Positions 1 to 64,000 of a stretch of DNA of 64,000 bases are shown in pieces (position 1 is the first letter of the stretch; each line of letters starts with the position of its first letter). This DNA comes from Pseudomonadota bacterium (GTDB lineage: Bacteria > Pseudomonadota > Gammaproteobacteria > Burkholderiales > Rhodocyclaceae): contig JAGTRT010000015.1 of the NCBI GenBank assembly GCA_018261895.1, positions 1 to 64,000 of the forward strand, given 5' to 3'. The position numbers and the translations under genes were made by a program. The notes beneath the pieces were generated by a model. That model did no database searches, was not told the origin of the DNA, and was given only the letters and a program-made list of their open reading frames with translations.

Positions 1-33
1 ACCGCATACGAACTGATTTAGGAGTTTATTGAA

Positions 34-408
34 ATGGCAATTAGCAAAGAAGACATCCTGGAAGCCGTAGGCTCCCTGACCGTTATGGAACTGAATGACT
101 TGGTCAAGGCATTCGAAGAGAAGTTTGGCGTTTCCGCTGCTGCCGTCGCCGTTGCTGGCCCGGCTGCTGGTGGCGCTGCCGCTGCTGCTGAAGAGCAGAC
201 CGAATTCACCGTTGTCCTCGCTGCTGCTGGTGACAAAAAGGTTGAAGTCATCAAGGTCGTTCGCGCAGTGACCGGTCTGGGCCTCAAGGAAGCCAAGGAT
301 CTGGTTGACGGTGCGCCGAAGCCGGTCAAGGAAGGTGTTTCCAAGGCTGATGCTGAAGCTCTCAAGAAGCAACTTGAAGACGCTGGCGCCAAGGTCGAAG
401 TCAAGTAA
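34..408 (+). CDS. rplL: 50S ribosomal protein L7/L12
   Basis: The 124-residue product is the ribosomal stalk protein that recruits and activates the translational GTPases. It shows the N-terminal dimerisation domain (about residues 1-35), an Ala/Gly-rich hinge (about 36-54) and the C-terminal factor-binding domain with the [18 protein letters not shown] core and the closing AGAKVEVK. Length is normal for the family. An AGGAG ribosome binding site at 20-24 supports the ATG at 34. The gene belongs to the rplKAJL-rpoBC unit and is followed by an attenuator-like hairpin before rpoB. Its C-terminal domain resembles an insertion inside the downstream rpoB product. Confidence 0.98.
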
Positions 409-424
409 TCGGTATTTCGCAAGC

Positions 425-453
425 GGGCTGGCGGCTTTGTCGCCAGCCCTTTT
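425..453 (+). terminator. attenuator-like hairpin between rplL and rpoB
   Basis: A perfect 9-bp stem (GGGCTGGCG / CGCCAGCCC) with a 7-base loop is followed by four T residues. A partial terminator at this position is known from E. coli, where it lowers rpoBC expression relative to the L7/L12 gene. The short T-run suggests leaky termination. Confidence 0.7.
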
Positions 454-507
454 GTGCTTTGTACGACAGGTCAATACCCCCGAAACCGAACTTGAATTAT
501 TCCCGCT

Positions 508-568
508 GGCAAACGCAAACGATACTTTCCTCTTCCCGATCCGGGAGGAGAGTTCGTTTGCGTTTGCC
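508..568 (+). promoter_or_regulatory. long hairpin in rplL-rpoB leader, likely RNase III processing site
   Basis: Arms of 15 bases (508-522 and 554-568, GGCAAACGCAAACGA and its exact complement) continue inward, after one bulged base, as a 9-bp stem with one wobble pair (524-532 / 545-553) around a 12-base loop. That gives about 24 bp of nearly continuous duplex. E. coli has an RNase III cleavage site in the same intergenic region, so processing of the rplL-rpoB transcript is the likely role. The function is inferred from position and shape. Confidence 0.6.
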
Positions 569-613
569 TGTTTTCTCAGGTTCAACGTTTGATTCCATCC
601 TCACGGAGTTACC

Positions 614-3600
614 ATGACTTACTCCTTCACCGAGAAGAAACGCATCCGCAAGAGTTTCGCCAAGCGCGCCAGCGTACTTGACGTTCCCTACTTGTTGGCG
701 ACCCAGTTGCAGTCTTTCAAGGATTTCCTGCAAGACGAAGTTGCCCCCGAGCGGCGGAAAAATGAGGGCTTGCAAGCTGCATTCACCTCGATATTTCCTA
801 TCGTTTCGCATTCCGGCAACGCGCGCTTGGAGTTCGTCAGCTATATGCTGGGTGAGCCTGCATTTGACGTCACTGAGTGCCAGCAACGTGGTCTGACCTT
901 TGCGTCGTCGCTTCGCGCCAAGGTCCGTCTGGTTATCATGGATCGTGAAGCACCGGACACGGTGAAGGAAGTGAAGGAACAGGAAGTTTACATGGGCGAA
1001 ATGCCCTTGATGACAACCAATGGTTCATTCGTAATTAACGGTACGGAACGTGTCATCGTTTCCCAACTGCATCGTTCTCCCGGTGTCTTCTTCGAGCATG
1101 ATCGTGGCAAGACACACAGTTCCGGCAAGCTCTTGTTCTCCGCCCGCGTCATTCCTTATCGCGGCTCCTGGCTGGATTTTGAATTTGATCCGAAAGACAC
1201 GCTGTTCTTCCGCGTTGACCGTCGCCGGAAAATGCCCGTCACGACGCTGCTCAAGGCTATCGGCATGTCGTCCGAGGAAATCCTTGCCCAGTTCTTCGAA
1301 TTCGATACCTTCCTGCTTTCCAAGGAGAAGGTTGAATTTACACTTGTACCCGAGCGTCTTCGCGGTGAAATTGCCCGCTTCGATTTTGTTGGGCCGGATG
1401 GTAAGGTCATCGTCGCGAAAGACAAGCGGATTACGGCCAAGCACATTCGCGATATTGCAACCGCTGCAATAAAGCAAATTGCGGTTCCGGAAGAGTTTCT
1501 GATTGGTCGCGTGGTTGCCAAGAACATTATCGATAAGGCAACCGGAGAGATCATCGCCAATGCGAATGATGAAATTACGGAAACGCTGCTGGCCAAGCTT
1601 CGTGAGGCAGAAATAACCACAGTCGAGACGCTATATACCAACGAACTCGATCGTGGCTCTTTCATTTCAAATACGCTTCGCGCGGACGAGACCGTAAGCC
1701 GCCAAGCTGCCCGCGTCGCGATTTATCGCATGATGCGTCCGGGTGAGCCTCCGACAGAGGAGGCTGTGGAAATCCTGTTTAACGGATTGTTCTATTCCGA
1801 CGAACGTTATGACCTGTCCGGGGTCGGCCGTATGAAGTTCAACCGCCGGCTCGTACGTCCTGACGTCATCGAATACAAGGTAATGCTTAAGAGCTTGGCC
1901 TCTAAGGCAGAAGCGGCATTGAAGAACCTTGCCGAGGCCTCTGGATTCTCGCTGAATGTGATTCAGGACCTGGTTGCTCTGATGCCGTTTGGCGCGAGAG
2001 CCATGGTCGAAAACGTCACGCTGCCTGAAGCAGAAGCCCTTGCCGCCAAAATCAAACCGCTCGGTGCAAACGTTGAAGTCCGTGAGCAATTGACGCTTTC
2101 GCCTCGCGATATCGTCGAAGTCATCAAGATTTTGGTCGAACTGCGCAACGGCCGAGGGGAAATTGACGATATTGACCACTTGGGCAATCGTCGTGTTCGT
2201 TCCGTTGGCGAACTTGCCGAAAATCAGTTCCGAGCCGGTCTGGTTCGAGTCGAGCGTGCTGTCAAGGAACGCTTGTCACAGGCAGAGTCGGATAACTTGA
2301 TGCCGCACGATCTGATCAACGCAAAACCGATCAGTGCCGCAATCAAGGAGTTTTTCGGCTCCAGCCAGTTGTCGCAGTTTATGGATCAAACCAACCCGCT
2401 GTCGGAAATTACGCACAAGCGCCGTGTTTCGGCTTTGGGCCCAGGTGGTCTGACCCGAGAGCGAGCTGGCTTTGAAGTCCGCGACGTGCATCCGACTCAT
2501 TATGGTCGGGTTTGCCCAATCGAAACGCCGGAAGGCCCGAACATTGGCCTGATCAATTCTCTGGCGCTGTTTGCTCGCGTAAATAGCTACGGCTTCATCG
2601 AAACCGCTTACCGTAAGGTTGCGGACGGAAAAGTGACCGACCAGATCGAATATCTGTCGGCGATCGAAGAAGGTAACTACGTGGTCGCGCAGGCAAATGC
2701 TTCGCTGGTCGATGGTCGTCTATCTGATGATCTGGTTACCTGCCGCGAAAAGGGTGAAACGATTTTGGCCGAACCGTCGCGAGTCCAGTACATGGACGTT
2801 GCGCCAGGGCAAATCGTCTCTGTGGCGGCTTCGTTGATTCCCTTCCTTGAGCACGATGACGCAAACCGCGCATTGATGGGTGCAAACATGCAGCGTCAGG
2901 CTGTTCCTTGCCTGCGCCCCGAGAAACCGTTGGTAGGTACTGGAATCGAGCGTACGGTTGCCGTTGACTCCGGTACAGCAGTAGTGGCGCTCCGTGGTGG
3001 CAAGGTTGACTATGTCGACGCTGGTCGTGTCGTGGTGCGTGTCAACGACGACGAAGCAATCGCAGGTGAAGTTGGCGTTGATATCTACAACCTAGTCAAG
3101 TACACCCGCTCCAATCAGAATACGAATATCAACCAGCGTCCGATGGTGCGTGTCGGCGACCATATCGCCAAGGGTGACGTGGTTGCGGACGGCGCGTCCA
3201 CAGACAAGGGCGAATTGGCTCTCGGGCAGAATATGCTCATCGCCTTCATGCCTTGGAACGGCTATAACTTCGAAGACTCGATCCTGATATCCGAACGTGT
3301 TGTCGCTGAAGATCGTTATACCTCAATTCATATCGAGGAACTGACGGTAGTTGCGCGTGATACGAAGTTGGGTCCAGAAGAAATTACCCGTGATATCGCA
3401 TCACTTGGCGAATCGCAATTGTCTCGCCTCGATGATTCCGGGATTGTGTATATCGGTGCTGAAGTAGAGGCAGGTGATGTGCTGGTCGGAAAGGTCACGC
3501 CCAAGGGCGAAACCCAGTTGACCCCGGAAGAAAAACTGTTGCGCGCCATCTTCGGCGAAAAGGCTTCTGACGTTAAGGACACCTCGTTGCGCGTGCCGTC

Positions 3601-4894
3601 AGGCATTGCTGGCACTGTCATTGATGTCCAAGTGTTTACCCGCGAGGGGATCGAGCGCGATAAGCGTGCTCAGTCCATCATTGATGAGCATTTGCGTCAC
3701 TACAAGCTCGATCTGGCTGACCAGATGCGTATTGTTGAACGCGATGCCTTTGCTCGTGTCGAAAGACTGATCCTCGGCAAAAAGGCCAATGGCGGTCCAA
3801 AGAAGCTGGCCAAGGGTTCCGTGATTGAGAAGTCATACCTCGATGGCATGGACCCGCACCACTGGTTTGATATTCGCCTTGCCGATGATGATGTCGCTCA
3901 GCAACTCGAGCAAGTCAAGGATGGTCTGGAGCAGGCGCGTAAGGATTTCGACATCGCTTTTGAAGGCAAGCGCAAGAAGCTGACTCAAGGCGATGAATTG
4001 CCTCCTGGCGTCCAGAAAATGGTCAAGGTCTATGTTGCCGTCAAGCGCCGCTTGCAGCCTGGCGACAAGATGGCAGGTCGTCACGGTAACAAGGGTGTTG
4101 TCTCGCGCATCCTGCCGGTGGAAGACATGCCGCACATGGCCGATGGCAGCCCGGTTGATATCGTGTTGAATCCGCTTGGCGTGCCGTCACGGATGAACGT
4201 GGGGCAGATTCTTGAAGTCCACCTTGGATTGGCCGCAAAGGGCTTGGGTCACAAGATTGGTGCGATGTTGCGTGCCCAGGCTTCTGCCAAGGAAGTTCGC
4301 GGGTTCCTCGACCAGATTTACAACTCCAGCGGCAAATCCGAGAACCTCGAAGAGCTGAATGACATCGAGATTCTGGAAATGGCCGGAAACCTGACCAATG
4401 GCGTTCCGTTTGCGACCCCGGTTTTTGACGGTGCCAAGGAAGAAGAAATCAAGGCCATGCTGGCGATGGCTGGTATGCCATCGTCCGGTCAGATGACGCT
4501 CTTCGATGGCCGTACTGGAGAGCCTTTTGAGCGCCAGGTAACGGTTGGATACATGCACTACCTTAAGCTGCATCACCTTGTTGATGACAAGATGCATGCT
4601 CGTTCGACCGGTCCTTACTCGCTTGTTACCCAGCAACCGTTGGGCGGCAAGGCACAATTTGGTGGTCAGCGCTTCGGCGAAATGGAAGTTTGGGCACTTG
4701 AAGCCTATGGCGCCTCTTACGTGCTGCAGGAAATGCTGACCGTGAAGTCCGATGACGTGAATGGTCGTACGAAGGTGTACGAGAACATCGTCAAGGGCGA
4801 GCACAGAATCGATGCCGGCATGCCGGAATCCTTCAACGTGCTGGTCAAGGAAATCCGTTCTCTGGCGATCGACATCGATCTGGAACGTTACTGA
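614..4894 (+). CDS. rpoB: DNA-directed RNA polymerase subunit beta with an L12-like insertion
   Basis: This is the 1426-residue catalytic beta subunit of RNA polymerase. Family landmarks are in order: the rifampicin-pocket stretch [10 protein letters not shown] with the following [78 protein letters not shown], and the C-terminal [28 protein letters not shown]. The rifampicin-contact residues look wild type. GGAG at 604-607 supports the ATG. The protein is about 55 residues longer than the roughly 1370 usual in betaproteobacteria. The extra length lies at residues about 421-490, an insertion resembling the L7/L12 C-terminal domain. rpoC follows after 22 bases. Confidence 0.98.
1874..2083 (+). 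other. L7/L12 C-terminal-domain-like insertion in RpoB (residues about 421-490)
   Basis: The segment lies between the conserved VGRMKFNRR and [19 protein letters not shown] motifs, where E. coli RpoB has only a short linker. Aligned by eye to the L7/L12 of this same window it shares a V-x-L start, K, G and L in the helix region, DLV followed by P four residues later, V-x-x-x-AEAL, and the ending GA-x-VEV. That is roughly 20 identities over about 67 positions with a 3-residue gap. Of the L12 positions known to contact translation factors, K70 is kept, while R73 is Ala and K84 is Gln. The domain fold is likely. Its role is unknown. Confidence 0.7.
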
Positions 4895-4916
4895 TTCAGG
4901 GCTTAGGAGTTAAACG

Positions 4917-7900
4917 ATGAAAGCATTGCTCGATCTGTTCAAGCAGGTAACCGCCGAAGAAGAATTTGACGCGATTACCATTGGCCTCGCTTCGCCCGAA
5001 AAGATCCGTTCCTGGTCCTATGGTGAAGTAAAGAAGCCGGAAACTATCAATTACCGGACTTTCAAGCCGGAGCGTGATGGCCTGTTCTGCGCCAAGATCT
5101 TTGGCCCGATCAAGGACTACGAATGCCTGTGCGGCAAGTACAAGCGCCTCAAGCACCGTGGCGTTATCTGCGAGAAGTGCGGCGTCGAAGTAACACTGGC
5201 CAAGGTTCGCCGTGACCGTATGGGGCACATCGAACTGGCCTCGCCGACCGCACACATCTGGTTCCTGAAGTCCCTGCCATCCCGCCTAGGTATGGTGCTC
5301 GACATGACGCTGCGCGATATCGAGCGCGTCCTGTACTTTGAAGCCTATGTCGTGACCGATCCGGGCATGGTCAGCAACCTCCAGCGTGCCCAACTGCTCA
5401 CCGAAGAGCAGTATCTGGAAATGATGGAAGAACACGGCGACGAGTTCGTGGCGTACATGGGTGCCGAAGGCATTCGCGAGCTGCTGCGCAATCTTGACCT
5501 CAATACTGAAGTCGAATCGCTGCGCGCTGAACTTGAAGTCACCGGGTCCGAAGCCAAGAACAAGAAGCTGGCCAAGCGCCTCAAGATTCTTGAAGGTTTC
5601 CAGAAGTCCGGTATCAAGCCGGACTGGATGATCCTTGAAGTCCTGCCCGTATTGCCGCCGGATTTGCGTCCGCTGGTGCCGCTAGATGGTGGCCGCTTCG
5701 CTACCTCCGACCTGAATGATCTCTATCGTCGCGTCATCAACCGGAACAACCGTCTGAAGCGTCTGCTTGAGCTGAAGGCGCCGGAAATCATTGTGCGTAA
5801 CGAAAAGCGCATGCTGCAGGAGTCGGTCGACTCGTTGCTCGATAACGGTCGTCGCGGCAAGGCCATGACTGGCGCCAACAAGCGTCCGCTGAAGTCCTTG
5901 GCTGACATGATCAAGGGCAAGGGCGGTCGTTTCCGTCAGAACCTGCTCGGTAAGCGCGTGGACTACTCGGGCCGCTCTGTTATCGTGGTCGGCCCACAGC
6001 TCAAGTTGCATCAGTGCGGCCTGCCAAAGCTGATGGCGCTCGAATTGTTCAAGCCCTTCATCTTCCACAAGCTGGAAGTGCTCGGCTACGCCACCACCAT
6101 CAAGCAAGCCAAGAAGATGGTTGAAGGTCAGGAACCGGTGGTCTGGGACATCCTGGAAGATGTCATCCGCGAACATCCGGTCATGCTGAACCGCGCACCG
6201 ACCCTTCACCGTCTTGGTATTCAGGCATTTGAACCGACCCTGATCGAAGGCAAGGCCATCCAATTGCATCCGCTCGTTTGTGCGGCATTCAATGCCGACT
6301 TCGACGGTGACCAGATGGCTGTCCACGTCCCGCTGTCGCTTGAAGCGCAAATGGAAGCTCGCACGCTGATGCTGGCCTCCAACAACGTGCTTTCGCCAGC
6401 TAACGGCCAGCCGATTATCGTTCCGTCACAAGACATCGTGCTTGGTCTGTACTACGCCACCCGAGAGAAGATCAACGGCAAGGGCGAAGGCATGTACTTT
6501 GCCGATACCAATGAAATTGAACGCGCGATGGCGGCTGGTCAGCTCGACGTCCATTCGCGTATCTCCGTGCGTCTCAAGCAATATGAGCCTTCAACGGTCG
6601 ACGGGGAATTTGTCGAAAAAATGGAAAGAGTTGAAACGACCGCTGGTCGTGCGCTGCTTTCCAAAATTCTGCCGAAGGGCCTGCCGTTCAAGTCGATTGA
6701 TCGGGCGCTGAAGAAGAAGGAAATTTCCAAGCTAATCGACGAATCATTCCGTCGTTGCGGCCTCAAGGAAACTGTCGTCTTCGCCGACAAGCTGATGCAG
6801 AACGGATATGCGCTGGCAACCCGCGCCGGCATTTCCTTCTGCTCGGATGACATGCGCGTTCCGGCCAAGAAGTACGAGATCATCGCCGAAGCAGAAGCCG
6901 AAGTTAAGGAAATCGAGACCCAGTACACGAACGGTCTTGTCACCAACGGCGAACGCTACAACAAGGTTGTGGACATCTGGGGTCGCACCGGTGACCAGGT
7001 CGCCAAGGTCATGATGGACGAACTCGGCCACGAGGAGACCGTCGACCGCCATGGCAAGAAGGTCAAGCAGGACTCCTTCAATTCCATCTACATGATGGCC
7101 GACTCCGGCGCCCGCGGCTCCGCGGCCCAGATTCGCCAGTTGGCAGGTATGCGTGGCCTGATGGCCAAGCCGGATGGCTCGATTATCGAAACTCCGATTA
7201 CGACCAACTTCCGCGAAGGCCTGAACGTTCTCCAGTACTTCATCTCTACCCACGGCGCCCGTAAGGGTCTGGCCGATACGGCGTTGAAGACCGCCAACTC
7301 GGGTTACCTGACTCGCCGCCTCGTTGATGTGACCCAGGATCTGGTCATTACCGAGGATGATTGCGGTACTCGCAACGGTTTTGTCGTCAAGGCGCTGGTC
7401 GAAGGCGGTGAGGTTATCGAGGCGCTGCGCGAGCGTATTCTTGGTCGCGTGGTCGTTGACGATCTGGTCGATCCGGAAACCCAAGAGTCGGTCATCTTTG
7501 CCGGCACCATGCTGGACGAAGATTTGGTCGATCTGATCGACAAGCTGGGCATCGACGAAGTCAAGGTTCGTACTCCGCTCACCTGCGACACACGTTATGG
7601 TCTTTGTGCCCAATGTTACGGTCGTGACCTCGGTCGCGGCTCGATGGTCAATGCCGGTGAAGCGGTTGGCGTCATCGCGGCGCAGTCGATTGGTGAGCCC
7701 GGTACCCAGCTCACGATGCGTACGTTCCACGTCGGTGGTGCGGCATCACGTGCTGCCGTGGCTTCTCAGGTTGAGGCCAAGTCCGCTGGTACCGTTCGCT
7801 ACACGTCGAACATGCGTTTCGTGACCAGTGCTAAGGGTGAAAAGGTTGTCATTTCACGCTCTGGCGAAGTCTTGATTACCGATGACCATGGTCGCGAACG

Positions 7901-9125
7901 CGAACGTCACAAAGTGCCTTACGGTGCAATGTTGTCGGTTGATGAGGGTAAATCCGTCAAGGCTGGCACCAAGCTGGCCACTTGGGATCCGCATACCCGC
8001 CCGATTATTACCGAGTATGCCGGTACGGCTCGCTTCGAAAATGTCGAGGAAGGCGTTACCGTTGCCAAGCAGGTCGATGACGTTACCGGTCTGTCCACGC
8101 TTGTTGTTATTGACCACAAACGTGGTGGTAAGGCTGCCGTCAAGGGCGTTCGTCCAGTTGTGAAACTGCTCGACGAAAATGGCCAGGAAGTCCGCGTGGC
8201 AGGCAGCGATCACACCGTTTCCATTGCGTTCCAGGTCGGGTCCATTATTTCCGTTCAGGATGGGCAGCAGGTTGGCGTGGGCGATGTTTTGGCCCGGATG
8301 CCGCAGGAATCTGCAAAGACTCGCGACATCACCGGTGGTTTGCCGCGTGTTGCTGAATTGTTTGAAGCACGCACGCCCAAGGATGCGTCGGTGCTGGCCG
8401 AGTTCACCGGAACCATCGGTTTTGGCAAGGACACGAAGGGCAAGCAGCGACTGATCATTACCGATCTGGATGGTGCTGCGCACGAATACCTGATTCCAAA
8501 GGACAAGCACGTTCTGGTTCACGACGGTCAGGTGGTGAACAAGGGCGAGAAGATTGTCGAAGGCGAGCCGGATCCGCACGATATCCTGCGTTTGCAGGGG
8601 GTTGAGGCCTTGGCACGATACATCACTGATGAAGTGCAGGATGTCTATCGTCTGCAGGGCGTGAAGATTAACGACAAGCACATTGAAGTGATCGTCCGTC
8701 AGATGTTGCGTCGTGTAGCGATTGTGGAACCCGGCGATACGAAGTTCATCAAGTCCGAGCAAGTGGAACGCGCGGAGTTATTGGCAGAAAACGACCGTGT
8801 GATTGCCGAGGGCAAGATTCCGGCCAATTTTGACCATATGCTGCTGGGTATCACCAAGGCATCGCTCTCCACCGACTCCTTCATTTCTGCTGCCTCCTTC
8901 CAGGAAACAACCCGAGTTCTCACCGAGGCTGCCATCATGGGCAAGCGCGATGAGTTGCGCGGCCTGAAGGAAAACGTCATCGTGGGGCGTCTCATTCCTG
9001 CGGGTACCGGCCTTGCCTATCATCGCAGTCGCAAGGCACAACCAGCTGGTGAGGACCTGGTCATGGCCACATCAACCGAAGAGTCTGCCGTGGAAATTGC
9101 CGTTCAGGGCAACGATCAGGAGTAG
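4917..9125 (+). CDS. rpoC: DNA-directed RNA polymerase subunit beta'
   Basis: The 1402-residue beta' subunit forms the RNA polymerase active centre with beta. Visible landmarks are the N-terminal zinc site (ECLCGKY ... CEKCGVEV), the catalytic [12 protein letters not shown] loop that holds the three magnesium-binding aspartates, [16 protein letters not shown], the bridge-helix/trigger-loop stretch around [24 protein letters not shown], and the second zinc site ([15 protein letters not shown]). Length is normal for betaproteobacteria. AGGAG lies just before the ATG at 4917. It is cotranscribed with rpoB. Confidence 0.98.
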
Positions 9126-9136
9126 TAGGAACTATT

Positions 9137-9167
9137 CAACCCCCTTGTCTCGTTGACAAGGGGGTTG
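9137..9167 (+). terminator. stem-loop after rpoC
   Basis: A perfect 13-bp stem (CAACCCCCTTGTC / GACAAGGGGGTTG) closes a 5-base loop 11 bases after the rpoC stop. There is no T-run, so it may be an mRNA stability or processing element or a weak terminator separating rpoBC from the str operon. The rest of the 159-base rpoC-rpsL gap shows no other structure I can defend. Confidence 0.5.
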
Positions 9168-9284
9168 ATCGGCCATAGAATTTATGGTCTTTGTCGGCGG
9201 AGGCTAATCATTGTCTCTGCTTTGGATAACAAAATAGCCGTCGTGTACTAGTTTTCAGTGCCCGGCCGTTGAAGGAAGTTTGAT

Positions 9285-9662
9285 ATGCCGACCATTAACC
9301 AGCTCGTGCGCAAGCCGCGCGTAGCCGAAAAGGCCAAGAGCAAGGTTCCTGCTCTCGAAAAGTGCCCGCAGAAGCGTGGCGTCTGCACTCGTGTTTATAC
9401 CACTACGCCAAAGAAGCCGAACTCTGCTCTTCGTAAGGTTTGCAAAGTTCGTCTCACGAATGGTTTTGAAGTGATTTCCTATATTGGTGGCGAAGGCCAC
9501 AACCTGCAGGAACACTCCGTCGTTCTGATCCGCGGTGGTCGTGTTAAGGACCTTCCAGGTGTTCGTTACCACACCGTGCGTGGCTCTCTTGATACGCAAG
9601 GCGTTAAAGATCGCAAGCAGTCCCGTTCCAAGTACGGGGCGAAGCGTCCCAAGGCTGCTTAA
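9285..9662 (+). CDS. rpsL: 30S ribosomal protein S12
   Basis: The 125-residue protein of the decoding centre is the first gene of the str operon. It contains [13 protein letters not shown] and [13 protein letters not shown], the two loops where streptomycin-resistance changes arise. Both have the wild-type lysines. Length and the C-terminal [10 protein letters not shown] are normal. A GAAGGAAG ribosome binding site precedes the ATG. Confidence 0.98.
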
Positions 9663-9710
9663 TTATTTAAGTGGCTTGAGTAAGTGGCCGCTCCTTTGGG
9701 CGGCTGAGAG

Positions 9711-9743
9711 AGCCGGGTGGGTGAAAACCCCTTCCCGGCTTTT
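9711..9743 (+). terminator. hairpin between rpsL and rpsG
   Basis: Outer arms AGCCGGG (9711-9717) and CCCGGCT (9734-9740) enclose an inner GGGTG-AAAA-CCCC hairpin and run into TTT. It may act as an attenuator or a processing stem within the str operon. The role is inferred from shape only. Confidence 0.4.
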
Positions 9744-9772
9744 CAACTGAATCGTGTTTATTTGAGGTTAAT

Positions 9773-10243
9773 ATGCCCCGTCGTCGCGAAGTACCCAAGC
9801 GTGACATTCTGCCGGATCCGAAGTTCGGCAATGTCGAAGTTTCCAAGTTTATCAATGCCATCATGCAAAGCGGTAAGAAGTCCGTCGCCGAGCGTATCGT
9901 TTATGGCGCCTTTGACATCATCACCAGCAAGTCCGGCAAGGATCCGCTTGAGGTCTTTGGTTCCGCCATGGGCAATGTCAAGCCGATGGTCGAGGTAAAG
10001 TCGCGTCGCGTTGGTGGTGCCAATTATCAGGTTCCGGTCGAAGTGCGTCCGGCTCGTCGTGCGGCGCTGGCCATGCGCTGGCTGCGCGAATCTGCTCGCA
10101 AGCGTTCCGAAAAGTCCATGGGGCAGCGTCTCGCTGCTGAAATGCTGGAAGCCGCGGAAAATCGCGGTGGCGCGGTCAAGAAGCGTGACGAAGTTCATCG
10201 CATGGCTGAAGCCAACAAGGCCTTCGCTCACTTCCGCTTCTAA
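9773..10243 (+). CDS. rpsG: 30S ribosomal protein S7
   Basis: The 156-residue protein nucleates assembly of the 30S head and binds the 16S 3' major domain. The N-terminal [19 protein letters not shown] and the [26 protein letters not shown] motifs are standard, and the length is exact for the family. In E. coli S7 is also the translational repressor of the str operon. GAGG precedes the ATG. fusA follows after 17 bases. Confidence 0.98.
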
Positions 10244-10260
10244 TTTTTAAAGGGCTTAAC

Positions 10261-12354
10261 GTGGCACGTAAAACTCCAATCGAGCGCTACCGCAATATCG
10301 GTATTAGCGCGCACATTGATGCCGGCAAGACGACCGTCACCGAGCGTATCCTCTATTACACTGGGGTAAATCACAAGATCGGTGAAGTCCATGATGGCGC
10401 TGCTACCATGGACTGGATGGAGCAAGAGCAGGAGCGGGGTATCACCATTACTTCCGCTGCAACGACATGCTTCTGGAAGGGCATGGATAACTCGTTTGCA
10501 GAGCACCGGTTCAATATCATTGATACTCCGGGACACGTCGACTTCACGATCGAAGTGGAGCGTTCCATGCGTGTTCTGGATGGTGCTTGCATGGTTTACT
10601 GTGCGGTTGGCGGAGTTCAGCCGCAATCCGAGACTGTCTGGCGGCAGGCGACGAAATACAAAGTGCCACGCCTTGCATTTGTGAACAAGATGGACCGGTC
10701 TGGTGCGAACTTCTTCAAAGTCGTTGACATGATGAAGACGCGCCTGAAGGCGAACCCTGTGCCGATCGTTATTCCTATTGGCGCCGAAGATACCTTCCAG
10801 GGTGTTGTTGATCTGTTGAAGATGAAGGCCATCATTTGGGATGAGGCATCTCAGGGTATGAAGTTTGAATACCAGGAAGTGCCCGCCGAGTTGTTGGAGA
10901 GTGCGCAAAATTGGCGCGAGCAGATGATCGAGGCGGCTGCTGAGGCGTCGGAAGATTTGATGAACGAATACCTTGAGAACGGCGAGTTGTCTGAAGCCAA
11001 GATCAAGGAAGGCCTGCGCCTGCGTACCTTGGCTTGCGAAATCCAGCCGATGCTTTGTGGTACCGCCTTCAAGAACAAAGGTGTTCAGCGCATGCTGGAC
11101 GCAGTCGTCGAGCTATTGCCGTCGCCCGTCGATATTCCCCCGGTCAAGGGGATCGATGAGCGCGAAAACGAAGTTTCCCGCAAGGCTGATGATGCTGAAA
11201 AGTTCTCGGCACTGGCGTTCAAGCTTATGACGGATCCGTTTGTCGGTCAGCTGACCTTTATTCGTGTCTATTCGGGTGTGCTGGCATCCGGTGCCACTGT
11301 TTATAACTCGGTTAAGGGCAAAAAAGAGCGCATCGGTCGTATTCTTCAGATGCACGCCAATAACCGCGAAGAAATCAAGGAAGTCCTTGCCGGTGACATC
11401 GCAGCCTGTGTTGGTTTGAAGGAAGTTACCACGGGTGAGACCTTGTGCGACCCGGATGCGCCGATCATTCTTGAACGCATGGTGTTCCCGGATCCGGTTA
11501 TTCACGTAGCGGTTGAGCCAAAGACCAAGGCTGACCAAGAAAAAATGGGTATCGCGCTGGGGCGTCTGGCGGCGGAGGATCCATCGTTCCGTGTGCGTAC
11601 GGATGAGGAGTCTGGCCAGACCATCATTTCCGGTATGGGTGAGTTGCACCTCGATATCATCGTTGATCGGATGCGTCGTGAGTTCAATGTAGAGGCTGCT
11701 GTTGGTGCCCCGCAAGTTGCCTACCGGGAGTGCATCAAAAAAGCGGTCGAGCAGGAAGGTAAGTTCGTCAAGCAATCCGGCGGTCGCGGTCAGTTCGGCC
11801 ATGTTTGGCTCAAGATCGAACCCAACGAAGCCGGTAAGGGCTATGAATTTGTGGATGCCATCAAGGGTGGCGTTGTTCCGCGTGAATTCATTCCTGCTGT
11901 CGATAAGGGCTTGCAGGATGCGGTAACAAGCGGCGTGCTTGCAGGATTCCCGGTCGTCGACGTTAAGTTTACGTTGTTCGATGGTTCCTACCACGATGTC
12001 GACTCTAACGAAAATGCATTCCGTATGGCTGCTTCCATGGCCTTCAAGGAGGGCATGAAGAAGGCCAGTCCGACACTGCTTGAGCCGATGATGGCAGTAG
12101 AAGTCGAAACGCCGGAGGATTACATGGGTAATGTCATGGGCGATCTCTCTTCCCGTCGTGGCATTGTTCAGGGTATGGAAGACCAGGCCGGTGGAATTAA
12201 GGTCGTTAAGGCAGAGGTACCGCTTTCCGAAATGTTCGGGTACGCAACCTCATTGCGGTCTCTCTCCCAGGGGCGTGCGACCTACTCTATGGAATTCAAG
12301 CACTACACCGAGGCGCCGAAGAATGTCGCCGAGGCTGTCATTAACAAGAAATAA
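10261..12354 (+). CDS. fusA: elongation factor G
   Basis: The 697-residue translocation GTPase shows G1 [15 protein letters not shown], the switch region [15 protein letters not shown]3 DTPGHVDF, G4 NKMDR, and domain IV-V sequence such as [11 protein letters not shown] and [20 protein letters not shown]. It is full length. The start is GTG at 10261, agreeing with the conserved [16 protein letters not shown]-terminus. It sits between rpsG and tuf as in most proteobacteria. Confidence 0.97.
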
Positions 12355-12371
12355 CTGTTGGAGAACCGATA

Positions 12372-13517
12372 ATGGCTAAGGAAAAATTCGAGCGTACCAA
12401 ACCGCACGTGAATGTTGGGACGATTGGTCACGTTGACCATGGCAAGACCACGCTGACGGCGGCGATCACTGAAATTGATGCGGCGCCGGAAGAAAAGGCG
12501 CGCGGTATTACCATCAACACTGCGCACGTCGAATACGAAACCGCCAACCGTCACTACGCCCACGTTGACTGCCCGGGCCACGCTGACTACGTCAAGAACA
12601 TGATTACCGGTGCTGCCCAGATGGACGGCGCCATTCTGGTTTGCTCCGCTGCTGACGGCCCGATGCCGCAAACCCGCGAGCACATCCTGCTGGCCCGTCA
12701 AGTTGGCGTGCCGTACGTTCTCGTGTACATGAACAAGTGCGACATGGTGGACGACGCCGAGCTGCTCGAACTGGTTGAAATGGAACTCCGCGAGCTCCTC
12801 TCCAAGTACGACTTCCCGGGCGACGACACCCCGATCGTTCACGGATCCGCCCTCAAGGCCCTCGAAGGCGACCAGTCTGAAATCGGCGAGCCCTCCATCT
12901 TCCGTCTGGCCGACGCGCTGGACTCCTACATCCCGACGCCTGAGCGTGCTATTGACCAGCCGTTCCTGATGCCGGTCGAAGACGTCTTCTCCATCTCCGG
13001 TCGTGGTACCGTGGTGACCGGTCGCGTAGAGCGCGGCATCGTCAAGGTCGGCGAAGAAATCGAAATCGTTGGTATCCGTCCGACCCAGAAAACCACCTGC
13101 ACCGGCGTTGAAATGTTCCGCAAGCTGTTGGATCAAGGTCAAGCCGGCGACAACATTGGCGCGCTGCTGCGTGGCACCAAGCGTGAAGACGTCGAGCGTG
13201 GTCAGGTTCTCTGCAAGCCGGGTTCGGTCAAGCCGCACACCCACTTCACCTCCGAAGTGTACATCCTGTCGAAGGACGAAGGCGGTCGTCATACCCCGTT
13301 CTTCAATGGCTATCGTCCGCAGTTCTACTTCCGTACGACTGACGTGACCGGCTCCATCGATCTGCCGGAAGGTACCGAGATGGTGATGCCTGGCGACAAC
13401 ATCGCCATGACCATCAAGCTGATCGCACCGATCGCCATGGAAGAAGGTCTGCGCTTCGCCATCCGTGAAGGCGGTCGTACCGTCGGCGCCGGCGTCGTCG
13501 CCAAAATCATCGAGTAA
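12372..13517 (+). CDS. tuf: elongation factor Tu with a 15-residue internal deletion
   Basis: EF-Tu delivers aminoacyl-tRNA to the ribosome. The frame is open for 381 residues where about 396 are expected. G1 [15 protein letters not shown] is directly followed by [12 protein letters not shown], so the roughly 15 residues that normally lie between them, including the start of switch I, are absent (junction near 12470/12471). The rest ([44 protein letters not shown]) is normal. Such a protein would not be expected to function in elongation. Either the other tuf copy usual in betaproteobacteria carries the load, or the deletion is an assembly error. Confidence 0.9.
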
Positions 13518-13518
13518 T

Positions 13519-13746
13519 GCTAAGCGTACCGGTGCCGTCGTTCGTGGCCCCGTGCCGTTGCCGACACGCAAGCAGCGTTTCGACATCCTGCGGTCTCCCC
13601 ACGTCAATAAGGCTTCCCGTGATCAGCTGGAAATTCGTACCCATCTGCGTCTGATGGATATCGTCGATCCCACTGATAAAACCGTTGATGCACTGATGAA
13701 GCTGGATTTGCCAGCTGGCGTCGACGTCGAAATCAAGTTGCAGTAA
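13519..13746 (+). pseudogene. rpsJ: 30S ribosomal protein S10, 5' end missing
   Basis: Reading from 13519, the frame encodes [18 protein letters not shown] through [12 protein letters not shown], which is the last 75 residues of the 103-residue S10/NusE. The first 28 codons, the start codon and the whole tuf-rpsJ spacer are missing. The S10 codons begin one base after the tuf stop. Upstream the frame runs into tuf out of phase, so no authentic N-terminus can be made. S10 is essential, which makes a true deletion unlikely unless another copy exists. Missing sequence in the assembly is the simpler reading. Confidence 0.9.
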
Positions 13747-13771
13747 TACAGTAATTGCGGATATAATCCGC
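13738..13771 (+). promoter_or_regulatory. promoter before rplC with TATAAT inside a small hairpin
   Basis: TTGCAG (13738-13743), overlapping the end of rpsJ, and a perfect TATAAT (13762-13767) are 18 bases apart, a good sigma-70 pair. The -10 box spans the loop and edge of a hairpin with arms GCGGA and TCCGC (13757-13771). It would drive rplC onward through the S10 operon. The call rests on consensus match only. Confidence 0.6.
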
Positions 13772-13856
13772 GCCTTTCGGGGGTGGCCGGTGACGGTTGC
13801 CCATTTGTTGTTTTACATCGACCGGCCAATCGCAGCCGGCGATGAGGAGAATAACC

Positions 13857-14332
13857 ATGAGTCTAGGCCTTGTTGGTCGCAAGGTTGGCATGACTCTTTG
13901 GCCAAGGCGGGTGTCGAAGCCGGGCATGTGCTCAAGGAGTTCCAGATCGAAGCTGGTCAGCTAGCCTCTTTTAAGGCGGGTGATCAGGTTGCTGTCACGA
14001 TTTTTGCCGAAGGGCAAAAGGTCGATGTGACGGGAACATCTATCGGTAAGGGTTTCCAGGGTGGTATCAAGCGCCACAATTTCAGTTCCAATCGTGCAAG
14101 CCACGGTAATTCGGTTTCGCATAACGCGCCGGGTTCCATCGGTATGGCGCAGGATCCGGGTCGCGTTTTCCCGGGTAAGCGCATGGCGGGTCATCTGGGT
14201 GATGTCCAGTCCACGATGCAGGGGCTGACGATTGTTCGCGTCGATGCTGAGCGCCAGTTGCTGCTGGTTAAGGGCGCCGTACCGGGTGCCAAGGGTTCCG
14301 ACGTCGTTGTGCGTCCGGCCGTCAAAGCTTAA
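13857..14332 (+). pseudogene. rplC: 50S ribosomal protein L3, internal deletion with frameshift
   Basis: A GAGGAG site and ATG at 13857 begin a correct L3 N-terminus ([13 protein letters not shown]). At about 13893-13897 the sequence jumps, in another frame, to [16 protein letters not shown] and then continues as normal L3 through [13 protein letters not shown] and [23 protein letters not shown] to the stop. About 55 of roughly 212 residues are lost and the frame is broken. L3 is essential for 50S assembly, so this probably marks missing sequence and not a natural pseudogene. Confidence 0.9.
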
Positions 14333-14341
14333 GGGGGCGAC

Positions 14342-14965
14342 ATGGAACTCAAGGTAATTAACGAACAAGGCCAGGAGTCTGCCAAGTTGCAGGCTTCCGA
14401 CGTGCTGTTCGGTCGCGATTTCAACGAAGCGTTGGTTCATCAGATCGTCGTCGCCTATCAGGCGAATGCACGTTCCGGCGACCGTCAGCAGAAAGATCGC
14501 TCCGAGGTCCGTCACACCACTACCAAGCCGTGGCGCCAAAAGGGTACGGGTCGTGCTCGTGCCGGTAGCAATGGCAGCCCGCTGTGGCGTGGGGGCGGTC
14601 GGATATTCCCGAATTCTCCGGAAGAGAATTTTAGCCAGAAGGTTAACAAGAAAATGTTCCGCGCCGGTATGGCCGCGATTCTTTCCGAGTTGGCCCGCCA
14701 AGACCGTCTCGTCGTTATTGACGAACTGTCTGTAGCTGCTCCGAAGACCAAGTTGTTTACGCAGAAGCTGAAGGATTTGGGTCTTGAGGGCAATCTTCTG
14801 GTCATCACTGACGAGTTGAGTGAAAATCTTTATCTCTCGTCGCGCAACCTGCCAAATGTTCTGGTTCTGGAAGCCCAGGAAGCGGATCCGGTTTCCCTGG
14901 TTCGCTTTGCCAAGGTGCTCGTGACCAAGAACGCTGTGGCCAAGTTCGAGGAGATGTGGGGATGA
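14342..14965 (+). CDS. rplD: 50S ribosomal protein L4
   Basis: The 207-residue protein lines the exit tunnel. The extended loop [25 protein letters not shown] is clear, and length is normal. In E. coli L4 also represses its own S10 operon by attenuation and translational control. It begins 9 bases after rplC and overlaps rplW by four bases. Confidence 0.97.
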
Positions 14966-15264
14966 ATCAAGAGCGTCTGATGCAGGTGCTATTGGCACCG
15001 CAAATCTCCGAGAAGGCTACCTATGTTGCAGACAAGCATAATCAGGTGATCTTCCGCGTTGCTTCCGATGCGACCAAGCCGGAAATCAAGGCCGCCGTCG
15101 AGTTGCTGTTCAAGGTTGAGGTTGGTGCTGTTCAGGTTGCCAACGTCAAGGGCAAGGTGAAGCGTTTCAAGGGTGCGGTCGGTCGTCGCAAGGGCTGGAA
15201 AAAAGCCTACGTGAGCCTGAAGCCGGGCCAAGAACTCAACTTCGTTGAAGGGGGGAATGCTTAA
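14962..15264 (+). CDS. rplW: 50S ribosomal protein L23
   Basis: The 100-residue exit-tunnel protein is a docking site for trigger factor and SRP. The ATG at 14962 overlaps the rplD stop (ATGA) and is preceded by GAGGAG, so I prefer it to the in-frame GTG two codons upstream. [11 protein letters not shown] and [18 protein letters not shown] are typical. It overlaps rplB by one base. Confidence 0.95.
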
Positions 15265-16091
15265 TGGCACTCGTTAAAGTCAAGCCAACTTCCCCGGGGC
15301 GCCGGGCTGTTGTTCAGGTGGTTAACCCCAATCTGCACAAGGGTAAGCCGTTTGCGGCCTTGGTTGAGTCCAAGTCCAGTAACGCCGGGCGCAACAATAA
15401 CGGGCGGGTCACCGTTCGTCACCAAGGTGGCGGCCACAAGCAGGCTTACCGCGTTATCGATTTCAAGCGCAGTAAAGACGGCATTCCGGCAAAGGTTGAA
15501 CGCCTGGAATATGATCCGAACCGCACCGCCAACATTGCGCTTCTGTGTTACGCAGACGGCGAGCGTCGCTACATCATTGCCAATAAGGGTATGGTAGTCG
15601 GTCAGTCTATCGTCAGCGGTTCCGAGGCCCCCATCAAGTCAGGCAACGCCCTGCCAATCCGCAATATTCCCGTTGGTACAACCATCTGCTGTGTTGAGAT
15701 GCTACCTGGCAAGGGAGCGCAGATTGCGCGTTCGGCAGGAACCTCCGTCCAGCTTTTGGCGCGGGAAGGTTCCTATGCTCAGATTCGCCTTCGCTCCGGC
15801 GAAGTTCGTCGAGTGCACGTTGAGTGCCGCGCGACCATAGGCGAAGTTGGCAACGAAGAACACAATCTCCGCAAGTTCGGTAAAGCCGGTGCTATGCGTT
15901 GGCGTGGTATTCGTCCGACCGTTCGTGGTACTGCCATGAACCCGGTCGATCACCCGCACGGCGGTGGTGAAGGTAAGACAGGCGAAGGTCGTGTGCCAGT
16001 CAATCCATGGGGTCAGCCCACCAAGGGTTATCGTACCCGTAGCAACAAGCGCACGAACAGCATGATTGTTCAGCGCCGTCACAAGCGTTAA
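15264..16091 (+). CDS. rplB: 50S ribosomal protein L2
   Basis: The 275-residue protein is needed for subunit association and peptidyl transfer. It contains [18 protein letters not shown] and the highly conserved [16 protein letters not shown] loop that carries the functionally important histidine. Length is normal. The ATG overlaps the last base of the rplW stop. Confidence 0.98.
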
Positions 16092-16101
16092 GGGGTAGGA
16101 A

Positions 16102-16377
16102 ATGGGACGTTCTCTAAAAAAGGGCCCGTTTGTTGATGCGCATTTGATCGATAAGGTCGAAGCAGTGCGTGCCACCAGCGACAAGCGCCCGATCAAGACA
16201 TGGTCGCGTCGTTCGACAATCCTCCCCGAGTTTATCGGCCTGACGATTGCGGTACACAACGGCAAGCAGCATATCCCGGTGTTCGTGACCGAAAATATGG
16301 TTGGTCACAAGCTTGGCGAGTTCTCGCTGACCCGTACGTTCAAGGGTCACACCGCCGGCAAGAAGGCCAAGAAGTAA
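16102..16377 (+). CDS. rpsS: 30S ribosomal protein S19
   Basis: The 91-residue protein of the 30S head forms a complex with S13. [15 protein letters not shown] and the [20 protein letters not shown] stretch are standard, and length is normal. A GGGGTAGGA ribosome binding site precedes the ATG. Confidence 0.98.
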
Positions 16378-16386
16378 GGAGCTGAA

Positions 16387-16716
16387 ATGGAAACTCGTGC
16401 AAATTTGCGAGGCGTACGCCTCTCTGCGCAAAAGGGCCGCTTGGTAGCGGACCTGGTGCGTGGCAAGCCGGTTGGCCAGGCTCTCAACATCCTGGCCTTC
16501 TGCCCCAAAAAGGGCGCCGGTATCGTCAAGAAAGTGCTGGAGTCGGCAATTGCCAATGCAGAGCACAATGATGGTGCTGATATTGACGAACTGACGGTGA
16601 AGACCATCTACGTCGAAAAAGGCATGGTGCTCAAGCGCTTCACTGCGCGCGCCAAGGGTCGTGGCAATCGGATCATCAAGCCGACCTGTCATATTTATCT
16701 GACCGTTGGTAACTAA
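16387..16716 (+). CDS. rplV: 50S ribosomal protein L22
   Basis: The 109-residue protein has a beta-hairpin that lines the exit tunnel (the macrolide-resistance region [18 protein letters not shown]). The N-terminal [20 protein letters not shown] is typical and length is normal. AAGGAGCTGAA precedes the ATG. Confidence 0.98.
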
Positions 16717-16725
16717 GGAAGACCC

Positions 16726-17508
16726 ATGGGACAGAAAATTCATCCGACTGGCTTCCGCCTAGCAGTCACCAAGAACTGGGGTTCCCGCTGGTACGCAAAC
16801 AGCAAGGAATTCCCGGGTATGCTCAATGAGGATATCAAGGTTCGCGAGTATCTCAAGCGCAAACTTGCTCATGCTTCCGTTGGGCGTGTTTTGATTGAGC
16901 GTCCGGCCAAGAATGCTCGCGTTACGGTCTATTCGGCTCGTCCGGGTGTCGTGATCGGGAAAAAGGGCGAGGACATCGAGCAATTGCGTACGGATCTTCA
17001 GCGAATCATGGGCGTTCCTGTTCATGTGTCCATTGAAGAGATTCGCAAGCCGGAAATTGACGCGCAATTGATCGCTGATTCAATTGCTCAGCAGCTCGAA
17101 AAGCGCATTATGTTCCGTCGTGCAATGAAGCGCGCAATGCAGAATGCAATGCGCCTTGGCGCTCAGGGTATCAAGGTCATGAGCGCCGGTCGTTTAAACG
17201 GTGCTGAAATTGCTCGCAGCGAGTGGTATCGCGAAGGCCGCGTTCCTCTGCATACTTTGCGTGCTGATATCGACTATGCAACCTCTGAAGCACTGACTAC
17301 ATACGGCATTATCGGTATCAAGGTCTGGGTTTACAAGGGCGACATGCTGGATCGCAATGAGCAGCCAGAAGTTGTCGAGCCGGTAGCGGATGAGCGACGC
17401 CCACGTCGGACTCCGGGTAAACCGGAAGGCGACAAGCCGCGTACCCGCACAGTCAAGAGGGCTGATGCTGGCGCTGCGGACGCGCGTCCAAGAAAGGCAG
17501 GTGCTTAA
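16726..17508 (+). CDS. rpsC: 30S ribosomal protein S3
   Basis: The 260-residue protein sits at the mRNA entry site and takes part in helicase activity. The KH domain is visible ([17 protein letters not shown]), followed by the C-domain [31 protein letters not shown] charged tail after about residue 220 ([20 protein letters not shown]) is the usual longer betaproteobacterial form. rplP starts two bases after the stop. Confidence 0.97.
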
Positions 17509-17509
17509 C

Positions 17510-17923
17510 ATGTTGCAACCAAATCGCCGCAAGTTCCGCAAGGAGCATAAGGGGCGCAACGAGGGGCTTGCTACTCGGGGTGCGAAAGTATCGTTCGGGG
17601 AGTGGGGCCTGAAGGCAACTGGCCGTGGTCGATTGACTGCGCGTCAGATTGAGGCTGCTCGTCGTGCCATGACGCGCCACATCAAACGTGGCGGTCGTAT
17701 CTGGATTCGCATCTTCCCGGATAAGCCGATTTCGAAGAAGCCGGCTGAAGTTCGTATGGGTAACGGTAAGGGTAATCCGGAATATTGGGTTGCCGAGATC
17801 CAGCCGGGCAAAGTGCTATATGAGATGGATGGTGTCAATGAAGCCTTGGCGCGCGAAGCGTTTGCGCTCGCAGCTGCCAAGTTGCCTATTGCTACCACCT
17901 TCGTGACTCGTCATCTGGGGTAA
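17510..17923 (+). CDS. rplP: 50S ribosomal protein L16
   Basis: The 137-residue protein helps position the A-site t[20 protein letters not shown] fixes the ATG at 17510. An upstream in-frame start would lie inside rpsC and is rejected. The R[16 protein letters not shown] and [13 protein letters not shown] motifs are standard. rpmC follows after two bases. Confidence 0.97.
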
Positions 17924-17925
17924 TC

Positions 17926-18120
17926 ATGAAAGCTAGTGAATTGAGAACCAAGGGTGTGGACGAGCTCAACAAGGAGTTGCTGGATCTGCTAAAGGCCCAG
18001 TTCGGGCTGCGTATGCAGATTGCTACTCAGCAACTCTCGAATACCAGCCAAATGTCCAAGGTGCGTCGCGACATCGCTCGCGTTCGTACGCTTATTCGTG
18101 AAAAGGCGGTACAGCAATGA
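17926..18120 (+). CDS. rpmC: 50S ribosomal protein L29
   Basis: The 64-residue, two-helix protein near the exit tunnel has the family pattern [17 protein letters not shown] and [16 protein letters not shown]. Its stop overlaps the rpsQ start (ATGA). Confidence 0.96.
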
Positions 18121-18383
18121 GCGAAACCACCAGTATCAAACGCACACTCATCGGTCGTGTTGTCAGCGACAAGATGGAAAAGACGGTTACCGTCCTCGTC
18201 GAACGCAAGGTAAAGCATCCTATGTACGGCAAGGTGATGGTTCGTTCCAAGAAGTACCATGCCCATAATGAAGGGAACTCGGCTAAGGCTGGTGATCTCG
18301 TCGAGATCGTCGAAACCCGTCCGGTGTCGCGTACCAAGACCTGGGCCGTGACGAGCGTTCTTGAGAAGGCGATCGTTGTATAA
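18117..18383 (+). CDS. rpsQ: 30S ribosomal protein S17
   Basis: The 88-residue protein is a primary 16S rRNA binder with an OB fold. [20 protein letters not shown] and [15 protein letters not shown] are typical. It is the last gene of the S10 operon. A promoter/terminator hairpin follows. Confidence 0.97.
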
Positions 18384-18402
18384 CGAAAGTTTCTTAAAAA
18401 GC

Positions 18403-18447
18403 TTGCGTAGTCGTAAAAGAAGCCGGTATAATCCGGCTTCTTTTTTG
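18403..18447 (+). promoter_or_regulatory. combined terminator hairpin and spc-operon promoter
   Basis: TTGCGT (18403-18408) and a perfect TATAAT (18427-18432), 18 bases apart, form a strong sigma-70 promoter before rplN. The TATAAT hexamer is exactly the loop of a 10-bp hairpin (AAGAAGCCGG / CCGGCTTCTT, 18417-18442) followed by a T-run, which looks like a rho-independent terminator for the S10 operon. The dual reading is direct from sequence. Activity of either is inferred. Confidence 0.7.
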
Positions 18448-18537
18448 CGGCCCTCGTCCTGAGGGCTTGCGAAGTTGTTCAACCCGTACGGGTTCCAAGA
18501 CTGACCGCGCAAGTGGATTAAGTTGGAGTTAATTTAA

Positions 18538-18906
18538 ATGATTCAGATGCAGACGACTCTGGATGTCGCCGATAATACCGGCGCACGTTCAGTAATGTGT
18601 ATCAAAGTGCTCGGTGGATCCAGGCGCCGCTATGCTGGCATTGGTGACATCATCAAGGTCAGCATTAAGGATGCTGCCCCACGTGGCCGCGTCAAGAAGG
18701 GCGATGTTTACAATGCCGTGGTGGTTCGTACCGCCAAGGGTGTTCGTCGTCCCGACGGTTCGCTGGTTCGCTTTGATGGCAATGCCGCCGTTCTTCTTAA
18801 CAACAAGCTCGAGCCGATCGGCACGCGCATCTTTGGCCCGGTAACCCGCGAACTGCGTACCGAGCGCTTTATGAAGATCGTGTCCTTGGCTCCTGAAGTG
18901 CTGTAA
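18538..18906 (+). CDS. rplN: 50S ribosomal protein L14
   Basis: The 122-residue protein contributes to inter-subunit bridges. [16 protein letters not shown] and [12 protein letters not shown] are standard, and length is exact. It is the first gene of the spc operon, preceded by a 154-base spacer holding a promoter and a GGAG site. Confidence 0.98.
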
Positions 18907-18915
18907 GGACTGGCC

Positions 18916-19233
18916 ATGGAAAAAATTCGTAAAGGCGACGAAATCGTCGTTATTACCGGTAAAGACAAAGGCAAGCGCGGAACCGTGTTGCGTCGTGTCG
19001 ATGATGAGCATGTGCTTGTAGAAGGTGTCAATCGTGCCAAGAAGCACGTCAAGCCGAACCCCGTGAAGGGTGTGGCGGGTGGCATCGTCGATAAGGATAT
19101 GCCGATTCATATCTCCAATGTTGCGCTGTTCAATCCGGCGACCAAGAAGGCTGACCGTGTCGGCATCAAGGCGCTTGAGGATGGCCGCAAGGTTCGCGTG
19201 TTCAAGTCGAACGGCGAACTGGTGAACGCATAA
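18916..19233 (+). CDS. rplX: 50S ribosomal protein L24
   Basis: The 105-residue assembly initiator of the 50S subunit has a KOW motif at its start ([21 protein letters not shown]), then [13 protein letters not shown] and the C-terminal [17 protein letters not shown]. Length is normal. It lies 9 bases after rplN. Confidence 0.97.
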
Positions 19234-19242
19234 GGAGCGGAC

Positions 19243-19782
19243 ATGGCGCGTTTGCAAGAGTTTTACAAGGAAACCGTGGTTGCTGATCTGAGTAAGCAGT
19301 TCGGTTACAAGTCCGTGATGGAAGTTCCGCGCATCACCAAGATCACCCTGAACATGGGTGTCGGTGAAGCAGTGGCTGACAAGAAGGTGCTTGAAAACGC
19401 CGTTGGCGACATGCAGAAGATTGCAGGTCAGAAGCCGGTGACGACCAAGGCTCGCAAGTCTATTGCTGGCTTCAAGATTCGTGATGGCTACCCGATTGGT
19501 TGCATGGTCACGCTGCGTGGTCCGCGTATGTTCGAATTCCTAGATCGTCTGGTCACTGTTGCGCTGCCGCGAGTTCGCGACTTCCGTGGGATTTCTGGTA
19601 AGGGTTTTGACGGCCAGGGCAACTACAACATGGGCGTCAAAGAACAGATCATTTTCCCGGAAATCGAGTACGACAAGATCGATGCTCTGAGGGGTATGAA
19701 TATCAGCATCACCACGACCGCGAAAACCGACGCAGAAGCCAAGGCTCTGTTGGCGGCGTTCAAGTTCCCGTTCAAGAATTGA
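19243..19782 (+). CDS. rplE: 50S ribosomal protein L5
   Basis: The 179-residue 5S rRNA-binding protein shows [40 protein letters not shown] and [20 protein letters not shown]. Length is exact. AAGGAGCGGAC precedes the ATG. Confidence 0.98.
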
Positions 19783-19789
19783 GGCAATC

Positions 19790-20095
19790 ATGGCAAAACT
19801 TGCTCTGATCAACCGTGAAGAAAAGCGCCGCAAGCTTGTGGCTCAGTACGCCAAGAAGCGTGCTGCCCTTGAGGCGATTTTCAACAACGCGAGCCTGTCT
19901 GACGATGAGCGTTACGCTGCCCGTCTGAAGTTCCAGGCCCTGCCGCGCAACTCGAGCCCGTCTCGTCTGCGCAACCGTTGCCAGCTGACTGGTCGTCCGC
20001 GTGGTGTTTTCCGTAAGTTCGGTCTGTGCCGTCACAAGATCCGCGAACTGGCCTTCAATGGCGAAGTTCCGGGTGTTGTTAAAGCCAGCTGGTAA
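19790..20095 (+). CDS. rpsN: 30S ribosomal protein S14, zinc-free type
   Basis: The 101-residue protein is the longer, zinc-independent form of S14, which lacks the paired CxxC motifs of the short zinc type. [22 protein letters not shown] and the C-terminal [17 protein letters not shown] are typical. It is placed between rplE and rpsH as in other proteobacteria. Confidence 0.97.
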
Positions 20096-20110
20096 AAAGG
20101 AGATTCAGAA

Positions 20111-20506
20111 ATGGCTATGAGCGATCCGATCGCGGACATGCTGACTCGCATCCGCAACGCCCAGCTCGCCGAGAAGGCGTCTGTCTCCATGCCCTCGTCC
20201 AAAGTCAAGGTGGCTATCGCCGCCGTGCTCAAGGATGAAGGTTACGTCGATGATTTCGCAGTTCGTCAGGCTGATGGCAAGCCGACCCTCGATATCGCAC
20301 TCAAGTATTACGCCGGTCGTCCGGTCATTGAGCGCATTGAGCGAGTCTCCAAGCCCGGTCTGCGTATCTACAAGGGTTGCGAAGACATTCCTCGCGTCAT
20401 GAACGGTCTGGGCGTCGCCATCGTGTCGACCCCCAAGGGCGTCATGACTGATCGCAAGGCTCGCGCCAGCAAGGTCGGCGGCGAAGTTCTTTGCATCGTG
20501 GCATAA
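20111..20506 (+). CDS. rpsH: 30S ribosomal protein S8
   Basis: The 131-residue central-domain 16S rRNA binder starts [15 protein letters not shown] and ends with [27 protein letters not shown]. In E. coli S8 is the translational repressor of the spc operon, acting near rplE. AAAGGAGATTC is a strong ribosome binding site. Confidence 0.98.
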
Positions 20507-20516
20507 GGGGATAACG

Positions 20517-21047
20517 ATGTCTCGTATTGGTAAGAATCCCATCGTTTTGCCGGCAGGCGTTGAAGTCTCCATCGGCGATCAAATTACCGTCAAGGGCCCG
20601 CTGGGCACCCTGAAGGCAATTACGCATCCGTCAGTGACGATTTCCGTCGAAGGTCAAAACGTCCAGGTTTCCAAGGTTGAAGGCGCCGCAAATGCAGCTG
20701 CCATGTGGGGCACCATGCGTGCCAACATCAACAACATGGTGACTGGTGTTTCCAAGGGTTTCGAGCGCAAGCTCCAGTTGGTAGGCGTGGGTTACCGCGC
20801 CCAGGCCGCCGGCGATGTGCTGAACCTGTCGTTGGGCTTTTCCCACCCGGTCGCGCACAAGATGCCGGCCGGTGTGAAAGTGGAATGCCCGACCCAGACC
20901 GAAATCCTGATCAAGGGGGCCGACAAGCAACAGGTTGGCCAGGTCGCTGCCGAAGTTCGTGCATACCGCAAGCCGGAGCCCTACAAGGGCAAGGGCGTTC
21001 GGTACTCGGACGAAGTGGTGGTTATCAAGGAAACCAAGAAGAAGTAA
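20517..21047 (+). CDS. rplF: 50S ribosomal protein L6
   Basis: The 176-residue protein lies near the factor-binding site. [17 protein letters not shown], the [11 protein letters not shown] repeat and the terminal [11 protein letters not shown] motif are typical. Length is exact for the family. Confidence 0.98.
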
Positions 21048-21056
21048 GGGTGGCAT

Positions 21057-21413
21057 ATGTTTAATAAGAAACAAGCGCGTTTGCGCCGTTCCCGCCAAAC
21101 CCGGGCCAAAATCGCCGAACTTAAGGCTGTGCGTCTGTGCGTTAATCGCACGAATCAGCATATCTATGCACAGATCATCTCGCCATGTGGCGGCAAGGTC
21201 TTGGCTTCGGCTTCCACGCTGGACAAGGATGTTCGTAATGACGTCCCGAACGGCGGTAATAAGGCTGCTGCCACTTCGGTGGGCAAGCTGATTGCCGAGC
21301 GCGCCAAGGCCGCCGGTATTGAGCAAGTGGCTTTCGATCGTTCCGGTCTTCAGTACCACGGTCGGGTTCAGGCGCTGGCGGAAGCCGCGCGTGAAGCCGG
21401 TCTGAAGTTCTGA
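21057..21413 (+). CDS. rplR: 50S ribosomal protein L18
   Basis: The 118-residue 5S rRNA-binding protein of the central protuberance has [12 protein letters not shown], the [18 protein letters not shown] stretch and [26 protein letters not shown] at its end. Length is normal. It lies 9 bases after rplF. Confidence 0.97.
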
Positions 21414-21439
21414 TCGCTGCGAAAGGATAAGGTTAGAAA

Positions 21440-21967
21440 ATGGCTAAACCTGAAAGAAACAAGAAGCCGCAGCAAGCTGAAGAGCGTGATGACGGCATGC
21501 GCGAAAAGATGGTCGCGGTCAATCGCGTTACCAAGGTGGTTAAGGGCGGCCGTATCCTCGGTTTCGCTGCCCTGACCGTTGTTGGTGACGGCGATGGCGG
21601 CATCGGCATGGGCAAGGGCAAGTCCCGCGAAGTGCCCGTTGCTGCTCAGAAGGCAATGGAAGAGGCCCGTCGCAAGATGGCCAAGGTCAGCCTGAAGAAC
21701 GGTACCGTTCATCACACCGTCATGGGCCGTCACGGCGCCACGACGGTGATGATCCAGCCGGCACCGGAAGGCACGGGCATCATCGCCGGCGGCGCCATGC
21801 GTGCTGTGTTCGAAGTCGTTGGAGTCACCAATGTCGTCGCCAAGGCGCATGGTTCTACCAATCCCTACAACATCGTGCGTGCAACCATCGACGGCTTGTC
21901 GAAGGTAAATACGCCGGCCGAAATTGCCGCCAAGCGCGGGCTTTCGGTTGAGAAGATTCTGGGGTAA
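21440..21967 (+). CDS. rpsE: 30S ribosomal protein S5
   Basis: The 175-residue protein acts in decoding fidelity (ram site) and spectinomycin binding. It shows [25 protein letters not shown] with the [15 protein letters not shown] loop and [17 protein letters not shown]. Length is normal. AAAGGATAAGG precedes the ATG. Confidence 0.98.
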
Positions 21968-21970
21968 GCA

Positions 21971-22153
21971 ATGGCTGACAAGAAAATTACTGTGAAGCTC
22001 GTCAAGAGCATCATCGGCACCAAGCAAGACCATCGTGCCACGGTTCGTGGCCTTGGTCTTCGCAAGCTGAATAGCACCTCTGAACTCGTGGATACACCGT
22101 CGGTTCGCGGCATGATCCAAAAGGTGCAGTATCTCGTCAAGGTAGAGGGGTAG
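21971..22153 (+). CDS. rpmD: 50S ribosomal protein L30
   Basis: The 60-residue protein has [24 protein letters not shown] and the ending [15 protein letters not shown], matching the whole short family. It lies 3 bases after rpsE and 3 bases before rplO. Confidence 0.97.
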
Positions 22154-22156
22154 TCC

Positions 22157-22591
22157 ATGCGTCTCAACAACATCAAGCCTGGTGAAGGCTCGAAGAAGGC
22201 TGCCAAGCGCGTTGGACGCGGTATTGGCTCTGGTCTGGGGAAGACCTGTGGTCGTGGTCACAAAGGTCAAAAGTCTCGTTCGGGTGGTTTCCACAAAGTT
22301 GGCTTTGAGGGCGGTCAGATGCCTTTGCAGCGCCGCCTCCCGAAGCGCGGCTTCAACTCCTTGACCCGTGCTCGCAATTACGAGGTTCGTTTGACGGATT
22401 TGGAAGTGCTGCCGGTTGAAGAAATTGACCTGCTCGCGCTGCAGGTTGGGGGCATTGTTCCCGCCGATGCGTTGTCGGCTAAAGTCATCCTGTCTGGCGC
22501 GATCACCCGTAAAGTCGTTTTGAAGGGTGTCGGTGCAACCAAGGGTGCCAAGGCAGCGATCGAAGCAGCCGGCGGTTCCATCTCCGAGTAA
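22157..22591 (+). CDS. rplO: 50S ribosomal protein L15
   Basis: The 144-residue late-assembly protein has the glycine/lysine-rich N-terminus ([25 protein letters not shown]) and [18 protein letters not shown]. Length is exact. secY follows after 19 bases. Confidence 0.97.
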
Positions 22592-22610
22592 TTAAGGAAA
22601 GGTCAGAATT

Positions 22611-23933
22611 TTGGCAGCAACTCCCAATACCGTTGGCAAGGGCGGCAAGTTCGGCGATTTGAAGCGCCGTCTGTGGTTCCTGCTGGGTGCGCTGGTCGTG
22701 TACCGCATTGGCGCGCACATTCCGGTCCCAGGGATTGATCCAAATGCTCTGGCCGATCTTTTCAATTCGCAACAGGGTGGCATCCTAGGCATGTTTAACA
22801 TGTTCTCGGGTGGCGCTCTGTCGCGTTTTACCATTTTTGCTTTGGGGATCATGCCGTACATTTCGGCGTCGATCATCATGCAATTAATGAGCGTAGCCAG
22901 TCCTCAACTCGAAGCTCTCAAGAAAGAGGGTGAGGCAGGTCGACGTAAGATTACGCAATACACCAGATATGGAACGGTCGTTCTGGCTCTGTTCCAGGGC
23001 TTGGGTATCGCCGTCGCACTCGAGGCGCAGGCTGGTTTGGTCAATGACCCCGGCTTTATGTTCCGCCTGACCACTGTATCCACGCTGCTTACCGGAACGA
23101 TGTTTCTGATGTGGCTTGGTGAGCAGATCACGGAACGCGGCTTGGGTAACGGCATATCCATCATCATTTTTGCGGGGATTGCGGCCGGTTTGCCAAATGC
23201 AATCGGCGGGCTACTTGAGTTGGTTCGCACCGGAGCAATGCATCCGCTTACAGCTTTGATAATTTGCGTCCTGGTTGTCGTGGTAACGGGGTTCGTTGTT
23301 TTCGTCGAGCGAGGCCAGCGCAAGATTTTGGTCAATTACGCCAAGCGCCAAGTCGGCAATAAAATTTACGGTGGGCAGAGTTCTCATTTGCCCCTCAAGT
23401 TGAACATGTCGGGGGTTATCCCGCCGATTTTCGCGTCGTCGATCATTCTGTTCCCGGCGACGGTGGCCAATTGGTTCGGCTCTAGTGAGTCAATGCATTG
23501 GCTGAAGGATGTCGCCGGTACGTTGTCTCCTGGGCAACCGATCTACGTAATGCTTTATGCTTCGGCAATTGTCTTTTTTTGCTTCTTCTATACGGCTCTT
23601 GTGTTTAATTCCAAGGAGACTGCCGATAACCTGAAGAAGAGCGGTGCATTCGTGCCAGGGATTCGACCGGGCGAGCAAACCGCACGGTACATTGACAAGA
23701 TCCTCATGCGCTTGACGCTAATTGGCGCAGCCTATATCACCGTAGTTTGTCTGCTACCGGAATTCCTAATTCTGAAATGGAACGTTCCGTTCTATTTTGG
23801 CGGTACCTCACTGCTGATTATTGTTGTTGTGACCATGGATTTCATGTCACAGGTTCAAGCCTATGTGATGTCGCATCAGTATGAAAGCTTGCTTAAAAAA
23901 GCAAATTTCAAAGGTGCGCCAATGATCAAGTAG
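22611..23933 (+). CDS. secY: protein translocase subunit SecY
   Basis: The 440-residue, ten-helix channel of the Sec translocon lies in the inner membrane. [13 protein letters not shown] at the first helix, [21 protein letters not shown] for the plug region, and the cytoplasmic loop [20 protein letters not shown] are typical. The start is TTG at 22611 with AAGGAAAGG 9-17 bases upstream, and the alignment MAATPN...[15 protein letters not shown] fits. It is encoded inside the spc operon as usual. Confidence 0.97.
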
Positions 23934-23939
23934 TCGGCC

Positions 23940-24158
23940 ATGGCAAAAGAAGATTACATCGAAATGCAGGGAGAGGTCGTAGAAAACCTCCCGAATGCAA
24001 CCTTCAAGGTCAAGTTGGAAAATGGGCACATTGTTCACGGATTCATCTCCGGAAAAATGCGAATGCACTATATCCGCATCCTCCCGGGTGACAAGGTAAC
24101 CGTGCAGTTGACGCCATATGATTTAAGCAAGGCCCGGATCGTTTTCCGGGTCAAGTAA
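23940..24158 (+). CDS. infA: translation initiation factor IF-1
   Basis: The 72-residue OB-fold protein occupies the 30S A site during initiation. [40 protein letters not shown] and [18 protein letters not shown] are standard. It sits 6 bases after secY, as in many betaproteobacteria. Confidence 0.97.
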
Positions 24159-24233
24159 AAAGTTCTCTACGCAATAAACCGCAGGGCAAGGAATCACGGC
24201 TGCTTCCAAGCTCTCGCAGACGAGGAGTAAAAC

Positions 24234-24347
24234 ATGAAAGTGCAACCTTCAGTGAAGCGCGTGTGTCGCAATTGCAAAGTCATCCGTCGCAAGGGTGTCG
24301 TACGCGTCATTTGCAAGGACCCGCGTCACAAGCAGCGTCAGGGCTAA
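24234..24347 (+). CDS. rpmJ: 50S ribosomal protein L36
   Basis: The 37-residue protein [20 protein letters not shown]... has the zinc ribbon of the C-plus type: C-x2-C, then C and H near the end ([13 protein letters not shown]). AGGAG lies 8 bases before the ATG. It is placed between infA and rpsM as usual. Confidence 0.96.
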
Positions 24348-24395
24348 GGGCTCTGGTGTCGGCATTTGTTAATTTTGAAATAGTGGAGTGATTCG

Positions 24396-24758
24396 ATGGC
24401 CCGTATCGCAGGGGTAAACATTCCGAACCATCAGCATGCAGAGATCGCGTTGACCGCAATCTTCGGCATCGGCCGTACCCGCGCGCAAAAGATTTGTGAC
24501 GCGGCCGGCATCGTTCGTTCTACCAAAATGAAAGACCTGTCCGATGCGGACATGGATCGTCTGCGTGACGAAGTCGGCAAGTTCACCGTTGAAGGTGATC
24601 TGCGTCGCGAAGTCACAATGAACATCAAGCGTCTGATGGACCTCGGTTGCTACCGTGGCCTTCGCCATCGCAAGGGCTTGCCTTGCCGTGGTCAGCGCAC
24701 CCGTACCAATGCACGTACTCGCAAGGGTCCGCGCAAGGCCATCGCTGGCAAGAAGTAA
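24396..24758 (+). CDS. rpsM: 30S ribosomal protein S13
   Basis: The 120-residue head protein contacts the P-site tRNA and the 50S subunit. [21 protein letters not shown] with [11 protein letters not shown] and the C-terminal [25 protein letters not shown] are typical. It is the first gene of the alpha operon, with GTGGAG ahead of the ATG. Confidence 0.98.
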
Positions 24759-24770
24759 TAGGGACAGAAC

Positions 24771-25160
24771 ATGGCAAAGACTGCTACCAAAGTTCGCAAA
24801 AAGGTCAAAAAGAACGTTGCTGAGGGCATCGCCCACATTCACGCCTCGTTCAATAACACCATCATCACCATTACCGATCGCCAAGGCAATGCACTGTCTT
24901 GGGCTACTTCCGGTGGTGCAGGCTTCCGCGGTTCGCGCAAGTCCACCCCGTTTGCTGCTCAGGTTGCCGCAGAGGCCGCTGGCAAGGCTGCTCAGGAGTG
25001 TGGTGTCAAGAATCTGGAAGTTCGCATCAAGGGACCTGGTCCTGGTCGTGAATCTTCAGTCCGCGCTCTCAACGCGTTGGGCATGAAGATCACCGCGATT
25101 TCCGACGTGACACCGGTACCCCACAACGGTTGCCGTCCGCCTAAAAAGCGCCGCATCTAA
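24771..25160 (+). CDS. rpsK: 30S ribosomal protein S11
   Basis: The 129-residue platform protein shows [38 protein letters not shown] and [17 protein letters not shown]. Length is exact. It lies 12 bases after rpsM. Confidence 0.98.
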
Positions 25161-25172
25161 GGAGAAAGACAA

Positions 25173-25717
25173 GTGGCTCGTAATCTCGATCCGAAATGCC
25201 GTCAGTGCCGCCGCGAAGGCAAAAGTCTGGTGCTCGTTTGTCCGACTACGGCGTTCACCTTCGTGCAAAGCAGAAGATCCGCCGCGTCTACGGTGTTCTT
25301 GAAGGCCAGTTCCGCAAGACGTTTGCTGAAGCTGATCGCCGCAAGGGCCAGACTGGTGAGAACCTGCTGCAGTTGCTCGAGGCTCGCCTGGATTCCGTCG
25401 CTTATCGCATGGGTTTTGGTGCTTCGCGCACTGAGTCCCGCCAGATCGTTCGCCACAATGGCGTTCTGGTTAATGGCAAGCGCGTCAATATTCCTTCCTT
25501 TATCGTCAAGCCGGGTGATGTTGTCCAGCTGACCGATCGCGCCCGGGCGTCTTTGCGTTGCAAGGCAGCGCTTGAGGCAGCCGAGTCGCGTGGCTTCCCC
25601 GAATGGATTTCGGTGGACGTCAAAGAAGGCAAGGGTACCTTCAAGGCCATGCCGCAACGTTCTGAACTGCCGGCGACCTTGAACGAAGGTCTCGTCATCG
25701 AACTTTACTCGAAGTAA
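25173..25717 (+). pseudogene. rpsD: 30S ribosomal protein S4, internal deletion with frameshift
   Basis: An AAGGAGA site and GTG at 25173 begin a correct S4 N-terminus ([16 protein letters not shown]). At about 25221-25224 the sequence jumps, in another frame, to [17 protein letters not shown] and then continues as normal S4 to the stop, including the [23 protein letters not shown]-binding motif. About 28-30 residues are lost, equivalent to roughly 85 bases, with a net frameshift. The lost part normally contains CFTDKCAIERR...APGQHGQ. S4 is essential and autoregulates the alpha operon, so this probably marks missing sequence. Confidence 0.9.
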
Positions 25718-25740
25718 GCACTGAGCAGAGGATCTAGCCC

Positions 25741-26709
25741 ATGCAAAGCAGTGGACTTCTTAAACCCCGTATCATCGATGTGCAGAGTGTTTCGCCTGTG
25801 CAGGCCAAAGTGGTCATGGAACCGTTTGAACGCGGTTACGGCCACACCCTTGGCAATGCCCTGCGTCGTATCCTTCTTTCGTCGATGGTCGGTTACGCCC
25901 CCACCGAGGTGGATATCGAAGGTGTTCTTCATGAATACTCAACCATTGATGGCGTTCAGGAAGATGTCGTAGACATTCTCCTCAACCTCAAGGGTATCGT
26001 CTTCAAGCTGCACAACCGCGATGTCGTGAACCTCAAGTTGGCCAAGGAAGGTGAAGGTCCCGTTCGTGCTGGCGATATTGAATTGCCGCATGACGTCGAA
26101 ATCATCAATCCGGAACACGTTATCGCTCACCTCTCCACGGGCGGCAAGCTGTCCATGGAGATCAAGGTTGAAAAGGGGCGTGGCTACGTTCCTGGCAACA
26201 TGCGCAATCTCGGCGATGCCAAGTCGATCGGCAAGCTGGTGCTTGACGCTTCGTTCAGCCCGATTCGCCGTGTTGCGTATGCCGTCGAAAGCGCCCGTGT
26301 CGAGCAGCGTACCGACCTGGACAAGCTGATTGTCGATATCGAGACCAACGGTGTTGTCGAGCCGGAGGAAGCGATTCGTTACGCAGCCCGTGTGTTGATG
26401 GAGCAGCTTTCCGTCTTTGCTGATCTGGAAGGTACCGCACCTGTCGCCGAGGCTTCCAAGCCCGCCCAAGTCGATCCGGTTCTGCTCCGCCCGGTGGATG
26501 ACCTCGAGTTGACCGTTCGCTCCGCGAACTGTCTCAAGGCCGAGAACATCTACTACATCGGCGATCTGATCCAGCGTACCGAGAATGAACTTCTCAAGAC
26601 CCCGAATCTGGGTCGCAAGTCGCTGAATGAGATCAAGGAAGTGTTGAAAGGCGTAAGCCTTTTCCTCCCGGGCAGTCAAGGGACGCCTGCAGAATATAGA
26701 AAGGATTAA
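25741..26709 (+). CDS. rpoA: DNA-directed RNA polymerase subunit alpha, abnormal C-terminal tail
   Basis: The 322-residue subunit nucleates RNA polymerase assembly (N-domain, [17 protein letters not shown]) and contacts UP elements and activators (C-domain, [21 protein letters not shown] and [18 protein letters not shown]). After [10 protein letters not shown] the usual ending LASRGLxLGMxLENWPP is absent and is replaced by [20 protein letters not shown]. The new tail reads like translated spacer, so the last 20 or so codons were probably lost and the frame runs into the rpoA-rplQ gap. Everything before that is normal. Confidence 0.95.
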
Positions 26710-26711
26710 CC

Positions 26712-27110
26712 ATGCGTCACCGCAATGGACTTCGTAAGTTAAACCGTACCAGCAGCCATCGCCTGGCGATGCTGCGCAATATGACCGTTTCCCTGCTTAA
26801 GCACGAAGCTATCAAGACCACCGTGCCGAAAGCCAAGGAACTGCGTCGCGTTGTCGAGCCGATGATCACGCTCGGCAAGACGCCGACCCTGGCGAACAAG
26901 CGTTTGGCATTTGACCGCCTGCGCGATCGCGAAATCGTCGTCAAGCTCTTCGCTGAGATCGGTCCGCGTTACGCAACCCGTCCGGGTGGCTACCTTCGCA
27001 TCCTGAAGTGTGGCTTTCGCGTCGGCGACAATGCGCCGATGGCGTTTGTCGAGTTGGTCGATCGTCCGGAGCCTACCGAGGCTGTGGAAATCGAAGAAGC
27101 GGCTGCTTGA
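26712..27110 (+). CDS. rplQ: 50S ribosomal protein L17
   Basis: The 132-residue protein ends the alpha operon. [40 protein letters not shown] and the [26 protein letters not shown] stretch are typical. AAAGGATTAACC precedes the ATG. A strong terminator follows 15 bases after the stop. Confidence 0.98.
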
Positions 27111-27125
27111 GTCAAGTTGCACTTC

Positions 27126-27160
27126 AATAAAAAAGGCCGGAATTTCCGGCCTTTTTTATT
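27126..27160. terminator. bidirectional rho-independent terminator
   Basis: A perfect 17-bp palindrome (AATAAAAAAGGCCGGAA, one central base, and its complement) gives a GC core flanked by A-run and T-run on both strands. It separates the convergent rplQ (plus) and SpoIIE phosphatase (minus) genes and would end both transcripts. Confidence 0.93.
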
Positions 27161-27175
27161 TCTGTCGAGGTATTC

Positions 27176-28714
27176 CTACGCGCAGTCGATGAGCATGAGT
27201 GATACGTCATCGCTAGCGATGCAGCTTGCCTGATGCTGGGCGAGCGCCGCCTCGATCTTGGCAAAACGGTCGACTGGCGACGTATTGGCGGTGGCCGCGA
27301 TCAGACCGTCGACACCGAACTGTTCTCCCTGTGGATTGGTGGCTTCGAGCAGGCCATCGGAACACAGGATCAGCTGGCTTTCGCCATCCCACTTGAAATG
27401 CTGGGGATTGCCGCCTAATTCTTCGTTGCCAACGATGCCAAGCGGGAGATTGGCGGATGGGAAGGTGCAGGCGACCCTGCCCCAACGATCGAACAGGAAC
27501 GCTTCCGGCGTGCCCCCGACCCAGATATCGCCTTCTTTCCGCGCTTCATCGAGGCATACCAGCGTGATGGCGACAAAACGTCCAACCGGCATCGATTCCT
27601 TGAGTTGCTGGTTCAGCTCGAGGACAATCTCGCGAATCGGGCGATTGAGCAGGGTCATGCGATAGAACAGGGCCAATACCGGCAAGACGCTGATGGCTGC
27701 CGTCAGGCCATGTCCGGTGGCGTCGGCGAGCAGGGCGTAGAAAAGTCCGTCAGGAGAGCGGTTCGCGGCAACGATGTCCCCGCTGAAGTTTTCAGCCGGG
27801 ATGACCGAGTAGCGCAGGCATTTGTCCTGAAGGCCCTTGCGATGGAGTTGCTTTTCCATCAGTCGCAACGCCAGTTGCTGTTCGGCCTGGGTCTGGTCGT
27901 AATAGTTCTGCAGTTGCCGCGCGTTTTCGCGAAGCTTTTCTTCTGTGCGTTTGCGCTCGGAGATGTCGCGAATGACACCAACCATCATGCGCTGGTTGTC
28001 GAGCACGATCCGGGTGATGGTCAGGGTGGCAGCGAAACGGTGGCCGTCCTTGTGCAAGGCCTCCAGTTCCCGTTCCCGGCCGATGGTGCCGCGCCCGTCA
28101 TCCTTGAAGTTGTCAAGCTGGCTCTGATGGTCCGCGCGCACCTCTTCCGGCATGAGCATGCTGACATTCTTGCCGAGCATTTCAGCGGCGGACCAGCCAA
28201 AAATCCGCTCGGTCGATTTGTTGACCGAAACGATGTTGCCATGCTCGTCGCTGGTCACGATGGCATCGAGGACGTTGTCCGAGATCGCCTGGACGCGCCT
28301 GAGCGAGTCGATGGATTCCTGCTGCAGTGCCAGGGAGCGCTGCATCGAGCGCAGCTTGGCTTCCAGCACGACAAAATTGATGGGTTTGGTGAGGTAGTCG
28401 TCGGCGCCGGCATCGAGCCCTTCAACCAGGTTTTCATCGCGATTCAGGGCCGAGAGGAAAATCACCGGGGTCCACCGGTCGCGGGGCATGGACTTAATCC
28501 GCCGGGCGGCTTCGAACCCATCCATGACGGGCATCATGATATCGAGCAGGACGAGATCGGGCGATTCGGATTCGAAAAGACGAACGGCTTCTTCGCCGTT
28601 TTCAGCGAGCAATACGTCATGGCCTAACTTCTTCAGGAAGACCTGGAGGATGTGCAGGTTGGTGCGGTTGTCATCTACCGCCAGCACTTTCATCTTGGCT
28701 GAAATCGATATCAT
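27176..28714 (-). CDS. response regulator with PAS and SpoIIE-type PP2C phosphatase domains
   Basis: The 512-residue protein has a receiver domain (residues about 8-125; acidic DD, LLDIMMP with the phospho-acceptor, KP), a PAS domain (about 145-265), a short coiled linker and a SpoIIE/RsbU-like phosphatase (about 300-510). The phosphatase metal motifs SGDIVAA, DATGHG and SDDVSLMLID are present. Such proteins dephosphorylate STAS anti-sigma antagonists when their receiver is phosphorylated. The ATG overlaps the upstream stop by four bases, making it the last gene of a four-gene operon. No STAS protein is encoded in the window. Confidence 0.92.
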   Translation of the reverse strand: MISISAKMKVLAVDDNRTNLHILQVFLKKLGHDVLLAENGEEAVRLFESESPDLVLLDIMMPVMDGFEAARRIKSMPRDRWTPVIFLSALNRDENLVEGLDAGADDYLTKPINFVVLEAKLRSMQRSLALQQESIDSLRRVQAISDNVLDAIVTSDEHGNIVSVNKSTERIFGWSAAEMLGKNVSMLMPEEVRADHQSQLDNFKDDGRGTIGRERELEALHKDGHRFAATLTITRIVLDNQRMMVGVIRDISERKRTEEKLRENARQLQNYYDQTQAEQQLALRLMEKQLHRKGLQDKCLRYSVIPAENFSGDIVAANRSPDGLFYALLADATGHGLTAAISVLPVLALFYRMTLLNRPIREIVLELNQQLKESMPVGRFVAITLVCLDEARKEGDIWVGGTPEAFLFDRWGRVACTFPSANLPLGIVGNEELGGNPQHFKWDGESQLILCSDGLLEATNPQGEQFGVDGLIAATANTSPVDRFAKIEAALAQHQASCIASDDVSLMLIDCA

Positions 28715-29626
28715 GTGGAAAGCTTGCCGTTTCGTCCGTTACCCCGGTTAATGGTGGCAACTGCGATATTGCCACAGCCCTCGTAGCTGATGCTGCTGAA
28801 ACTGATCATTCTGGCCAGGGCAATGCCACGGCCATTCGGGTCGAAAGCCCGTTGCGGATCAATTTCGAGATAGTTTTGCCAAGGGAAGCCCTTCCCTTCG
28901 TCGCAGATGCGCAGAACGATCTCGGTTTCGCTGCGTTGATAGCTGAGCCGAACCGCCTTGGCGGCATTTTCTGCCAGGGCCGCGCGCTGGGCGACTTCGT
29001 CGTGCCAGCGATCTTCCTGTTTCAATCGGCTTTTCTCGGCATAGCTCAGCCCGAGATTGCCGTGCTCAATGCCGTTAACCAGCAGTTCGGAGATACCCAT
29101 GACCACGGCGTCCGGGTTGGGGCAGGCGTGGGCGATGAATGAGGCCAGTTGGGCGGCTTCGTCGATGGTTCGGATGGAGAACTCGGCCTGGTCGAGAAAC
29201 TGCAATGAATTGACATGCTGGTGCAGTTGCCGCCTGAGCTGGTTGCGAGCGGCCGCATCGCTCAAGGCTGCGTGCACGATGGCGAGCAGGCTGTCGCGCC
29301 GATAGGGTTTGGTCAGGTAGTAGTAGGCGCCAGCCTCCAGCCCTTCCCGAATCTGGGCGGGTGAATTTGCTGCCGTCTGCATGATGACCGGGATATTCGC
29401 CAAGCGTGGGTCGCTTTTCATGCGCTTGAGCAGGCCGATGCCGTCGAGACCCGGCATCATCCGGTCGAGCAGGATCAGACTGAAGACCTGGTTCGGATCC
29501 TGCAGGCAGGCCCAGGCAGACTCGCCGCTATCCGCCGTTTGCAGGACGAAATCTTCTTCCTCGGCAAAATACTCAAGCAGGATTTCCAGGTTGAGCTGCT
29601 CATCGTCTACCAGCAGGACGCTTGTC

Positions 29627-29634
<8 letters not shown>
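28711..29634 (-). CDS. response regulator with anti-sigma-type HATPase domain
   Basis: The 307-residue protein joins a receiver domain (residues about 1-125; VLLVDDEQ, LILLDRMMPG, LTKPYR) to a C-terminal GHKL ATPase of the RsbW/SpoIIAB kind (about 165-300; ELLVNGIEHGNLG, CDEGKGFPW, GRGIALARM). It could act as a phosphorylation-controlled anti-sigma or protein kinase paired with the downstream phosphatase. It overlaps the kinase gene by 8 bases and the phosphatase gene by 4, so translation is probably coupled. Confidence 0.9.
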
Positions 29635-31471
<1,837 letters not shown>

Positions 31472-31490
31472 GACGTCGCCGGCAACGCGG

Positions 31491-33308
31491 TCACGATGTC
31501 GGGGGCTCCTGGTCGAGCTGTTCCTGCTGCTGCAGCGTCCACATCCGGGCGTAATGGCCGTTGGCCGCGAGCAGCGCGCCATGGCTGCCGCGCTCTACGA
31601 TGCGCCCTTCGGCCATGACCAGGATCTCGTCGGCATTCATGACCGTGGACAGCCGGTGCGCGATGATCAGCGTCGTGTGGCCGATGGCAACCTGTTCGAG
31701 CTGGGTCTGGATGGCGCGTTCGGTGGCCGAATCCAGCGCCGAGGTCGCTTCGTCGAAAATCAGGATGGGCGGGTTCTTGAGCAGGGCGCGGGCAATGGCG
31801 ACGCGCTGCTTTTCACCGCCGGACAGCTTGAGCCCGCGTTCGCCGACGCGCGTCTCGTACTGGAGCGGCAGCGATTCGATGAACTCATGCAACTGCGCCG
31901 CACGCGCCGCGGCGAAGACTTCGTCGCGGCTGGCCTCCGGGCGACCGTAGTTGATGTTGTAGAAAATGGTGTCGTTGAACAGCACCGTGTCCTGCGGCAC
32001 GATGCCGATCGCCGCCCGCAGGCTGCTTTGCTTCAGCGAGCGCAGGTCGTGGCCGTTGATCTGGATGGCCCCGCCCGTCACGTCGTAAAAACGGTAGAGC
32101 AGGCGCGAGAGCGTTGATTTGCCGGCCCCAGAATGGCCGACGACGGCCACCGTCTTGCCCGGCGGAATGGCGAAGCTCAGGCTCTTCAGGATTTGCCGGT
32201 TCGGCTCGTAGGCGAACTCCACGGCGTCGAAATTGACTTGCAACGGGCCGCCCGGGACTTCACGGGCATCCGGCGCGTCGGCGATCTCGCGGTTTTCGCT
32301 GAGCAGGTTGAACATCCGCTCGATATCGGTCAGCGCCTGACGGATTTCGCGATAAACGATGCCGAGGAAATTGAGCGGCATGTAGAGCTGGATCAGGAAG
32401 GCATTGACCAGCACGAGGTCGCCGATGGTCATATGGCCCTCTACCACCCCATTGGCAGCCCGCCACATCATGGCCGTGACACCCAGCGCAATGATCGCCT
32501 GCTGGCCAAGGTTGAGGAAGGCCAGGGTCGTCTGGCTGCGCGTCGCCGCTTCCTCCCATTTGACCAGTTGCTCGTCGTAACGCCGGGCCTCCCAGCCTTC
32601 ATTGTTGAAGTACTTCACCGTCTCGTAGTTGAGCAGGCTGTCGACGGCACGGGTATTCGCGGCCGAGTCGTTCTCGTTGACCGCGCGGCGGATGTCGATG
32701 CGCCAGTTGCTGACCTTGATGGTGAAAACGATGTAGGCGACCAGCGAAACCAGGGTGATCACGACATAACCCGTGTCGTACTTGACGAACAGGATGCCAA
32801 GAACCAGCCCGATCTCGACCAGCGTCGGCAGGATCGAATACAGGGTGTAGGAAATCAGGCTGGAAATCGAGCGGCTGCCGCGCTCGATGTCGCGCGACAC
32901 GCCGCCGGTCTGGCGCTCCAGATGAAAACGCAGCGACAGCGCATGCAAATGGCGGAAAACCTCGAGCGACACCTGGCGCACGGCGCGCTGGGTCACCCGG
33001 GCAAACAGGATTTCGCGCAGCTCCTGGAACAGCGAGGTTGAAAAACGCAACGCGCCGTAAAGAATCAGCAGCAGGATGGGCAGGGCGAGCAGCTGTTCCT
33101 TGCCTGACAAACCGTCGATCATCTCCTTGAAGACCAGCGGCACCCCGACATTGGCGACCTTGGCGCCGATCAGGCAGCTCAGTGCGGCGAGTACGCGCAG
33201 GCGGTATTGCCAGAGGTAGGGAAAGAGCGTGCGCAGGGTCTGCCAGACATGGCTCTCCGGCAGCGGTTGCCCGACGGGCGGTTTGGGGAAGGCGGTGGCG
33301 CGGCGCAT
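31491..33308 (-). CDS. Atm1/HMT1-type ABC exporter, membrane and ATPase domains fused
   Basis: The 605-residue half-transporter has an N-terminal six-helix domain (about 20-320), including the family's SLLNYETVKYFNNE signature, and an ATPase domain with Walker A GHSGAGKS, signature LSGGEKQRVAIARAL, Walker B ILIFDEATSALD and H-loop IIAHRLS. Atm1-type exporters move glutathione-linked sulfur or metal compounds. The substrate here is not shown by sequence. The ATG at 33308 avoids overlap with the divergent thioesterase. It heads the minus-strand operon, 19 bases ahead of the kinase gene. Confidence 0.9.
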   Translation of the reverse strand: MRRATAFPKPPVGQPLPESHVWQTLRTLFPYLWQYRLRVLAALSCLIGAKVANVGVPLVFKEMIDGLSGKEQLLALPILLLILYGALRFSTSLFQELREILFARVTQRAVRQVSLEVFRHLHALSLRFHLERQTGGVSRDIERGSRSISSLISYTLYSILPTLVEIGLVLGILFVKYDTGYVVITLVSLVAYIVFTIKVSNWRIDIRRAVNENDSAANTRAVDSLLNYETVKYFNNEGWEARRYDEQLVKWEEAATRSQTTLAFLNLGQQAIIALGVTAMMWRAANGVVEGHMTIGDLVLVNAFLIQLYMPLNFLGIVYREIRQALTDIERMFNLLSENREIADAPDAREVPGGPLQVNFDAVEFAYEPNRQILKSLSFAIPPGKTVAVVGHSGAGKSTLSRLLYRFYDVTGGAIQINGHDLRSLKQSSLRAAIGIVPQDTVLFNDTIFYNINYGRPEASRDEVFAAARAAQLHEFIESLPLQYETRVGERGLKLSGGEKQRVAIARALLKNPPILIFDEATSALDSATERAIQTQLEQVAIGHTTLIIAHRLSTVMNADEILVMAEGRIVERGSHGALLAANGHYARMWTLQQQEQLDQEPPTS

Positions 33309-33384
33309 GCAGGGCTGGCGGAACTCGGGATGAACGTTGGCCCTGAGTATATGAAAACTCGGCGCTTTCCGGGAGAATCCCGCC

Positions 33385-33822
33385 ATGTTTCGCAAATTGG
33401 ACAAAGTCATGGCCGACGCACCAATCTCCCTTCCTGCCAAGCATTCGACCCTGCGCGTCGTGCCCATGCCGGCCGATCTCAACCAGAACGGCGACGTCTT
33501 CGGCGGCTGGGTCATGGCCCAGGTCGACGTGGCCGGCGCCATTCCCGCCATGCGTCGCGCGCGCGGTCGGGTCGCCACCGTCTCGGTCAATTCCTTCCTG
33601 TTCAAGCAGCCGGTGTCGGTCGGCGACATCGTCAGCCTCTACGCCGATATCGTGCGCGTCGGGACAACATCGATCACGGTCAAGGTGGAGGTTTACGCCG
33701 AGCGGAATTACGCCGCGCCGATCATCGTCAAGGTCACCGAAGCCGAATTGACCTACGTGGCCATCGATAGCGACGGAATGAAGCGTCAGGTTCCACCCGA
33801 AAATACAGCGAAATTGGATTAA
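33385..33822 (+). CDS. acyl-CoA thioesterase, YciA/hotdog family
   Basis: The 145-residue hotdog-fold hydrolase carries LNQNGDVFGGWVMAQVDVAG, with the catalytic Asp near the helix, and VSVNSFLFKQPVSVGDIV, both typical of YciA-like enzymes that cleave short to medium acyl-CoA. GGGAGA about 8 bases upstream favours the ATG at 33385 over the one at 33409. It is divergent from the ABC exporter, and the FadL-type porin gene follows after 45 bases. Confidence 0.88.
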   Translation: MFRKLDKVMADAPISLPAKHSTLRVVPMPADLNQNGDVFGGWVMAQVDVAGAIPAMRRARGRVATVSVNSFLFKQPVSVGDIVSLYADIVRVGTTSITVKVEVYAERNYAAPIIVKVTEAELTYVAIDSDGMKRQVPPENTAKLD

Positions 33823-33867
33823 AATCCGACAGTTATCAAATTACCCCGCCTGCAAGGGAGCAATCCA

Positions 33868-35031
33868 ATGATCAAAATGACCCTGCGTGCCGTTCCGGCC
33901 CTGTTGCTGGTCGCGTTTTCCGGTGCTGCATCGGCCGCCGCCTTCCAGTTGCTGGAACAGAATGCCAGCGGTTTGGGCAATGCCTACGCCGGCTCTGCCG
34001 CAGTGGCCGACAATGCCAGCACGGTTTTCTTCAACCCGGCCGGCATGACCCAATTGACCGGATTCCAGCTTTCGGCCGGTGTCGTCGGGGTAGGGCCGAG
34101 CTACGAATACCGTGACCAGAATGGCGTCAAGTCGGGTGGCGATGCCGGTGGCTGGGCCGCCGTGCCGAATGCCTATCTCTCGGCGCAACTGGCCAAGGAC
34201 TGGTTCGTCGGCCTGGGCATCTCGGTGCCATTCGGGCTGGCTACGGAATACGACAGCAACTGGGTTGGCCGTTCGCTGGCCATCAAGTCGGAAATCAAGA
34301 CCATCAACATCAATCCCTCGCTGGCCTACCGTGTCAATGACAAGGTTTCGCTGGGATTCGGCCTGAACTACCAGACCATCGATGGCGAACTGACCCGCAA
34401 CCCCGGCGCGCTCATCACCCTCAAAGCCGACGATACGGCCTGGGGCTGGAATGCCGGTGCGCTCTTCACGCTCTCTCCCGCCATGCGCGTGGGCATCTCG
34501 TACCGTTCCCCGATCAAGTATCGCCTGGAAGGGACCGTCAACAGCGCGACCCCGGTCTATGCCGACCTCAAGCTGCCGGACACCTTCATCCTGTCCGTCT
34601 GGCAGCAGGTTTCGGATCGCTGGGAAGCCATGGGCGATCTCTCCTATACCCGCTGGAATACGATGAAGTCGCTGAACGTGCAAAGCAGCGCCAGTGGTGC
34701 CCTGCTCAGCAGCGAAACCTTCAATTACGACAATTCCTGGCGCTTTGCCTGGGGCGCAGGCTACAAGGCCACCGACGCCGCCAAGCTGAAGTTCGGCATC
34801 GCCTTCGACCGCACGCCCGTCCGCAACGAATATCGTTCGCCGCGCGTTCCCGATAACAACCGTCTCTGGCTGTCGGTCGGCGGCCAGTGGAATGCCGGCA
34901 GCTACGGCAAGGTCGACCTCGGCTACTCGTATCTTTACGTGATGGATCCCAGCATTTCCCAGCCGGGGCTGCAGGGCAAGTACGACGCCAGTGCCCATAT
35001 CCTCGGCATGCAGTATTCGGTGGGTTTCTAA
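33868..35031 (+). CDS. FadL/TodX-family outer-membrane porin
   Basis: The 387-residue outer-membrane beta-barrel imports hydrophobic compounds such as fatty acids or aromatics. A signal peptide (cleavage after SGAASA) is followed by the family N-terminus AFQLLEQNASGLGNAYAGSAAVADNASTVFFNPAGM, which forms the hatch. The C-terminus ends in aromatic F (MQYSVGF) as expected for BAM insertion. CAAGGGAG precedes the ATG. Its substrate cannot be told from sequence. Confidence 0.92.
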   Translation: MIKMTLRAVPALLLVAFSGAASAAAFQLLEQNASGLGNAYAGSAAVADNASTVFFNPAGMTQLTGFQLSAGVVGVGPSYEYRDQNGVKSGGDAGGWAAVPNAYLSAQLAKDWFVGLGISVPFGLATEYDSNWVGRSLAIKSEIKTININPSLAYRVNDKVSLGFGLNYQTIDGELTRNPGALITLKADDTAWGWNAGALFTLSPAMRVGISYRSPIKYRLEGTVNSATPVYADLKLPDTFILSVWQQVSDRWEAMGDLSYTRWNTMKSLNVQSSASGALLSSETFNYDNSWRFAWGAGYKATDAAKLKFGIAFDRTPVRNEYRSPRVPDNNRLWLSVGGQWNAGSYGKVDLGYSYLYVMDPSISQPGLQGKYDASAHILGMQYSVGF

Positions 35032-35052
35032 GCTGACACGGCCAGGGCAAGC

Positions 35053-35565
35053 ATGCAGGCGCTCGAACTGGGTGGTATGACACTCGGTCTGCGTGAAGCC
35101 GTGATCGTCTTGATCGCGCTGGTCGCGGCCTACATGCTGTTCGTCGCGCTGCGCATGCGTGGCTTGCGCAAGCCACCGGTTGCGCCCGACAAGGTGCCGC
35201 CCTCGGTCAAGTCCGACGAGGCGCCGGAGGATGTTTCGCCGGAAGAAACGAAAGAGTCGAAGGAGAGCTGGGTCAGGGAATCGACCGGGCTGGCCAGCGA
35301 CGCCTTGCGCAGTGGCCTGGAGCAGGAAGTCGCGCAATTGCGCGATGAAGTCGACGCCATTCGCGGCGAATTGGCCGCCCTGCGTCAGGACATGCAGCAG
35401 GAACTGGCGCATTTCCGGGCCAGCCAGACCGTTTCCCCGATTTACGGCGATGCCATGCAAATGGCCGTTTCGGGTTACGATCCGGCGGCGATTGCCGAGC
35501 GTTGCGGCATTGCCCGCGCCGAAGCGGAGCTGGTCGTGGCGTTGGCCAAAAGTCAGGAGCATTGA
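35053..35565 (+). CDS. DUF2802 membrane-anchored protein
   Basis: The 170-residue protein has one N-terminal helix (AVIVLIALVAAYMLFVAL), a charged Pro/Glu linker, a coiled coil (about 95-130, EVAQLRDEVDAIRGELAALRQDM) and a C-terminal segment DPAAIAERCGIARAEAELVVALA typical of DUF2802. In other bacteria such genes lie near motility or envelope loci. Function is unknown. It starts 21 bases after the porin gene and precedes a SPOR protein gene, suggesting an envelope role. Confidence 0.8.
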   Translation: MQALELGGMTLGLREAVIVLIALVAAYMLFVALRMRGLRKPPVAPDKVPPSVKSDEAPEDVSPEETKESKESWVRESTGLASDALRSGLEQEVAQLRDEVDAIRGELAALRQDMQQELAHFRASQTVSPIYGDAMQMAVSGYDPAAIAERCGIARAEAELVVALAKSQEH

Positions 35566-35573
35566 GGGAAGTC

Positions 35574-36374
35574 ATGTCGGAAGAGCCGAAAGTGCCGGAA
35601 AACGACGAAGGGGCAGGGGAAGTCCGTAGCAAGCTGATGGCCCGTCTGGCCATCGCAGGCGTTCTGGTCGCCCTGCTGCTGGGCGTCCTGGCGTTCTTCG
35701 ATTATCTGGCGACCGCGCCGGATGAAACCGAGGAGCGGGTGTTTACCGAACCGGTACCCGTCGCGCCGAAAAAAGAAGTGTCGCAACCGGTGACGCCGGC
35801 CGAGAACCCGCCGGCGCCGCCCGTGGCGGAAAAGGCTGAAGCACCGGCCGAAGCGCCGCCACCACCCAAGGTCGAAACCCATACACCTGTTGCGGAAAGC
35901 AGACCGGAAGCGCCGGCCGAGGCTAGGCCCAAATCGCCGGTAACGACTGAGCCTGCCAGGAAGCCCGCTGCCCCGAGTCCGGCCGTGGTTGCTCAACCTG
36001 CCCCCGTGCCCGAAGCCACCAGCTCGCCATCCAATCTGGTTCCACCACCGAGAACAACGGCGCCGGCCGAAACGCTGCCCGCCAAACCGGCTACCCGCAT
36101 CGTCGAGGCCCGGCCAGCCCCGGCGCCCGCCGTGACACCGCCCGTCGTTTCGCGTCTGTTTTCCGGTTTTCTGCTGCAGGCAGGAGTTTTCTCCAGCACT
36201 CAGCGTGCCGAGGAACTCCATGCGCGGCTGACCCTGAGTGGCGTCCCGTCGACGCTGGAAACCCGCGTTCAGGTCGGGCCGTTCAAAACCAAGCAGGAAG
36301 CCGAGGCCGCGCAGGCCAAGCTGAAGGAACTGGGCGTCGAGACCATCCTCGTGCCACCCAGGGGCAAGAACTAG
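35574..36374 (+). CDS. SPOR-domain membrane protein
   Basis: The 266-residue protein has a cytoplasmic start, one transmembrane helix (about 22-44, RLAIAGVLVALLLGVLAFF), a long Pro/Ala/Glu-rich periplasmic linker (about 50-190) and a C-terminal SPOR domain (FLLQAGVFSS ... RVQVGPFKTKQEAEAAQAKL) that binds denuded septal peptidoglycan. The ATG at 35574 is 8 bases after the DUF2802 stop with GAGGGAAG before it. It resembles DedD/FtsN-type division accessory proteins. Confidence 0.88.
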   Translation: MSEEPKVPENDEGAGEVRSKLMARLAIAGVLVALLLGVLAFFDYLATAPDETEERVFTEPVPVAPKKEVSQPVTPAENPPAPPVAEKAEAPAEAPPPPKVETHTPVAESRPEAPAEARPKSPVTTEPARKPAAPSPAVVAQPAPVPEATSSPSNLVPPPRTTAPAETLPAKPATRIVEARPAPAPAVTPPVVSRLFSGFLLQAGVFSSTQRAEELHARLTLSGVPSTLETRVQVGPFKTKQEAEAAQAKLKELGVETILVPPRGKN

Positions 36375-36434
36375 GGCGTATTCCGCTGTAAGCGGCGCTG
36401 ACCGCCGCTTGCTTTAATCGCGCCCCGGCCTTTC

Positions 36435-36785
36435 TCAAGGCATGCCGGGCAGGCGTGGCAAGCCGAGGCTGCGCCGAACGTCGCGGTGCAATTGCAGCGG
36501 CGGCGGCAGGGGGGCCGCCTGGCGACGGGGTTCTTCATAGCGCCGATCGTCGTAGTAGCGCGAGCTGCGATCATCGTAGTAACGACCGCCACGGTCATCG
36601 TAATGGCGATAGCCGGAATTGTAGTAAATCGTGCCGCTCGGCTGGCCATAGCCCGGATAGGTTTCGACATAGACTGGCGGCGGGCGGTGATATCCCACCG
36701 GGTAGGGGGCGACCGCGCAGGCTCCCAGGCTACCGATCAGTGCGGTAGCGAGGCCGAGGCGAAGGAGCTTTTGGTTGAGATTCAT
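36435..36785 (-). CDS. small lipoprotein rich in Tyr/Asp/Arg repeats
   Basis: The 116-residue product has a lipoprotein signal (ATALIGSLGAC lipobox) and a low-complexity mature part with repeats of YYDDR (four units around residues 63-88) plus Pro and Tyr near the start. I do not recognise a family. The YxDDR repeats suggest a disordered surface or periplasmic protein. It stands alone on the minus strand. Confidence 0.65.
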   Translation of the reverse strand: MNLNQKLLRLGLATALIGSLGACAVAPYPVGYHRPPPVYVETYPGYGQPSGTIYYNSGYRHYDDRGGRYYDDRSSRYYDDRRYEEPRRQAAPLPPPLQLHRDVRRSLGLPRLPGMP

Positions 36786-36882
36786 GGTGCGTCTTTCCGG
36801 GGGTTAGGTAAGCAAATAACGCGGTAGTTCCCCATCCGGCATACGCTAATGACGTGCCATTTTGTAACGAATCGTTAGCGTC

Positions 36883-37446
36883 TTAGCGAGGCGCTTCTTC
36901 TGGACTGATTAAACCTAAAAATTCCGGGCTTGTTACCGTTTTTCGGACAAGTGCCTGCACTGCTGGTGCAAAGGCCACGGCGGTTTCCCCACACGCTGTT
37001 ACCCCAGCGAATCCGGCTGAAAATTCATACTTTTCATCGACGGTTAGTGCTTTCCCGTTGGTAGAGACTAGACGAATCGAAAAGTACCATTCTCCTCCTA
37101 CCACTCCTTTGCTGGAGGAAAACTCAGCTTTTTCAATGTTTCCTGAGAGTGCTATTTTTGCGTTGTTTTCAAAGGCGTCAGCGGCTTTGAACTCTTCAAT
37201 GAATGCCCTCCTGATATACCCTCCAACGCTAAGTCCTTCCGGTGGCGTGATTCTTCCGACGCCTCGACACATCGATGCATATTCCTTTGGTTCGGCAAAC
37301 TGGCCAATGCTCACCGTTCTGCCCATTTTCTTTATTGCCGTGCTGCTTTCATAACCAACATCGTAATTCGGTGCAGTCAATGAAGTGCAAGCGCTTAAAA
37401 CTAGTACTGCAAAGGCTGGGCCGATTTGCTTGATGTCAATGCTCAA
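36883..37446 (-). CDS. predicted lipoprotein, AT-rich gene
   Basis: The product is about 187 residues with a lipobox (FAVLVLSAC) and no family I recognise. The mature part includes GVGRITPPEGLSVGGYIRRAFIEEFKAADAF and a region with two cysteines. I chose TTG at 37446, which follows a GAGGTG site. An open frame continues upstream to 37524 without a better signal. Base composition is clearly richer in A and T than the flanking genes. It is divergent from another AT-rich lipoprotein gene, with 113 bases between them, suggesting joint acquisition. Confidence 0.65.
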   Translation of the reverse strand: MSIDIKQIGPAFAVLVLSACTSLTAPNYDVGYESSTAIKKMGRTVSIGQFAEPKEYASMCRGVGRITPPEGLSVGGYIRRAFIEEFKAADAFENNAKIALSGNIEKAEFSSSKGVVGGEWYFSIRLVSTNGKALTVDEKYEFSAGFAGVTACGETAVAFAPAVQALVRKTVTSPEFLGLISPEEAPR

Positions 37447-37559
37447 AATACACCTCGTGTCTTGGTTTTTTGGAAGAGTGTAGCCATGCTTCAGTGTTTG
37501 TAGTTTGCCATAGCAGGTTAACATTTGAATTTGTCAGTTTCCCAATTAAGGACTAAAGA

Positions 37560-38036
37560 ATGAAACGGAATCTTTTATCGTTTTCGATGTTGATTTGTGT
37601 TTTGCTAGCAGGATGCGGCGGCGCTCAAACCGTAACCCGTACAAATGCACCAATACCGGAGCAAATTCGAAGTGTTGCTTTTTCGCCTCAAGCTGGAAAT
37701 TCAACAGAGGTCGATTCGTATATTTCCGATGCCTTAGCTGAACAGAACGTTGTAACGAATCCTCCTGTTGCAGCAGGAGCAAGGAAAAGTCCAGACTCGG
37801 ATACTATTTTGACCTACACGGATGTTTGGCGTTGGGATTTGGCGATGTATTTACAATCGATTTCAATCAATCTTTACGATGCAAAATCAGGTCAATTGCT
37901 TGTCTCTGGGCGTTGGCGGGATTCATTTTTCCACGCCTTTAACCGTGGCGAAGCGATCTCTAAAGAATTGATCGCAGAAATGTTTAGCAAGCTTCAGCCG
38001 GCTACCGGGGGCGGTGGGGTGGCTAAGCGCAACTAG
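37560..38036 (+). CDS. predicted lipoprotein, AT-rich gene
   Basis: The 158-residue product has a signal peptide and lipobox (ICVLLAGC at about residues 12-19). The mature part contains TYTDVWRWDLAMYLQSISINLYDAKSGQLLVSGRW, reminiscent of small envelope lipoproteins with a beta-rich core, but I cannot name a family. It is divergent from the preceding lipoprotein gene and shares its low GC content. Both are probably foreign to this chromosome. Confidence 0.7.
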   Translation: MKRNLLSFSMLICVLLAGCGGAQTVTRTNAPIPEQIRSVAFSPQAGNSTEVDSYISDALAEQNVVTNPPVAAGARKSPDSDTILTYTDVWRWDLAMYLQSISINLYDAKSGQLLVSGRWRDSFFHAFNRGEAISKELIAEMFSKLQPATGGGGVAKRN

Positions 38037-38064
38037 GATTGCCGTTTTTGGAGGGCTAAAGACC

Positions 38065-38394
38065 TTAGCTTTCAGCCAAGGTCTTGCGAATCCGCTTGGC
38101 GAACACCGTCATTTCCTTCGCGGCTTGGATGTCACCTTTCGTCTCGGCAACGCTGATGCCGCGTTCGTAGGCGGCCAAGGCGCCGGAGTGGTCGCCGGCT
38201 TCGGCCAGTGCCTTGCCGAGTACTTTCCAGGCAGCGGAGTAGTTGGGGTCGCGGTCGACGGCGGCGCGGAATTGTTCGGCTGCCTTGGCCGGTTCGCCGG
38301 CCTTGAGGTATTCGTTGCCGAGCGAGAAGCGGAGCAGGGCGCCGTCGCGGGGGCCATCGAGCATTTTTTCCAGGGATTCGATACGTGGGTTCAT
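38065..38394 (-). CDS. tetratricopeptide-repeat protein
   Basis: The 109-residue protein has about two TPR units ([32 protein letters not shown] and the following [27 protein letters not shown]). The family mediates protein contacts, and no enzyme domain is present. The ATG at 38394 gives [12 protein letters not shown]. Longer versions overlap the divergent ridA region. An 8-bp stem (38059-38066 / 38078-38085) overlaps its stop codon. Confidence 0.8.
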
Positions 38395-38437
38395 GGGTAA
38401 AATAGGGTTTTGCAATCTGGATACAGGAAGCTTACTC

Positions 38438-38818
38438 ATGGCCAAGACCATCATCGCCACCCCGAATGCCCCGGCTGCCATCGGCACCTATTCGCAAGCC
38501 GTGCGCGTCGGCGATACCGTTTACATGTCCGGGCAGATCGGGCTCGATCCGGCCACCATGCAGATGGTAGACGGCATTGACGCACAAATCGTTCGCGTTT
38601 TCGACAATCTGAAGGCGGTTGCCGAAGCCGCTGGCGGTTCGCTGGCCGATGTGGTCAAGCTCAACGTCTTCCTGACTGATCTGGCCAACTTCGCGAAGGT
38701 CAATGAAACGATGGCCAAGTACTTCAGCGAGCCGTTCCCGGCCCGTGCTGCTGTCGGCGTCAAGGAGTTGCCGCGTGGCGCGCTGGTTGAGGCCGATGCA
38801 GTGATGTTCATCGGCTAA
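38438..38818 (+). CDS. ridA: RidA family enamine/imine deaminase
   Basis: The 126-residue trimeric protein hydrolyses reactive 2-aminoacrylate and related imines. [25 protein letters not shown] and the terminal [26 protein letters not shown] contain the Rid motifs, including the Arg that binds the carboxylate. The ATG at 38438 matches the family start ([16 protein letters not shown]). recG begins 10 bases later. Confidence 0.93.
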
Positions 38819-38828
38819 TCAAGGCCCA

Positions 38829-40898
38829 ATGACGACAGCGGGTGCGCCAGCCCCGGCTTCTCCGCCCATTCGCGCCTCCGAGGCGCTGCAGAAGAAGCTT
38901 GCCAAGATCGGCCTCCATCGCGAGGCCGATTTACTGGTGCATCTGCCGCTGCGCTACGAGGACGAAACGCGCATCACGCCGGTCAATCGGAGTTTTGGCA
39001 ACGATCCCGTGCAGGTCGAAGTCGTCGTCCATAGCAATGAAATCCAGTTCCGGCCGCGCCGGCAGATGATTGTCCGGGCGGCCGACGAGAGCGGCGAGAT
39101 CACGCTGCGCTTTTTCAGTTTTTATCCGAATCAACAGGCGGCGCTCAGTGAAGGTTCGCGCATCCGGGCGTTTGGCGAAGTGCGTGGCGGCTTTTTCGGC
39201 GCCGAGATGGTGCACCCGCGTTTCCGCAAGGTCGGTGACGACGAACCGCTGCCTTCGGAGTTGACGCCGATTTACCCGTCGACTGCCGGATTGGCCAATT
39301 CGGCGCTGCAAAAGCTGATCGGCAAGGCCTTGGTGGCGGGCGATCTGTCTGAAACCCTACCCGAAGCGCTGCGCCAGCGCCTGAAACTGCCGGGGCTGGC
39401 GCGCAGCCTGCGTTTTTTGCACACGCCGCCACCCGGCACCGATCTCGATACCCTGCACGCCCGCAACCACCCTGCCTGGCGGCGTGTGAAATTCGATGAG
39501 GTGCTGGCGCAGCAACTGTCGTTGCGCCGCGCTTATCTGGCGCGTCGCGAACAGGGGGCGCCGGTGTTGGTTGCCCGTGATGATCTCGGGGCGAGGCTGC
39601 TCGACAGCCTGCCCTTCGGCCTGACCGGCGCGCAGGTGCGGGCGATGGCCGAGATCGGCGCCGATCTGGCGCAGCCTTATCCGATGCAACGCCTGCTGCA
39701 GGGCGATGTCGGCGCCGGCAAGACCATCGTCGCCGCCTTGGCGGCGTGTCAGGCCATTTCGGCCGGCTGGCAGGCGGCTTTCATGGCGCCGACGGAAATT
39801 CTTGCCGAGCAGCACTATCTGAAATTGAAGGACTGGCTGGAACCGTTGGGCATTCGTGTCGCCTGGCTGTCCGGCAGCCTGAAAACAAAGGCCAAGCGCG
39901 AGCAGCTGGCGGCAACGGCGGCCGAGGCGCAGTTGGTTGTCGGTACGCATGCGCTGATCCAGGATGGCGTCGACTTCGCCAAACTGGGGCTGGCCATCGT
40001 CGATGAGCAGCACCGCTTTGGCGTCGCCCAGCGGCTGGCCTTGCGCAAGAAGGGCGACAACCCGCATCAGCTCATGATGTCGGCGACGCCGATTCCGCGC
40101 ACGCTGGCCATGAGTTATTACGCCGACCTCGACGTGACGGTGCTCGATGAGCTGCCGCCCGGCCGGACGCCGATCAAGACGCGCCTGGTCGCCGACAATC
40201 GGCGCGACGATGTGGTCGGGTTCGTGAAGAAGCACGTCGAGGAGGGCCGGCAGGCCTACTGGGTCTGCCCGCTGATCGAGGAATCGGAAGCCTTGCAGTT
40301 GCAGACGGCGCAGGAAACCTACGAGTCGCTGGTCGAGCGGTTTTCCGATTTTGGGCAAAATTTCCGGTTGACCGTGGGATTGGTGCATGGCCGCCTGAAA
40401 GCCGACGAAAAACAGGCCGTGATGGCCGCTTTCGCCGCTGGCGAGATCGATGTGCTGGTGGCGACGACGGTCATCGAAGTCGGCGTTGATGTGCCCAACG
40501 CCAGCCTCATGGTCATCGAGCACGCCGAGCGTTTCGGCCTGTCGCAATTGCACCAGCTACGGGGGCGGGTCGGGCGCGGGAAATACGAGTCGAGTTGCAT
40601 CCTGATTTACGCCGGGCCGCTCGGCGAGGTGGCGCGCCAGCGTCTCAAGATCATTTTCGAGAACACCGATGGTTTCGAGATTGCCCGCCAGGACTTGCAG
40701 ATTCGTGGTCCGGGCGAGTTCGTCGGCGCGCGGCAGAGCGGCGTGCCGCTACTGCGCTACGCCGATCTGGAAATGGATGCCGATCTGGTCGAGATGGCGC
40801 GGGATGTGGCCGAGGAAATGTTGACCGAGCACGCCGAACTGGCGGAAAAGCACCTGCAGCGCTGGTTGGGTTCGCGCGAGGAGCTGCTCAAGTCCTGA
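38829..40898 (+). CDS. recG: ATP-dependent DNA helicase RecG
   Basis: The 689-residue helicase reverses stalled forks and branch-migrates junctions. It shows an N-terminal wedge/OB domain, Walker A LLQGDVGAGKTIVA, DEQH box IVDEQHRFG, MSATPIPRT, and the C-terminal helicase motifs GLVHGR, ATTVIEVGVDVPNAS and QLHQLRGRVGRG. Before GLVHGR it has extra residues (SDFGQNFRLTV) compared with E. coli RecG, coded by a copy of the dispersed repeat. Its stop overlaps the convergent LysR gene by 11 bases. Confidence 0.96.
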   Translation: MTTAGAPAPASPPIRASEALQKKLAKIGLHREADLLVHLPLRYEDETRITPVNRSFGNDPVQVEVVVHSNEIQFRPRRQMIVRAADESGEITLRFFSFYPNQQAALSEGSRIRAFGEVRGGFFGAEMVHPRFRKVGDDEPLPSELTPIYPSTAGLANSALQKLIGKALVAGDLSETLPEALRQRLKLPGLARSLRFLHTPPPGTDLDTLHARNHPAWRRVKFDEVLAQQLSLRRAYLARREQGAPVLVARDDLGARLLDSLPFGLTGAQVRAMAEIGADLAQPYPMQRLLQGDVGAGKTIVAALAACQAISAGWQAAFMAPTEILAEQHYLKLKDWLEPLGIRVAWLSGSLKTKAKREQLAATAAEAQLVVGTHALIQDGVDFAKLGLAIVDEQHRFGVAQRLALRKKGDNPHQLMMSATPIPRTLAMSYYADLDVTVLDELPPGRTPIKTRLVADNRRDDVVGFVKKHVEEGRQAYWVCPLIEESEALQLQTAQETYESLVERFSDFGQNFRLTVGLVHGRLKADEKQAVMAAFAAGEIDVLVATTVIEVGVDVPNASLMVIEHAERFGLSQLHQLRGRVGRGKYESSCILIYAGPLGEVARQRLKIIFENTDGFEIARQDLQIRGPGEFVGARQSGVPLLRYADLEMDADLVEMARDVAEEMLTEHAELAEKHLQRWLGSREELLKS
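40345..40381 (-). repeat. dispersed repeat copy B, inside recG
   Basis: CCGATTTTGGGCAAAATTTCCGGTTGACCGTGGGATT is the reverse orientation of the window's dispersed repeat. It is read in frame as DFGQNFRLTVG just ahead of the GLVHGR helicase motif, where E. coli RecG is about five residues shorter. Confidence 0.8.
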
Positions 40899-41748
40899 CG
40901 CGTTGGGCCGAGGCGATGATGCCGTCGCTCAGCGTCTTGAGCGCCGCCATCGGCGTGGCTTCGCGCAGCGAGATCATGCCGGTCGGGACGAGGCTGAATT
41001 CGTCGGGCACCGTTTCGATGACGAGGTCGGCGGCGTGGCTGGATTGCTCGGCGACGCGGCGCGGCATGAGCGTCCAGCCGAGGCCGACGGCGACGCAGCC
41101 GAGAATGCCTTCGAGCGTACCGAATTCCATGGCGTCGGCCACGGCGTGGCCTTGGGCACGCTGCCAGGCGACGGCGCGCGTGCGGTAGGCGCAACCCTCG
41201 CGGAACAGGATGAGCGGCAGCATGACCGGGTCGGTGCCGGCGGCGTGGACCTGCACGAGTTCCTCGACGACCAGTTCGTCGAACTGCAGGTCGGGGTGGA
41301 TGACCGGGCCGGCGACGAAGGCGCAGTCGAGTTTGTGGTCGAGCACCTTCTCGGTCAGCGTGCTCGTCGTGTCGGTGAAGACGCGCAGTTCGAGGCCGGG
41401 GTGGGTCGCCCGCACGGCCTTGAGGGCGCTGGGCAGGTGCAGGGCGGCGAAGGTTTCCATGGCGCCGATGCGCAGTTCGCCGGCGCTTTCGCCGACCTGA
41501 CGGACCGCAGCGGCCGTCTGCCGTTCGAGCATGAGCATGCGGCGGGCGTAATCGAGCAAGACACGGCCGGAAGGCGCGAGTTCGAGCCCCCGCCCCTTGC
41601 GGAAGAAGAGCTCGGCGCCGAGTTCTTCTTCCAGCCGGCGGATACGGCCGGTGACGTTGGACTGGACCGTGTTGAGTTTGCGCGAGGCGGCGAGAATCCC
41701 GCCTTCTTCGACGACGGCCTGAAAGGTGCGGAGGGCGACGAGTTCCAT
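40888..41748 (-). CDS. LysR-family transcriptional regulator
   Basis: The 286-residue regulator has an N-terminal winged helix-turn-helix (ELVALRTFQAVVEEGGILAASRKLNTVQSNVTGRIRRLEEELG) and a substrate-binding domain of the periplasmic-protein fold. The ATG at 41748 gives the usual LysR start. It is divergent from the MFS gene with 101 bases between, the typical layout for a LysR protein controlling its neighbour. The effector is unknown. Confidence 0.92.
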   Translation of the reverse strand: MELVALRTFQAVVEEGGILAASRKLNTVQSNVTGRIRRLEEELGAELFFRKGRGLELAPSGRVLLDYARRMLMLERQTAAAVRQVGESAGELRIGAMETFAALHLPSALKAVRATHPGLELRVFTDTTSTLTEKVLDHKLDCAFVAGPVIHPDLQFDELVVEELVQVHAAGTDPVMLPLILFREGCAYRTRAVAWQRAQGHAVADAMEFGTLEGILGCVAVGLGWTLMPRRVAEQSSHAADLVIETVPDEFSLVPTGMISLREATPMAALKTLSDGIIASAQRVRT

Positions 41749-41849
41749 TGGTATCTCAAATAACGAATGATTGATTCTGAACAAATCACTTGTATGGATA
41801 CTTTACGCTGTTTATTGTTCGGCTATCAAGCATAAAAAAGGAGTCATCC

Positions 41850-43046
41850 ATGACCTCACAGAGAGAACGATTACAGGTGTTGAGCGCCGGGATTTTCAGC
41901 TTGTTGCTGACCTTCGGCGTCGCCCGCTTTGCCTACACGCCGCTGCTGCCGCTCATGCAGCAACAGGCCGGGCTGGGGCTGGCCGAAGCCGGCTGGCTGG
42001 CCGCGCTCAATTACGCCGGTTATTTGACTGGCGCGCTGATCGCCTCGCAGATCAGCGACCTCGTGCTCAAGGACAAGCTGTACCGGATCGGGCTGGTCGT
42101 CGCCATCCTGAGCACGCTGATGATGGGCCTGACCACCGATCCGCTGCTCTGGATGGTTTCGCGCTTCATCGCCGGGCTGTCCAGCGCGGCCGGCATGCTG
42201 CTCGGTACCGGCCTGATTCTGAACTGGCTGATTCGCCACAATCATCGGCCGGAGCTGGGCATCCACTTCGCCGGCATAGGGCTGGGCATTGCCGGTTGTG
42301 CCGTGGCGGTGTGGCTCATGAACGGTTCGTTCGACTGGCGCGAGCAGTGGTTCGCCTTTTCGGCCCTGGCCTGCCTGCTCATCGTGCCGGCCCTGGCCTG
42401 GTTGCCGGCGCCGGATACGAGCACGGTGACGAAGAGCGGCGCGACCATGCACGACAATCCGCCGAGCCAGCTGTTCCTGCGCATCTTCATGGCCGCCTAT
42501 TTCTGCGCCGGCTTCGGTTACGTGATCAGCGCGACCTTCATCGTTGCCATCGTCAATGGCCTGCCGGGGCTGGCCGGGCAGGGCGGGCTGGCCTTTCTGG
42601 CCATCGGCCTGGCGGCGGCGCCGGCTGCCTTCAACTGGGACCTGATCGCGCGCTACACGGGCGACATCAATGCCCTGATCCTCGCCGCCGTGCTGCAGAT
42701 TGTCGGCATCGTCCTGCCTGTGGCCGTGGGCGGTCTGTACCCGACGCTGTTCGGCGCGCTGCTTTTTGGCGGAACCTTCATCGGCATGGTGAGTCTGGTC
42801 CTGACCATGGCCGGGCGCTACTACCCGACGCGGCCGGCCAAGATGATGAGCAAGATGACGCTCTCCTATGGCGTGGCGCAGATCATTGGGCCGGCTGTGG
42901 TCGGCTGGTTGGCGACGCGGCTCGGCAATTACTCGATCGGCTTGTATCTGGCCGGCGGGGTTATGGTCGTCGGCGTTGTGCTCTTGGCTATACTGAAGCT
43001 TGTCGAAAAGCGGGACGCTGCCCCGGCGCTCTGCGCACAACATTAA
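41850..43046 (+). CDS. MFS transporter, YbfB/YjiJ family
   Basis: The 398-residue protein has about 12 transmembrane helices and FGVARFAYTPLLPLM, the signature of the YbfB family. AAAAAAGGAG precedes the ATG at 41850. The substrate is unknown. Position directly after a divergent LysR gene and before three redox/tautomerase genes suggests export or uptake of a small electrophile or its product. Confidence 0.88.
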   Translation: MTSQRERLQVLSAGIFSLLLTFGVARFAYTPLLPLMQQQAGLGLAEAGWLAALNYAGYLTGALIASQISDLVLKDKLYRIGLVVAILSTLMMGLTTDPLLWMVSRFIAGLSSAAGMLLGTGLILNWLIRHNHRPELGIHFAGIGLGIAGCAVAVWLMNGSFDWREQWFAFSALACLLIVPALAWLPAPDTSTVTKSGATMHDNPPSQLFLRIFMAAYFCAGFGYVISATFIVAIVNGLPGLAGQGGLAFLAIGLAAAPAAFNWDLIARYTGDINALILAAVLQIVGIVLPVAVGGLYPTLFGALLFGGTFIGMVSLVLTMAGRYYPTRPAKMMSKMTLSYGVAQIIGPAVVGWLATRLGNYSIGLYLAGGVMVVGVVLLAILKLVEKRDAAPALCAQH

Positions 43047-43058
43047 ACGGAGATGACG

Positions 43059-44042
43059 ATGTTCAAGGGCATTCTGATCGAGAAGGATGACGCCGGTTAC
43101 CGGGCGTCGGTGCAGGACATTGATGAGAGTCAGTTGCCGGAAGGCGACGTGACGGTGCGCGTCGATTACTCGTCGCTCAATTACAAGGACGGGCTGGCGA
43201 TCACCGGCAAGGGCCCGGTGGTGCGCAAGTTCCCGATGGTGCCGGGCATCGACATCGCCGGCACGGTCGAGGCGAGTAGCCATGCCGACTACAAGGCCGG
43301 CGACCGCGTCGTGCTCAACGGCTGGGGCGTCGGTGAAACGCACTGGGGCGGGCTGGCCCAGAAGGCGCGGCTCAAGGGCGACTGGCTGGTGCCGTTGCCG
43401 GCGGCGTTCTCCGAAAAGCAGGCCGTCGCCATCGGCACGGCGGGCTACACGGCCATGCTCTGCGTGCTGGCGCTGGAAAAGCAGGGCGTCAAACCGACGG
43501 ATGGCGAGATCGTCGTCACCGGTGCGGCCGGCGGTGTCGGCAGCGTGGCGATTGCCGTGCTGGCCAAACTCGGCTATACGGTCGTGGCGGTGAGCGGCCG
43601 GCCGGAAGAAACGGATTACCTCAAGCAGCTTGGCGCGGCCGAGGTGCTGGAACGCAGCGCCTTCGCCTCGCCCGGCAAGCCGCTCGGCAAGGAACGTTGG
43701 GCGGGGGCGGTCGATGTCGTCGGCTCGCACACGCTGGCCAACATCTGCGCGACGACCAAGTATCGCGGCGTCGTGACGGCCTGCGGGCTGGCCGGCGGCA
43801 TGGATTTCCCGTCGTCGGTGGCGCCCTTCATCCTGCGCGGCGTGACGCTGGTCGGTGTCGACAGCGTGATGTGTCCGCGGCCGGATCGGCTCGTTGCCTG
43901 GCAGCGCCTGGCGACCGACCTCGATGTCGGCAAGCTTGGCCTGATCACCCATGAAGTCTCGCTGGCCGAGGCCATCCCGACGGCGGCGCAACTCATGGAC
44001 GGCAAGGTGCGCGGCCGCGTGGTTGTGGACGTCAATCGCTGA
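43059..44042 (+). CDS. AcuI/YhdH-type NADPH-dependent acryloyl-CoA reductase or quinone oxidoreductase
   Basis: The 327-residue medium-chain reductase carries [36 protein letters not shown] and the Rossmann motif [10 protein letters not shown]. The closest characterised relatives (AcuI, YhdH) reduce acryloyl-CoA to propionyl-CoA. GGAG at a proper distance favours the ATG at 43059 over that at 43053. It overlaps the tautomerase start by one base. Confidence 0.88.
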
Positions 44043-44245
44043 TGCCCTACGTCAATATCAAGATCACCCGCGAAGGGGCGACGCCGGAACAGAAGGCGCG
44101 CCTGATCGCCGGGGCGACGCAATTGCTCGTCGATGTGCTCGGCAAGAACCCGAAAACGACGGTGGTCGTCATCGACGAGGTCGATACCGACAACTGGGGG
44201 GTGGGTGGTGAGTCGATCACCGTTCGGCGGGCGCGCGGCGAGTAA
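44042..44245 (+). CDS. 4-oxalocrotonate tautomerase family protein
   Basis: The 67-residue protein begins [12 protein letters not shown], so Pro-1 becomes the catalytic base after removal of Met. The internal TTVVVIDEVDTDNWGVGGESI matches small tautomerases such as XylH/DmpI. It sits between an enoyl-type reductase and an old yellow enzyme, consistent with handling dienol or enone intermediates. Confidence 0.88.
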   Translation: MPYVNIKITREGATPEQKARLIAGATQLLVDVLGKNPKTTVVVIDEVDTDNWGVGGESITVRRARGE

Positions 44246-44263
44246 GCTCCGCGATTTTTGAGT

Positions 44264-44303
44264 CTTTCACGGTCAACCGGAATTTTTGCCCAAATTTGAA
44301 ATC
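44264..44303 (+). repeat. dispersed repeat copy C, abutting a start codon
   Basis: TTTCACGGTCAACCGG followed by AATTTTTGCCCAAATTTGAAATC fills the end of the 58-base tautomerase-OYE gap and touches the ATG at 44304. No Shine-Dalgarno sequence is visible between it and the start. Confidence 0.88.
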
Positions 44304-45386
44304 ATGAGCCACCTCTTCGAACCCCTCAAACTGCGCGACGTCACCTTCAAGAACCGCATCGGCATTCCGCCGATGTGCCAGTACTCGGCCCGCGACGGCA
44401 TGGCCGCCGACTGGCACCTCGTTCATTACGGCAGCCGCGCCGTCGGCGGGGCCGGCCTGATGATCCTCGAGGCCACGGCCGTCGTGCCGGAAGGCCGGAT
44501 CAGCGCCGGTGACCTCGGTCTGTGGAAGGACGAGCAGATCGCGCCGCTGGCCCGCATCGCAGAGCTGGCGAAGGCCAATGACTGCGTGCCGGCCTTGCAG
44601 CTGGCGCACGCCGGGCGAAAGGCCAGCGTTGGCCTGGGCTGGGGCGAACAGCGCACCCTGCGCGCTGACGAAGGCGGCTGGCAGGCCGTGGCGCCGTCGG
44701 CCGTGTCCTTCGGTGACGGTTACGCCCAGCCGCACGAACTCAACCTCGACGAGATTGCCGGCATCGTCACGGCCTTCGTCGCCGCGGCGAAGCGTGCCGT
44801 TGCCGCCGGTTTCCAGGCGGTCGAAATCCATGCCGCCCACGGCTACCTGATGCACGAATTCCTGTCGCCGCTGGCCAACCGGCGCACCGACCAGTACGGC
44901 GGCAGTTTCGACAACCGGACGCGGCTGCTGCGCGAAGTCGTGGCTGCCATTCGCGTCGTGTGGCCGGACAAGCTGCCGCTGCTCGTGCGCCTTTCGGCGA
45001 CCGACTGGGTCGAGGGCGGCTGGTCGGCCGACGAGACGGTCGAGCTCTGCCGCAGCCTCAAGGCGCTGGGCGTCGATCTGGCCGACATTTCGACGGCCGG
45101 CCTCGTGCCGACCGCGAAAATTCCCGCCGCGCCGGGCTTCCAGACTTCCTTCGCGACGCGCGTTCGGCAGGAAGCCGGTTTGCCGGCGGCGGCCGTCGGG
45201 CTCATCACCTCGGCCTTGCAGGCCGACCACATCGTGCGTTCCGGGCAGGCCGACATGGTCCTCATCGGTCGCGAAATCCTGCGCAATCCGTACTGGCCCT
45301 TGCAGGCCGCGCAGGAACTGCACCAGGTCGCGGTGTGGCCCAACCAGTACCTGCGCGCTGCGCCGAGCGGGTCGATCGGACGCTGA
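44304..45386 (+). CDS. NADH:flavin oxidoreductase, old yellow enzyme, YqjM type
   Basis: The 360-residue FMN TIM-barrel reduces activated alkenes. PPMCQYSA (YqjM-type Cys and Tyr), LQLAHAGRKAS, HAAHGYLMHEFLSPLANRRTD and QYGGSFDNR are diagnostic, including the catalytic HxxH. The ATG at 44304 directly follows a dispersed-repeat copy. The last gene of the MFS-AcuI-tautomerase-OYE set is followed by a terminator-like hairpin. Confidence 0.92.
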   Translation: MSHLFEPLKLRDVTFKNRIGIPPMCQYSARDGMAADWHLVHYGSRAVGGAGLMILEATAVVPEGRISAGDLGLWKDEQIAPLARIAELAKANDCVPALQLAHAGRKASVGLGWGEQRTLRADEGGWQAVAPSAVSFGDGYAQPHELNLDEIAGIVTAFVAAAKRAVAAGFQAVEIHAAHGYLMHEFLSPLANRRTDQYGGSFDNRTRLLREVVAAIRVVWPDKLPLLVRLSATDWVEGGWSADETVELCRSLKALGVDLADISTAGLVPTAKIPAAPGFQTSFATRVRQEAGLPAAAVGLITSALQADHIVRSGQADMVLIGREILRNPYWPLQAAQELHQVAVWPNQYLRAAPSGSIGR

Positions 45387-45405
45387 TTCCTGCCTCGTCC
45401 AACCC

Positions 45406-45433
45406 AAGGCCCGGTCCTGTCTGCCGGGCTTTA
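45406..45433 (+). terminator. terminator-like hairpin after the OYE gene
   Basis: GCCCGG (45409-45414) pairs with CCGGGC (45424-45429), extended by A/T pairs after one bulge, and is followed by TTT. It lies 20 bases after the stop codon. Confidence 0.5.
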
Positions 45434-45534
45434 TTGCATTGCACAAAAAATTTTTAAACAGTCGGGAACTTTTTGTTTTCGGGTTGTCTTACTCCCAGTT
45501 TCACCAACCCAATCCCAACTGAGGCACACAAAAA

Positions 45535-45636
45535 ATGGACGAACTCTCTTCTATCGGCATCATCTTCACGGTCGTTATTCTTGGTCTGGCCTGCTTCATG
45601 GCTGCCAAGCTGGCTTCGAAGTCGGCCTATCACTAA
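45535..45636 (+). CDS. 33-residue single-helix membrane peptide
   Basis: The frame reads MDELSSIGIIFTVVILGLAC then FMAAKLASKSAYH. One hydrophobic helix (about residues 7-25) has an acidic N-terminus and a basic C-terminus, giving an N-out or amphitropic small membrane protein. GAGGC lies about 11 bases upstream, and a strong terminator starts 21 bases after the stop, so it appears to be a complete monocistronic gene. I know no family for it. Confidence 0.65.
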   Translation: MDELSSIGIIFTVVILGLACFMAAKLASKSAYH

Positions 45637-45656
45637 GAGCGTTACGCTCCAAAACC

Positions 45657-45683
45657 AAAAAGCCGGGGTAACCCGGCTTTTTT
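45657..45683 (+). terminator. rho-independent terminator
   Basis: AAAAAGCCGGG and CCCGGCTTTTTT form an 11-bp stem with a GTAA loop followed by T residues. It ends the 33-residue peptide gene and could also work for the convergent hydrolase gene. Confidence 0.9.
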
Positions 45684-45743
45684 CATTTTGGGCTTTTTTT
45701 ACGTTTCACGTAGTAAACCCGGTAGACCGTGAAAGAGGGCAAA

Positions 45744-46631
45744 TCAGCCGACAAAAGCCTCGACGATACGCGCCACGGCTTCGGGTTGATCGTGGTGAAG
45801 CATGTGGTCAGCGTTGTCGACCCATTCCTCGCGCAGGTTGGCAAAGCAGGCCTGGCGAGCATCCCAGTCGCCCGGCCGCTGGCCGAAGTCGCGAATGACC
45901 CACGACTGCCGGCCGGCCACCCAGAGCACCGGGCAGGTGATGCGCTTCCAGATCGCCATCGACTCTTCGAGGCGGAACAGATACGGCGCCGGCGCCTTGT
46001 GCCACGGGTCGCCGTTCCAGATGATGCCGTGCCGCCGCTGGCCACCCTTGGTTTCGCCGTCGCCGACCCGGGCCATGTGCTTGGCCAGGAACGTGGCCCG
46101 TTCCGGCGTCAGGAACTTGTCCATGTGTAGCAGGCGGCGGGCAAAGGCGTTGCGGTCGGTGTAGGCGTGCATGCGCGGCGGCGTTTTCAGGGCGCCCAGC
46201 CACTGGCCGTAACGGTCCGGCGCCATCTCCGGCGTCGTTGGTGCGATACCGAAACCTTCCAGCGACACGACGCATTCGACGCGTTCCGGCCGGATGCCGG
46301 CATACAGGCAGGACAGGATGCCGCCCATGCTGTGGCCGACCAGCTTGACCTTGCCTTCCGGCGCGTAGCGGTCGAGGATGGCCTCCATGTCGCCGATGTG
46401 CTCGGCAAAGAAATAGGGCCGGTTCAGCCATTCCGAATTGCCGAAGCCGCGCCAGTCGGGGGCGACGATGTTCCAGTCACGAGCCAGTTCATCGACGACG
46501 AACTGGAACGAGGCCGATACATCCATCCAGCCGTGCAGCAGGAAGAGCATCGGCGCTTCGGGATCGCCCCAGCGCCGGATGTGCAGGCGGATGTCGGGCA
46601 GGTCGAGGTATTCGGAACGGGACAGTTTCAT
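45744..46631 (-). CDS. alpha/beta hydrolase
   Basis: The 295-residue serine hydrolase has the oxyanion-hole motif LLHGWMD, nucleophile elbow VGHSMGG, and a late His in DNADHMLHHDQP. Similar proteins are esterases or epoxide-type hydrolases. The substrate is unknown. The ATG at 46631 gives MKLSRSEYLDLPDIRLH. A longer version from TTG at 46667 is possible. It stands alone, convergent with the peptide gene. Confidence 0.88.
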   Translation of the reverse strand: MKLSRSEYLDLPDIRLHIRRWGDPEAPMLFLLHGWMDVSASFQFVVDELARDWNIVAPDWRGFGNSEWLNRPYFFAEHIGDMEAILDRYAPEGKVKLVGHSMGGILSCLYAGIRPERVECVVSLEGFGIAPTTPEMAPDRYGQWLGALKTPPRMHAYTDRNAFARRLLHMDKFLTPERATFLAKHMARVGDGETKGGQRRHGIIWNGDPWHKAPAPYLFRLEESMAIWKRITCPVLWVAGRQSWVIRDFGQRPGDWDARQACFANLREEWVDNADHMLHHDQPEAVARIVEAFVG

Positions 46632-46776
46632 CGTGGTTCGGCCGGGCTGGCTGGAAGATGGCGGCAAGCAGGCGCTCGCGCTTCGGGTCGGTCATTTTGA
46701 CACGCTTCACGCCCATCCCGGAACCGGGAGACGAACTGCCCTTGGGCTGGTTTCCTCGGGGCGAAGCGAATTGCGC

Positions 46777-47541
46777 CTAGCGGCTTGCCGTGTTGATGGA
46801 TAGCACGAGATCAAGAAGACAGCGGACCTCAAGCTTGCGGTAGATTTCGGCGCGGTGGGTCTTGATGGTGTTGACCGTGGTGCCAAGCCTGTTGGCGATG
46901 GCCTTGTTGGCCAGTCCCTTGACGATCAGCGCGCAGACTTCGCGTTGTCGCGGCGTCAGGCGCGCCAGGCGCAATTCGATCTGCTGGCGGGTATCGTTGT
47001 CGTGCAAGTGGGACGGCAAGCCCTTGGGGCGACCATGGAAGACGTAATGGTCGAGGATGCTCACCAATTCATGGTCGAATTCCGTCTCGGTCACCAGAAT
47101 GTCGTCGAGTTCAGCCAGCAGCGCCTTGTCGTACAGCGTGGCGTGCTCGCCCAGCCACTGACGGATCAACAGGTGCATATGCTGGCTGGTCGCCTGCACA
47201 TTGTTCTCGTCAATCCGGTTTGTCAGTGACTTGAGGTCCTGCGCAAATTCGGCGTGGGCCGCCTTGTGTTTGCGGATGTGCTCCTGGCATTTCGGGATGC
47301 CCGGCAACAAGCCCATGAGTTTCTCTTCGTAATTGACGTGCCCATCCAGGAAGGCGATGACGCTGCCCGAGAGCATCTCGAAAGCATGGACGCAGCGGCC
47401 ACGGGTCTGCGGTATGCAACCCGGGCATGCAGTGATTTCACCGCCGGGACAGATGTGCTTGAAGCGCTCCGCCAACTCATGGAGCAGGGTGTGTTGCCGA
47501 TCGATTTCTGCGTGGCCGGTTGGTTTTGTTTTCGCTCTCAT
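46777..47541 (-). CDS. hemerythrin-like sensor fused to a LuxR-type DNA-binding domain
   Basis: The 254-residue protein starts with a bacteriohemerythrin domain (residues about 5-160) whose iron ligands are visible: HAEIDRQH, FLDGHVNYEEK, HIRKHKAAH and WLGEHATLYDK. It ends with a LuxR/GerE helix-turn-helix (about 190-250, LTPRQREVCALIVKGLANKAIANRLGTTVNTIKTH). Between the first two iron motifs is an insert with four cysteines at about positions 31, 39, 42 and 50. It is likely an O2- or NO-responsive regulator and is divergent from the CheB/CheR/GGDEF/EAL gene. Confidence 0.9.
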   Translation of the reverse strand: MRAKTKPTGHAEIDRQHTLLHELAERFKHICPGGEITACPGCIPQTRGRCVHAFEMLSGSVIAFLDGHVNYEEKLMGLLPGIPKCQEHIRKHKAAHAEFAQDLKSLTNRIDENNVQATSQHMHLLIRQWLGEHATLYDKALLAELDDILVTETEFDHELVSILDHYVFHGRPKGLPSHLHDNDTRQQIELRLARLTPRQREVCALIVKGLANKAIANRLGTTVNTIKTHRAEIYRKLEVRCLLDLVLSINTASR

Positions 47542-47625
47542 TGCGGATACGAATGCGTAGTCGGCCGCTAATATAAACCATCAAAACCCTCTTTATGACA
47601 GCAAATGACGCACGCAACCCCGTTC

Positions 47626-47641
47626 TCACCCGGGGGGGTGA
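47626..47641. promoter_or_regulatory. palindrome in the hemerythrin-LuxR / CheBR divergent spacer
   Basis: TCACCC-GGGG-GGGTGA is a perfect 6-bp inverted repeat in the 202-base divergent region. It could be an operator for the adjacent LuxR-type protein or a small hairpin. I see no further well-supported element in that spacer. Confidence 0.35.
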
Positions 47642-47743
47642 TGGGCCGATGACACAGGCACATTTATACTTTTTTCATGAAACCTTGCGATCGTCATCAT
47701 AGGGGTGCTGGCGCATCCAAAGTCTCGATAGGGCCTGGCCACC

Positions 47744-50700
47744 GTGTTTGATACCAAGAAAAAGTCACAAACCGAAAGTCGAACGACTGCCCGCAGCACC
47801 AGCACCACGAACAAAACAAAAGCGACCGCAAAGACGACTGCAAAGAAAGCAAAAGCGCCCACCAGCCAACCGCCTGCCGATGCTCAGGTGGGCAGCGGAC
47901 CGATTTACTACGTGGGGGTCGGCGCTTCCGCGGGCGGATTGGAAGCCTTGCGACCCTTCGTCGCCAACCTGCCTGCGCACGCCAACATGACCTATATCGT
48001 GGCGCAGCACATGTCGCCGGATCATCGTAGCCTGATGGTCGAATTGCTGGCGCGGGAGACCCGCCTCAAGGTCGTGGAGGCGAGCAACAACCTGCAGCCC
48101 AAGCCGGACACGATCTACGTCGCGCCCCCCAACGTCGATGTCACGGTGGTCAAGGGCAAGATCAGGGTCAGCCGCCCGACCAACACGATCGGCCCCAAAC
48201 CGTCCGTCGACCGCTTCTTCATGAGCCTCGCCGATGACCGCAAGGATTGGGCGATCGGCATCATCCTCTCCGGCACCGGCTCGGATGGCGCCCACGGCAT
48301 CAAGGCCATCAAGGCCGCCGGCGGCGTCTCCATCGCCCAGGACCCGAAGTCGGCCAAGTACGACAGCATGCCAAACGCCGCCATCCGCATCGGCCGGACG
48401 GATCTGGTCTTGCCGCCGCACGAAATCGCCAATCAGTTGCGCTCTATCGTGCAATGGCCGCGCGCTCCGCTTGCCGATGAGGCAGATGAAACGCCGCCGT
48501 CGACCATGCGCGGCATCGTGCGCCAGATCGCCACCCACACGGGCATGGATTTCTCGAATTACAAGGATGCAACCCTGTCCCGACAGGTGTTGCGCCGCAT
48601 GGCGGCCATGCAGATTCCCGATCTGGATGCCTATGGCGAATACATCGGCCAGCATCGCGAGGAACTGGCCGTGCTGGCAGGAAATTTCCTGATCTGCGTC
48701 ACCTCCTTCTTTCGCGACCCTGAAGCCTTCGAGGTCATGCGGCGTTGCCTGCGCGAGCTGCTCAAGACCAAGCAGCCGGGAGACGACATCCGCATCTGGG
48801 TGCCGGGATGCGCGACCGGCGAGGAGGTCTACTCCATCGCCATCATCCTGGCCGAGGAGCTCGGCGAACATCGCGACAAGTATCACATCCAGCTGTTTGC
48901 CACGGACATCAACGGCGATGCGGTCGCTGCGGCGCGGGTCGGTGCCTATCCGGAGGCCTCGCTGGCCGGCGTCGACAGCAAGCTCATCGAGCGCTACTTC
49001 ACGACCACAGACGGGACTTATCACATCGACAAGCACCTGCGGGACATGACCCTGTTTGCCCGTCAGGACCTGGTGCAGGATGCCCCCTTCGTCCGTCTCG
49101 ACCTGGTCAGTTGCCGCAATCTACTCATCTATTTCAAACCGGAGTTGCAGGATCGGGTCATCAAGGTTTTTCACTATGCACTTCGCGACCATGGCGTGCT
49201 GTTTCTGGGCAAGTCGGAGTCGATCGGTCGCCTCGGCAAGCTGTTTGTCGAACACGACCACAAGAACAAGATCTACCTGAAACGACCGGTTGCATCGCCG
49301 GTGCTGACCGGTTTTGCCCGTACCCGACCTGTTTTCGAGCGTATTGGCGAAGGTGTTGCGAGCGAAAAGCAGGCGAGTGCGCTGAACAATACTCCCGCAC
49401 ACGAAAAGCTTTTTGACCTGTATGCACCAGCCAGCCTGTTGATGACAAGTGCCGGCGAGATCCTGGAGCTGTTCGGCGATTGCAGTCCCTTTCTCGCCGT
49501 GCGCAAAGGCAAGGCCGATTTCAACGCCTTCACGCTGATCAAGCCGGCATTTCGTGCCGAGCTGAGGGCTTTCGGTCATCGTGTCGTACGCAACAAGCAG
49601 AGCGCCATCTGCAATCCGGTTCAGGTGGACGAAGAGGGCAAGAAACGTTACTACCGGATGGCCGTCCATTTTGCCGGGCAGCCAGGCCCGGGTGATCCCG
49701 ATCTGCTGCTGGTCTGCTTCGAGCGGGTTGCCGAAAAGCCGGATGCAGGCGCCAGCGGTGCACGGAGCGCTATCGACGCCGAGCGCGTCGCGGAACTCGA
49801 ACGCGAGGTCGTGCTCAATCGGGAGACCCTGCAAACGGTCATCGAGGAACTGGAGACCGCCAACGAGGAGCTGCAGTCGCTCAACGAAGAAGCGCAGGCG
49901 TCCAATGAGGAACTGCAGGCGTCCAACGAAGAGTTGGAAACCGCCAACGAGGAATTGCAGGCGTCGAACGAGGAGCTGATTACCGTCAACGACGAACTGG
50001 GGACGCGTACCGCCGAGTTGAGCGAGGCCAACAGCGACCTGTCCAATATCCTCAACAGCCTCTACAAGGGCCTCGTCGTGGTGGACCGCAACCTGACGGT
50101 GACCCGCTACAACCAGATCGCGCTGGAGTTCTTCGACATCGCGCCGATGACGCGTCCCAACCTGACGACGGTGTCGACCCAGACGCATCTCCCGCAACTC
50201 CTGTCGCACGTGGGCAGCGTGATGAAGAAAGCGCGGGTGGAGGAGTTCGAATTCTGGCGCGAGGACGGCCAATGTTTTCTCGTGCGCGTGACGCCGTATC
50301 ACGACAGCAGCCGGAAGCTGCTGGGCGGTGTGGTGATCACCATCACCGACATCTCGGAAAAAAAGCGGGTCGAGGAAAAGCTCCGCTTGTCAGCCTCGGT
50401 TTTCGAGCATGCCTCGGAGGCGACCGTGATCACCGATGCGGCCAACCAGATCATTTCCGTCAATCCGGCCTTCACGACCATCACCGGCTATGGTCCCGAG
50501 GAGGCGCTCGGGATGAATCCCCGCTTCCTGAGTTCCGGCAAGCATACAAAGACGTTTTACAAGGAAATGTGGCAATCGCTGACGAGCACGGGAAGCTGGG
50601 CTGGCGAAATACAGAATCGTCGCAAGAACGGCGACGTTTATACGGAATGGCTGTCCATCAACGTGCTCAAGGATGAAAATGGCGCCGTGAACCGGCACAT

Positions 50701-52138
50701 CGCCGTTTTCAGCGACATCACCGAAGCCAAGCGGGCCAAGGAGACCATTGAGCGCCAGGCGTCCTTCGACAGCCTGACCGGTCTGCCGAATCGCAATCTG
50801 GTGATGGATCGCCTCGGGCAGATGCTGTCGTCCAGTCGGCGCGGCGGGCGCCTGTTCGCCGTGATGTTCATGGACCTCGATCATTTCAAGTCGGTCAATG
50901 ATGCCCTCGGTCATGCGGCCGGAGACGAATTGCTGATCCGCGTGGCTCACCGCATCCGCGACACCTTGCGCGAATGCGATTCGGTCGGTCGCATGGGCGG
51001 TGACGAATTCATTGTCCTGCTCAACGACATTTCCAGCGCTCAGGACATCATTCCGATTGCCAACAAGATCCTGGCCGAGGTCGGGCGGCCGCTGGTGGTC
51101 GCGGAGCGCACGCTGCAATCCGCCGCCAGCATCGGGGTCACGGTTTATCCGATGGATGGCGATTCCATCGATACGCTGCTCAAGAACGCCGACAGCGCCA
51201 TGTACGAGGCCAAAAAGAATGGCCGCAACAACTATTGCTTCTTCACGCACAAGATGCAGGACGAGGCCAATCGGCGCCACTGGATCGACAGCGAACTCAT
51301 GCTGTCCCTGCATCAGGGCAACATGGAACTGCACTACCAGCCCATCGTGCGCATCGAGACACGGGCGGTCGTTGGTGCCGAGGCCCTGTTGCGCTGGAAG
51401 CATCCTGCCAAGGGCTACATTCCGCCCGAAGTATTCATTCCCGTGGCCGAACAGAACGGTGCAATCGCCAGGCTGACGGATTGGGCGCTGGAACGCGGTA
51501 TTTCCGACTGGGAAACGCGGATCCTGCCGGCCGGCCACAACCAGGTGCTGGCCTTCAATCTTTCGGCGGCACTGTTCGTTGCGCGCGACCTCATCGAAAA
51601 AACCTTGTCGCGACTGCGTGAATCTGCTTTGGCGCGCAGGGGGCAGCTGACGGTTGAAATTACCGAAAGCCTCAAGTTGTCGGACAACCACGACTACGTC
51701 GAAATTTTGCGCGCGCTCCAGAGGGATGGCTGCCGCATCGCCATTGACGATTTCGGCACCGGCTATTCATCCCTCAGTTACCTCCGGCGCGTCCCTGTCG
51801 ACATCGTCAAGATCGACAAGACCTTCATCCATGACATCGCAACAGACCCCGCGGATGCCGCTTTGATCCGCGCCATTTTGCAGATGGCGAATGCCTTCGG
51901 GCTGGAGACGGTGGCCGAGGGCGTTGAAACACCCGAGCAACTGGCTTTCCTGCGGGCGAACGGATGCACCTATGCCCAAGGATTTCTGTTTGGCAACGCC
52001 CTGTCAGTCGACGAATTCAGCGAGTTGCTGCGGGACAGGCTGCCGGCCGGCATGCAAAGCGGGACTGCTGAGGCGGCCTGGGAGCGCGCCCCGGGTTGCG
52101 GTGATCGGGCGTCGGGTTTGCCGCCTGTCTGCAGCTAG
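47744..52138 (+). CDS. CheB-CheR-PAS-PAS-GGDEF-EAL multidomain protein
   Basis: The 1464-residue protein joins, in order, a basic Thr/Lys-rich start, a CheB methylesterase (about 54-235; GASAGG, AQHMSPDH, GTGSDGAHG), a CheR methyltransferase (about 250-500; CVTSFFRD, PGCATGEEVYSIA, SCRNLLIYF), a long heptad coil rich in NEEL repeats (about 690-770), two PAS domains (about 775-1000), GGDEF (GGDEF intact near 1085) and EAL (EALLRW, EITES, DDFGTGYSSL, AEGVE all present). It could both make and break c-di-GMP. The start is GTG at 47744. Convergent with the GGDEF-hemerythrin gene, overlapping by 4 bases. Confidence 0.92.
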   Translation: MFDTKKKSQTESRTTARSTSTTNKTKATAKTTAKKAKAPTSQPPADAQVGSGPIYYVGVGASAGGLEALRPFVANLPAHANMTYIVAQHMSPDHRSLMVELLARETRLKVVEASNNLQPKPDTIYVAPPNVDVTVVKGKIRVSRPTNTIGPKPSVDRFFMSLADDRKDWAIGIILSGTGSDGAHGIKAIKAAGGVSIAQDPKSAKYDSMPNAAIRIGRTDLVLPPHEIANQLRSIVQWPRAPLADEADETPPSTMRGIVRQIATHTGMDFSNYKDATLSRQVLRRMAAMQIPDLDAYGEYIGQHREELAVLAGNFLICVTSFFRDPEAFEVMRRCLRELLKTKQPGDDIRIWVPGCATGEEVYSIAIILAEELGEHRDKYHIQLFATDINGDAVAAARVGAYPEASLAGVDSKLIERYFTTTDGTYHIDKHLRDMTLFARQDLVQDAPFVRLDLVSCRNLLIYFKPELQDRVIKVFHYALRDHGVLFLGKSESIGRLGKLFVEHDHKNKIYLKRPVASPVLTGFARTRPVFERIGEGVASEKQASALNNTPAHEKLFDLYAPASLLMTSAGEILELFGDCSPFLAVRKGKADFNAFTLIKPAFRAELRAFGHRVVRNKQSAICNPVQVDEEGKKRYYRMAVHFAGQPGPGDPDLLLVCFERVAEKPDAGASGARSAIDAERVAELEREVVLNRETLQTVIEELETANEELQSLNEEAQASNEELQASNEELETANEELQASNEELITVNDELGTRTAELSEANSDLSNILNSLYKGLVVVDRNLTVTRYNQIALEFFDIAPMTRPNLTTVSTQTHLPQLLSHVGSVMKKARVEEFEFWREDGQCFLVRVTPYHDSSRKLLGGVVITITDISEKKRVEEKLRLSASVFEHASEATVITDAANQIISVNPAFTTITGYGPEEALGMNPRFLSSGKHTKTFYKEMWQSLTSTGSWAGEIQNRRKNGDVYTEWLSINVLKDENGAVNRHIAVFSDITEAKRAKETIERQASFDSLTGLPNRNLVMDRLGQMLSSSRRGGRLFAVMFMDLDHFKSVNDALGHAAGDELLIRVAHRIRDTLRECDSVGRMGGDEFIVLLNDISSAQDIIPIANKILAEVGRPLVVAERTLQSAASIGVTVYPMDGDSIDTLLKNADSAMYEAKKNGRNNYCFFTHKMQDEANRRHWIDSELMLSLHQGNMELHYQPIVRIETRAVVGAEALLRWKHPAKGYIPPEVFIPVAEQNGAIARLTDWALERGISDWETRILPAGHNQVLAFNLSAALFVARDLIEKTLSRLRESALARRGQLTVEITESLKLSDNHDYVEILRALQRDGCRIAIDDFGTGYSSLSYLRRVPVDIVKIDKTFIHDIATDPADAALIRAILQMANAFGLETVAEGVETPEQLAFLRANGCTYAQGFLFGNALSVDEFSELLRDRLPAGMQSGTAEAAWERAPGCGDRASGLPPVCS

Positions 52139-54126
52139 TGCACCCCTTTGGAGACAAGATAGGCCCCCAGGGGTTTGTCGGCGTACTCGATATGCTTCAG
52201 TAGCCACTCCTTGATGATCTGGAGCGATTGCAGTTCGTCGCCCTGCTCAAACCGCGCAATCAGGTTGGCCAGTTGCGCCACGAGGTCCTGGTGTTGCTGG
52301 TTGTGGGCATCCGCGTCTGGAAAGTCGTAATCGGCCATGAATTGATGTTCCGTTTCGAAGTGGTGGGCGGTAAAGCTCACCAGTTCGTCGAACATCATTT
52401 TCAGCGAGCGGTCTTCGTACTGGCAGTGGATGGCGCGATTGATCTTGTTGGCCATTTCGACCAGTGTCTGGTGCTGCTCGTCGATTTTCCTGACACCCAC
52501 AAGATGGCTCGGTTCGAAAACGATCCAGTCGTCCTTTTCTCCCTGGTCGGCGGCAACCACGCTGGATTGCAGGATTTGCCGCCCGCCTGCGGCTTTGCTC
52601 GCATACATGGCGGCATCGGCGCAGGCAACCAGGGAGTCCATCTCCATCGCGTTTTGCGGGTAAATCGCGATCCCGATGCTGGTGCCGACGGTGCAGCTGC
52701 GATTGTTGCCGATCGGTATCGGCGCCTCGAGGGATGCGGCGAGTTTCTCGGCGATGGTTTCCGCCTGTGCGGCATCCTTGAGGTCGCAAATGATCAAGGC
52801 AAACTCGTCGCCGCCCAGGCGCGCCAGCAGGTCGGCGTCACGCAGGCAGGCCAGCCATCGTTGGGCGACGGTCTTGAGAACGGTGTCCCCGGCTTCGTGA
52901 CCGTACTGGTCGTTAACCGGTTTGAATCGGTTGAGATCCATGAACAGCAGGCCGACACGCTTCCCGGTGCGGCGGGCCCGCGACAGCTCTTTCGATAGCT
53001 GGGGGAAGAAGTAATTGCGGTTGGCCAGATCCGTTAGCTGGTCATGATTGGCCTGGTGGTAAATGATTTCGGCCGATTGCTTTTGCAATGTCACGTCGTG
53101 ATATAGCGCAACGTAGCGGTGCGGCGAGCCGTCCGGGTTGCGAATCGTATTGACGCTGACCATTTCGGCAGAAAGGCGCCCATCCTTGTGGCGGTTCCAG
53201 AGCTCGCCCTTCCAGTGCCCCGTCTCTGCCACCTGTCGCCACATATCTTCGTAGAACTTGGCATTCTGTCTGCCCGATTTCAGAATCCGCGGGGTCTTGC
53301 CCTCGACGTCCGCCTGCGTGTAGCCGGAGATGGCGGTGAATGCCGGGTTGATCGAGATGATCATGCCGTCAGGGTCGGTGACCAGCATGCCCTCGCTGCT
53401 GGCTTGGTATACCATGGCCGCCAGCTGGACCGAGCGATCCGTCTCCTGGCGGGCCAGGAGTTCGGCGTTCAATTGCTCCTGCAGGCGTTGTGCGGCCAGG
53501 AGGGCGAACAGGGCGGTCGAGACGGAGGCGGTGATGATCGAGGTGACGTAGAACTGCCCCACCTGCCAGCTGGCGTCAAAAAGCTGCGTCAGGTCGTTGC
53601 TGGCAATGTGCGTGGTCTTGATGGTGTTCGAAATGGCCTGCAGCAGCATGACGATTGCCAGTGCCCTGAACGTGCCGCGCTGGGCGCCTTTCCGAAAGCG
53701 CAGGCAGTAATACGCAGCGTAGAGGTCGAAACCGATCAGGGGCAGGCTGACGGCCAGCGTTCGTTTGGCGAAGCTGGGCGATATTTCGAGAAACCACCAG
53801 GCGATGGCAATGGCCACGGCAATCACGACGCCGCTCGTGCGCCAGGCTGGTTTGTGCTCCGCTGCGATGACGATGCCGCCAACGATGCCAAGCCAGCCGG
53901 AGATGATGAGGCTGTGGGCGACGAGGATGGAAAGCAGGGGCGGGATGTGACCCCGCAAACCGACCAGCAGGACGCCAAGGCTGATCAAAAGCGAACCGAT
54001 GGCCCAGTAGCTCGCCGGGGGGTAGGGCCGCGTGATTTTCCAGACGTAGCCGAGAATGAGCGCGCGACAGGTGACGATGATCGTGATCACCAGAATCAGT
54101 GTTCGGATGTCGAGCAAAGCATTCAT
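52135..54126 (-). CDS. membrane PAS-GGDEF diguanylate cyclase with C-terminal hemerythrin domain
   Basis: The 663-residue protein has about seven N-terminal membrane helices (1-215), a PAS domain (about 235-355), a GGDEF domain with an intact GGDEF near residue 445, and a C-terminal bacteriohemerythrin domain (about 530-660) whose iron ligands appear as KIDEQHQ, FTAHHFETEHQFM, HNQQHQDLV and WLLKHIEYADK. It should make c-di-GMP under O2 or NO control of the hemerythrin part. Coding on the minus strand, it converges on the CheB/CheR protein gene. Confidence 0.92.
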   Translation of the reverse strand: MNALLDIRTLILVITIIVTCRALILGYVWKITRPYPPASYWAIGSLLISLGVLLVGLRGHIPPLLSILVAHSLIISGWLGIVGGIVIAAEHKPAWRTSGVVIAVAIAIAWWFLEISPSFAKRTLAVSLPLIGFDLYAAYYCLRFRKGAQRGTFRALAIVMLLQAISNTIKTTHIASNDLTQLFDASWQVGQFYVTSIITASVSTALFALLAAQRLQEQLNAELLARQETDRSVQLAAMVYQASSEGMLVTDPDGMIISINPAFTAISGYTQADVEGKTPRILKSGRQNAKFYEDMWRQVAETGHWKGELWNRHKDGRLSAEMVSVNTIRNPDGSPHRYVALYHDVTLQKQSAEIIYHQANHDQLTDLANRNYFFPQLSKELSRARRTGKRVGLLFMDLNRFKPVNDQYGHEAGDTVLKTVAQRWLACLRDADLLARLGGDEFALIICDLKDAAQAETIAEKLAASLEAPIPIGNNRSCTVGTSIGIAIYPQNAMEMDSLVACADAAMYASKAAGGRQILQSSVVAADQGEKDDWIVFEPSHLVGVRKIDEQHQTLVEMANKINRAIHCQYEDRSLKMMFDELVSFTAHHFETEHQFMADYDFPDADAHNQQHQDLVAQLANLIARFEQGDELQSLQIIKEWLLKHIEYADKPLGAYLVSKGVH

Positions 54127-54338
54127 TGTTCAGATCATAACGGCACTTTGGGACCAGGGCGACGAAGACAAAAACGGGTTTCGGCTTTTCATCAACGGCA
54201 ATGGCCGCTGCCTGCAGTCAGGCGTCATTCACCGCGAGAATTGCCATGATACCGATAAAATGCAATATGCATAATTGGTGGTAGCGAAAGGCCTTTGGCA
54301 GGTGAATTTAGCCCGGAAGACGCGACCGAAAAAAATCC

Positions 54339-54376
54339 TTGACGAATACATGTCGATATAACTAAGATTATCGACA
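54339..54376 (+). promoter_or_regulatory. ArsR promoter and operator, overlapping the start codon
   Basis: TTGACG (54339-54344) and TAAGAT (54363-54368) are 18 bases apart. A perfect 8-bp inverted repeat, TGTCGATA (54351-54358) and TATCGACA (54369-54376), flanks the -10 region and ends at the A of the ATG at 54376. No ribosome binding site fits, so a leaderless message is likely. Binding by the encoded ArsR protein is inferred. Confidence 0.65.
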
Positions 54377-54687
54377 TGAAATCTGACTATTCCCAAACCA
54401 TCCCCGCCGAGTGGCAGGCCATGTCGAAAATTTTCGTGGCCTTGGGCGACGAGCATCGCCAGCGCATCCTGCTGCTGTTCGAGCCGGGCGAGCGACTCAA
54501 TGTCGGGCAGATCGCCGAGGTATCCACGCTGGCGCGCTCGACCGTTTCCCATCACCTCAAGATCCTGCATGAATCGGGCGTGCTGGCTTCCGAGAAGATC
54601 GGCAAGGAAGTCTGGTTCTGGATCAACCGCGATGCGTTGGCGGTCACCTTCACCAACGTGCTCGATTACCTCAAGGAAAGTTGCTGA
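54376..54687 (+). CDS. ArsR-family winged-helix regulator
   Basis: The 103-residue repressor has a winged helix with the recognition part STLARSTVSHHLKILHESGVLASEKIGKEVWFWI. No CxC or other cysteine metal site of the arsenic type is present; the only cysteine is the last residue. A non-metal ligand or a different site is therefore likely. It starts within its own probable operator and overlaps the acyltransferase gene, so it probably governs the whole downstream operon. Confidence 0.9.
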   Translation: MKSDYSQTIPAEWQAMSKIFVALGDEHRQRILLLFEPGERLNVGQIAEVSTLARSTVSHHLKILHESGVLASEKIGKEVWFWINRDALAVTFTNVLDYLKESC

Positions 54688-56828
54688 TGCGCAAGATTTT
54701 GCGGCCGCTGTTGCGCGGCCTTGCCCGCCTGCTGTTTCGCGTTGAAATTCCCGCCAGCCAGGCCGATTTCGATCATGAACGCCTGCTCGTCGTCGCCAAC
54801 CACGAGTCCTTTCTCGACGGCTTGCTGGTTGGCCTGTTCCTGCCCATCGACCCGGTTTTCGTCGTCCATACGACCATCGCCGAGAGTTTCTTCTTCCGCA
54901 TCCTGCTCTCGCAGGTCGATTATCTGGCGGTCGATCCGACTAGCCCGATGGCGATGAAGAAGGTCATCCGACTGATCGAATCCGGTCGCCCGGTGGTCAT
55001 CTTCCCGGAAGGGCGCATCACGCTGACCGGGTCGCTCATGAAGGTGTACGATGGCCCGGCCTTCGTCGCCGCCAAGACCGGTGCGACGGTGGTGCCAGTG
55101 CGCCTCGACGGTGCGTCGCGCAGCTATTTCTCGCGCCTGTCCGGTCGTCATCCGAAGGCGCTGTTCCCGAAGATTCGCCTGAGCATCCTGCCCGAGCGCC
55201 ATTTTCCGATGCCCGAGGCGCCGACCGCCAAGCTGCGTCGCCGCAAGTCCGGCGAGGCCATGCGCCGGCTGATGCAGGAAATGATCTTCGCCTCCCGTCC
55301 GCAGCAGACGCTGTTTGCCGCGCTGTGCGATGCGGTGGATATTTTTGGCCGCCGCCGTCGCCTGCTCGAAGACGTCAAGCAGATCGAGTATTCCTACAAC
55401 GACCTGCTCAAGATGGCGCTCATGCTCGGTCGCCAGGTAGAGCGCCTGACGGCGCCGGACGAGCGCGTCGGCCTGCTGCTGCCCAACCTCGTGCCGACGC
55501 TGGGTCTGATCTTCGGTCTCACGGCACGCCGTCGCATCCCGGCCATGCTCAACTACACGGCCGGCGTCGAGGCCATGCAGGCAGCGGTCGATGCGGCCGA
55601 ACTGAAGACCATCGTGACCTCGCGCGCCTTCGTCGAGCAGGCCAAGCTCGGCGACAAGCTGGCCGGCCTGCGCGGCGTGCAGCTCGTCTATCTCGAAGAC
55701 GTGCGCGAAAAGATCGGCCTCGGCGACAAGCTGTGGCTGATGGCCTACGCGCTGCACTTCCCGCGCGCCTTCGAACTGCCCAATTCGCCCGAAGCTGCGG
55801 CGGTCGTGCTCTTCACCTCGGGTTCCGAAGGCAAGCCGAAGGGCGTCGTCCTGCCGCACCGCGCCATCCTCGCCAACATCGCGCAGATTCGCTCGGTCAT
55901 CGACTTCTCGGTCTACGACAAGGTGCTCAATGCGCTGCCCATTTTCCACAGCTTCGGCCTGACGGCGGGGGCGCTGCTGCCGGTGCTGTCCGGCGCCAGC
56001 CTGTTCCTCTACCCGTCGCCGCTGCATTACCGCGTGATCCCAGAGCTGGCATACGACCGGGGCTGCACCATCCTGTTCGGCACCTCGACCTTCCTCGCCA
56101 ACTACGCCAAGTTCGCCAATCCCTACGACTTCTATCGCCTGCGCTACGTCGTGGCCGGCGCCGAGAAGCTGTCGGAATCGGTGCGCAGCCAGTGGTTCGA
56201 GAAATTCGGCCTGCGCATTTTCGAAGGCTACGGCGCGACCGAAACGGCGCCGGTGCTCGCCGTCAACACGCCGATGGCCTACCGGACCGGCACCGTCGGC
56301 AACCTGCTGCCCGGCCTCGAAGCCAAGCTCGTCCCGGTGCCGGGCATCGACAACGGCGGCATCCTGCACGTGCGCGGGCCCAACGTCATGGCCGGCTACC
56401 TCAAGGCCGACAAGCCCGGCGTGCTGCAACCGCCGGTCTCGGATGCCGGCGAGGGCTGGTACGAAACCGGCGACGTCGTCGAGTTCGACGAGGATGGCTT
56501 CGTGAAGATCGTCGGCCGCGTCAAACGCTTCGCCAAGATCGCCGGCGAAATGGTCAGCCTCGAAGTCGTCGAGAAGCTCGCCACCGCCACCTCGCCCGCG
56601 CTCATGCACGCCGCCTCCAGCCAGCCCGACCCGGCCAAGGGCGAGGCGCTGGTGCTGTTCACCACCGACGGCGAACTGAGTCGCGAACTGCTCGCCGCCA
56701 AGGCCCGCGAAACCGGCGTGCCGGAACTGGCCGTGCCGCGCAAGATCCACAAGGTCGACTCGCTGCCGCTGCTCGGCACCGGCAAGGTCGATTACGTGAC
56801 GCTGAAACGACTGGCCGAGGCGGTATGA
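54687..56828 (+). CDS. Aas-like acyltransferase / acyl-acyl-carrier-protein ligase fusion
   Basis: The 713-residue protein has an N-terminal PlsC domain (about 15-190; NHESFLDG, FPEGRIT) and a C-terminal AMP-binding acyl ligase (about 215-710; LFTSGSEGKPKGVVLPHR, YGATETAPV, YETGDVVEFDEDGF, GTGKVDYVTLKR). This is the plan of E. coli Aas, which re-acylates lysophospholipids. The ATG at 54687 overlaps the arsR stop. In E. coli, aas lies beside the lysophospholipid flippase lplT. Here an LplT-like/PlsC fusion gene lies two genes downstream. Confidence 0.9.
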   Translation: MRKILRPLLRGLARLLFRVEIPASQADFDHERLLVVANHESFLDGLLVGLFLPIDPVFVVHTTIAESFFFRILLSQVDYLAVDPTSPMAMKKVIRLIESGRPVVIFPEGRITLTGSLMKVYDGPAFVAAKTGATVVPVRLDGASRSYFSRLSGRHPKALFPKIRLSILPERHFPMPEAPTAKLRRRKSGEAMRRLMQEMIFASRPQQTLFAALCDAVDIFGRRRRLLEDVKQIEYSYNDLLKMALMLGRQVERLTAPDERVGLLLPNLVPTLGLIFGLTARRRIPAMLNYTAGVEAMQAAVDAAELKTIVTSRAFVEQAKLGDKLAGLRGVQLVYLEDVREKIGLGDKLWLMAYALHFPRAFELPNSPEAAAVVLFTSGSEGKPKGVVLPHRAILANIAQIRSVIDFSVYDKVLNALPIFHSFGLTAGALLPVLSGASLFLYPSPLHYRVIPELAYDRGCTILFGTSTFLANYAKFANPYDFYRLRYVVAGAEKLSESVRSQWFEKFGLRIFEGYGATETAPVLAVNTPMAYRTGTVGNLLPGLEAKLVPVPGIDNGGILHVRGPNVMAGYLKADKPGVLQPPVSDAGEGWYETGDVVEFDEDGFVKIVGRVKRFAKIAGEMVSLEVVEKLATATSPALMHAASSQPDPAKGEALVLFTTDGELSRELLAAKARETGVPELAVPRKIHKVDSLPLLGTGKVDYVTLKRLAEAV

Positions 56829-56841
56829 GCCCGCTTTTTCC

Positions 56842-56883
56842 AGATTCCCACGGTCAACCGGAAAAAATGCCCAAAAATGAAAT
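56842..56883 (+). repeat. dispersed repeat copy D, overlapping the hydrolase start
   Basis: AGATTCCCACGGTCAACCGG followed by AAAAAATGCCCAAAAATGAAAT lies between an ATG at 56825 that overlaps the Aas-like stop and the likely true start at 56882. Its last bases include that ATG. Confidence 0.85.
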
Positions 56884-58111
56884 GTCTGACCGGGGGCGGC
56901 GCCGCTTTCTCGGCTGGCTGGCCGGTGGTGCCGCGCTGGCAGCCGGTGGCACGGCGCTGGCCAAGCCGCTGCTGGTCAACAAGTGCCGCGTCGCCATCCC
57001 GGCCGGCCTGATCAATAGCCTGTGGCTCAAGCAGGCGTGGGCCGGCATCGACCCGGCGCAGTTGTGGGACTGCCACGTCCATCTGGCCGGCATCGGCGAT
57101 GGTGGCAGCGGCATCGTTGTCGGGCCGCAACTGTCATCGCCCCTGCATCCGCTGCACTACGCCCAGCGCCTGTTCTACATGAACGCCGGCTGCGCCCACG
57201 ATGCGCCGGGCAAGGTCGATCAGGCCTACGTCGCCCGCCTGCTCAACCTGTGCGACGCGATGCCGGACGGCTTCAAGGTCATGCTTTTCGCCTTCGAACG
57301 CTTTCACGACGGCAAGGGCGACGCCCATCCCGAGCATTCGGCCTTCTACGTGCCGAACGCCTGGGCGGCCAAGCTGGCCAGGGATTTCCCGGCGCGTTTC
57401 GAGTGGGTCGCCTCGCTGCACCCTTACCACGCTGGGGCGGCCGACGATCTCAAGCTGGCCATCACCAACGGCGCGCGCGCCGTCAAATGGCTGCCGGCGG
57501 CGATGGGCATGGACCCGGCCGATGCCAAATGCGACGCCTTCTATCGCGTGCTGGCCGAGACCGGCACGCCGCTCATCGTCCATTGCGGTGAGGAAAAAGC
57601 CGTCAAGGGCAGCGACACGCAGGCCTTCGGCAACCCGCTGCGCCTGCGCCGGGCACTCGATGCCGGGGTCAAGGTCGTTGTCGCCCATTGCGCCTCGCTC
57701 GGCGACGATGTCGACGATGACGGCAAGGTACGATCCAGTTTCGACCTCTTCCTCAAACTCATGGCCGAACCGCGCGCCAAGGGGCTGCTCTACGGCGACA
57801 TCTCGGCCATCACCCAGCGCAACCGCAAACCGGCCCTGATCCGCACGCTGCTTGAACGCAGCGACCTGCACGAGCGCCTGGTGCACGGCTCCGACTATCC
57901 GCTGCCCGGTATCGTGCCGCTGACCTCGACCTCCGCCCTGGCCAAGGCCGGCCTGCTGCCGAAAGCGGCGGTCAACGATCTCGATATCCTGCGCCAGCAC
58001 AACCCGCTGCTCTTCGATTTCACCCTCAAGCGCCTGCTCAACTGGCATGGCCATTCCTTTTCACCGGCGGTTTTCAACACCCGCCGACTTTTCGCTGCGA
58101 GCCACGCATGA
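56882..58111 (+). CDS. Tat-exported amidohydrolase-type metal hydrolase
   Basis: The 409-residue protein begins with a twin-arginine signal (SDRGRRRFLGWLAGGAALAAGG) and is a TIM-barrel hydrolase of the amidohydrolase-2 type (DCHVHLAG, LIVHCGEE, VVVAHCAS, HGSDYPLPG), with the metal-binding His and Asp residues in place. The ATG at 56882 gives the best Tat signal. A frame opens at 56825 through a repeat copy that would add about 19 residues. Substrate unknown. Its stop overlaps the next gene (ATGA). Confidence 0.8.
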   Translation: MSDRGRRRFLGWLAGGAALAAGGTALAKPLLVNKCRVAIPAGLINSLWLKQAWAGIDPAQLWDCHVHLAGIGDGGSGIVVGPQLSSPLHPLHYAQRLFYMNAGCAHDAPGKVDQAYVARLLNLCDAMPDGFKVMLFAFERFHDGKGDAHPEHSAFYVPNAWAAKLARDFPARFEWVASLHPYHAGAADDLKLAITNGARAVKWLPAAMGMDPADAKCDAFYRVLAETGTPLIVHCGEEKAVKGSDTQAFGNPLRLRRALDAGVKVVVAHCASLGDDVDDDGKVRSSFDLFLKLMAEPRAKGLLYGDISAITQRNRKPALIRTLLERSDLHERLVHGSDYPLPGIVPLTSTSALAKAGLLPKAAVNDLDILRQHNPLLFDFTLKRLLNWHGHSFSPAVFNTRRLFAASHA

Positions 58112-59988
58112 GCGGTCAATTCGGACTCCTGAAAACAAAGCGCTTCGCGCCATTCTTCGCCACCCAGTTTCTCGGCGCCTTCAATGACAACCTGTTCAAG
58201 AATGCGTTGGTCGTGTTGCTGACCTTCCAGGCGGCGAAATGGACGACGCTGAAGCCGGAACTGCTGGCCAACCTGGCGGCGGGGATTTTCATCCTGCCTT
58301 TCTTCCTGTTTTCGGCGACGGCCGGGCAACTGGCGGACAAGTACGACAAGGCGACGCTGGCGCGGCTGGTCAAGGTGCTGGAGATGGCGATCATGGGGGT
58401 CGCGGCGGCCGGCTTCTTCCTGGTCAGCCTGCCCGTGCTGATGTTTGCGCTGTTCCTGCTCGGCTGCCATTCGACGCTGTTCGGGCCGGTCAAGTACGCG
58501 ATCATGCCGCAGCATCTGCAGCCCGATGAACTGGTCGGCGGCAATGCGCTGATCGAGGCCGGCACCTTCGTCGCTATCCTCATCGGCACGCTGGCCGGCG
58601 GGCTGCTTGCCGGGTCGGTCGAGCATCCAGCGTGGATCGCCATGGGCGGCTTCGTCGTCGCGCTGGCCGGCTACCTGACCAGCCGGGGCATTCCGACGGC
58701 ACCGCCGCCGGCGCCGGAACTCAAGGTCAATCTCAACCCGCTGTCGGAAACCTGGCGCAACATCGCCTTCGCCCGGCAGAACCGCACGGTGTTTCTGTCC
58801 ATCCTCGGCATCTCGTGGTTCTGGCTCTACGGCGCGCTCTTCCTCGCCCAGTTCCCGGCCTATGCCAAGAACGTGCTGGGTGGTGGCGAGTCGTCGGTGA
58901 CCTTGCTGCTTGCCGTGTTTACGGTCGGCATCGGCATCGGCTCGATGCTCTGCGAGCGGATGTCGGGCAAGCATGTCGAAATCGGCCTGGTGCCCTTCGG
59001 GTCCATCGGCCTGACGCTGTTCGGCCTCGATCTCTATGCTGCCTCGCCGGAGAACCTGGCCGGCACCACGGCCCACGAACTGCTCGCGCTGCTCAGCCTG
59101 CCGGCCGTCTGGCACGTGTTGTTCGACCTCATGATGCTCGGCGTCTTCGGCGGCTTCTTCATCGTGCCACTCTATGCGCTCGTCCAGTTGCGCAGTTCCA
59201 ACGAACACCGGGCGCGCATCATCGCCGCCAACAACATCCTCAACGCGCTGTTCATGGTCGTCGGTGCGCTGGGCGCGGCGTCACTGCTCGAAGCCGGGCT
59301 GAGCATTCCCGAGCTGTTCGGGTTGGCCGCGCTGCTCAACGCCGGCGTGGCGATCTACATCTACGGGCTGGTGCCGGAATTCCTGCTGCGCTTCATCGCC
59401 TGGCTGCTCGTCAAGGCCGTCTATCGCCTGCGCATTAAGGGGCTGCACCATATCCCGATGGAAGGTCCGGCGGTGCTCGTCGCCAACCATGTCAGCTTCG
59501 CCGACGCCGTCGTCATCATGGGCGCCTCGCCGCGGCCGATCCGCTTCGTCATGGATTACCGCATCTTCAAGACGCCGCTGCTCGGCTTCATCTTCCGCCA
59601 TTGCGGCGCCATCCCCATCGCCTCGGCCAAGGAAGACCCGGCGATGATGGAGCGCGCCTTTGCCGAGGTCGACAAGGCGCTGGCGGCCGGCGACCTGGTC
59701 GGCATCTTCCCGGAAGGCCACATCACCAAGGACGGCGAATTGCAGCCCTTCCGGCCGGGCATCACGCGCATCCTCGACGCCAACCCGGTACCCGTCGTGC
59801 CCATGGCGTTGTCCGGCCTTTGGGGCAGCTTCTTCTCGCGGGTCGATGGCAACGCCATGCAGCGGCCGTTCCGGCGCGGCCTGTTTTCGGATATTGCGCT
59901 GACGGTTGGCGAGCCTGTGCCGGCCAACGAGGCGACGCCGGAAACGCTGCAGAAAATGGTGCTGGCTTTGCGTGGGGAGGTCCGGTGA
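58108..59988 (+). CDS. LplT-like MFS transporter fused to a PlsC acyltransferase
   Basis: The 626-residue protein has an N-terminal MFS domain (about 1-415; FFATQFLGAFNDNLFKNALVV is the LplT-type start) and a C-terminal PlsC acyltransferase (about 425-620; NHVSFADA, FPEGHIT). In E. coli LplT flips lysophospholipids inward for re-acylation by Aas. Here the flippase carries its own acyltransferase. Overlaps both neighbours by four bases, so the operon is probably translationally coupled. Confidence 0.9.
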   Translation: MSGQFGLLKTKRFAPFFATQFLGAFNDNLFKNALVVLLTFQAAKWTTLKPELLANLAAGIFILPFFLFSATAGQLADKYDKATLARLVKVLEMAIMGVAAAGFFLVSLPVLMFALFLLGCHSTLFGPVKYAIMPQHLQPDELVGGNALIEAGTFVAILIGTLAGGLLAGSVEHPAWIAMGGFVVALAGYLTSRGIPTAPPPAPELKVNLNPLSETWRNIAFARQNRTVFLSILGISWFWLYGALFLAQFPAYAKNVLGGGESSVTLLLAVFTVGIGIGSMLCERMSGKHVEIGLVPFGSIGLTLFGLDLYAASPENLAGTTAHELLALLSLPAVWHVLFDLMMLGVFGGFFIVPLYALVQLRSSNEHRARIIAANNILNALFMVVGALGAASLLEAGLSIPELFGLAALLNAGVAIYIYGLVPEFLLRFIAWLLVKAVYRLRIKGLHHIPMEGPAVLVANHVSFADAVVIMGASPRPIRFVMDYRIFKTPLLGFIFRHCGAIPIASAKEDPAMMERAFAEVDKALAAGDLVGIFPEGHITKDGELQPFRPGITRILDANPVPVVPMALSGLWGSFFSRVDGNAMQRPFRRGLFSDIALTVGEPVPANEATPETLQKMVLALRGEVR

Positions 59989-60350
59989 ACGGGCCGGCGG
60001 CAGACGAGCACGAGACCGAGGGGCTGAGCAGCCCGGCGGCCGATGATCGCCATGCGCACATGTCCGAAGCGTCGACGTCTCCACAACCGGAGACCCAGCG
60101 ACGCTCGCCGCTGGTTACGGTGGTCGTATGGATTTACCGATTGATTGTGTTGGGTTTCGGTCTTCTACTCGTCATGGGTGGCGGTGTGTTGGGCCTCTGC
60201 GGCGCCAATGGCCGGGGGAATGACTGGATACTCATCGTCATCGGCCTCGTGCCGCTGGCTTTGGGTGGCTTACTGATCGTGAGCCTGTTCAAGACGAACC
60301 GTAAAGTGGACCGGGCTCAATCGACGCGTCTTCCGAAGGATGGCGCTTAG
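59985..60350 (+). CDS. two-helix membrane protein, family member 1
   Basis: The 121-residue product has a disordered acidic/Ser/Pro start (about 1-45) and two helices (about 50-72 and 84-104) separated by GGGVLGLCGANG. The GTG at 59985 overlaps the upstream stop and has GGGGAGG before it. An ATG at 60060 is also possible. It resembles the products of 60414-60707 and 61459-61680 in layout and in the GG...LCG motif. No known family. Confidence 0.7.
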   Translation: MNGPAADEHETEGLSSPAADDRHAHMSEASTSPQPETQRRSPLVTVVVWIYRLIVLGFGLLLVMGGGVLGLCGANGRGNDWILIVIGLVPLALGGLLIVSLFKTNRKVDRAQSTRLPKDGA

Positions 60351-60356
60351 GATGGC

Positions 60357-60399
60357 GGATTTCAATTTTGGGCCTTTTTTCCGGTTGACCGTGAGATTC
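60357..60399 (-). repeat. dispersed repeat copy E, in an operon junction
   Basis: CGGATTTCAATTTTGGGCC, then TTTTTTCCGGTTGACCGTGAGATTCG, is the reverse-orientation form of the repeat. It occupies most of the only sizeable gap (63 bases) among the second half of the operon genes. Confidence 0.88.
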
Positions 60400-60413
60400 G
60401 GGGGCGCGGGCTC

Positions 60414-60707
60414 ATGAGGCTCCTGGCGTCCCTGCTCAAGGTCGTGCTGCTCATCGTCGGCTTCGTGATCATCGCCGGCGGCACCCTCGGCAGCCTGTGC
60501 GGCATGCTGAACATGGATGTGGGCGTGACCCTCGGCGGCGCGCTGGTGGCCTTGTTTGGCGTCGGTTTGTACATGGTCGTGAACAAGGCGCTTGGCGATT
60601 CCCGGGCGGAAGCGGCGGAAAACTACGCCGAGCTGGTGGCGCGTCACGACGCTTCCCTGGCGCAGGCGCCCGAGCGTCAAGACGATGCGGGCGGCAGCGG
60701 ATCATGA
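60414..60707 (+). CDS. two-helix membrane protein, family member 2
   Basis: The 97-residue product has two helices (about 4-26 and 34-57) separated by GGTLGSLCGMLN, then a charged soluble tail (about 58-97, KALGDSRAEAAENYAELVARHD). It shares the GG...LCG motif and topology of the two other small proteins in this operon. Function unknown. Its stop overlaps the Lgt-like start (ATGA). Confidence 0.7.
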   Translation: MRLLASLLKVVLLIVGFVIIAGGTLGSLCGMLNMDVGVTLGGALVALFGVGLYMVVNKALGDSRAEAAENYAELVARHDASLAQAPERQDDAGGSGS

Positions 60708-61462
60708 TTCCGGCTGAACACGCCGCCCTCGTCCACGGCCTCTTCGAAGCCGCGGCGCTGGCCATCGGCGCCGCGCTGTACCGCGTCAACAAGCGCCGGG
60801 CCGGCGGGCCGGGCATTCTGGCGCCGGGGGAATTCGCCGTGGCGGTTGGTTGCGTTTTCGGGGCGGCCATTGGCAACAAGGTCGTGTTCTGGATCGAGCT
60901 GCCGCATCTGTTCATGCAGTACTGGCCAACGCCGGCCGTGCTGTTCGGCGGGCAGTCGATGGTCGGTGGGCTGCTCGGCGGCCTGATCGGCGTCGAGATC
61001 GCCAAGAAGCTGACCGGCATCACGCGTTCGACCGGCGACGCCTTTGTCATGCCGGTGCTGCTCGGGCTGGCCATCGGGCGGGTCGGCTGCTTCCTGGCCG
61101 GGCTGGAGGATGGCACCTTCGGGGTGGCGACCGAGCTGCCGTGGGGCATCGATTTTGGCGACGGTATCCGCCGGCATCCGACCCAGCTCTACGAAATCGC
61201 CTTCGCCGGCCTCCTGGCCTGGGCGCTGGCGCACTGGCGCGAGCGCCTGGCCGACCGTCCCGGCCTGTCGTTCAAGCTCATGGTCGTCGCCTACCTGGCC
61301 TGGCGCCTGGCGGTCGATGGCATCAAGCCGGTGCCGTATGTTTATCCGCTGGGCCTGTCGGGCATCCAGTGGGTGTGTCTGCTGGCCTTGATGGCCTATT
61401 TGCCGGCCACCGTCCGCCTGTGGGCGGCGCAACCCGGCCTTCCGGAAGGGAATAAAGCATGA
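60704..61462 (+). CDS. Lgt-like membrane protein (prolipoprotein diacylglyceryl transferase family)
   Basis: The 252-residue polytopic protein matches Lgt in FGGQSMVGGLLGG, GRVGCFLAGLEDGTFG and RRHPTQLYE. The FHGG histidine important in E. coli Lgt is replaced (SMVGG), and the usual GRIGNFINGE reads GRVGCFLAGL. The enzyme therefore probably transfers a diacylglyceryl or related group to something other than a prolipoprotein cysteine, or acts on another lipid. Overlaps both neighbours by four bases. Confidence 0.85.
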   Translation: MIPAEHAALVHGLFEAAALAIGAALYRVNKRRAGGPGILAPGEFAVAVGCVFGAAIGNKVVFWIELPHLFMQYWPTPAVLFGGQSMVGGLLGGLIGVEIAKKLTGITRSTGDAFVMPVLLGLAIGRVGCFLAGLEDGTFGVATELPWGIDFGDGIRRHPTQLYEIAFAGLLAWALAHWRERLADRPGLSFKLMVVAYLAWRLAVDGIKPVPYVYPLGLSGIQWVCLLALMAYLPATVRLWAAQPGLPEGNKA

Positions 61463-61680
61463 TGGATGTGTTGAAGGTGCTCGTTCGGATTTGTCTGATC
61501 GGTATCGGCTTGTTGTCGATTGCCGCTGGCGGCTTGTGCACGGCCGTCGGCGCAACCCAGGGGCTGGATGCCTGGTGGATCGTATCGATCGGCCTCGTCT
61601 CGCTCATCGGCGGCGGCGCCCTCATTCGTTACATTTTCCGAAAATGGAAGCGTGAAATGGCAGAAGAGGAAAACCCATGA
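61459..61680 (+). CDS. two-helix membrane protein, family member 3
   Basis: The 73-residue product has two helices (about 6-28 and 38-58) with AAGGLCTAVGATQG between them and a basic end (FRKWKREMAEEENP). It resembles the other two small proteins of this operon. The ATG at 61459 overlaps the Lgt-like stop and its own stop overlaps the radical SAM start. Unknown function. Confidence 0.7.
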   Translation: MMDVLKVLVRICLIGIGLLSIAAGGLCTAVGATQGLDAWWIVSIGLVSLIGGGALIRYIFRKWKREMAEEENP

Positions 61681-63137
61681 GCCGCAAGAACCGTCCCTGG
61701 CTGTTCTACGACACCACCGCGTCGGTGTGCGGCACCTGTTTCCGCCAGGTCGAGGCCAAGATCGTCATCAAGGGTAACGACGTCTATCTCGACAAATGGT
61801 GCCCGGCGCACGGCAGCGAGCGTGTGCTGATCGCCGACGATGCCGAGTATTACCGACTATGCCGGGAGGTCTACGTCAAGTCGCCGGAAATGCCGGACCG
61901 CTTCAACACCGCCATGCACTACGGCTGCCCCTACGACTGCGGCCTGTGCCCGGACCACATGCAGCACTCCTGCCTGACCGTGGTCGAGGTCACCGAGCAC
62001 TGCAACCTGCGCTGCCCCGTGTGCTACGCCGAATCCGGCCCGGAGCGCCAGCGCCATCGGACGCTGGCCGAGATCGAGGCGATGTTCGACGCCATCGTCG
62101 CCAACGAGGGCGAGCCGGATGTCGTGCAACTTTCCGGCGGCGAGCCGACCTTGCACCCGGACTTCTTCGCCATCCTCGACGCCGCCCGGGCGCGGCCCAT
62201 CCGCCACCTGATGATCAACACCAACGGCCTGCGCCTCGCTCGCGAGCCGGATTTCGTGGCTCGGCTGGCCAGCTACAAGCCGGGCATCGAGATCTACCTG
62301 CAGTTCGATTCGCTGCGCGACGAGGTGCTGCAGCAACTGCGCGGCGCCGACCTCGCCGAGATCCATGAGCGAGCACTCGCCAACCTGGAGGCGCACGGCC
62401 TGTCGACGACGCTGGTCATGACCGTCAAGCGCGGCATCAACGACGACCACATTGGCGAGGTGATCCAGCACGGCCTCGGTTACCGCTGCGTGCGCGGCGT
62501 GACCCTGCAGCCGGTGTCGGATGTGGGGCGCAACCTGGCCTTCGAGTCGCAGCGCCACCGGCTGACGGTGAGCGAAGTGCGCCGCCGCATTGCCGAACAG
62601 TCCGGCCTGTTCACCCTCGACGACATCGTGCCCGTGCCCTGCAATCCGGACACCCTGGCCATGGGCTACGCCCTCAAGCTGGGCGGCGAGACCCTGCCGC
62701 TGACCCGCCACCTCGGGCCGGAAGCCCTGCTCGCCGGCCAGCGCAACACCATCGTCTTCGAACGCGACCCGATGATGAAGGACGCCGTGTTCAAGCTCTT
62801 CTCCACCAACCACTCGCCGGAATCGCAGGCCAACTGCCTGTCGGCGCTGCTCTGCTGCCTGCCCACCATCTCGGCGCCGGAACTCGGCTACGAAAACGTC
62901 TTCCGCGTTCTCATCGTCCAGTTCATGGACGCCGCCAACCTCGACCTGCGGGCGCTCAAGAAATCCTGCGTCCACTTCGCCCAACCCGACGGCCGCCTGA
63001 TTCCCTTCGAGGCCTTCAACCTGTTCTACCGTGGCGACGCGCTGGCCCGCACGCAAGCCATCCAAGCCGAAATCGAACAGGCGATCACCTGGCGGCGGCG
63101 CGTGCCGGGGGCGGTGGCGGAAATCGACGAAAGCTAG
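61677..63137 (+). CDS. radical SAM enzyme of the MJ0619/Tes (tetraether lipid synthase)-like family
   Basis: The 486-residue protein has an N-terminal rubredoxin-like part (C18-x2-C21, then CPAHG at 42-46), a second cysteine group GCPYDCGLCPDH (C84, C88, C91) with C99, and the radical SAM cluster CNLRCPVCYA (C109, C113, C116), followed by SGGEPTLHPD and LMINTNGLRL. This cysteine pattern is that of archaeal MJ0619/Tes, which joins lipid chains. Several cysteines lie near the end (ANCLSALLCC). Gene context with acyltransferases and an Lgt-like protein supports a lipid substrate. The exact reaction is not shown by sequence. Confidence 0.88.
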   Translation: MSRKNRPWLFYDTTASVCGTCFRQVEAKIVIKGNDVYLDKWCPAHGSERVLIADDAEYYRLCREVYVKSPEMPDRFNTAMHYGCPYDCGLCPDHMQHSCLTVVEVTEHCNLRCPVCYAESGPERQRHRTLAEIEAMFDAIVANEGEPDVVQLSGGEPTLHPDFFAILDAARARPIRHLMINTNGLRLAREPDFVARLASYKPGIEIYLQFDSLRDEVLQQLRGADLAEIHERALANLEAHGLSTTLVMTVKRGINDDHIGEVIQHGLGYRCVRGVTLQPVSDVGRNLAFESQRHRLTVSEVRRRIAEQSGLFTLDDIVPVPCNPDTLAMGYALKLGGETLPLTRHLGPEALLAGQRNTIVFERDPMMKDAVFKLFSTNHSPESQANCLSALLCCLPTISAPELGYENVFRVLIVQFMDAANLDLRALKKSCVHFAQPDGRLIPFEAFNLFYRGDALARTQAIQAEIEQAITWRRRVPGAVAEIDES

Positions 63138-63141
63138 GCCG

Positions 63142-63471
63142 ATGGGCTTCGGCCAATGGATGGACGAGTACGGCTCGACGATCCAGCTCGTCGGCATCGT
63201 GCTCGCCGTTGGCTACTCGGTCATGGCCAGGCGCAAGGTCAATGGCCGGCGCGAACGCCCCGAGCCGAGCGCCGCCAGGTTTTTTCTGTACCTGATCGCC
63301 GCCGTGGTCTGCAGCGGCATCGCCTGGTTCTGCTTCCAGTACCTGCGTGACCACCACGGCGATTACGCCAACTACCTGATGATCATCGGCCTGTTAGCCA
63401 GCCTGCCGTTTGCCGCCGGGTTTTTGCTCGGTGCGTTGCTCGAAGGGCTGCGCGTCGTTCTTCGGCGCTGA
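63142..63471 (+). CDS. small membrane protein at the end of the operon
   Basis: The 109-residue product has about three helices (residues 13-29, 46-66 and 78-100) and a basic loop (RRKVNGRRERPEP). It starts four bases after the radical SAM stop and is probably cotranscribed. I recognise no family. The convergent minus-strand gene ends inside its 3' part (78-base overlap). Confidence 0.7.
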   Translation: MGFGQWMDEYGSTIQLVGIVLAVGYSVMARRKVNGRRERPEPSAARFFLYLIAAVVCSGIAWFCFQYLRDHHGDYANYLMIIGLLASLPFAAGFLLGALLEGLRVVLRR

Positions 63472-64000
63472 GGGCGGTGTAGGCGGTGTCGGCGGGGCCG
63501 GTGGCGTGACCGCGGGGGCGGCCGGGGTTACCGGGGCGGGCGGGCTGACGCTGGCGGGCGGCGTTTCCGGTTGCGCCGGTGGCGTGCTGGGCGTTGGGGT
63601 GACTGCCGCCGGTTTCTCGGGCGCCTTTTCCGGGGCTTTCTCCGGGGCTTTCTCGGCGGGCGTTTCCGCCGGCGCAGCTGCGGCTGCCGGTGCCTCGTCC
63701 TTCACCGTTTCAGGATTCTGATTTTCGTCGTTTTTTCCGGTTGACCGTGAGATTGGCGCTTCGGTCTTGGCCGGCCAGCCACCGGGACAGGCCTTGTCGT
63801 TCTGGGCGTCAAGAACCGGCGTCAGGATGCCGCCCATGCTCTTCAGGATCTGCACCGGCAGGGCCGAGGTGAAGCGGTACTTGGCGGCATCCGGGCCCAT
63901 GACGTAGGCGGTGAGCGTGCCGAAGTGGCGTGGGCCGAGGTAGAAGACGAAGGTGGCGGTGCGGTTCATGGCCACGCCGCGCCCGGCGCCCTTGCCGAGG
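63394..64000 (-). CDS. partial gene, product with a Pro/Ala/Glu-rich tail
   Basis: The frame is open through the window edge, so the N-terminus is missing. The visible part has GKGAGRGVAMNRTATFVFYLG, then GPDAAKYRFTSALPVQILKSMGGILTPVLD, and a low-complexity tail with repeated AEKAPEK / PEKAPEK units and many Pro residues. A dispersed-repeat copy lies within the coding sequence. I do not recognise the family. The 3' end overlaps the last gene of the lipid operon. Confidence 0.6.
   Translation of the reverse strand, partial: LGKGAGRGVAMNRTATFVFYLGPRHFGTLTAYVMGPDAAKYRFTSALPVQILKSMGGILTPVLDAQNDKACPGGWPAKTEAPISRSTGKNDENQNPETVKDEAPAAAAAPAETPAEKAPEKAPEKAPEKPAAVTPTPSTPPAQPETPPASVSPPAPVTPAAPAVTPPAPPTPPTPPSAPKNDAQPFEQRTEQKPGGKRQAG
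63717..63756 (-). repeat. dispersed repeat copy F
   Basis: TCTGATTTTCGTCGTTTTTTCC, then GGTTGACCGTGAGATTGG, is the reverse orientation of the repeat, with the CCGGTTGACCGTGAGATT core identical to copy E. It lies within the partial minus-strand gene, between its folded part and the Pro-rich tail. Confidence 0.8.

What the first reader, a model, noticed from the sequence alone, without database searches (positions are those of the whole stretch)
54339..63471. Candidate undescribed lipid-remodelling operon with a tetraether-synthase-like radical SAM enzyme
Seen: one tight operon encodes an ArsR regulator, an Aas-like acyltransferase/ligase, a Tat-exported hydrolase, an LplT-like flippase fused to PlsC, an Lgt-like protein, a radical SAM enzyme with the MJ0619/Tes cysteine layout, and four small membrane proteins, mostly with 4-base overlaps. 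Known: Aas and LplT recycle lysophospholipids, Lgt transfers diacylglyceryl groups, and Tes couples lipid chains in archaea. Inferred: lysolipids are taken in, re-acylated, and modified by headgroup transfer and radical C-C bond formation, giving a linked or otherwise unusual membrane lipid in a betaproteobacterium.
Basis: partly seen in the sequence, partly recalled or inferred. Interest (0 to 1): 0.87.

Follow-up and report, generated by a model that had tools for sequence, protein, structure and literature searches.

The report
Lipid-transferase, radical-enzyme and tiny membrane-protein module
The operon carries a widely conserved, apparently undescribed three-part set, a relative of the lipoprotein lipid transferase, a radical enzyme with the fold of the archaeal membrane-spanning-lipid synthase, and tiny membrane proteins with one fixed cysteine, which looks like a dedicated way of attaching or altering a lipid on those small proteins.

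Summary
The specific unit is three-part: (1) small two-helix membrane proteins with Gly-x-Cys at the end of the first helix, (2) an Lgt-fold protein distinct from housekeeping Lgt, (3) a Tes-fold radical SAM enzyme. Orthologues of (2) and (3) occur in the same 11 of 249 family genomes and in none of the other 238. (2) lies within 2 kb of (3) in 76 of 80 loci from a genome scan (3 of these weakly similar and on the other strand), and also in Bacteroidota and Actinomycetota. Good matches to (1) were found only at these loci; its Cys is in 48 of 49 aligned rows at 22% median identity. LplT-PlsC is generic (173 of 249 genomes) and near 31 of 80 loci, Aas near 14. Best reading: the Lgt-like enzyme puts a diacylglyceryl group on that Cys, and the radical SAM enzyme acts on the lipidated protein or its lipid. 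No step is shown biochemically. The radical SAM enzyme is not Tes: it misses the Tes cut-off and lacks Tes-conserved residues near the C-terminal cluster. I found no description of this set in the papers searchable here.

The parts
54344..54383 (.). Inverted repeat (15-nt arms, 10-nt spacer) over the ArsR start: candidate ArsR operator
   Evidence: 87% complementary arms 54344-54358 / 54369-54383; operator role inferred
54376..54687 (+). ArsR/SmtB-type regulator, 103 aa
   Evidence: NF033788 59.5 bits, cut-off 55; PF01022. In 12 of 80 loci
54687..56828 (+). Aas-like acyl-ACP synthetase / lysophospholipid acyltransferase; optional partner
   Evidence: NF005959 999.3 bits, cut-off 886; PF00501, PF01553. 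In 14 of 80 loci
56825..58111 (+). Exported (twin-arginine-like N-terminus) amidohydrolase-2 family protein; start may be 56868; optional partner
   Evidence: PF04909 E 2e-13; in 14 of 80 loci; Tat signal read by eye
58108..59988 (+). LplT-like lysophospholipid flippase fused to PlsC; generic partner
   Evidence: in 173 of 249 family genomes; upstream of the Lgt-like gene in 31 of 80 loci
60060..60350 (+). Small TM protein m1 (96 aa), GGGVLGLCG with Cys47 at end of first helix
   Evidence: HMM match at 60120-60338, E 1.9e-14 (this row is part of the model)
60414..60707 (+). Small TM protein m2 (97 aa), GGTLGSLCG with Cys29; overlaps the Lgt-like gene
   Evidence: row is part of the model
60704..61462 (+). 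Lgt-like membrane protein (252 aa): Lgt fold and part of its catalytic residues, distinct from housekeeping Lgt
   Evidence: PF01790 78.4 bits, cut-off 24.9; TIGR00544 32 of 118.9 bits; model pLDDT 91.6; only PDB match with E <= 0.001 is E. coli Lgt 5azb, E 8.8e-6; residues
61459..61680 (+). Small TM protein m3 (73 aa), AAGGLCT with Cys27; overlaps the Lgt-like and radical SAM genes
   Evidence: E 4.9e-18; row is part of the model
61677..63137 (+). Tes-fold radical SAM enzyme (486 aa) with rubredoxin-type site, N-terminal auxiliary cluster site and altered C-terminal cluster region
   Evidence: model pLDDT 86.2; 7tom E 1.4e-37, next other protein 8.6e-10; tree; residues
63142..63471 (+). Small membrane protein m4, lineage-specific, not part of the core
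   Evidence: matched only in L048 and L053 of 80 loci

Best explanation
A three-part module for modifying small membrane proteins. Small proteins (about 70-120 aa) insert with a basic N-terminus inside, and the first helix ends on the outer face with Gly-hydrophobic-Cys-Gly. The Lgt-like enzyme, which keeps most residues that hold the diacylglyceryl donor near the reaction centre of Lgt, transfers a diacylglyceryl (or similar lipid) group to that Cys. Because the residue before Cys is usually bulky (L/V/I in 39 of 48) rather than G/A/S, signal peptidase II probably does not cut, so the product would be an uncleaved, lipid-anchored membrane protein. The Tes-fold radical SAM enzyme then does radical C-H chemistry on that lipidated protein, most likely on its acyl chain. 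Where Aas and LplT-PlsC lie alongside, they recycle lysophospholipid made in or around this process. Shown: the module, its conservation, the co-occurrence of its parts, the predicted folds, the kept residues and the near-invariant Cys. Inferred: topology, lipid transfer to Cys, lack of cleavage, and the radical SAM substrate and reaction.
For: Co-occurrence in 249 family genomes: radical SAM orthologue (74-100% id) in 11, Lgt-like orthologue (59-100%) in the same 11 and no other, Fisher p 2e-19 (genomes are not independent). In a class-wide sample of 369 genomes the Lgt-like orthologue is in 4 (E <= 1e-35), all 4 with the radical SAM gene. Genome-wide scan: the Lgt-like gene is within 2 kb of the radical SAM gene in 76 of 80 loci: 73 on the same strand at 48-90% id, 3 myxobacterial on the opposite strand at 33-34%. 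Of the 4 without, 2 contigs begin 326 and 921 nt upstream and 2 have 10 kb upstream and none. The two genes overlap in 37 of 70 loci with a full Lgt-like gene. Far relatives keep the pair: Persicobacter 53% id, M. branderi, M. avium and Nonomuraea 31-36% id, and 8 of 10 class-sample matches. Small proteins: chosen blind to Cys, 45 of 47 have Cys at the end of helix 1, against 11 of 81 control ORFs, at least one of them itself a member; 48 of 49 in the alignment at 21.5% median identity, K/R 20 columns upstream in 96%. HMM over 249 genomes: all 14 hits at E <= 1.5e-6 lie at module loci, in 10 of the 11 module genomes. Actinobacterial neighbours end in a basic stretch, a helix and [AGV]-G-x-C-T-G-[LI]-N-P. 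Lgt-like R126, E/D164, Y197, R201, D/E205, K/R208 align with EcLgt R143, E202, Y235, R239, E243, R246. Housekeeping Lgt is separate in 10 of 11 module genomes, own included at 273.5 bits.
Against: No biochemistry. The motif is not a canonical lipobox. The HGGL His (V/I/M/L here), Asn146 (Cys129 in all 49 rows) and Glu151 (aligned with L134) of EcLgt are not kept, so donor selection or the reaction may differ; the pairwise alignment to EcLgt is weak by sequence (E 0.0083). The HMM search scored at most 22 first-look candidates per genome, and its model contains rows from 5 of the 11 module genomes. Seven further genomes gave hits at 2e-4 to 9e-4, taken as chance. Two Methylococcaceae loci (L067, L077) carry the radical SAM gene without a found Lgt-like gene; 2 of 10 class-sample matches have other partners; 9 paralogue neighbourhoods had none. 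The Cys could serve in a disulfide, metal site or helix packing. Nothing identifies the radical SAM substrate, and residues 373-400 of the model are poor.
Confidence: 0.45

Rival explanations
1. Membrane-lipid synthesis: the radical SAM enzyme couples or edits acyl chains of bulk phospholipids, the Lgt-like protein moves a headgroup or diacylglyceryl group between lipids, and the small proteins are scaffolds.
For: Full-length Tes fold; Tes N-terminal sites kept; Aas and LplT-PlsC beside a share of copies; sterol-desaturase/hydroxylase-like genes, read by eye, beside two myxobacterial copies. Bacterial Tes homologues were proposed for branched tetraethers (PMC8941075, passages seen).
Against: Below the Tes cut-off, separate clade, Tes Met439 and Tyr459 and two aligned Cys lost, though M439A and Y459F/L Tes variants stay active (PMC9433317, section 7 and passages). 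Does not explain the near-invariant Cys of the small proteins or their restriction to the module. Many carriers are aerobes (recalled).
Confidence: 0.2
2. Peptide-maturation (RiPP-like) pathway: the radical SAM enzyme modifies the small protein itself in the cytoplasm, and the Lgt-like enzyme then lipidates it, as in lipidated RiPPs.
For: Architecture of precursor plus modifying enzymes, several paralogous precursors at some loci; a precedent without radical SAM, DAG-RiPPs (PMC12636315, passages seen).
Against: The conserved positions of the small proteins lie in and at the end of helix 1, predicted to face outside, and their ends vary. Best fold match is Tes, with peptide maturases far behind.
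Confidence: 0.2
3. The small proteins are not substrates but partners or regulators (Cys for a disulfide, metal site or helix packing) of an Lgt-like enzyme with another acceptor.
For: Non-canonical lipobox; invariant Cys129 in the Lgt-like active-site region could pair with the small-protein Cys; small proteins not found at some loci.
Against: The position (basic end, hydrophobic helix, Gly-x-Cys at the predicted outer face) is that of a lipoprotein signal, and the actinobacterial proteins place the same motif at a C-terminal helix, unlikely for a mere packing site.
Confidence: 0.13

Closest known systems
Tetraether lipid synthase Tes / GDGT-MAS (MJ0619, 7TOL/7TOM, NF045702)
   Same: Full-length predicted fold; spacing of the rubredoxin-type site, N-terminal auxiliary cluster and radical SAM cluster
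   Different: Below curated cut-off; own clade; Tes Met439 and Tyr459 and two aligned C-terminal Cys not kept, new Cys393-Cys394; genomic partners are Lgt-like and small proteins
TrsS radical SAM (seleno)protein family (NF045646)
   Same: Best-scoring curated family (334 bits)
   Different: Cut-off 490 not reached; no function given in what I saw. Relatives with a methyltransferase next door (L129; with a DUF547-type gene in L130, L131 and by eye L136, L137) showed no Lgt-like gene
Prolipoprotein diacylglyceryl transferase Lgt (TIGR00544, 5AZB)
   Same: Pfam family, fold, the two essential Arg and donor-pocket residues E202, Y235
   Different: 32 of 118.9 bits; HGGL His, Asn146 and Glu151 not kept; invariant Cys129 and His11; housekeeping Lgt present as well in 10 of 11 module genomes
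DAG-RiPPs (preprint PMC12636315, passages seen)
   Same: Small precursor, dedicated oxidative enzyme, diacylglyceryl on Cys
   Different: Those have canonical lipoboxes, use the ordinary lipoprotein pathway, and an MNIO enzyme rather than radical SAM
Aas / LplT lysophospholipid recycling (PMC11416262, passages seen)
   Same: Two upstream genes belong here; it recycles lyso-PE left by lipoprotein N-acylation
   Different: LplT-PlsC is generic in the family, not part of the specific module; LplT here is fused to PlsC

Membership tests
Tes (NF045702) | Curated whole-protein cut-off 450 bits | tested here: not met
   258.3 bits
Tes (NF045702) | Three metal-site layouts: rubredoxin-type, N cluster with His, radical SAM CxxxCxxC | tested here: met
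   C18/C21/C42/H45, C84/C88/C91/H94, C109/C113/C116 in 43 of 43 clade rows
Tes (NF045702) | Met439 and Tyr459 (stated fully conserved in 1000 archaeal homologues) and C-terminal cluster Cys | tested here: not met
   Aligned residues V414, F/M/I/L434, S430, E445; which Cys bind the cluster in Tes was not stated in the passages I read
Tes (NF045702) | Same overall fold | tested here: met
   predicted model against 7tom: E 1.4e-37, TMq 0.78
Tes (NF045702) | Couples lipid chain ends | not testable with these tools
   needs enzymology or lipidomics
TrsS (NF045646) | Curated cut-off 490 bits | tested here: not met
   334 bits
Lgt (TIGR00544) | Curated cut-off 118.9 bits | tested here: not met
   32 bits; 30.6 in the genome search
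Lgt fold family (PF01790) | Pfam gathering score 24.9 and fold of 5azb | tested here: met
   78.4 bits; E 8.8e-6, prob 1.00, TMq 0.58
Lgt (TIGR00544) | Essential Arg143 and Arg239 with donor pocket E202, Y235 | tested here: met
   R126, R201, E/D164, Y197 in 49 of 49 rows; numbering rests on a weak pairwise alignment
Lgt (TIGR00544) | HGGL motif and GRxGNFINGE signature | tested here: not met
   V/I/M/L in place of His, C129 for Asn146, L134 for Glu151
Bacterial lipoprotein precursor | Lipobox [LVI][ASTVI][GAS]C | tested here: not met
   Residue before Cys is L/V/I/F/T in 43 of 48, A in 5
Aas (NF005959) | Curated cut-off 886 bits | tested here: met
   999.3 bits

The most novel reading that the evidence does not exclude
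The Lgt-like enzyme anchors a diacylglyceryl group on the small-protein Cys at the outer face, and the Tes-fold radical enzyme, reaching the bilayer mid-plane, joins the end of that chain to a phospholipid chain of the inner leaflet. The result would be a protein held by a membrane-spanning (bola) lipid, a form of protein anchoring I know of in no organism (recalled, not searched).
Probability: 0.1. Interest if true: 0.95.

Novelty: categorically new. Interest (0 to 1): 0.78.

Why it matters
If right, this is a second, dedicated route of protein lipidation in bacteria, with its own transferase, its own tiny substrates and a radical enzyme for which no lipoprotein role was found in the papers searchable here. 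It also bears on an open question: bacterial Tes homologues are taken in surveys as possible signs of branched-tetraether lipid makers (PMC8941075, PMC11868695, passages seen). This clade has other fixed partners, so such counts may be misled where they include it. Named carriers in the scan (Methylococcus capsulatus, Dechloromonas hankyongensis, Roseateles, Collimonas) make it testable.

Tried and rejected
Rejected: (1) Aas, amidohydrolase and LplT-PlsC as core parts: LplT-PlsC is generic, and the three lie at 14, 14 and 31 of 80 loci; Aas and the amidohydrolase were not searched genome-wide. (2) The radical SAM enzyme as Tes proper. (3) m4 as a core part. (4) Chimeric contig: same order in L048. 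(5) Non-coding RNA or tRNA in the window: none at threshold. (6) Known family names for the small proteins: none above cut-off in Pfam or NCBIfam.

Led nowhere: paper searches joining Lgt, lipobox or lipoprotein with radical SAM or Tes: 578 papers held at least 2 terms, 15 listed; 0; 21, 8 listed; 5; 6; DUF547/Trs search, (0).

The tree warns of long branches (MJ0619 as two blocks only, L129, L128, L039, L047), so the order among deep clades is unsure; the 44-row window clade has support 100/99. Co-occurrence p-values ignore shared ancestry. The scan kept the best 80 of 123 relatives.
Full report
What is there. The window is part of a 3.3-Mb, 85% complete genome of the Dechloromonas/Azonexaceae kind, judged from its nearest radical SAM relatives (L048, L049, L055). 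The operon 54376-63471 is as described, with overlapping starts and stops and a candidate ArsR operator.

What is specific and what is generic. I searched the same 249 genomes of the family with three of the proteins. The radical SAM gene: 23 of 249 at E <= 1e-20, of which 11 (own included) are orthologues at 74-100% identity and 12 are paralogues at 29-41%; none of 7 other same-genus genomes has a match. The Lgt-like gene: 65 of 249 at E <= 1e-10, of which exactly the same 11 are orthologues (59-100%), while the other matches score like ordinary Lgt (29-38%). LplT-PlsC: 173 of 249 at E <= 1e-60, including all 7 same-genus genomes without the radical SAM gene. In 10 fetched neighbourhoods plus the window, the Lgt-like gene is within 2 kb of the radical SAM gene in 11 of 11; Aas and LplT-PlsC are close in 8 of 11; 9 paralogue neighbourhoods had no Lgt-like match.

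How far the pair goes. A scan of 84,980 species genomes with the alignment of 11 orthologues gave 123 relatives, of which the best 80 were kept. The Lgt-like gene is within 2 kb in 76 of 80: 73 same-strand at 48-90% identity, 3 in Myxococcota on the opposite strand at 33-34%. Of the 4 without, L054 and L081 begin 326 and 921 nt upstream of the radical SAM gene, and L067 and L077 have 10 kb upstream and none. Hosts include Dechloromonas, Zoogloea, Roseateles, Collimonas, Massilia, Undibacterium, Methylococcus capsulatus, Moraxella atlantae and Archangium. In plasmid records the pair also occurs in Persicobacter (Bacteroidota, 53%) and in Mycobacterium branderi, M. avium and Nonomuraea (31-36%), while haloarchaeal (L130, L131) and Mycolicibacterium vanbaalenii (L129) relatives have a methyltransferase instead. 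In a class-wide sample of 369 genomes, 10 (own included) have a match at E <= 1e-100; 8 of these have an adjacent Lgt-like gene, and 2 (G533, G426) have instead what look by eye like a DUF547-type gene and a methyltransferase. At the stricter orthologue threshold the Lgt-like gene was found in 4 of 369, all 4 among those 10; the other 4 came out on direct comparison of the fetched loci, where similarity is lower.

The third part. Directly upstream of the Lgt-like gene, often with a 4-nt overlap, lies a small two-helix protein. With a rule that ignores Cys, 47 of 69 loci had one; 45 of 47 have a Cys at the end of helix 1, against 11 of 81 small two-helix ORFs elsewhere in the same loci, at least one of those being another member. 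In the alignment of 49 (47 plus window m1 and m3) the Cys column is 98%; the one exception, L107, is a wrongly chosen ORF, and a member with VGGGVCGVC lies at the proper place. Median pairwise identity is 21.5%. The other fixed points are a K/R 20 columns before (96%), Gly 7 columns before (88%), Gly at -2 (86%) and Gly at +1 (76%). Charges suggest basic ends inside and the loop outside (mean K+R 1.7, 0.6, 2.6 for N-terminus, loop and tail, n = 48). A profile of this family over 249 genomes gave 14 hits at E <= 1.5e-6, all at module loci in 10 of 11 module genomes; 7 other genomes gave only hits of 2e-4 to 9e-4, which look like chance. At most 22 first-look candidates were scored per genome, and the model holds rows from 5 of these 11 genomes. 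Neighbours in M. branderi (151 and 118 aa), M. avium (94 and 97 aa) and Nonomuraea (368 aa, long proline-rich start) look unrelated but end in a helix followed by G-x-C; two small proteins at L140 end in a helix with G-C (by eye). Some loci also carry an ordinary-looking lipoprotein between the pair: a Sel1-type one in L107 (below the gathering score) and others judged by eye in L058 and L037.

The Lgt-like enzyme. Model pLDDT 91.6 from 45 sequences; E. coli Lgt is the only PDB match with E <= 0.001. Residues that hold the donor near the reaction centre in EcLgt (PMC4728403, passages seen) are kept: R126, E/D164, Y197, R201, D/E205, K/R208. The HGGL His, Asn146 and Glu151 are not; Asn146 is a Cys invariant in all 49 rows, and His11 is invariant too. 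The sequence alignment to EcLgt is weak (E 0.0083). Housekeeping Lgt is present separately in 10 of 11 module genomes.

The radical SAM enzyme. Best curated families are TrsS (334 of 490 bits) and Tes (258 of 450); closest solved sequence and fold are Tes. In a 61-row tree it sits in a 44-row clade (support 100/99) with the Pseudomonadota and Myxococcota rows and Persicobacter, nearly all Lgt-linked, apart from Tes, haloarchaeal and TrsS-like rows; the actinobacterial Lgt-linked rows form another clade. The N-terminal metal sites are those of Tes, but around the C-terminal cluster, which is proposed to hold the substrate radical in Tes (PMC9433317), 43 of 43 rows have V for Met439, S and E for two aligned Cys, and a Cys-Cys pair at 393-394. 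Chemistry like that of Tes can therefore be proposed but not assumed.

Mechanism. Most economical reading: a lipidation module for small membrane proteins, with radical editing of the attached lipid. Aas and LplT, which recycle the lyso-PE left by lipoprotein N-acylation in E. coli (PMC11416262, passages seen), fit as helpers: LplT-PlsC lies upstream on the same strand in 31 of 63 loci with at least 3.5 kb of upstream sequence. Rivals are bulk lipid coupling, RiPP-like maturation, and a non-substrate role for the small proteins.

Literature. Bacterial Tes homologues were noted before (456 in PMC8941075; a similarity network in PMC9433317; MAG surveys in PMC11868695) without this gene context in the passages I saw. 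Searches joining Lgt, lipobox or lipoprotein with radical SAM or Tes listed no paper on such a module; two searches listed only 15 of 578 and 8 of 21 papers, and only open-licence PMC papers are held, so absence from print is not proven.

Noticed in passing
window 31103-31124, 40360-40381, 56844-56865, 60377-60398, 63733-63754: A 21-22 nt sequence (TTTCCGGTTGACCGTGAGATT) occurs 5 times in the window (up to 3 mismatches) and 207 times in the genome with up to 2 mismatches (103 forward, 104 reverse; reversed control 0). Nature unknown; one copy overlaps the first codons of the amidohydrolase ORF.
   Followed up: partly
L130 and L131 (haloarchaeal plasmids), L136, L137, L129: Other relatives of the radical SAM family are linked instead to a methyltransferase and, except in L129, a DUF547-type gene (annotated in L130, L131; by eye in L136, L137): another unexplained set.
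   Followed up: partly
L039 8232-11164, L040 9957-14037: Two Tes-family radical SAM paralogues close together in two family genomes, in their own clade.
   Followed up: no
L099, L100, L125: In Myxococcota the Lgt-like gene is on the opposite strand to the radical SAM gene and, in L100 and L125 (read by eye), next to a sterol-desaturase/fatty-acid-hydroxylase-like gene.
   Followed up: no
L107 9090-10004, L058 9429-10004, L037 6881-8421: Lipoproteins with an ordinary-looking lipobox, Sel1-type in L107 (below the Pfam gathering score) and by eye in the others, lie between the Lgt-like and radical SAM genes in some loci.
   Followed up: partly
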